Position numbers and translations under genes: made by a program. Below the pieces are notes generated by a model that saw only the letters and a program-made list of their open reading frames with translations, made no database searches and was not told the origin of the DNA. DNA of 26,496 nt from a virus, in the IMG/VR virus record IMGVR_UViG_3300027708_000262, positions 1 through 26,496 of that record; one strand, 5' to 3'. Positions 1-26,496 of this stretch are shown here, in pieces (position 1 is the stretch's first letter; the number at the start of each line of letters is the position of its first letter).

Positions 1-1349
1 CGTATGTGGTTATATATAATCTGAGATGTTGAACCAGAAAAAGCGCAACCAGTAGTATTGTGACCTGTAGTTCCAGGATAATATACATCATTAGCATAAG
101 AAAAGCGAAGTTGTTCAATTTCATTACCTAAGTCAATACGGATGAGTCCTGGTGCTCCGTCTACGCCAGTTGCACACCAGACATATTTATCGCGAGCAGC
201 GAAGTCATAGCAAGGTTGAGTAGTCTCAACAATGAGTGGACCATAAGCAATTGAGCCATCTTGGTCTGATACTGTTGCGGCTCTGATGCCCTTACTTGTA
301 CCAATGAGCATATAGCCAAGGTAGTAGAATATTTTATGAGCAACCTCTCCAACAGGAAGTTCTGCTGCCACCATAGCGGAAGTTAATGTTGGCATAGTTC
401 CTGATGTTGAGAGAGTAAACTTGTAAATTGTAGATTGGATTCCATTGAATCCAGATACGTAAATGGCTGGGCCAGATGCGGTTACTGATGTGTATACATA
501 GTTTGTGTTGGGATGTGTATAGATAGCAGTTCCCAAACTTGTTGCACCAGTAGTGGAAGCGGTAATCTCATAGATAGAGTTGTTGACGCAAAGCACGATG
601 CGTCCCTTGACATACTCCATAACTGCTGTAGTTGCAGTAGTCCCATTAACGGAGAACATAGATACTTCATCGGATGTATCAGATGAGGAGCCAGTCAATG
701 GTTTCCTATACATTGTAAACTTAGCACTACCAGATGTCTTGTTAGTTACCCAATAGGCGTATGTTCCGTCATCACAGATGTCGTATACTGGATAAACACC
801 AGTGCCAGCGTTGTAATCAACAAAGTGAGTTACAGTACCGTCTGTTGCAATTTTGTCAACATCATAATCATCACGAAGAAGGATTCCATTGGTGCCACTC
901 CACGTGATAGAACGAACATTTTGATTAACGGTACCATTTGATAAAATAGAACCAGTAATGTTGTGACCTTGTGTGCAAGAATTAAGGAGAGTTACCTTGC
1001 CCTTGTTCCAAATGTTTACACCCTTGCTATCATGAAAGCGATGTGCAACTACTTCGCCAGCAGATGGGTCATAAAAATTAATGCCACTTCCATGATGGAA
1101 TGAGGATTGAGCGCGAACCCACCAGCCAGTAATTGACTGCTCGCCAGGTTCCTGGCTTTGGTCAATCTGTTGCTTGCGATACTGCGCAGTCTGACGACCA
1201 TATGGGAATGCATCTCCAGTCATCAAGAAGAATGGCAACGCATTCAAGGCAACATCGTAAGATTCTGCATTAGAAGAGTAATTTACAGCACCAACTGGGT
1301 TGGATAATATATAAGGAAGACCTTCGGTTACATCTGCACCATATGCCAT
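1..1349 (-). CDS. Minor tail protein, beta-propeller-like (partial, 3' end off window)
   Basis: Open frame from an ATG at 1347-1349 to the left edge with no stop, so at least 449 residues are present and the C-terminus is missing. The start is preceded by TAGGGG. Residues near 60-100 contain QIDQSQEPGEQ, then GWWVRAQSSFHHGSG, a pattern I associate with minor tail proteins of actinobacteriophages. From about residue 130 the chain is a run of short beta-strand repeats with aromatic and Gly-Thr turns (for example YAYWVTNKTSGS, IYVSGFNGIQ, KYVWCATGVDG), as in a beta-propeller. The role is probably in the distal tail or receptor-binding complex. It is the last gene seen in the late operon, 9 bases after the stop of its upstream neighbour. 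Family membership is from memory; the exact tail position is inference. Confidence 0.7.
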   Translation of the reverse strand, partial: MAYGADVTEGLPYILSNPVGAVNYSSNAESYDVALNALPFFLMTGDAFPYGRQTAQYRKQQIDQSQEPGEQSITGWWVRAQSSFHHGSGINFYDPSAGEVVAHRFHDSKGVNIWNKGKVTLLNSCTQGHNITGSILSNGTVNQNVRSITWSGTNGILLRDDYDVDKIATDGTVTHFVDYNAGTGVYPVYDICDDGTYAYWVTNKTSGSAKFTMYRKPLTGSSSDTSDEVSMFSVNGTTATTAVMEYVKGRIVLCVNNSIYEITASTTGATSLGTAIYTHPNTNYVYTSVTASGPAIYVSGFNGIQSTIYKFTLSTSGTMPTLTSAMVAAELPVGEVAHKIFYYLGYMLIGTSKGIRAATVSDQDGSIAYGPLIVETTQPCYDFAARDKYVWCATGVDGAPGLIRIDLGNEIEQLRFSYANDVYYPGTTGHNTTGCAFSGSTSQIIYNHI

Positions 1350-1358
1350 TAGTTACCC

Positions 1359-1673
1359 CTATTCTTTAGACTGTATAATTACAACGTGACTTGCATCTGG
1401 GCAATCCCATAGGCAAGTATCAGTATTGAGTATTGCGCTATCGTGGCACTTAGGTGGAATGAAAGCATCTAGTGATGCATCATAGGAATAACCAATTCCT
1501 GCGTAGTGCTTGCGATATCCATTGGTTGCAGCATTGTAAGAAGTTTTTAACCAAGTGCCACCAAGATTGTCAATAAACCATTGATAACCTTCATCACCTG
1601 CTGGGTCATTATTATCGCCAACAAGTACGCGAATAACTTTGTTCTCTGAATCTATTTCTGCCCAATGACTCAT
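1359..1673 (-). CDS. Small phage tail-fibre-associated protein
   Basis: 104 residues. The chain starts MSHWAEIDSENKVIRVLVGDN, continues with a Gly-Gly-Thr-Trp-x-x-Thr-Ser-Tyr-Asn segment (residues 38-47) and a Gly-Ile-Gly-Tyr-Ser-Tyr-Asp segment (about 59-65), then DAFIPPKC and a C-terminal Cys/Trp/Pro cluster. This pattern (Ala-Glu-Ile-Asp start, GGTW, AGIGY-YD, FIPP) is shared by a widespread family of small virion-associated proteins encoded beside tail fibres in cyanophages and other aquatic phages; the function is not known to me. Its ATG overlaps the stop of the glycine-rich gene by one base (TAATG), so translation is probably coupled. Confidence 0.75.
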   Translation of the reverse strand: MSHWAEIDSENKVIRVLVGDNNDPAGDEGYQWFIDNLGGTWLKTSYNAATNGYRKHYAGIGYSYDASLDAFIPPKCHDSAILNTDTCLWDCPDASHVVIIQSKE

Positions 1674-2563
1674 TAGTATGCCGCCGATTTCAAATATCTA
1701 ACAATGACAATTCCTGAACCGCCATTACCTCCTGCGACTCTTTGAGAAGAACCATAACCACCACCGCCGCCAGAACCTGTATTTGATGCAGCATTGCCAC
1801 CAGGTACATTGGTGTACCCATTGTCATCAATTGTATTATAGTAATAATAAGAGTTTCCACCATTACCTGCACCTGCACTACCGCCACCAGCGTCACCTTG
1901 TCCGCTAGCACCACCACCACCAGCATAAGCGCCACTTGCGCCAGTTGATGTTGCAGAAGCCCAAGAGGAATATGTACTAGTTCCAGTACCGCCGCTGCGA
2001 CCACTAGCAGAAGCAGAACTTCCACCGCCGCCTCCGCCATTATTTGCTCCAGCATAACCTTCTACTGGACTGTAATTGCCAGCGTTGCCTGCTGCGCCAT
2101 TAAAGCCTGATGCGCCACCGCCACCAGAGCCACCCGTAGTTCCGTCAGTTCCGCCATTACCATATTGATTGTATGTACCACCACCATGTCCACCGCCAGT
2201 AGCAGAGTAACTTCCTAAACTTGAATTGACACCATTACCATAGGCACCTCCTCCGCCACCAATGGTGACAGTATAAGTCGATGCGCTTAATGATTGGTTG
2301 CTTGCATAACGTAAACCACCAGCACCGCCACCACCAGCAGGACCGTAACACGTACCATTACCACCACCGCCACCTGCAATTACTAAGTAATCACAGATAA
2401 GAGGTACGTCTTTAACAATTAAAGAACTGCTGGCAGTAAAGGTACGGTAGTAATAGGTTGAGTCAGATGAAAGCGTGCCACCAGTAACTGTTGATTTCTT
2501 TTGACCCATTAATCCAAAAACGCGGGCTGAAAGCCCACCGAAACTACTGAGAATTGGGGACAT
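1673..2563 (-). CDS. Glycine-rich tail adhesin-like protein (polyglycine domain)
   Basis: 296 residues. After an N-terminal segment of about 55 residues comes CDYLVIAGGGGG and then more than 200 residues dominated by runs of three to six glycines separated by Ser/Thr/Tyr/Asn turns, closing with GGSGIVIVRY near residues 282-291. The start (DYLVIAGGGGG) and end (GIVIVRY) are hallmarks of the phage glycine-rich tail domain. In some phage adhesins such glycine runs form a sandwich of polyglycine II helices carrying receptor-binding loops. Likely role: host recognition at the fibre tip. The ATG is 7 bases after the upstream fibre stop, and the 3' end overlaps the next gene by one base. Long G/C-rich repeats favour recombination and loop exchange. 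Confidence 0.8.
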   Translation of the reverse strand: MSPILSSFGGLSARVFGLMGQKKSTVTGGTLSSDSTYYYRTFTASSSLIVKDVPLICDYLVIAGGGGGNGTCYGPAGGGGAGGLRYASNQSLSASTYTVTIGGGGGAYGNGVNSSLGSYSATGGGHGGGTYNQYGNGGTDGTTGGSGGGGASGFNGAAGNAGNYSPVEGYAGANNGGGGGGSSASASGRSGGTGTSTYSSWASATSTGASGAYAGGGGASGQGDAGGGSAGAGNGGNSYYYYNTIDDNGYTNVPGGNAASNTGSGGGGGYGSSQRVAGGNGGSGIVIVRYLKSAAY

Positions 2564-2570
2564 TGGGGAC

Positions 2571-3602
2571 CTACGCGAACTTTACTTGAGAAGCAAATAC
2601 TGTGTAAGCCGCAGAACCTGTCTTAAAGATTGTGTATGAGTAAGCATCAATTGATGATGCACTACCCGAACTAGGTGCTGTTCCACCTTGCCATTTAGGA
2701 GTAACGGAAGTTCCATCAATAGTAAGAGCAGAGCCATAATAAGCAGTCGCACCTTGAGTTACAAGGAATACCACTGTGATTGACTCACCTGTAGCCATTA
2801 AAGAGTTAAGAGTTGTTGAACCATCACCACGAACATTCAAGGTCCAGTTAGCACTAGCACTTGTTGTATAGTACAAAGTGCCTTGAGTTACTGTATCAAA
2901 ATTGATAGTTCCAGTTGCTGCTGTTGCAGATACTGTAGTAACCTCGCGTGGGGATTTGATAGAAGGATAATTGGTAACAGAAGAATTGATTGTTGGAGAT
3001 GTTAGTGTTTTATTAGTAAGGGTGTCAGTTGTTGCTCTACCTACTAATGTGTCTGTAGATGTTGGCAAGGTAATTGTTCCAGTATTTGAGATTGTAGAAA
3101 TAACTGGAGTTGTCAATGTCTTATTAGTTAATGTATCAGTTGTTGCACGCCCAACTAGAGTATCAGTTGATGTTGGCAGTGTTATTGTTCCACTATTTAC
3201 AATAGTAGAAATAACTGGAGCAGTCAATGTTTTATTAGTTAAAGTTGTTGTTCCAGTAGGGGTAACTGCTGAATCGACACCAGTTGTATAATAATCCAAA
3301 TCATTACTTGTAAGAACATGCTTAATTACCGCTCCACCAGAATGCGTAATAGCAGTTGAACCAGCGCGGCCACGAACAATAGTAAAAGTATCTGAAGATA
3401 CTGCAGTAATGAACACGATTTCTTCATTTGTAGTATCTGGGTCGATAGCAATTGTAAATTGGTCTACGTTTCCTGATGTGAGAGTCACTCCACCCATTAA
3501 TAGCGAACCAGTTCCAGTAGCAGCGGTCATTGATGTTGCAGAACTGGATATGCCATTTGCAAGAGTTGTCTGTACGCTAATGCTTGAATATTTACGTGTC
3601 AT
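2571..3602 (-). CDS. Tail fibre protein with 37-residue TLTNKTL repeats
   Basis: 343 residues. The N-terminus (about 1-110) has beta-rich repeats, including EEIVFITAVSSDTFTIVRGRAGS, a motif common in phage fibre and stem proteins. Residues 120-200 carry the heptad TLTNKTL three times at positions 120, 157 and 194, exactly 37 residues apart, each followed by P-V/T-I and a TGTITLPTSTDTLVGRATTD segment. This is the classic repeated fibre-shaft module. The C-terminus is a beta-rich domain (about 215-343) ending in FASQVKFA. The start has a good AAGGAA site. It sits between the adaptor-like gene and the glycine-rich adhesin, so it is probably part of the same fibre assembly. Confidence 0.8.
   Translation of the reverse strand: MTRKYSSISVQTTLANGISSSATSMTAATGTGSLLMGGVTLTSGNVDQFTIAIDPDTTNEEIVFITAVSSDTFTIVRGRAGSTAITHSGGAVIKHVLTSNDLDYYTTGVDSAVTPTGTTTLTNKTLTAPVISTIVNSGTITLPTSTDTLVGRATTDTLTNKTLTTPVISTISNTGTITLPTSTDTLVGRATTDTLTNKTLTSPTINSSVTNYPSIKSPREVTTVSATAATGTINFDTVTQGTLYYTTSASANWTLNVRGDGSTTLNSLMATGESITVVFLVTQGATAYYGSALTIDGTSVTPKWQGGTAPSSGSASSIDAYSYTIFKTGSAAYTVFASQVKFA
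3003..3245 (-). repeat. Three 111-base repeats coding the TLTNKTL fibre modules
   Basis: The DNA coding residues 120-200 of the fibre gene contains two full 111-base units and the start of a third. The copies have drifted at wobble positions while the protein is almost unchanged, which shows selection on the protein repeat. Confidence 0.8.
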
Positions 3603-3611
3603 TTATTTTCC

Positions 3612-4514
3612 TTAGCGGGTGTAGTGGATTTTAGTTGGATACTGGTTTTTCAATTTCATTGACTCATCTTCAAGTCTTTGATTATACAAATTGAAGAGGT
3701 ACTTAGATGCATTAACTCCAGCAGTAGAAGGCAGTTTGCTATCAGCAGAATCTGATTCGGCTGATGTCAGGTTAATTCTACCTGCATCGAGGTAAGACAA
3801 AAGTCGATAAGAGGTGCCAAGGATAATAACATCGCGGCAAGATGCTGGGAGACCACTCACATCAACAAAGTCTTCCCCATTTGAATCAAGGTTATTAGGT
3901 TGGGTTGTGTACCAAACTTGGACTGTGCGACCTGCAGTTACGCCTTCATAGATTGAAATTGTTTTGTTTGTGTTGAATGCTGTGATATTAGCCATTCTAT
4001 CTTCACGCCAGCGATGAATAGGTAGCCATTCTTTAGATGGACCAACTACCTGCCAACTAACCGAAAGAATTTCTTGAGCATCATCTGGAAGGGGATAGGC
4101 TACTTGCGCTGGATTAAATGTAAATGTAGTCGAACTGATAGCCCAAAGTTTTGGGTATACGCTATTGATTGTATCATTAATAGCATTCTTGATACTCACT
4201 CTTGGAAATGTGGGAGATAGAGTTACCTGAGAGTACTGAGCATGTGGGGCTGGGCTTGTATTAGAATAGCCACGACCAAAACCTGGAATAATATTTAAAG
4301 TGCTAGTTGTTTTATCGAATGAGTCCACCCATAGCAACTCCTCATCAATTTCAATAATACCTTTTGCAAGATTAGATGCTGAACCAATGGTGACAGCCGT
4401 AGAAGTTGTAGTTATGCCACCAGAGTTAGCCAGGTATGTAATGCGGTCTTGACGCATTGTATATCCAGCAAGGTTAGCGCGTACCTCGTCTACCATATCT
4501 TTTAGCGTTGCCAT
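3612..4514 (-). CDS. Virion structural protein, probable head-tail adaptor or connector
   Basis: 300 residues with a strong ribosome site (AGAGGAGATATA before ATG). The N-terminus (MATLKDMVDEVRANLAGY) is helical, followed by a beta-rich insert (ITTTSTAVTIGSASNLAKG, then ELLWVDSFD, GFGRGYSNTSPAPH) of the kind also seen in phage fibre proteins. A helix (RVSIKNAINDTINSVYPKLW, about 105-124) and a mixed middle follow. The last 80 residues (from SCRDVIILGTSYRLLSYLDAG) are helical. Helix-beta-long helix is the outline of several podoviral and siphoviral adaptor or stopper proteins, which is the basis of the call. I do not recognise a precise family. Its place among fibre genes would also allow a fibre-attachment role. 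Confidence 0.5.
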   Translation of the reverse strand: MATLKDMVDEVRANLAGYTMRQDRITYLANSGGITTTSTAVTIGSASNLAKGIIEIDEELLWVDSFDKTTSTLNIIPGFGRGYSNTSPAPHAQYSQVTLSPTFPRVSIKNAINDTINSVYPKLWAISSTTFTFNPAQVAYPLPDDAQEILSVSWQVVGPSKEWLPIHRWREDRMANITAFNTNKTISIYEGVTAGRTVQVWYTTQPNNLDSNGEDFVDVSGLPASCRDVIILGTSYRLLSYLDAGRINLTSAESDSADSKLPSTAGVNASKYLFNLYNQRLEDESMKLKNQYPTKIHYTR

Positions 4515-4585
4515 TATATCTCCTCTAGAGTTGTTTCTGTCTGTAATTCATATTGCCTTTTATAAATCAGGCTTCGATAATAGTA

Positions 4586-7500
4586 TCAGTAGGATGGATA
4601 CCACTTGGTTGTTATTGGGTCATAAGTCATAATCAAAGCCCTTGAAACTACTGCCGTTGAGATAAGAGCGATGTTTCCAGCAGTTGTAGTTGTAAAAATT
4701 CCAGTTGGTATTAACGTAATCGAACCGCCGTTTGTTGAAATTGGAACAGGTGCAGTAATTGTTACTATTGCTGTTGTACCTGAAATAAATGCGATTGGAG
4801 TGGTCGGAGCGATGGTTGTTGCGGAGGCAATAGTTGGCGCACCTGCCGTAGTTCCCATTGCCATAGTGCCATTTGCTCCGATAGCAGCAAGAACAGCACC
4901 AGCCGAGTTTTGCCATTCTGTAAGGTTTGCTGCTTGCGAAGCAACGCCTTTTACTACAAATGGAGTAACTGCTGCTCCTAGTGCGGTTGCAGTATTTCCT
5001 GGAGTGAATTGCGCTGTTCCAGTTCCTACCGTAATTGTTGCGTTAGTTGTATTGGCAACAGTAAAGGAATAAGAAGAACCAGCCGAAACCGTAGCAACTG
5101 AGGCAATTTGATAAGTTCCGTTATAGCCTGATGGAGTAAATCCTGCAAGGATTACTTTATTACTTATTGCAAGTAATTGAGCAGAAGCAGCGTATGTAAA
5201 AGTTGCAGTTGTAGAAGTGAAAGAAGCGCTGCTCATTGTGATTGTGTATGAAGCAGTAGCCGATGCAGTTCCACCAGTTACTAATTGACCAGCATTTGTA
5301 AATACGCTATTTGTAGTAGAAGCGTTACCAACAAAACGAGCAATTTCTGCTGTTTGTCCAACGGTGTTTTGAATAACTCTAAGTTGAGTAGTACCTCCGT
5401 TATTGACAACACTTAGACCAGAAGTCTGATTGAATACGTTGTTTCCTGCAGTAAAACCTGCGCTACCAGAAGTGAAACCACCAGTAGAGGCACTCACAAC
5501 ACCTGCGCTTGATACAGAAACCAAAGCAGTTCCTGCCGAGTTTTTCCATTCTTGCAAGTTTCCTGGAGTTGTTGCATTTGCTTGAACTATCAAGCCAACG
5601 GCAGAAGCAGCACCTTGAATTGTCTGCGGTGAAGTTGTAAAAGTATTTGCCGAAGCAAGATACGGAATATCACTAATTACTGAGCCTGTTGGAATTGTTA
5701 CAGTACCAGTAAATGTTGGTGATGCTAAGTTAGCCTTTAGAGCAAGTGCTGTAGTTTGCGCTGTAGATACTGGTTTATCTGCATCTGCTGTGTTATCAAC
5801 TGAACCCAATCCAACCATAGTTTTTGTAATACCTGAAACGGTACCCGTAAAAGTTGGTGATGCAAGGTTTGCTTTTAGGTCAAGAGCAGTTTGAGTTGCT
5901 GTTGAGATTGGTTTTGAAGCGTCAGAAGTATTATCTACGTTACCAAGCCCAACCATTGTTTTAGTAATTCCGCTTACTGTTCCAGTAAAAGTTGGGGAAG
6001 CAAGTGGAGCATAAGTTCCTGATAATGAAACATTTCCAGTCAAACCATCTACTGATTGAACTGGAGAAATTGGAGTAAGAACTTCAATCCAATTAGCAAG
6101 AGTTGTAGCAGGAGAGGTTTGAAGAATAAATGTTTTATTTATATCTGAACGAATAGCAACATCGCCAGTTTGAGCAGTAAGTGCAAGCATGGCTGCCTGT
6201 GTTGTTACTACAAAAGTATCAGTAATGGCAAGAGGAGGAATTTGAGATGAAGGCACTAACCCCGAACCGTCAAGAGTTGCGACACCATTTGCTGCGGCTT
6301 TTTGAGAAGTGGGAATAGCAGCGTTGGCAGTTGTATTAGCGGTGTTTGCTAAATCGTAGGCCGACTTTGTTGCTGTTGGAGTTGAAGCAAGCACTGAGGA
6401 GGTGGTTGACGTTGAATCTGAAAGTTGCACCACGCCACTTGCAGAAGTTGAAGCCGCCGATACTGAAAGATTTGCGGACGATGAAGTCCCTGCATTTGTA
6501 ATTGGAGCATTGACCGCAATAATTCCAGACGTGCCGTTGGTGCCATTGGTTCCGTTAGTTCCTCTTGGAATTGTAAAATCAAATACCGCCGCGCTTGAAG
6601 TTCCGCTGTTGGTGACGGTAGCGCTAGTTCCAGCGGCTCCAGTAGTTGTCGTTCCTGCTGCTATTGTGGCCGCAGCCCCAGTTGCACCTGTTGCGCCAGT
6701 ATCACCTTTAACGCCTTGAATACCTTGCGAGCCAGTTGCTCCTGTCGCGCCTGTATCACCGCGAGGTATTGTAAAGTCAAATACGGCTGCACTTGTAGTT
6801 CCAGAATTAATTACACTAGCAGAAGTTCCAGGTGAACCTGTTGTTACAGTTCCTGCAAAAATTGTGGCTGCTGTACCAGTAGTACCTGTATCACCTTTTG
6901 CCCCAGTAGAACCAGTCGCACCAGTAGCGCCAGTCGCTCCCGTGTCACCACGTGGTATAGTAAAGTTAAATACGGCTGCTGAAGAAGTACCTGAGTTATT
7001 AACAGATGCTGATGTGCCTGGGGAGCCAGTTGTTGTGCTTCCTACAGAAAGAGTTGCTGCTGAACCAGCAGTTCCTGTATTTCCAGTATCACCCTTAGGT
7101 AAAGTAAAATTAATTGTCTGAGTGGGTGAGGTTCCAGTAATTGTAACTGCAGCAGTTGTGCCACCAGTTACTGTTCCTACACTTAAAACATTTGATGCTC
7201 CAGTTGCGCCTGTATCACCTTTTGCTCCAGTTGCCCCAGTTGCTCCTGTTGAACCAGTCGCTCCTGTTGAACCTGTTGAACCTGTTGCACCTGTGGCACC
7301 AGTTGCTCCAGTAGGGATAGTAAAGTTCAATACAGCGGCAGAGGAGTTTCCAGAATTTGTTACAGAAGCAGAAGTTCCTGCTGCACCAGTCGTAGTTGAA
7401 CCAACAGATACAGTTGCTGCTGCTCCAGTAGCACCTGTGGGTAGGGTTAAATTTAATGTTTGAGTTGGAGCCGTACCAGTTATGGTTGCCGCTGCTGTGG

Positions 7501-7720
7501 AACCATTGGTGACTGTTCCAACTGTTAAAGTATTGGCTGGCCCAGTAGAACCAGTGTCGCCTTTAATTCCTTGTGGACCCTGGTCATTTGCCACAACAAC
7601 TGTAGTATCCGCAACAGCAACTGGCGTAACAATTACATCAATTGCATTTGTTGATGGACTAACATTGACAGATATGTCACTAGTTGGGGATTGTTCAACT
7701 ACTACGACTGTTTCACTCAT
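4586..7720 (-). CDS. Collagen-like long tail fibre
   Basis: 1044 residues. After about 47 residues, Gly-X-Y collagen blocks occur at about 48-62, 137-175, 210-221, 258-283, 321-349 and 387-399. They alternate with 40-50-residue beta modules of the form SVGSTTTG...SASVTNSG...AAVFNFTIPRG. Residues about 560-670 carry repeated SPTFTGTVSGITKTMVGLG modules followed by NVDNTSDASKP or SVDNTADADKP. The C-terminal third is beta-rich and ends ITTKWYPSY, a typical fibre terminus. Collagen triple helices are established trimeric shaft elements in phage fibres. The start ATG overlaps the upstream stop by 4 bases (ATGA) and lacks a strong Shine-Dalgarno, so translation is probably coupled. Confidence 0.88.
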   Translation of the reverse strand: MSETVVVVEQSPTSDISVNVSPSTNAIDVIVTPVAVADTTVVVANDQGPQGIKGDTGSTGPANTLTVGTVTNGSTAAATITGTAPTQTLNLTLPTGATGAAATVSVGSTTTGAAGTSASVTNSGNSSAAVLNFTIPTGATGATGATGSTGSTGATGSTGATGATGAKGDTGATGASNVLSVGTVTGGTTAAVTITGTSPTQTINFTLPKGDTGNTGTAGSAATLSVGSTTTGSPGTSASVNNSGTSSAAVFNFTIPRGDTGATGATGATGSTGAKGDTGTTGTAATIFAGTVTTGSPGTSASVINSGTTSAAVFDFTIPRGDTGATGATGSQGIQGVKGDTGATGATGAAATIAAGTTTTGAAGTSATVTNSGTSSAAVFDFTIPRGTNGTNGTNGTSGIIAVNAPITNAGTSSSANLSVSAASTSASGVVQLSDSTSTTSSVLASTPTATKSAYDLANTANTTANAAIPTSQKAAANGVATLDGSGLVPSSQIPPLAITDTFVVTTQAAMLALTAQTGDVAIRSDINKTFILQTSPATTLANWIEVLTPISPVQSVDGLTGNVSLSGTYAPLASPTFTGTVSGITKTMVGLGNVDNTSDASKPISTATQTALDLKANLASPTFTGTVSGITKTMVGLGSVDNTADADKPVSTAQTTALALKANLASPTFTGTVTIPTGSVISDIPYLASANTFTTSPQTIQGAASAVGLIVQANATTPGNLQEWKNSAGTALVSVSSAGVVSASTGGFTSGSAGFTAGNNVFNQTSGLSVVNNGGTTQLRVIQNTVGQTAEIARFVGNASTTNSVFTNAGQLVTGGTASATASYTITMSSASFTSTTATFTYAASAQLLAISNKVILAGFTPSGYNGTYQIASVATVSAGSSYSFTVANTTNATITVGTGTAQFTPGNTATALGAAVTPFVVKGVASQAANLTEWQNSAGAVLAAIGANGTMAMGTTAGAPTIASATTIAPTTPIAFISGTTAIVTITAPVPISTNGGSITLIPTGIFTTTTAGNIALISTAVVSRALIMTYDPITTKWYPSY
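6520..7580 (-). repeat. Collagen-coding repeat tract (Gly-X-Y blocks and beta modules)
   Basis: DNA coding residues about 48-400 of the collagen-like fibre. It consists of imperfect 9-base Gly-Ala/Ser/Asp-Thr units and four or more imperfect copies of a 120-140-base beta module. The repeats also create long open frames on the opposite strand that read PVAPVAPV; these are not genes. Such tracts can expand and contract by slippage or recombination, changing shaft length. Confidence 0.75.
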
Positions 7721-8058
7721 GAGGTAACCGATGCTGTTACGACGAACTTACCCTCAAGCAATCTTGTAACAACGCTGCCAGAGTTAAAAACAAAATCATA
7801 GACATACTGCCCAGGAGTCAAAGTTGTTGTTGTAGCCGAACTTAAAGTTACCACAACAGTTCCAGCAGACCCACCCAAAGCAATTTTTCCATTGCCATTT
7901 GTAGCAGATATTGTAGTAGTACTAGAACCAATAAATGGGCGAATAGTCATTGTTGCTGTGTAACCAGTTAGGTTCCATGCAGTATCACTTGTCTTGACAG
8001 TGAAATTAAAAGTAAAAGTTGTGCCTTGTTCGCAAACTAAGTTATATTTTGCACTCAT
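7717..8058 (-). CDS. Small beta-sandwich virion protein (tail or fibre associated)
   Basis: 113 residues. The sequence shows the pattern of a widespread small phage protein: an N-terminal EQGTTFTFNFTVK strand, Trp-Asn-Leu-Thr-Gly-Tyr-Thr-Ala-Thr-Met-x-Ile-Arg at about 48-60, and a C-terminal LTPGQYVYDFVF...VTRLLEGKFVV segment. This is an Ig-like or baseplate-upper-domain-like beta sandwich. In many phages such proteins lie just upstream of fibre or baseplate genes, as here. The ribosome site is AAGGGTGA. The stop overlaps the collagen-fibre start (ATGA), which suggests fixed stoichiometry with the fibre, perhaps as an anchor. The specific role is inference. Confidence 0.6.
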   Translation of the reverse strand: MSAKYNLVCEQGTTFTFNFTVKTSDTAWNLTGYTATMTIRPFIGSSTTTISATNGNGKIALGGSAGTVVVTLSSATTTTLTPGQYVYDFVFNSGSVVTRLLEGKFVVTASVTS

Positions 8059-8327
8059 TACATATTCACCCTTCTTAGTGCTTCAACAGCACCAAGTCCT
8101 GTAGTTCCAGCAATTGCATTACATGCACCTTGAAGGTCTTTCCATTGCGAGATTGGCAGGCTAGCATAAATGTTACATGCACCAGTAGCGGCAAGACCTA
8201 CAGTTCCAGCAAGTTTATTTGCCGCGCCCTCGTCATCTAACCATTGTGTTTTGGGAGGTAAAGTACCACCAAATGCAAGGCGGTTTAATTCCTCAACTAA
8301 TGTACTGCCTGGTCTACCGTATGCCAT
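8058..8327 (-). CDS. Small hypothetical phage protein
   Basis: 89 residues. The chain starts MAYGRPGSTLVEELNRLA, has a Trp-Leu-Asp-Asp-Glu-Gly-Ala-Ala-Asn motif (about 29-37), and contains two similar halves: KLAGTVGLAATGACNIYAS and ACNAIAGTTGLGAVEALRR, an internal duplication of an (A/G)xxGTxGLxA pattern. I have no function for it, although short proteins with a QWLDDEGAANKLAG-like segment recur beside phage fibre genes. It overlaps the next gene by one base (8058), so it belongs to the fibre sub-operon. Confidence 0.6.
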   Translation of the reverse strand: MAYGRPGSTLVEELNRLAFGGTLPPKTQWLDDEGAANKLAGTVGLAATGACNIYASLPISQWKDLQGACNAIAGTTGLGAVEALRRVNM

Positions 8328-8339
8328 TGCCAGCCTCTC

Positions 8340-8630
8340 TTACTTAGATTTATTTCGCTTTGAAATTGCTGCTGCTTTTGCCTTAGCATCTGCTTTAGAT
8401 GAAGCGCCCCATGCTTGTAGAGATAAAAGTAATCTTGTTGGTTCCCCATTAGGCTTGCGTTCTGGTCCTGGCATACCGCCCATGCGAGCCAGGAAGGATG
8501 CCCTGCGTGGGTTGTCTCCAGCCTTTACAGGGGCTTTGAGGGTGCCACCCTTGTAAGATGCCCTGCCTTTGGCATTGAGTCCCCCAGAAGGGTTCTTGCC
8601 TTCTTTACGTTGCCATGCTGCACTTGCCAT
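8340..8630 (-). CDS. DUF6321-like small basic phage protein
   Basis: 96 residues. The chain starts MASAAWQRKEGKNPSGGLNAKGRASYKGGTLK with the first motif at residues 6-27, followed by NPRRASFLARMGGMPG (about 40-55) and a C-terminal Lys/Ala helix. WxRKEGKNPxGGLNxKGR together with PRRxSFxARMxGM is the signature of a widespread phage family that I recall as DUF6321; the database assignment should be confirmed. The function is not established to my knowledge. It overlaps the glycosyltransferase stop by one base. It is strongly basic, like the group of small proteins on the far side of the glycosyltransferase. Confidence 0.7.
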   Translation of the reverse strand: MASAAWQRKEGKNPSGGLNAKGRASYKGGTLKAPVKAGDNPRRASFLARMGGMPGPERKPNGEPTRLLLSLQAWGASSKADAKAKAAAISKRNKSK

Positions 8631-9361
8631 TATCGGCCCTTCTTGTCTTTCATTCTGTCTGGCAGAATAAGGTTGGATTGCTTCTCTACGCCAGCAAAAA
8701 ATGCTCCGTAGTAATGTTCATCAAATGAGAATCGTTTCATGTGCTGGACGGTTGCCCCTGTGTCACACCATACTTCGATTCCTGCCTTGCCACAAAGAGC
8801 AAAGAAATATATATCTTCCCCGATAAAAGTCTTTTCACTCCCAGCCTCCAAGAACATTGAAGTATCGGGTATTGCTTCAATAATCTTATCGACCACACTA
8901 CGGTGCATTAGGACAAACCCCATACCAGCAGCATCTACTCTCATGAACTTATTCTTTGGCATTGGATGAACTGGATTAATACCAATTCCACCATTAGCCT
9001 GTTCTGTAAAATTAAATATTGTAGGAAGCGGAACCATTAAAGGTTCTTCTGGATTTTTTGTAGTAAAATAAACACCAGTAACAATTGGGTGTTTATCTTT
9101 ATCTTTCTTATTCCAAAGGCGAAGGAACTTCTCTGGGCTGATTACAACATCTGAGTCAACCCAGAGAAGCCACTCTGCTTTGTTCTTCTCATACCAATGG
9201 CGGATAACATACTCACGTTGGCGAGCAATCTGATTGCCGCAACTTCGTAAGGTTTGTTCAAACTTGATACCAGATTCTAACAAGACATTTGTAATGCCAT
9301 GCATGAATTTGCCATCTACATTTCCATTGTCGCACCAGGCGATTGATACTGTCTCTTGCAT
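8630..9361 (-). CDS. Glycosyltransferase, GT-A fold (family 2-like)
   Basis: 243 residues. The N-terminal beta-alpha-beta start (SIAWCDNGNVDGKF) leads to the nucleotide-sugar region ending in WLLWVDSDVV, where Asp69-Ser-Asp71 is the metal-binding DxD. Further motifs are RVDAAGMGFVLMHR (141-154), GEDIYFF (181-187, catalytic-base-like Glu-Asp) and a late His-x-Lys (207-209). These fit GT-A inverting transferases. No membrane segment or signal peptide is visible. It is embedded between virion genes in the late operon, so it probably acts in the host cytoplasm on a virion protein or on host wall sugars. The start is preceded by TAGGGGACA, as at two other late genes. Confidence 0.78.
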   Translation of the reverse strand: MQETVSIAWCDNGNVDGKFMHGITNVLLESGIKFEQTLRSCGNQIARQREYVIRHWYEKNKAEWLLWVDSDVVISPEKFLRLWNKKDKDKHPIVTGVYFTTKNPEEPLMVPLPTIFNFTEQANGGIGINPVHPMPKNKFMRVDAAGMGFVLMHRSVVDKIIEAIPDTSMFLEAGSEKTFIGEDIYFFALCGKAGIEVWCDTGATVQHMKRFSFDEHYYGAFFAGVEKQSNLILPDRMKDKKGR

Positions 9362-9382
9362 TTGTCCCCTACTTTCGTTACT

Positions 9383-9520
9383 TTACTTTTGGCTCATTCG
9401 TGGTGCTTGTACAAATGCTGGAAGAACCTTTGGTTTTCCTTCTGGCTTATGTAAAGGCGTAATCTTTGAATGGTCTTTTGCTGCTTTGCGAATTGGCTTC
9501 TTGATATTTACAATTGGCAT
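9383..9520 (-). CDS. Small basic protein, 45 aa
   Basis: 45 residues, from an ATG at 9518-9520 to a TAA at 9383-9385, with AGGAG-like upstream sequence (CTAGGAGATAAA). The product begins MPIVNIKKPIRKAAKDHSKI and ends APRMSQK, rich in Lys, Arg and Pro with almost no acidic residues. I recognise no family. It is the last of five consecutive short basic genes before the glycosyltransferase and is probably a virion or DNA-associated peptide. Confidence 0.6.
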   Translation of the reverse strand: MPIVNIKKPIRKAAKDHSKITPLHKPEGKPKVLPAFVQAPRMSQK

Positions 9521-9532
9521 TTTATCTCCTAG

Positions 9533-9670
9533 TTATTTACTACGTGTATCTGGTTGAGTTGGTGGAACTACAGTCGCTGCTCCACGACGAAGTGGAGGTT
9601 TGACTGCTGTCTTAGCAGGAGAAATTCTCTTGCCTGTAACTTTAGATTTTACTACTTTGACTTTTTTCAT
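9533..9670 (-). CDS. Small basic protein, 45 aa
   Basis: 45 residues, ATG at 9668-9670 and TAA at 9533-9535. It begins MKKVKVVKSKVTGKRISPAK and ends PPTQPDTRSK: a strongly Lys/Arg-rich N-terminal half with a Pro/Thr-rich tail. The ATG overlaps the stop of the upstream small gene by one base (9670). No family is recognised. Conservation of tight overlaps through this group argues that these short frames are translated. Confidence 0.6.
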   Translation of the reverse strand: MKKVKVVKSKVTGKRISPAKTAVKPPLRRGAATVVPPTQPDTRSK

Positions 9671-9852
9671 TACTTGCCCTTCTTCTTAACTACTCCAGAA
9701 ATTTTCTTTAAACGAGGATTTGCTTTAACCGCTGCTGGTGAAGCCTTGCGAGCACCTGCCGCTAGGATTGCTCCTGCTGCCTGTGTAGAAATTCCTTGTT
9801 TCTTTGCAATTTCTTTTTGAACTACTTTAAAACCACGATGTGCTTTTTTCAT
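9670..9852 (-). CDS. Small Lys/Ala-rich protein, 60 aa
   Basis: 60 residues. It begins MKKAHRGFKVVQKEIAKKQG, then ISTQAAGAILAAGARKAS (about 21-38), and ends with ANPRLKKISGVVKKKGK. The Lys-x-Gly-Val-Ser-x-x-Ala-Ala-Gly-Ala-Ile-Leu-Ala-x-x-Ala-Arg-Lys-Ala-Ser pattern is one I have seen in short proteins of aquatic phages, with no known function. It looks like a short amphipathic helix-turn-helix with a cationic tail, suited to binding nucleic acid. It overlaps the upstream gene by 4 bases (ATGA) and the next by one base. Confidence 0.7.
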   Translation of the reverse strand: MKKAHRGFKVVQKEIAKKQGISTQAAGAILAAGARKASPAAVKANPRLKKISGVVKKKGK

Positions 9853-10025
9853 TTTTTATTTACTCCTGCTGTAGTTCTTGTAGAAGGAATACTAAGTCCT
9901 GGGTATTTATCATTAAGTGCTTTACGTGCTGCGGCATCAGACTGAGCCATGCCTTTAGGTGAAATTTGACGTTGGTATTCTGCAATTGCTGCAGAACCTG
10001 TCAATGGTTTCTTGGGTGCAGCCAT
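9849..10025 (-). CDS. Small basic protein, 58 aa
   Basis: 58 residues, ATG at 10023-10025 and TGA at 9849-9851 overlapping the next ATG (ATGA). The product begins MAAPKKPLTGSAAIAEYQRQ, continues ISPKGMAQSDAAARKALNDK, and ends TTAGVNKK. It is short enough to be missed by length-based gene calls, but the start and stop both fit the tight coupling of its neighbours. The central part is helical. No family is recognised. Confidence 0.62.
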   Translation of the reverse strand: MAAPKKPLTGSAAIAEYQRQISPKGMAQSDAAARKALNDKYPGLSIPSTRTTAGVNKK

Positions 10026-10214
10026 TTACTTCTTCTTACCCATCTTCTTCATTGCTGCTTTCTTCATAGGCATCTCTTTTTGAGACTTGGCCTTTTTGCC
10101 AGCAACTACATCCTTGATGCCCATCTTTGCTTCCTTGGCGCGCATCTTGGCAGGCTCGCTTGATTCGTGCTTAGCCATTGCTTTAGCCGACTTGTACATT
10201 TCTATTTTAGCCAT
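10026..10214 (-). CDS. Small Lys-rich (histone-tail-like) protein, 62 aa
   Basis: 62 residues with about one third lysine, plus many Ala and Met. It begins MAKIEMYKSAKAMAKHESSE and ends MKKAAMKKMGKKK. This low-complexity Lys/Ala/Met composition resembles DNA-condensing or histone-H1-tail-like peptides and the basic core peptides of some virions. It overlaps the stop of the upstream gene by one base at 10214. Function is inferred from composition only. Confidence 0.7.
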   Translation of the reverse strand: MAKIEMYKSAKAMAKHESSEPAKMRAKEAKMGIKDVVAGKKAKSQKEMPMKKAAMKKMGKKK

Positions 10215-10525
10215 TATATTTGTCCTATTTCTTTCATGACCTCTGCGGTCTTGGATGTGATATTACCAGCCTTGGGCATAGTATCTGCGTTATACGCCTT
10301 GCCCAAAGTTTCTGATGCCTGGTGCGCTTGCTCAATGTGACGCATTGTTGTACCTGCTGGCTGTATACCTTGTGCTCTTGCATCTCGATATGCTGCCAAT
10401 TCTGCGTTCCACTTTTTATCGGGTATATCTCTTTTTGCATCTCCCGCATTCATCTGTAATGTCATAGCCTTGCAGCCAAAACATCCTTCGACGAATTGGG
10501 GATGTGCTTCCCAATGGTATGCCAT
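10214..10525 (-). CDS. Conserved actinophage head-region protein (Cys-x-x-Cys, ~103 aa)
   Basis: I choose the internal ATG at 10523-10525 (product MAYHWEAHPQFVEGCFGCK...) because TAGGGGACA lies just upstream and because the frame upstream runs into the previous gene. The protein has His and Cys residues (HWEAHP, CFGCK) in its first 20 residues, possibly a metal site, then NAGDAKRDIPDKKW and a helical AAYRDARAQGIQPAGTTMRHIEQA segment. It ends VMKEIGQI. I know closely similar proteins in many actinobacteriophages, placed near the capsid genes, without a proven function. It slightly overlaps the following small basic gene. An ATG at 10573 would add 16 residues. Confidence 0.72.
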   Translation of the reverse strand: MAYHWEAHPQFVEGCFGCKAMTLQMNAGDAKRDIPDKKWNAELAAYRDARAQGIQPAGTTMRHIEQAHQASETLGKAYNADTMPKAGNITSKTAEVMKEIGQI

Positions 10526-10532
10526 ATGTCCC

Positions 10533-10802
10533 CTACTGTGCTGTAAAGTTACTCTCTGTAACCCCAACTCCACCTGCTATTAAAGCAGCCTTTATTGTAT
10601 CATTCACGGTGTGCCGATGGCCACCAAGATAGAATTCATCGTATGCATTTAAGTCTGAATCTACTCCATAGCGTACCTGGGAGTATACACCACCACTCTT
10701 AATAATAGTGATTCCTTTTTTCAGTCTATAGAAGTAAAAGAGGCGGTGCTTTCCCGCTGGTCCTTCTTCGACAGTTGGTGTATCAAATGTCCAGTTTGCC
10801 AT
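10533..10802 (-). CDS. Conserved small head/connector-region protein, ~89 aa
   Basis: The start chosen is the ATG at 10800-10802 (MANWTFDTPTVEEGPAGKHR) because AAGGAGAAC lies at ideal spacing; an upstream ATG at 10823 has no such site. The pattern is W-x-F/Y...P-x-VEEGPAG-x-H-x-LF-x-x-YRL-x-x-G...V-x-x-x-RYG, then YDEFYLGGHRHTVND and a C-terminal AALIAGGVGVTESNF. I recognise it as a family common just downstream of the capsid gene in actinobacteriophages, with no assigned function that I know. It is the first gene after the major capsid protein and an intergenic hairpin. Confidence 0.72.
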   Translation of the reverse strand: MANWTFDTPTVEEGPAGKHRLFYFYRLKKGITIIKSGGVYSQVRYGVDSDLNAYDEFYLGGHRHTVNDTIKAALIAGGVGVTESNFTAQ

Positions 10803-10832
10803 TGTTCTCCTTAATAACCTCACCCCGAAGGC

Positions 10833-10850
10833 ACAGAGACGAATCCCTGT
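10833..10850 (-). other. UUCG-loop hairpin between capsid gene and next gene
   Basis: On the transcribed strand ACAGGGA-TTCG-TCTCTGT forms a 7-pair stem (one G-U) with a UUCG tetraloop, 19 bases after the capsid stop. It can be extended by a U-G and a G-C pair. No U-run follows, so it is not a standard terminator; it may be an RNA-stability or attenuation element that keeps capsid expression above that of downstream genes. Confidence 0.5.
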
Positions 10851-10868
10851 ACCCCAGAGTCAACCAAC

Positions 10869-11825
10869 TTAGGAAGCGATTGATGAGCCTGATTCAATGC
10901 GGTATAGTGCCTCTTCGCGGTAGCGAGCAAAGCCAAGTACGCCGTACCAACCCATTGGGCGGTGACGCATCAACTTGTCAACTACTGGTCCGATGACTAC
11001 GTGTGGCTCTTCTGCAACGGCTTCCGCAAATGCTTGCTGTCCAGCAATGATTGTGCGGTAGTTACGTGCAGATGAAGCGCCATCTGTAGCATTGTAAAGA
11101 CGTGGGGACTCTACGAAGAACGCGCCTTCGTATGTTCCAATTTCGCCAGCCCAGATGCGGTCCTGTGAGGAACCGTATTGGTTTGGGAGCAACCAACCTG
11201 AAGAGCCAGTCTCGGCGCGTAGGTCATGTGAAACTTCTGGGTGGATACCAGCCCAGTAGAGTGAACCCTTACGTGCAACAGACTTGCCAGAGCGCAACTT
11301 AGCAACGGCCTTGCGGACGTTAGCAGAAGAAAGTGTTGCAGCAGCAGTGATTGTTGCAGTTGAGGTTGCAGTTGAACCTGAGTAGATTACGTTGGTGCCT
11401 TGACGCAATACGTTCATTGCGACAGCATCAATTGAATCTGCAAGGTTGAATGCGATGATGTTAGCGATTGCTGGGTCTACATCAGCAAGGCTGAAGAGTT
11501 CCAACGCACGTGTAACGAGAACTGAGTTACCATACTCTGCAAGAGTGATGGTTACAGAAGTTGGTGTAGAGAGTGCCAAAGCATCTGGGTCTACATCTTC
11601 TGTAAGAGCAGTTGTTGTTGCTGTAAGGTCAACGTAGCGTTGTAGAACGACTGTTGAACCTGGGATTGCTTGCTTTGCAGGACGCTTATCTGCGACAGAA
11701 CGAATAAGTGGTTCTGAACGGAGAGCGAACTCCAGAAGACGGTCATATGCCTTCTGAACTAGACCTGCGCCACCTGCAGTACCTCCGAGAGTGGAAGAAC
11801 CTGTAGTTGTATAGGCATTAGCCAT
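10869..11825 (-). CDS. Major capsid protein (HK97-fold, N4-gp56-like family)
   Basis: 318 residues. The N-terminus is flexible and Gly/Thr-rich (residues 1-22). It is followed by a helix, then SVADKRPAKQAIPGSTVVLQ (about 43-62), RYVDLTATTTALTEDVDPDA, and the VTITLAEYGNSVLVTRALELFSLADVDPAI region (about 91-121). The C-terminus includes IGPVVDKLMRHRPMGWYGVLGFARYREEALYRIES. These blocks match my memory of the N4-gp56 type major capsid family, which has the HK97 fold. Length is normal for a capsid subunit without a large delta domain. Position directly after the scaffold gene and an almost perfect ribosome site support the call. No long N-terminal prodomain is visible, so the scaffold is probably the separate upstream protein. 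Confidence 0.88.
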   Translation of the reverse strand: MANAYTTTGSSTLGGTAGGAGLVQKAYDRLLEFALRSEPLIRSVADKRPAKQAIPGSTVVLQRYVDLTATTTALTEDVDPDALALSTPTSVTITLAEYGNSVLVTRALELFSLADVDPAIANIIAFNLADSIDAVAMNVLRQGTNVIYSGSTATSTATITAAATLSSANVRKAVAKLRSGKSVARKGSLYWAGIHPEVSHDLRAETGSSGWLLPNQYGSSQDRIWAGEIGTYEGAFFVESPRLYNATDGASSARNYRTIIAGQQAFAEAVAEEPHVVIGPVVDKLMRHRPMGWYGVLGFARYREEALYRIESGSSIAS

Positions 11826-11829
11826 GTTG

Positions 11830-11837
11830 TCACCTCC
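11830..11837 (-). promoter_or_regulatory. Very strong ribosome-binding site of the capsid gene
   Basis: GGAGGTGA on the coding strand, with GGAGG 7 bases from the ATG at 11825. It matches eight bases of the 16S 3'-end complement and is the strongest Shine-Dalgarno in the window, in line with the need for hundreds of capsid subunits per particle. Confidence 0.85.
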
Positions 11838-11859
11838 AAGTGACTATGAACGGATATTA

Positions 11860-12339
11860 TTATTGAGCGTTGTTAATCATAGCAATGATGTCTTCAACAC
11901 TTTGCGCGTTGCTTAACTCTTGCTCGAGATTCATTGCTCGGTCAGGCGTGATTGCACCCTGAGTTACCATGTCCTGTTGCCGTAAGGCAGCACGGTCAAT
12001 GGTATCTTGTTCTGGTGCTTCCTGAGTAGTACTAAGTCCAAATAAATCTCCATTGTCATCGAGCCAGTTATTAACCGACTCTTCAGTAATGTCGTCTATA
12101 TCTTTGAGAATTAATCTTACTGCTTTAGGATTCACACCCTTTTTTTCTAGGACATCCTTGACTGTACGCTCACGCTGCGACTTGGAAAGTCCCTCAAGTT
12201 GCTCAGTGAGTTCTTTGATACGCTTTTCATCGTTGCGCTTGGCTTTCCGTAACTTCTTTAGTAAGTCACTTCCATCCATCTGCACTTCGTTGTCGGTATC
12301 TTGGTCGTCTTCGTCATCATCCCAGTAGTTGTTGCTCAT
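11860..12339 (-). CDS. Capsid scaffolding protein
   Basis: I choose the ATG at 12337-12339 (MSNNYWDDDEDDQDTDN) preceded by AAGGGTGG; an upstream ATG at 12372 would add a basic stretch of 11 residues atypical of the family. About 159 residues: a very acidic N-terminus (about 6-20), a charged helix or coiled coil (DLLKKLRKAKRNDEKRIKELTEQL, about 25-50), a middle segment (VNPKAVRLILKDIDDITEESVNNWL) and a helical C-terminus (QSVEDIIAMINNAQ). This is the usual layout of scaffolding proteins directly preceding the major capsid gene. It probably drives procapsid assembly and is then removed, possibly by the Ntn-hydrolase encoded upstream. Confidence 0.83.
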   Translation of the reverse strand: MSNNYWDDDEDDQDTDNEVQMDGSDLLKKLRKAKRNDEKRIKELTEQLEGLSKSQRERTVKDVLEKKGVNPKAVRLILKDIDDITEESVNNWLDDNGDLFGLSTTQEAPEQDTIDRAALRQQDMVTQGAITPDRAMNLEQELSNAQSVEDIIAMINNAQ

Positions 12340-12393
12340 AGCAACCACCCTTCTATTCGTTGTTAGTCGCAAGCCACAATTGCTGCTCGGGGA

Positions 12394-12475
12394 AGCAGGT
12401 CGGCTCTTGCTACCAGTCTAGTACGCTACATGAGGCTGGTGGGTTCATGTAGGATTCTGTTAGAACTGACCTGCT
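12394..12475 (-). other. Structured intergenic RNA element upstream of scaffold and capsid genes
   Basis: An 8-base closing stem (12394-12401 AGCAGGTC with 12468-12475 GACCTGCT) encloses a second perfect 8-base stem (12426-12433 CTACATGA with 12445-12452 TCATGTAG, 11-base loop) and a small TTCT/AGAA stem (12455-12458 with 12462-12465). The 82-base fold overlaps the last codons of the upstream gene and lies in the only sizeable gap (120 bases) of the late operon, just before the scaffold-capsid pair. It is not a tRNA (no T-arm or 7-base anticodon loop). It could be a processing site, a promoter-proximal leader or a stability element. Confidence 0.5.
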
Positions 12476-13635
12476 GAAGATTGCTTATTCAGATAGCCAG
12501 TAGAGAAGGCACCCTTTGCGGTACCAGATGCGCCACTAAAAGTTCCTGCTTCAGTAGCAGCAAGTTTTTGGCGCTTACGTTGAGCAGATGCAAGACCATT
12601 AAAGACTTCTTGTTCTGCATCAGATTGTCCATAACCAGGTTGAGTGCCATAAATTTGGCTAAGTTTTTCAGCACCTGGAAGAATATCGGCAATGGTAGAG
12701 TAACCCTTTTGGGCTTGTGCCTCGGTGATGCCTTGTGCGGCAAGTTGCTCTGCCGTTGCTACGCCAGGTTCCATACCCTGTACTCTTGCAGCATTTCCAA
12801 TTTCTGCTGCAGATACTTGGCGTTGAATCTTCTGGAAGTTGGCTGCAGGGTCAAGTACGTAACCAACCAAGTCTGTCTGACCAATTCCGTAGTAATCACG
12901 GAGAGTCTTTGCAGTTCCTGGGTCTGCATTCTGCACACGCTGTACTGCAGTCTGCACACGGTTGGATAACTCGGTGGCTGATATATCATTTGCAATGAAT
13001 TGTGAAACATACTGGTCATTATCAAATTGATTTAATCCGTATGCGCGAAGCACTTGACGATAGTTATCTTCTAAATTTAGGTACTCGGCTGGAGATAGAA
13101 CCTGAAGGTTATTCTTTTTGCGAGTCTCATTAGCGCTGAAACGCTGTTGATATTCTGGAGTCTCCTGCAATTGGAGAGTGATTGTTGCATCAGTTGCGCC
13201 ATCAATGGCAAGTTGCTGAATCTTTGTAGCAAGACCGCTAAGACCATAACTAGCAAAACGAGACTTTAATACGTCAATAGAACTTGCTCTATCTTTAGCA
13301 TCTTGTATTGTTTTATTTTGCGCAGCAATATCAGTTGCAGATAGACCCGCACTCAATGGATTTGCTGGTAGTTTTGCTTTTTCCTCTGCTGCCATGCGTG
13401 CTGCTTTTTCTTCTGCAAGCGCATCTTCAAGTGCTTTAATTCTTTTTGCAGTCTCAGGGTCTCCAGTTGATGGAGTGCCTGTCGCTACCTTTGTTTCAGG
13501 TGTTGATGGAAGTTCAGGATTAATGGGGATATACTGACCACCAGTTTTGGTGTAGGTTGGTGAGTCTGAGTTCTCTACTGCAGGGTCATTAATTGGGATA
13601 TACTGCCCGCCAACATACTTATATGATGATGCCAT
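12460..13635 (-). CDS. Probable internal virion protein with repeated GGQYIPIN motif
   Basis: I choose the ATG at 13633-13635 (MASSYKYVGGQYIPIN) because it overlaps the upstream stop as TAATG; five residues longer is possible. About 391 residues. The octapeptide GGQYIPIN occurs twice in the first 40 residues. Next come a Pro/Thr linker, a charged coiled coil (KRIKALEDALAEEKAARMAAEEKAK, about 65-90) and a long helical region with the segments ETPEYQQRFSANE and LSPAEYLNLEDNYRQVLRAYGL. It ends in a Gly/Ala/Ser-rich tail. Position behind the giant protein and before the scaffold is consistent with an internal or ejected virion protein. I recall similar EYQQRF...EYL..ED.YRQVLR segments in other phages, but no proven function. 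Confidence 0.6.
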   Translation of the reverse strand: MASSYKYVGGQYIPINDPAVENSDSPTYTKTGGQYIPINPELPSTPETKVATGTPSTGDPETAKRIKALEDALAEEKAARMAAEEKAKLPANPLSAGLSATDIAAQNKTIQDAKDRASSIDVLKSRFASYGLSGLATKIQQLAIDGATDATITLQLQETPEYQQRFSANETRKKNNLQVLSPAEYLNLEDNYRQVLRAYGLNQFDNDQYVSQFIANDISATELSNRVQTAVQRVQNADPGTAKTLRDYYGIGQTDLVGYVLDPAANFQKIQRQVSAAEIGNAARVQGMEPGVATAEQLAAQGITEAQAQKGYSTIADILPGAEKLSQIYGTQPGYGQSDAEQEVFNGLASAQRKRQKLAATEAGTFSGASGTAKGAFSTGYLNKQSSAGQF

Positions 13636-14495
13636 TATACGATACCCCAATCTCTACCAACTTTTAATGTTAACGAATCAAGAGTATCACGTGCATTGTT
13701 TGTATACTGCCATGCTGGGTCAGACTTAACAGTTTTTTCTACCATCCATTGTGGCATAACTGCTGGCTTACCAGTAGTTGGGTCATTATACTGTGCAATG
13801 CGACGAATACGAGGGTCATCAAAGGTTAATGTATTAGGGTCAATCTCTAGATACTTAGCATATGTCTGGATAACATTGGATGCTTGTGCATCTAAACCAA
13901 TTCCTTTGGCAAATCCATCGGCGTATGCTGGATATGCGCTAGAAGCAAGGTTAACAATTTCTTTTTTGATGTCTTCTTCTGTGGTATCTCCAGCAAATAG
14001 AGACTTTGATTTGGCATCCCAGTACGAATTGCTAAGAAGGCTTGCAACTCCATAGGAATTTGCTGCACCTTTGAGAGCATCAATTGATGTTGCAGCCGTT
14101 CCGCCAGTAACTTTGATGTTACTTGCTGCAGCACCTAGAAGGTCATCTAATTGGCTATCGCCTAAACCCTTGTTATAGGCATCCTTGACTTGAAGTTCTA
14201 CGCCAGGTGTCCATTGTACGCCTGCAGCAATTAATCTATCTTTAGTTTTACTTACATAAGAATCTAAATCTTGTGCATATACGCCTGGTTGCTGAACCTG
14301 AGCAGTTTTACGCTGGCGAGCAGTTGCATTGTTGTTCTTATAAAAGTCAGACTGCAGAACTGCGGCTTTGAATCCAGCAGTATCTCCATTAAGATAAGCG
14401 GTCCATGCCTCAGTTAATTTAGGGTCTGTCTTTGAGAGGGCTAGAACCCAACTTAATTCATCAACAATAGTCGATGTATCTGAAATAGCAGCCAC
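13635..14495 (-). CDS. Probable internal virion protein
   Basis: 286 residues, mostly helical and soluble, with no membrane segment. Recognisable pieces are LTEAWTAYLNGDTAGFKAAV (about 27-46), SDFYKNNNATARQRKT (about 49-64), and a C-terminal WMVEKTVKSDPAWQYTNNAR (about 250-269) followed by a short LDSLTLKVGRDWGIV end. Its middle (SYVSKTKDRLIAAGVQWTPG...DAYNKGLGDSQLDDLL) resembles helical segments of its downstream neighbour, so the two may be related or partner proteins. Both ends overlap neighbours by one base (14495, 13635), making it part of a four-gene translationally coupled block with the giant protein. Confidence 0.6.
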   Translation of the reverse strand: MAAISDTSTIVDELSWVLALSKTDPKLTEAWTAYLNGDTAGFKAAVLQSDFYKNNNATARQRKTAQVQQPGVYAQDLDSYVSKTKDRLIAAGVQWTPGVELQVKDAYNKGLGDSQLDDLLGAAASNIKVTGGTAATSIDALKGAANSYGVASLLSNSYWDAKSKSLFAGDTTEEDIKKEIVNLASSAYPAYADGFAKGIGLDAQASNVIQTYAKYLEIDPNTLTFDDPRIRRIAQYNDPTTGKPAVMPQWMVEKTVKSDPAWQYTNNARDTLDSLTLKVGRDWGIV

Positions 14496-15262
14496 TACAT
14501 ACCACCACCTAACACACTATTGAGGTCTTTGGAAAATGATAATGCTTTGTTTCTTTGGTATGCCTCTGGGTTTGCTGCCTTTAACTGTTCTTCAATTTTC
14601 GCTTGAGCAGATGCCTGAGAGAATCCAGGAGTTTGTGTTGAGACATTTTCCTTCTGCTTAGTCTTTGGATTGATTACTTCCTTTGTTGTAGTCAAAGTTC
14701 CTGCATCAACCATAGGTTTAATCTTGGCAAGTTGCATTTTTAATTCATCTGCAGTGGCATCGCGACCTAAGGCAGATTGATATGCATTGTTTGCAATAGT
14801 CTCGAGGTCTTTTTTCTGGTATTGATACACAGAGCGTGACGGCAAATTTGGTGCCTGTGCGGAGGAAGTGCCAAGTCCTGGAACATAATCCTCATTCAAC
14901 AAAGAAATTAATTTATTGTAGTCGTTTCCAGATTTAGAAGCAATGCTAACTAATTCAGGTTCACTCATAAAAAGTTTATTAATTGTGTCTTTGGAGGCAT
15001 CAACTTTCTTGCCTCTTGCTTTAAGAAGTTTACCAATGACTGCAGCCTGTGCTGGGTCTTTTGTAATAGATTCTATAAATGATACAGACTGACCTTGAGT
15101 ACCAATTACCTTGCTTAAGCCTTTAGCCTTAAGGATTTCATTAATTGCATCAACTAATCCATCACCAGTGCTTGCAGGCTTTTGAAGAGCGTTACTTGGA
15201 GTACTAGGAATTGAGGTAGATTTTTCATAGTTACCAGCACCAACTACGTCAGTTTTTCTCAT
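14495..15262 (-). CDS. Probable internal virion protein
   Basis: 255 residues, helical with Ser/Thr/Pro-rich N-terminus. The segment ETIANNAYQSALGRDATADELKMQLAKI (about 152-179) contains the ALGRDxTxxEL pattern found in several phage internal or structural proteins. It is followed by a Lys-rich, Thr-rich stretch and a helical C-terminus ending SVLGGGM. Its ATG overlaps the stop of the giant protein by 4 bases (ATGA). It is the second member of the block giant protein, this gene, 286-aa gene, 391-aa gene. Role by context: component of the ejected or internal complex. Confidence 0.58.
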   Translation of the reverse strand: MRKTDVVGAGNYEKSTSIPSTPSNALQKPASTGDGLVDAINEILKAKGLSKVIGTQGQSVSFIESITKDPAQAAVIGKLLKARGKKVDASKDTINKLFMSEPELVSIASKSGNDYNKLISLLNEDYVPGLGTSSAQAPNLPSRSVYQYQKKDLETIANNAYQSALGRDATADELKMQLAKIKPMVDAGTLTTTKEVINPKTKQKENVSTQTPGFSQASAQAKIEEQLKAANPEAYQRNKALSFSKDLNSVLGGGM

Positions 15263-18200
15263 TGAATTTTCCCCTTAGTGACTTCTTCGTGTACATAGTC
15301 AAACTTGTCTCCATCAAGATATCTATTATAAAAGTTTTCAAAATTAATATCTTTACGCATTAAATCAGCAGTGTATAAATCTACCTGTGTTTTAATATCA
15401 ATTGCTTTAGCAGAGTCAATTCCGATTCCGCGTTTTTCCAATGCTTCTTTTACATGGTAACGGAAGTTCAAATAATCCACAATACTGTGCCAACGTGGTT
15501 GCTTAGCCAAATCTTTCCATAGTTCTGGTGTATTGGCTGCAATGGTTAATACGTCTATGGTATCTTTCTTTTTGCTTGAAAAGTTAGGGTCATTCTTGTC
15601 TTTCCACCAAAGATTATTATCTGTCTTCATTTGATTCTCAAAATTAGTTTTATACATGTCAAGGATTGCTTTACCGTATCCAGAATCTGGACTCTTATTT
15701 TTATCAATAATGACTTGTTTAACAACTTTAATCATCTTGTTCCAGTCGCTCCAACCTTTGTTCACTATGGAACTGGTTGCAATATCTAAAGCATCTGCTT
15801 CTGACTGAAAACGCCTACTTGTTCCTGGAATATTATTAGTCAAAAGGTATGCTCTAGCGGAACTAGAAAACGCATAGTTATCATCGTTAAATACGGCACC
15901 AAGTACACGTAGATTGCCTTTGTCTATATTTGCAACCATCTTAGCAACTGTCGCGCTATTTTTCTTAACCAAAGCAACGGAAGTATCATCTTGACGAAGA
16001 CCAGATGTGCTATCTGTCATTTTATCTGCAAGTAAATACATTTCTGGATAATCGTTGCTAAACTTTTCTGCTCCATTTGAACCGTACTCTGTCATATACT
16101 TACCAAGTAAGTCAGCATACTTTTCAAGTGGACTAACATAACGTGGCTGCGATGGTAAGATTCCCGCGCCCAAAGCGCGAACAAAAGATAATGTTACTGC
16201 ATCATTTTTTGATTCTTGTTGCATTTGACTAATATCATTGCCAGATGGTTCTACGCCATAGTCTTTAACAAATTGTACGCGTTTCATTTCAATAAACATA
16301 TTAACATCTCGATTAAATTGTTCCCCGTTGCGTTTGAAAAGTGCTACAGATGCTTGAGTTGCTCGTCTAACTGTACTTGGAGTAAGAGCGCCCAATGCAT
16401 TTGCTTGTGTTCCAAATGGAAGAATTAAATCATTAAACATTTTAGGCAATTTTGCACTTTTTGAAAGTTCATTATATGCTGTTGTGGCAAATGGGCTGGC
16501 AGAAAGAACTGTTCCTCCAGTTGGATTTAAGGCATTCCACCAACTGGTTGATACGCGGCCCTTAATTCCAAGAACTGGTAATGTTACCTCAATGTAGTCA
16601 TTACCAAATTGGTCAGTTTGAACTTGACCTAGGTGATTGGGTATTTGACTCATCTGAAACATCTGTAGCGGAAATTCTGGACGTTCCATTGCAATGCGTC
16701 CATAAGCACGATATTGCTCAACAACAGCAGGGAAGAAGGCAAATAGATAATCAATTAATCCGCTATAATTCATATCGCGATTGAACGCGTTAATTTTAGA
16801 ACGAAATTGATTCCATGCGTAAGCGTGTGCGGTAGCCTGAAATTGCTTTGCATTTTCTTCTGTTAGAATGCGTCCTTGGCTTTCCGCCACAGCAACCATA
16901 CTTTGTAATTTAATTTCATATTGTACTTTGTAATATGGGTTGTAAGATAATCTTGCTGGAGCCCATGTGGCAAGCGTGGCAACAGAACGTTTTGCTAAGT
17001 CGGACCATTTACGAACAATATTACTTTGACCAGTCAAATCAAGAGCCAAATCTGAAATTACGTCTGGACGAGTTGTAATATCTGGGTACATTTTTTTAAG
17101 TTCGATTATGTTAACTTTATCTTCCATAATTAACTTTTGCAATTTTATATCTGGTGCAAATTGATTAATTGCGGCTGCTGCTTTTTGATAAATAACTTTT
17201 GCATCAGATACCTTCATCTGTGTTCTAAAGTTAGAGTCATAACCAAATCGTTCAAATAAATCAGTAGAACCGCTTGAACGAATCCAAGATGCTACTTCTG
17301 TTTGAACTTGTGCCTCATCCATGCCTTTAATTCGACGAGACATAATTTGACGACTCACTTCATCAAAACGAAGTGTGTTGTTAAGCAATCCAGCCCACGA
17401 ACGCAAATGCTTGTCTTCATCTTCAATAGCCTTGAGTGCGTATCCACCATTACGGTCACGTCGAACTGCAGCCATTTCAAGTTGGCGTGTGGAAGCGGTT
17501 AGGGCACGAATGTCATCTTTGCCTTCAAGTTTATTTAACGCCATTTGTCCAAAACGACCACTAAATGCATCTGGAAAATCATATCCAGGAATATTCAATT
17601 TACCTGGTGCAACAACTTTTGAAGGAATTTTTTGAACAATTGCATTTTCTTGGCGACGTAAAAAAGCAGCCATATCTTTTGATTGTTGCAAATAATCAAG
17701 AGTACGAATTAAATCATCTGGCATTTCTTTAGGTGGATTTAATGGGTCATATTTAAAACTTTTTAAACCACGTTCTGCATCTTTAATTGAATTGTCATAC
17801 ATTTTAATATCATTACGAATTTTGTCAAGATTGCTATTACGGTTTGTAATTTTTGCTGACCATTGACGCATTTCTGACATCTTTGCTGGAACGCCGAGCA
17901 TTGCGTCGACACTTGACTTTGACAAATTCATTAATGAGTAAAGCAACACTCCGTCTCCCCATGAGCGAAGAGTTGAGTCGCGAATAATGTTAATTGGAAA
18001 ACCCGTGCGAGCAAGAGTAAGAGTACGCCAAATTGATTGAAATTCATCTAAAACTGTTTTACCAACCAAAGCAGTATTTATTGGAATTGATGACTCTGCT
18101 CCACGTTTTTTTGCGTAACGAGCAAATGCTTTATCAATTAATTCTACATCTGGAAGGTAAGCACCATTTGCTAATTGAGAGATAAGTTGAGCATCTTCAA

Positions 18201-20187
18201 CGACTTCACCGTCTTCAATCATATAAGCATTATTTTGAAGGCGCGCCTCTTGTGCTTTTTTTTGATTTTTACGAGTCATAAGTATATATTTGTCTAAAAC
18301 TGCATCCCTCATGCTTGCTGGGATATTGTATTTATTTGCCACTTGCTCAAAAACTCGTCCTTCAATTTTTTCAACAACTGCAAGTTTTTCTTTTTCAGTT
18401 TTTGCTGTAATGAAAGAATTGTAAATTTCTCGAGCCTCTAATTGAGGCAAAATTTGCTGAGTAACTGCTTTGCGCATTGTTGTTCTTACGCTTGCAGCAC
18501 TCTGCAATCCATCATTAAAATTAACTATTTTTTGTGGTGCGTCATCAAGTGCTCGTTCAAGACTGGAGGCCGTACGTTGAATTGTTCTAATGAGAACTGA
18601 AGAACCATTCCTTTGATAAACACTCTGAATTGCTCCACCAAGTTTTGTTTCACGAATTGTTGCGTCGTTTGCGCCACCTTCAAGTTTATTTACTGCGCGT
18701 TGCGTAGCAATGTCATTTCGAAGTTTTTCAACTCCAATAAAACTAGAAGTACCTCTATCTTGAAAAGCGCTATCAAGTTTAAGAGAATCATTTAACCATG
18801 AATACTGTTTACGAAGGTCTTTGATTTCTTCTCTAATAACATCTTCTGCTTCAATAACACGTCCCTTGAGCATATCATGCTCTGGAAGTTTACTGGAAGC
18901 AAAAGGATTGCGAGATTCAATAGTATCAAAAATTCCTTCTTGACGAAGAAGTTCGGCAAAAGTTGCTGGGTGCTTTGATTCCAATTCTGCAATTGCAGTC
19001 TTATCGCCAACACCAATTCTCATAAGAAGACCTTGTTGTTCAAATGATTTACCAGCAAATAGATTAGCGCCAATTACTCCATAAGGATTATCTTTAAGTT
19101 CTGGTCGCTGTAAAAGTGTAGGTGCGTCGTTTTCTTTATAAAAATTCATTACTGGCGTTAAAGGAGTTGTTTCTCCAGCAATTGTTTTATTGATTAATTC
19201 AACAGTTGAGTCTATATGGTCTCCGCGCAACAGTTTGGCTGTTTCTGTTTTAGCAAGGATTCTAGATGTAAGACCGTATTTTTCTACGGTAAGTCCACCA
19301 GTGAGTGCTCCACGTAATCCAATGCCAGCAAGTTTGGTTCCTTGAATGTCTGGAGCCATATTTACTTCAAAAAGAAAATTAAAAATACCAGCAACTGCAG
19401 CACCAATACCACGATTTGTATCTTTAAGAATGTTATTGTCTGCCCATTCCGCAGGAATTGCACTAACAATTTCTCCAGCAAGGCGTGTTACATCTGTTCC
19501 AAAATTATAAACTTTTTGTCCATTTTCTGATTGAGAAAATAGCGCTGACTTTTTTAAAGACTCACCGAGTATCCCACTTTCGGCAATATTGCGTTCTTGT
19601 TTTCCAGCAAGTCCAGCACCCAATTTAGCACCAGTTGTTGCTCCAGCAATTGCTCCTACTAGTCCCCCCACAGAGCCTACTACTCCACCAGCAATTGCGC
19701 CCAATGCGCCACCAGCAATCATATGAAGGCCTGCTAGTAAACCTAATGCAGCATCGTGACGTGTAACATCTTGAACAAAAGCATAATCGGACCGTAATCC
19801 TTTTGTCCCAGCCATCATCAGTTTAGACATTTTTCCATCAGTTTTTTTGTCAAGTTCTGCTAGCCCATATGCAGCGCTAGTTAAGCCAACCGCTGCACCA
19901 CCAATATTTGGTATAAGCAATAGAGGCAAACTCTTTTTAATACCAGCAGTTGTACCGAGATTTTCAGAAGTTGTTTTTAAAAATGTTTGACGCATATCTT
20001 CTGCACGGTCATTAAATGATTTTGGATTTTGTGGGAGATTTGCGGCAACATCAACTGATGTTCCAAAATTAACTCGTCCATCTGTATTAAACGGACCGTT
20101 TTGTCCATCTGTATTAAACGGACCGTTGGAAACTGCTTGCTGAGCAAATTTACTTTGTAAGTTACCTACAATATCCCATATTGCCAT
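15259..20187 (-). CDS. Giant virion protein (1642 aa) with glycine-zipper membrane segment, probable DNA-ejection protein
   Basis: The largest gene in the window. The N-terminus has a duplicated nonapeptide (NGPFNTDGQ, NGPFNTDGR, residues 21-38). Hydrophobic stretches lie at about 86-110 and 147-196; the second (AGGALGAIAGGVVGSVGGLV core) is a glycine zipper typical of membrane-inserting segments. The rest is largely helical, with long charged helices (for example around 455-475) and a conserved-looking core near 720-740 (TLARTGFPINIIRDS) and 1070-1105 (WAPARLSYNPYYKVQYE). Very large helical proteins with membrane segments encoded between portal and capsid genes are candidates for ejected internal proteins, analogous to T7 gp16. 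A tape-measure or polyvalent enzyme role cannot be excluded. The start overlaps the previous stop (TAATG). Confidence 0.65.
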   Translation of the reverse strand: MAIWDIVGNLQSKFAQQAVSNGPFNTDGQNGPFNTDGRVNFGTSVDVAANLPQNPKSFNDRAEDMRQTFLKTTSENLGTTAGIKKSLPLLLIPNIGGAAVGLTSAAYGLAELDKKTDGKMSKLMMAGTKGLRSDYAFVQDVTRHDAALGLLAGLHMIAGGALGAIAGGVVGSVGGLVGAIAGATTGAKLGAGLAGKQERNIAESGILGESLKKSALFSQSENGQKVYNFGTDVTRLAGEIVSAIPAEWADNNILKDTNRGIGAAVAGIFNFLFEVNMAPDIQGTKLAGIGLRGALTGGLTVEKYGLTSRILAKTETAKLLRGDHIDSTVELINKTIAGETTPLTPVMNFYKENDAPTLLQRPELKDNPYGVIGANLFAGKSFEQQGLLMRIGVGDKTAIAELESKHPATFAELLRQEGIFDTIESRNPFASSKLPEHDMLKGRVIEAEDVIREEIKDLRKQYSWLNDSLKLDSAFQDRGTSSFIGVEKLRNDIATQRAVNKLEGGANDATIRETKLGGAIQSVYQRNGSSVLIRTIQRTASSLERALDDAPQKIVNFNDGLQSAASVRTTMRKAVTQQILPQLEAREIYNSFITAKTEKEKLAVVEKIEGRVFEQVANKYNIPASMRDAVLDKYILMTRKNQKKAQEARLQNNAYMIEDGEVVEDAQLISQLANGAYLPDVELIDKAFARYAKKRGAESSIPINTALVGKTVLDEFQSIWRTLTLARTGFPINIIRDSTLRSWGDGVLLYSLMNLSKSSVDAMLGVPAKMSEMRQWSAKITNRNSNLDKIRNDIKMYDNSIKDAERGLKSFKYDPLNPPKEMPDDLIRTLDYLQQSKDMAAFLRRQENAIVQKIPSKVVAPGKLNIPGYDFPDAFSGRFGQMALNKLEGKDDIRALTASTRQLEMAAVRRDRNGGYALKAIEDEDKHLRSWAGLLNNTLRFDEVSRQIMSRRIKGMDEAQVQTEVASWIRSSGSTDLFERFGYDSNFRTQMKVSDAKVIYQKAAAAINQFAPDIKLQKLIMEDKVNIIELKKMYPDITTRPDVISDLALDLTGQSNIVRKWSDLAKRSVATLATWAPARLSYNPYYKVQYEIKLQSMVAVAESQGRILTEENAKQFQATAHAYAWNQFRSKINAFNRDMNYSGLIDYLFAFFPAVVEQYRAYGRIAMERPEFPLQMFQMSQIPNHLGQVQTDQFGNDYIEVTLPVLGIKGRVSTSWWNALNPTGGTVLSASPFATTAYNELSKSAKLPKMFNDLILPFGTQANALGALTPSTVRRATQASVALFKRNGEQFNRDVNMFIEMKRVQFVKDYGVEPSGNDISQMQQESKNDAVTLSFVRALGAGILPSQPRYVSPLEKYADLLGKYMTEYGSNGAEKFSNDYPEMYLLADKMTDSTSGLRQDDTSVALVKKNSATVAKMVANIDKGNLRVLGAVFNDDNYAFSSSARAYLLTNNIPGTSRRFQSEADALDIATSSIVNKGWSDWNKMIKVVKQVIIDKNKSPDSGYGKAILDMYKTNFENQMKTDNNLWWKDKNDPNFSSKKKDTIDVLTIAANTPELWKDLAKQPRWHSIVDYLNFRYHVKEALEKRGIGIDSAKAIDIKTQVDLYTADLMRKDINFENFYNRYLDGDKFDYVHEEVTKGKIQ
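20074..20127 (-). repeat. 27-base tandem duplication in the giant-protein gene
   Basis: Two adjacent 27-base units (20074-20100 and 20101-20127) identical at 26 of 27 positions, coding NGPFNTDGQ and NGPFNTDGR. The near identity at all codon positions shows a recent duplication. Each copy contains the palindromic 11-mer AACGGACCGTT, related to half-sites in the intergenic control region. Confidence 0.85.
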
Positions 20188-20633
20188 TAAATAACTGTCC
20201 CCAAGTAGTTGACATAATCTTTAGTGCTTTGTGAGGAGCCAGGTTGCGATGCATAAAATTGCAACACGGGATAATACGCACGAATTTCATCAATATCTGG
20301 GTCGCCTGTTGGTGCTGGAGGCAAATTAGGAACGCTTGTAGCACCAGGCCCAAGTTGTGAGCCGTGCATAACGTGCTGGTCTGGCATTTCGCTAGGTGCA
20401 GTAAGAGGGGTTACTTCTGGCATTGGTGCTGCCTCTGGACCTCTATCAGCATACATCTTTGCTCCGCCTTGTTGCTCGTAAACAGATTTTCCAGTTACTC
20501 CCATTGAACTCATACCAGGGATATACTTCTTTGCTTGCCCACTTTGTCCATCTCCACCAGTAGCAGAAATGTTATTAGGGTCATACTGAGGACCGCCATG
20601 TGCTCCACCGCTGTGACCTTTAGTGCCTGACAT
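20187..20633 (-). CDS. Small Gly/Pro-rich phage protein
   Basis: 148 residues with a strong ribosome site (AGGAGGAAAC). Residues 1-100 are low-complexity Gly, Ser, Pro and Met (MSGTKGHSGGAHGGPQYDPN start; EAAPMPEVTPLTAPSEMPDQ middle). The last 45 residues (GDPDIDEIRAYYPVLQFYAS...TKDYVNYLGTVI) form the only compact segment. I have seen such a protein between portal and capsid genes of actinobacteriophages. The function is unknown; the disordered chain with a short folded tail could be a minor virion or scaffold-associated peptide. It follows the Ntn-hydrolase by 8 bases and overlaps the giant protein's start by one. Confidence 0.6.
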   Translation of the reverse strand: MSGTKGHSGGAHGGPQYDPNNISATGGDGQSGQAKKYIPGMSSMGVTGKSVYEQQGGAKMYADRGPEAAPMPEVTPLTAPSEMPDQHVMHGSQLGPGATSVPNLPPAPTGDPDIDEIRAYYPVLQFYASQPGSSQSTKDYVNYLGTVI

Positions 20634-20641
20634 GTTTCCTC

Positions 20642-21187
20642 CTAATCACACTCTTGCTCTTCGACCTGGAAAGGTCCTTCTGAAAATATACTTAACTTTG
20701 CAGCAATGTTCATTGCCCTCATTGGCTTAGCACCAGAATGAAGTGCTCCTAATGCAAATTGCGCACCAGAACCTACTGCATAAAAACCATCTAAACTTCT
20801 TTGTACCGATAAATCATCCATTACATCAAAGAGTTGTCCACATACTGCAATCAAAAACTGAAACCTTGGTCCAGAATCTTTATCTTGCGACTCTTCAAAA
20901 TTAAAACCATTATCTTTTAAACACTTGCGCAGCGAAGGCATCGCCTTCTTAATCATAAACTTATAAACATCTTGTTTATCTTTTGCCGTAGGATTGGGTG
21001 GTGTCCATACGTGCTGTGTAATATCACACGGTGATACTTCCCCTGAGCCTCCAATAATGAAGGCACCATTACGGCTTAACTTTTGCATATCAGGATGCGA
21101 CCAACTTCTACCAGTCTCATCTGTTACTAGACTGTCAGCGATAAGCAGGCAACTGTTTTCATATTGAACGCCAATAATTGTCGTCAT
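20642..21187 (-). CDS. Proteasome/HslV-like Ntn-hydrolase, probable capsid-maturation protease
   Basis: 181 residues. The chain begins MTTIIGVQYENSCLLIADS. After removal of the initiator Met, Thr1 would be the nucleophile. Counting from it, Asp17 (in LLIADS) and Lys35 (in DMQKLS) are where HslV and proteasome beta subunits have their Asp17/Lys33 pair, and GGSGE follows as the glycine loop that shapes the oxyanion site. Later motifs are QFLIAVCGQLFDV (about 98-110), FYAVGSGAQFALGALHSGA (about 134-152) and a helical RAMNIAAKLS; these match proteasome-beta strands and helices. There is no propeptide. It lies between portal and structural genes, where tailed phages usually encode a prohead protease, and no S14/S78 protease is present. 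Its start has the TAGGGGACA motif. Confidence 0.82.
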   Translation of the reverse strand: MTTIIGVQYENSCLLIADSLVTDETGRSWSHPDMQKLSRNGAFIIGGSGEVSPCDITQHVWTPPNPTAKDKQDVYKFMIKKAMPSLRKCLKDNGFNFEESQDKDSGPRFQFLIAVCGQLFDVMDDLSVQRSLDGFYAVGSGAQFALGALHSGAKPMRAMNIAAKLSIFSEGPFQVEEQECD

Positions 21188-21202
21188 TGTCCCCTACCTT
21201 TG

Positions 21203-22984
21203 TTATCTTAGTTGTCGCCTACTCGAAACTCTGGAAGTTGTTCCACCTGCTCCAGTTAATCCTGAAAGCAAACTCATTACATCGGCTGGCTGTTGTCTAA
21301 ACTGCTCTGGTGGACCTTGAGGAGGACCTCCTGCTGGTGCGCCTGTGGGAGCAGGGGACGGTTGCTCAACCGAGGGATTAGGTGCGCCAGCAGGAGGAAC
21401 TTGCTGCTGCGGCGCGAATGATTCACCAATCGCATCTTCAAGTGCAACACCCTTTTGGCGAGCCTTGATTACCGTAGCAATCTTACGTACTACCTCTGAT
21501 GCGTCCTGCCCCTGGGTTGCCATCTGTGGGATAGCCTGCGTGTATGCAGTAAGAGAACCAAGAAGTGCTTCACGCATCTTCTCAATCTCTATCTTTTCTA
21601 ATTCTTGCGATACGTTAACAGTAAATGGCAGTTCGCGCATTGCCATATCCTTGGAGATAAGTCCACCACCAAGTGCCTGTAACATAAAGATAAGTCCCTG
21701 CGCTGGGTTAAGACCAGCAAGCATTCCGTAACGAACATCGGCTGAGTAATCGCCCTTGATGTCCTTGTTAGGTATATAGGTAATTTCATATGGCGAACCA
21801 GAATCTACGCCACGAATTGTCTTTTCTTTTGGAAAAATCTTTTCATCTACTTCAAAGCAAATCTGAATTACATCGCGTAGCGCTGCAGCAAAGATTGCTT
21901 GGGCTGATTTAACTTGGGTATCAAATGCACCAAGTAGAGCCTGTACGCCTTGTCCAGTTACAACAGATGCGCTAACGTTACCAGTACGTGATTCTGGGTA
22001 ACGTGAGCCAACTCGCAGTTCCTGGTTGAGGAGAGTCTGCTCAGTAAATGCGCCCTGTGGCAAACTTAATTCTACGCGTCGTACACCCTGTGGGTTGGCT
22101 GTGCGGATAACCGCGTCTCCACCAAGTTGAAGTTCTTGTACGTCATTAGGTAGAACAATCGGTGCCTGTACTGACTTCTCGGCTGCTTCCATTGCAAGCA
22201 AAGCAAAACGATTGCGAAGTAATTGGATACCAAGTACGTCGTCAAATTGTCCGCGTAACTCACCGTCAATAGATGGCTTACGTCCAATAACCACCATCAT
22301 TTTGCCGAGCACATTTGCTGCCTGGGACAAAATTAAATTATCCTTTGCAGGCAAGAAAATTACAGATTGGTCTTTATCGTAGTAACGAATCATTTCAATC
22401 TGTGTGCTCATGCTTTGCTTGTAACCTGTTTGTCCAAGCAGTTCTCTTTCGTGCTCTGGGAATTGGGAAACCAACTCACCAAGAGTAAGCATATAGCGTT
22501 TCGCAAAAGCCACACAACGTCCATAGCGGTCAAATTCTGGATAAGCACCCAGCGGATTTTCTATGCGGATTCGTGGTAGTTTTGCTTCTTCGTCTAATTC
22601 AATGATGAAAGGGACGAAACCATATGTAAGATACCAGTCAGCACCAGAATACATTTGTACTGATAGGTCAGAATGTTGAAAATAGTTAGAGGCAATACGA
22701 GTGCGCTTGTCAGCAAACTGACGTGCGCGGTCTGATACCTGGTTGGCTGCTGAGCAGTTTACTGCTGGAAGTGGAGCCATAACTTCTGATAAGTCGCGGG
22801 CAACAATGTCAACAAAGTTAGCAACTACGTTAGCGTCAACGCCGTCTGGGAAAAAGTCTGGATATACTTCTGAGATTTTTCCTTTACGGACAGCAAGGAC
22901 ATCGAGGTTGCGAGCATCGCGCTCACCATTGCGATAGCGCATGGATGCAACACGTGCTGCTATCTGTTCCATTGATAATGCCAT
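21203..22984 (-). CDS. Portal protein
   Basis: 593 residues. The N-terminus is MALSMEQIAARVASMRYRNG; residues about 50-75 (ANVVANFVDIVARDLSEVMAPLP) and 110-150 (YSGADWYLTYGFVPFIIELDEEAKLPRIRIENPLGAYPEFDRYGRC) follow the portal pattern of wing strands and NPLGAYPxFDRYGR. Long helices lie in the stem region and the last 90 residues are Pro/Gly-rich and disordered (QVPPAGAPNPSVEQPSPAPTG). Length is normal for a portal without a fused domain. Forming the dodecameric DNA channel at the capsid vertex is its role. It lies two genes after the terminase, the standard order. The ribosome site AGGA is 6 bases from the ATG. Confidence 0.85.
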   Translation of the reverse strand: MALSMEQIAARVASMRYRNGERDARNLDVLAVRKGKISEVYPDFFPDGVDANVVANFVDIVARDLSEVMAPLPAVNCSAANQVSDRARQFADKRTRIASNYFQHSDLSVQMYSGADWYLTYGFVPFIIELDEEAKLPRIRIENPLGAYPEFDRYGRCVAFAKRYMLTLGELVSQFPEHERELLGQTGYKQSMSTQIEMIRYYDKDQSVIFLPAKDNLILSQAANVLGKMMVVIGRKPSIDGELRGQFDDVLGIQLLRNRFALLAMEAAEKSVQAPIVLPNDVQELQLGGDAVIRTANPQGVRRVELSLPQGAFTEQTLLNQELRVGSRYPESRTGNVSASVVTGQGVQALLGAFDTQVKSAQAIFAAALRDVIQICFEVDEKIFPKEKTIRGVDSGSPYEITYIPNKDIKGDYSADVRYGMLAGLNPAQGLIFMLQALGGGLISKDMAMRELPFTVNVSQELEKIEIEKMREALLGSLTAYTQAIPQMATQGQDASEVVRKIATVIKARQKGVALEDAIGESFAPQQQVPPAGAPNPSVEQPSPAPTGAPAGGPPQGPPEQFRQQPADVMSLLSGLTGAGGTTSRVSSRRQLR

Positions 22985-23014
22985 TGTTGTCCTAACGGGT
23001 TAAAGGGAAAAAAA

Positions 23015-23254
23015 TTACTTACTACGAGTTACTTTGCCGTTTTGCCAAACCCAGTCTTTACCGCCATATGAACCACGATAAACATTTTTATCTGCTTTAG
23101 TTCCTTCTTTACCTGGTTCAACATTCATCATTGTTCCCATAGTATTTTTTAATTGGCTTAGTGCTGTTGGGCTTGGGGCTGGGGCTGGTGAATTCTTTGG
23201 CTTGTAAATTGGAGCCACGTTTGAGTGGTCCTGTGCATTGTTTCTTGTTGCCAT
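23015..23254 (-). CDS. Small protein between terminase and portal, ~79 aa
   Basis: I choose the ATG at 23252-23254 (MATRNNAQDHSNVAPIYKPK) because AAGGAA is well placed upstream and it lies 10 bases past the terminase stop; an ATG at 23302 would add 16 residues inside the terminase gene. The chain is Asn/Pro/Ala-rich with a short compact C-terminus (KNVYRGSYGGKDWVWQNGKVTRSK, aromatic and basic). I recognise no family; the C-terminal Trp-Val-Trp segment is the only distinctive part. By position it may help connect terminase and portal. Confidence 0.6.
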   Translation of the reverse strand: MATRNNAQDHSNVAPIYKPKNSPAPAPSPTALSQLKNTMGTMMNVEPGKEGTKADKNVYRGSYGGKDWVWQNGKVTRSK

Positions 23255-23264
23255 TTTGGATTCC

Positions 23265-25133
23265 TTATCCGTGACTCTCAGCCCATTGCTCTGCAAAGGC
23301 ATCGTCTAAATTGAGTGAGCCACGTCCAGCGCGTTGCGCCCTAGTAGCCCATCTGTTTGTTTGATACTGCCCAACACGTGATGATTGTTGCATCAGTTCG
23401 CGGAAGCGAATGATTGTAAACCACAAAGCCATAACACAGTCAGTTGGGTTACGTGTGTCTGGCTTCCAGGTGATAAGTTCCTGGACTAAAGTCTTAAGTC
23501 CTTCTGAACCTTCGTTGGAAGGTAGTTCAATAATGTTGTTATCCTGGAAGCGAGTGTCGCGGGTGCTACCAAATAGTGATGCCATAGATGCCACACCAAA
23601 AGATACGTCCCACTTGTTCTTGCCAGTATAATGCGAGTTTAATTGGCAACCATTCATAGCGCAGAAGTTGCGCAGGTTATCATCTAGGGCATAAGCCTTC
23701 TGGTGTGCGTTGATTTCAATACGCAACTCTTGTGGCTTGTACCGCTCCACCCACTCTTCAATAAGTGCTTGAATCTTCATTGGTGTAGGCTCTGTCATAT
23801 TGACGCAATCTAATACATAGATTTTGCCATCTGACTTGTTATACGTTGCCACAACCGCTGCAGTAGCACCAGCCATTGCTGGGTCAAGACCTATGATGGT
23901 ATAAGAACCATCTAAATGCTTGGGGTGTCCTGCTGTCCCGACTTTGAGTGGTCCGCGCTTTCGCATTCCATTGACGGAACCTGCGATGCAAGTTGGTGAG
24001 AAGATTGAATCTTCTTGTACGTCCTCTTGCTGGTAGACCATAGCCCATACTGACGGTGCGACCTCAGAGCGACGCTTAAAGAGAGAAGGTCCGTCCCACT
24101 TGGGAAAAAGTCCATCTGCTAAAACCTCGTCTATGTCATTTTCTTGAATGTTAGTTTTTTCCCAGAGCGTCTTCCAGTTCTTGGGGTCTTCATCAAACTC
24201 TAGAACCGCTGGCATCCCACAGTAAGTGAAGGGGGACTTGCCACCTGTCCATTGGGAGCCGTCCCGAATCATTTTATACAAATCTATGGAAGCGACACGT
24301 GTTCCTACTATAAGCAGTTTGCCGTGCCGCCCCAGTCGGGTGATTACTTCCTTTTGAAGCCATTCGATTTGCTTCTCCCACTCATGGGCGTTGGAACCCA
24401 TCACCACGTCATCTAGGATAATGAGGTCAGCACGTGCTCCATAAATCTGTGAGCCGAAGCCAAGGGCTTGTACTGTGGGGTCTTTCTCTCCAGAGTCGCG
24501 ACCTGTGCCTAGATAAATCATGTCAGCAGACCATTGGGTTGAATCTGCCTTGTAGCCACCATTAGGGCCAAAGGCCGTCTGTAACTTGGTATAGGCTGGG
24601 TGCGATAAACGAGTCTTAATAGCACCTAAGAACTTACGAGCCATGCCCTGAGTCTTAGAGACGATAATGACTCGGGTATTGGGATTGGTGACGATTTGGT
24701 ACAAAGTGTAGTTAGTCGTTATGGTTGTCGACTTAGCATGTTCTGGGGGAACGTTAATAAGGATACGCTTGGGGTCCCCAGGTTCATAAGTCATGCCCAT
24801 AGGTTGCCATCTAGGTTCCTTGCCCTCAATCAAGTCCAGCCAGTTTAACTGGTGGGGGAAGAGGGTAGTGTCTAGGAACTGCTGGCTAAAGTCTGGGTAA
24901 GAGATAGTCTTGAGTTCTGCTAAATCAACCTTGACACCTTTACCCGCAAGGCGGGCTTTATCAGATGCTTCTTTGAAATCTGGGGATTGGAGAACCCATT
25001 GACGAAAGGCTGTGTCTTGGCGACCAACGGCTTGCATGGCTGCTGTGATAGTAGCACCCTGTTCGAGTAGGGCTAGTACCTTGGTCTGAGCCTCATCTTT
25101 GGGTACAGATTGTACTCCAGGCTTGCGTCCCAA
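23265..25133 (-). CDS. terL: Terminase large subunit, with N-terminal HTH
   Basis: 622 residues. Residues 1-65 look like a small-terminase-type helix-turn-helix (TKVLALLEQGATITAAMQAVGRQDTAFRQWV). The ATPase has the Walker-A-like VPPEHAKST (128-136), with Ala instead of Gly as in some actinophage enzymes, Walker B LIILDD (237-242) and the GTR coupling motif (277-279). The nuclease (RuvC-like) has Asp417 in GLDPA, Glu473 in RIEINAH and Asp565 in NPTDCVMA. It translocates DNA into the procapsid and cuts concatemers. No separate small subunit is visible in the window, so the HTH may do DNA recognition. The start codon is TTG, supported by AGGAG 6 bases upstream and by the absence of an in-frame ATG there. 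It is the first gene of the late operon. Confidence 0.92.
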   Translation of the reverse strand: MGRKPGVQSVPKDEAQTKVLALLEQGATITAAMQAVGRQDTAFRQWVLQSPDFKEASDKARLAGKGVKVDLAELKTISYPDFSQQFLDTTLFPHQLNWLDLIEGKEPRWQPMGMTYEPGDPKRILINVPPEHAKSTTITTNYTLYQIVTNPNTRVIIVSKTQGMARKFLGAIKTRLSHPAYTKLQTAFGPNGGYKADSTQWSADMIYLGTGRDSGEKDPTVQALGFGSQIYGARADLIILDDVVMGSNAHEWEKQIEWLQKEVITRLGRHGKLLIVGTRVASIDLYKMIRDGSQWTGGKSPFTYCGMPAVLEFDEDPKNWKTLWEKTNIQENDIDEVLADGLFPKWDGPSLFKRRSEVAPSVWAMVYQQEDVQEDSIFSPTCIAGSVNGMRKRGPLKVGTAGHPKHLDGSYTIIGLDPAMAGATAAVVATYNKSDGKIYVLDCVNMTEPTPMKIQALIEEWVERYKPQELRIEINAHQKAYALDDNLRNFCAMNGCQLNSHYTGKNKWDVSFGVASMASLFGSTRDTRFQDNNIIELPSNEGSEGLKTLVQELITWKPDTRNPTDCVMALWFTIIRFRELMQQSSRVGQYQTNRWATRAQRAGRGSLNLDDAFAEQWAESHG

Positions 25134-25172
25134 TTGGTGCTCCTAAACAGTCTTTTAACGGTCCCATTAAAC

Positions 25173-25186
25173 GGATAGAACTATCC
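25173..25186. promoter_or_regulatory. Palindrome GGATAG-AA-CTATCC upstream of terL
   Basis: Perfect 6-base arms with a 2-base spacer, 40 bases upstream of the terL start and downstream of the candidate promoter, a place where an operator or a leader stem-loop would act. No known binding protein is inferred. Confidence 0.5.
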
Positions 25187-25193
25187 CAATATT

Positions 25194-25231
25194 ATTATAT
25201 ATTATCATATATAGGAGGAGCGGAGTCTTAA
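25194..25231 (-). promoter_or_regulatory. Candidate late promoter for terL operon
   Basis: On the minus strand, TTAAGA (25226-25231) and TATGAT (25204-25209) are separated by 16 bases. A TATAAT lies slightly further down (25194-25199). About 60-70 bases of leader would precede the TTG start. The AACGGAG/CTCCGTT palindrome overlaps the -35. The -35 matches the consensus in only four of six bases, so the promoter is tentative; a phage-specific factor could be needed. Confidence 0.35.
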
Positions 25232-25247
25232 ACGGAGCGACTCCGTT
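25221..25247. promoter_or_regulatory. Overlapping alternative hairpins (CGGAGTC/GACTCCG and AACGGAG/CTCCGTT)
   Basis: CGGAGTC (25221-25227) can pair with GACTCCG (25239-25245); AACGGAG (25231-25237) can pair with CTCCGTT (25241-25247). The two share most of their right arms and exclude each other. At the DNA level the second is also a palindrome with a 3-base spacer. Confidence 0.5.
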
Positions 25248-25289
25248 AATTATATATACATATAAGATAACCTGTTCAAATAGGTGATT

Positions 25290-25304
25290 CCGAACAAAGT
25301 TCGG
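25290..25304. other. Hairpin CCGAAC-AAA-GTTCGG
   Basis: Perfect 6-base arms with a 3-base spacer, in AT-rich surroundings. It resembles a LexA half-site pair but with the wrong spacing. No U-run follows on either strand. Confidence 0.45.
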
Positions 25305-25430
25305 GTAAGTATATTATATTTGGGCGTAAAATACTTTATATATGCCCCCATTATATAACAGAAATTTATTGTGGGATAGTATAAACGGCTCCCGCCTCGC
25401 AAATAATTATGTCTAGGGTCAAATGAAATG

Positions 25431-25460
25431 TCGATTTATCGATTTATCGACTTATCTACA
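25431..25460. repeat. Tandem 8-mers (TCGATTTA x2, TCGACTTA) leading into a DnaA-box-like 9-mer
   Basis: TCGATTTA at 25431-25438 and 25439-25446, TCGACTTA at 25447-25454, and TTATCTACA at 25452-25460, which differs at one base from the TTATNCACA DnaA box. Adjacent AT-rich DNA could serve as an unwinding element. An origin role is inference. Confidence 0.5.
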
Positions 25461-25475
25461 CGGGAGAAGTAATTG

Positions 25476-25489
25476 GTTGAAGATTCAAC
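25476..25489. promoter_or_regulatory. Palindrome GTTGAA-GA-TTCAAC
   Basis: Perfect 6-base arms with a 2-base spacer, 27 bases before the first 35-base-period repeat. Same geometry as several other palindromes in the region, so probably a protein-binding site; partner unknown. Confidence 0.45.
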
Positions 25490-25515
25490 TATCCCCCGAC
25501 CGACCTATTCCCCCC

Positions 25516-25610
25516 GATAGAAGAAAATCGTATAGGATTCTCACCAAGCCGATAGAAGAAAATCCTATAGGATTCCCTACCCTTATCCCGTTGAAAATCG
25601 TATAGGATTC
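25516..25610. repeat. Three iteron-like elements at exact 35-base period
   Basis: The 18-base core (GAAAATCGTATAGGATTC) occurs at 25523-25540 and 25593-25610, and with one change (C for G) at 25558-25575. Starts are 35 bases apart each time. The first two copies extend left by GATAGAA (from 25516 and 25551). The middle copy contains the perfect palindrome AATCCTATAGGATT (25561-25574); the outer copies carry one mismatch. Candidates are iterons, repressor operators or a partition site. Confidence 0.8.
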
Positions 25611-25613
25611 TAC

Positions 25614-25629
25614 TCGAACATCTGTTCGA
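25614..25629. promoter_or_regulatory. LexA (SOS) box
   Basis: TCGAACATCTGTTCGA: perfect TCGAAC-N4-GTTCGA, the LexA site of mycobacteria and other Gram-positive bacteria, and also the longer TCGAACA-N2-TGTTCGA form known from corynebacteria. It lies 3 bases after the third iteron and 151 bases before the plus-strand start. A chance perfect match in 26 kb is roughly one in several hundred. Confidence 0.72.
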
Positions 25630-25637
25630 TAGATAAG

Positions 25638-25653
25638 TGTGATGCGATTCACA
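25638..25653. promoter_or_regulatory. CRP/GlxR-type site TGTGA-N6-TCACA
   Basis: TGTGATGCGATTCACA matches both conserved half-sites of the CRP family consensus exactly and starts 8 bases after the LexA box. In actinobacteria such sites bind CRP or GlxR with cAMP. The centre (CG) differs from the TA usual in GlxR sites. It is 54 bases upstream of the candidate -10. Confidence 0.5.
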
Positions 25654-25683
25654 TTCGACACGCCGCGCCAAAATTGCCCCGAT

Positions 25684-25712
25684 TCGACCAAAACCTCAGT
25701 AGCGGCTATACT
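25684..25712 (+). promoter_or_regulatory. Candidate promoter of the plus-strand gene
   Basis: TCGACC (25684-25689) and TATACT (25707-25712) at 17-base spacing fit a housekeeping-sigma promoter moderately well (4/6 and 5/6). Transcription would begin near 25719, leaving about a 60-base leader that contains the 18-base palindrome. Confidence 0.5.
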
Positions 25713-25743
25713 GATTCCATGAGCGCAACTAGGCGTTTATAGA

Positions 25744-25761
25744 TGTCCGTTAAAACGGACA
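25744..25761. promoter_or_regulatory. 18-base palindrome (operator candidate) in the leader of the plus-strand gene
   Basis: TGTCCGTTAAAACGGACA: perfect 8-base arms with a 2-base spacer, between the promoter and the ribosome site (AAGGTG at 25768-25773). As DNA it would block transcription when bound; as RNA it would form a stable hairpin just before the ribosome site. Its AACGGA half-site recurs near terL. Confidence 0.65.
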
Positions 25762-25779
25762 GAAAATAAGGTGAATAAA

Positions 25780-26376
25780 ATGACTACATCAAAGAAAACC
25801 AAAGCAGAAGTAATCGTTACCGCTCCAAAGATTGAAAGTGCATGGCGAGCCATCTGTGACACTACCGATTCGCAAGATTCGCAACTCGTGAAGTATCTCC
25901 ACTCACTCGCCACCGAGTTAGGCAATTCGCAACTCTCGACTCGTGACCTGCAGAAAGTCATTAAGGCGACAGGCGTGACATCTTCTCGCGTGTCAGTAAC
26001 GCAGGTTCCAAAACTCGTGACATGGCAGGTCTGGCACAATAAGTCGGAGGAGTTCCGCGCCATGGCCATCAACAAGCAACTCTCTCTGGTGTCTAGTGCT
26101 TATGACATTCTTGGCGTCGAATCCGCCAAGGGTATCGCCACACTCGACGCATTGAAGTCTGAGGTTAAAGCAATTCGCGCCACCAAGAAAAGCAAAGCAG
26201 AAAAGCCAGCAAAGCCAGCAAAGAAATCCAAGGTCACTATCGCTCAAGCGTTAGCCGACACGATTCGATTCATCGCCACCATTGACCCTGCGAAATTGTC
26301 AGAGTCAGAATCGCGCTTATTCGATGAACTATTTCGCGTAGTTGAAGAAAAGGCTGAATTGGTAATCCTCGCCTAA
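25780..26376 (+). CDS. Unrecognised 198-aa protein, possible DNA-binding regulator
   Basis: I choose the ATG at 25780 (MTTSKKTKAE) because AAGGTG lies 6 bases upstream; a GTG at 25771 would overlap that site. Residues 1-20 are Lys-rich. A helical part (about 18-120) contains STRDLQKVIKATGVTSSRVS (52-71), which could be a helix-turn-helix. A Lys/Ala/Pro linker (about 134-151, repeated KPAKPAKKSK) joins it to a helical C-terminal domain (152-198). There is no signal peptide or membrane segment. It is the only plus-strand gene and follows the palindrome-rich region directly, with a candidate operator in its leader, so autoregulation is plausible. It uses TCG, CTC and CGC codons more than the late genes. 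No family is recognised; a regulator, origin-binding or partition protein is inference. Confidence 0.75.
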   Translation: MTTSKKTKAEVIVTAPKIESAWRAICDTTDSQDSQLVKYLHSLATELGNSQLSTRDLQKVIKATGVTSSRVSVTQVPKLVTWQVWHNKSEEFRAMAINKQLSLVSSAYDILGVESAKGIATLDALKSEVKAIRATKKSKAEKPAKPAKKSKVTIAQALADTIRFIATIDPAKLSESESRLFDELFRVVEEKAELVILA

Positions 26377-26391
26377 TCTCTCCAAAGATAG

Positions 26392-26423
26392 CCCCCGCCT
26401 TAATCGGCGGGGGTTATTTTTTT
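26392..26423 (+). terminator. Intrinsic terminator after the plus-strand gene
   Basis: CCCCCGCC (26392-26399), loop TTAATC, GGCGGGGG (26406-26413), then TTATTTTTTT. Eight G-C pairs followed by a long T-run, 16 bases after the stop codon. Confidence 0.93.
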
Positions 26424-26441
26424 ACCCTATCCAATTCTCCC

Positions 26442-26483
26442 CACGCGTTCGGGCGTGTCGGATTTTCTTTTATCTTTTTTTTT
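26442..26483 (+). terminator. Weaker second hairpin followed by T-runs
   Basis: CACGC (26442-26446) and GCGTG (26453-26457) pair across a GTTCGG loop, then T-rich sequence with a run of nine T residues (26475-26483). It may back up the first terminator. The T-run is 17 bases from the stem, so intrinsic termination is doubtful. The rest of the window to 26496 holds nothing else. Confidence 0.35.
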
Positions 26484-26496
26484 AAAAAAGTTTGTG

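Follow-up and report, generated by a model that had tools for sequence, protein, structure and literature searches.

A host-type LexA box beside an early gene in relatives of Planktophila phages

A perfect LexA box, of the type found at the SOS genes of freshwater actinobacteria, lies beside an early gene in the window examined here, an IMG/VR virus record of 26,496 bases (G+C 43%), and it is probably the binding site through which the SOS repressor of the host controls that gene, here called gene 1. As the site is kept in many related phages while the surrounding DNA changes, these phages probably sense the SOS state of the host directly. Few groups of bacteria in fresh water are as abundant as the Nanopelagicales, the presumed hosts. 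If an early gene is indeed under LexA control in phages without lysogeny genes, sunlight and DNA damage would be tied to phage development in lakes, and control by host LexA would extend beyond the classical temperate phages.

The LexA box and its setting

A motif scan of the window places TCGAACATCTGTTCGA at 25614-25629, where it agrees with TCGAAC-N4-GTTCGA at every one of the 12 fixed bases. No other site in the window comes within one mismatch, the runner-up having two, and the perfect actinobacterial LexA box claimed in the first-pass annotation thus stands. The palindrome reaches further inward, as TCGAACA-TC-TGTTCGA, and the sequence presumably also fits the corynebacterial 16-mer LexA motif. 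Exact matches are expected by chance at about 0.0014 per whole window from base composition, and at about 5e-5 in the gap of some 640 bp from order-1 Markov shuffles.

This intergenic gap (25134-25779, 646 bp) separates terL, which is read leftward and leads into the genes for portal, major capsid protein and tail, from the divergent gene 1, read rightward. It has promoter-like sites on both strands, in keeping with the earlier description of the box as lying in a control region. Its features and those of its neighbors are as follows.

23265-25133, minus strand: terminase large subunit gene terL, which opens the structural block read leftward (phrog_38, E=5.5e-67)
25204-25278, minus strand: leftward promoter-like sites TGAACA-N18-TATAAT and TTAAGA-N16-TATGAT, before terL and over 300 bp away from the box
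25452-25460, plus strand: TTATCTACA, one mismatch from the DnaA box TTATCCACA and the sole such copy in the window
25514-25610, plus strand: three direct repeats (25514-25540, 25549-25575 and 25584-25610) with the core AATC[GC]TATAGGATT, adjoining the box
25614-25629, no strand assigned: LexA box TCGAACATCTGTTCGA, a perfect motif whose position is kept in relatives and whose 16-mer recurs at a Planktophila dnaE2-type operon
25684-25712, plus strand: promoter-like TCGACC-N17-TATACT, a candidate gene 1 promoter by consensus match only, 54 bp right of the box
25744-25761, plus strand: hairpin TGTCCGTT-AA-AACGGACA in the presumed gene 1 leader
25780-26376, plus strand: gene 1, encoding an all-helical early protein of 198 aa, first gene right of the box; its family adjoins the gap in most relatives
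26388-26424, plus strand: strong intrinsic terminator CCCCCGCC-TTAATC-GGCGGGGG followed by a T-run, directly 3' of gene 1

Several relatives likewise have rightward promoter-like sites, 28-75 bp to the right of the box. At host recA the box abuts a -10 element (box, A, TAGAAT). A conserved counterpart in the phages was considered and rejected; the window has only a minus-strand box followed by G and TAGAAT, and this arrangement is not conserved.

The gap also holds sequence elements of other kinds. The tandem repeats of about 27 bp contain a near-palindrome, AATCCTATAGGATT, that is not general in relatives, and a second palindrome, CCGAAC-AAA-GTTCGG at 25290-25304, has N3 spacing and is thus no LexA box; palindromes with other loops occur at a similar distance from terL in L024, L025, L030 and L040. 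In relatives, the DnaA-box-like TTATCCACA is some 100 times denser in the gap (37 copies in 47.8 kb) than elsewhere (7 copies in 944 kb), and this concentration suggests that an origin, perhaps DnaA-dependent, is probably located there as well. Gaps upstream of terL with DnaA-type boxes are seen in L010-L014, L018-L025 and L029-L040. Many contigs of relatives stop inside the gap (L016, L017, L020, L021, L028, L035, L047 and others), as if assembly had broken at genome ends or at sites of mosaic recombination. In Streptomyces phage Immanuel3, the region that matches the gap corresponds to the genome termini.

The presumed host and its own LexA sites

The nearest named relatives are the Planktophila phages LanE43-AprE7 and LanE43-AprF5 (TerL 80%, major capsid protein 82%), which belong to the same family by TerL tree and structural layout; Streptomyces phages such as Immanuel3 (TerL 44%) are more distant. 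Both Planktophila phages were isolated on Ca. Planktophila LanE-43, of the order Ca. Nanopelagicales (acI), and lyse this strain (PMC10202952). From this kinship we infer that the window phage infects Nanopelagicales, in agreement with the actinobacterial host that had been proposed from the box itself.

Genomes of the Nanopelagicales were reached by a 16S signature, and that of LanE-43 itself was retrieved. Its LexA is a TIGR00498 equivalog (240 bits), and the best structure matches of this protein are to what we take to be mycobacterial-type LexA. Perfect boxes are rare in these hosts, occurring once or twice per genome in 12 Nanopelagicales genomes and one to three times in 190 of 201 genomes of about 1.3 Mb each, for which a reversed control pattern mostly gave none. 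Where the adjoining gene was checked, the perfect boxes lie in the divergent interval between lexA and a YneA-like gene or before a DUF6504/dnaE2-type operon, the dnaE2-type assignment having been made by inspection of the sequence. At one mismatch, six complete Planktophila genomes have just two sites in common: another lexA box, some 60 bp away from the perfect one, and CCGAACATCTGTTCGA, found ahead of recA in LanE-43. All told, these six genomes share recurrent sites at lexA (two boxes), at the dnaE2-type operon and at what was identified in LanE-43 as recA, and nowhere else.

Against this small set, the phage box is a site of host type. The 16-mer of the window is identical to the dnaE2-type site of several Planktophila strains, including LanE-43, and CCGAACATCTGTTCGA recurs in phage L004. 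The four central bases have the form A..T in 25 of 27 phage boxes, and host boxes do likewise, so that the assignment is supported by both the motif and an N4 preference shared with the lexA, recA and dnaE2-type sites of Planktophila.

Conservation of the box among related phages

Comparison was made with 80 relatives retrieved through terL, to which reference phages were added for the box count; KU886271, a published relative, lies outside the collections compared. Within 900 bp upstream of terL, these phages have 25 perfect boxes, 8 with one mismatch and none with two, a count that includes 7 loci found through the box itself. The remaining 1.01 Mb of phage sequence holds no perfect match, 3 with one mismatch and 22 with two. 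When the 7 box-selected loci and L002, a near-copy of the window, are left out, 52 loci remain whose sequence reaches 700 bp or more upstream of terL; 10 of them have a perfect box and 5 a box with one mismatch. In dereplicated boxes, the core is 96% identical, the N4 64% and the flanks about 28%; even the bases adjoining the box are not conserved.

Most carriers have one box. Six phages have two or three (L004, L008, L015, L147, L193 and L220), and in L008, L015 and L220 the boxes stand 52-72 bp apart, a spacing that resembles that of the host lexA pair. Carriers cluster in one clade of the terL tree, on which the box changes state several times; a sister clade of 31 rows is without it, as are E7 and F5. 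The TerL of one carrier, L193, shows no more than 47% identity. The expectation that the box would be kept at the same place in relatives is thus correct for the many that retain the core while the flanks diverge, but it does not extend to all of them, since the large sister clade and the cultured E7 and F5 lack the site.

A scan of the whole collection with TCGAACANNTGTTCGA gave at least 120 matches, and 7 of the 120 listed contigs carry the terL family of the window or a 47%-identical one. Outside this family, the matches listed are mostly near what chance would give in so large a collection. Also outside it, three viral contigs have two noncoding extended LexA boxes (L173:12570-12621, L178:3381-5732 and L241:688-758) and are possibly further LexA-controlled phages.

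Gene 1 as the presumed target

In 18 phages, 51-212 bp separate the rightmost box from gene 1, whereas the interval between that box and terL varies and amounts to several hundred bp. Of 45 relatives, 38 have an intrinsic terminator after gene 1, with a stem whose sequence differs among them. The gene thus has the look of an independent one-gene cassette, and this closeness to the box, together with a terminator of its own, makes it the most likely target of LexA. The AF2 model of its product is all-helical (pLDDT 88.8); profile and structure searches gave no Pfam, PHROG or fold match, and the searches made revealed no kinship to known antirepressors. The subtype of gene 1 and the presence of the box are visibly linked in a comparison without correction for phylogeny. 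Gene 1 is also found in phages without the box, so that its expression cannot require LexA in all of them.

The 39.7-kb relative G016 gives a broader view of this genome region. Beyond gene 1 it encodes an Amidoligase_2 protein, a class II glutamine amidotransferase, a WhiB protein and a transglycosylase-like protein, and its opposite block encodes a primase, an exonuclease, RusA and a sigma-like factor. Genes for an amidoligase (PF12224) and a class II glutamine amidotransferase stand side by side in the early block of this phage group (L270:6932-9003).

In the mechanism that we consider probable, the cassette consists of the box, a promoter, gene 1 and its terminator. As long as a Planktophila-like cell is undamaged, LexA would occupy the box and hold gene 1 down. 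RecA-driven cleavage of LexA, after UV or damage caused by infection, would then release gene 1 alongside host dnaE2, recA and lexA, and the phage would read the SOS state of the host without a LexA-like protein of its own. The binding of LexA and its action on gene 1 rather than on another unit are predictions from the nature and placement of the site, as is any physiological effect. Counted against repression of gene 1 are the distance of 54 bp, without overlap, between the box and the best rightward promoter-like site in the window, the lack of conservation in the bases beside the box, the box-free E7, F5 and sister clade, and the occurrence of gene 1 in phages that lack the box.

Alternative explanations of the box

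The loose position of the box relative to any promoter would also suit a role as a LexA sink, in which replicating phage genomes titrate a small pool of LexA and so induce recA and dnaE2 of the host to the advantage of the phage, no phage gene being regulated. A tiny host regulon with about four recurrent sites and the presence of two or three boxes in some phages fit such titration. The boxes, however, are confined to the gap beside gene 1 instead of being scattered, most phages have only one, and the last box always falls within the same 51-212 bp of gene 1, and we regard titration as unlikely. More doubtful still is the view that some unrecognised regulator of the phage uses the box as its operator and happens to share the palindrome preference of host LexA. 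Gene 1 and many small early genes have no recognised function, and palindromic operators are frequent in such phage gaps; yet the boxes copy host sites in their N4 preference and even in whole 16-mers, as with CCGAACATCTGTTCGA in L004 and at the recA site of LanE-43, and proteins with HTH_3, S24 or LexA-DBD domains were not found in 27 phage records.

The enrichment of TTATCCACA in the gap and the coincidence of the gap with the ends of the Immanuel3 genome could instead indicate an element for replication or packaging, whose likeness to a LexA site would be secondary. As DnaA and LexA boxes are distributed independently among relatives, and such an element leaves the exact identity with SOS sites unexplained, this account is improbable to a slightly greater degree than a phage operator. 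Least probable is a chance occurrence or functionless relic. It is true that many relatives do without the box, but the distribution is bimodal, with perfect boxes or none and no two-mismatch forms, the core is conserved despite diverged flanks, and the expectation per gap is minute; the conservation data strongly disfavor this reading. Control of the gene 1 cassette by host LexA is thus the explanation preferred here.

Lifestyle of the box-bearing phages

In proposing that host SOS signals reach a phage switch, the first-pass annotation had also held that the window encodes no LexA-like protein of its own. Neither the window nor the other phage records tested gave one, the 27 records being free of matches to PF00717 (S24), PF01726 (LexA-DBD) and PF01381 (HTH_3). 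Neither tyrosine (PF00589) nor serine (PF00239) integrases were found in these 27 records, some of them fragments, which include E7, F5 and a 39.7-kb box carrier. A pattern scan of 84,980 genomes for prophages gave no TerL relative, although distant relatives would escape it, and a search of 201 genomes of the host order, run without a positive control and blind to distant relatives, gave none either. The first-pass interpretation is supported in part. The site is of host LexA type, but for a switch between lysis and lysogeny the integrases, CI/Cro-type and S24 repressors and prophages that were sought were not found.

The box phages are apparently non-integrating. Since several records are fragmentary and the prophage searches are blind to distant relatives, a plasmid-like carrier state is conceivable. 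A bolder proposal, which we hold only tentatively and think rather doubtful, is that these phages never integrate, have no repressor of their own and use host LexA as the sole brake; their genome would stay uncommitted in healthy cells, with lysis deferred until SOS. If this were true, a bacterial group that ranks with the most abundant in fresh water would have phages whose lytic deferment is keyed to DNA damage, plausibly from UV in sunlight.

Relation to known systems

The Bacillus tectivirus GIL01 offers a close parallel in regulation: host LexA acts on SOS boxes in a phage promoter (P1) of an unintegrated phage whose state is maintained without a CI-type phage repressor (PMC4551915), and binding of LexA is predicted here as well. 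GIL01 differs in being a temperate linear plasmid with a LexA cofactor, gp7, whereas the window represents a tailed phage in which no lysogeny genes were found. The tum gene of coliphage 186 and the antirepressor genes of N15 are single phage genes that are SOS-induced under host LexA. Antirepressors of Salmonella phages are also SOS-induced single genes (PMC3121763). All share with the predicted cassette a monocistronic arrangement in which one phage gene is under host LexA; they differ in that their products inactivate a prophage repressor, while the family of the window has no repressor or prophage that could be found.

A different paradigm is provided by alphaproteobacterial phages controlled by CtrA and by phi29, controlled by Spo0A, for which the term "lytic deferment" has been used (PMC9437464). 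There, too, recognised lysogeny is missing and a host transcription factor times lytic development, as is proposed here, but the factor governs the cell cycle or sporulation, in contrast to the SOS repressor. Genome-wide scans of two Streptomyces tectiviruses were without LexA sites (PMC6950372). Within the family itself, LanE43-AprE7 and LanE43-AprF5 have the same layout and are reported to encode WhiB and a sigma factor (PMC10202952), but they have no LexA box within two mismatches and no gene 1 beside the gap. Box-bearing and box-free relatives form a natural control pair, for which the host strain and the box-free phages are in culture. No published report of LexA sites in Nanopelagicales phages was found, which is not proof of absence. 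Phages controlled by host LexA are already known; the window would add a further variant, in a host group new to this kind of control.
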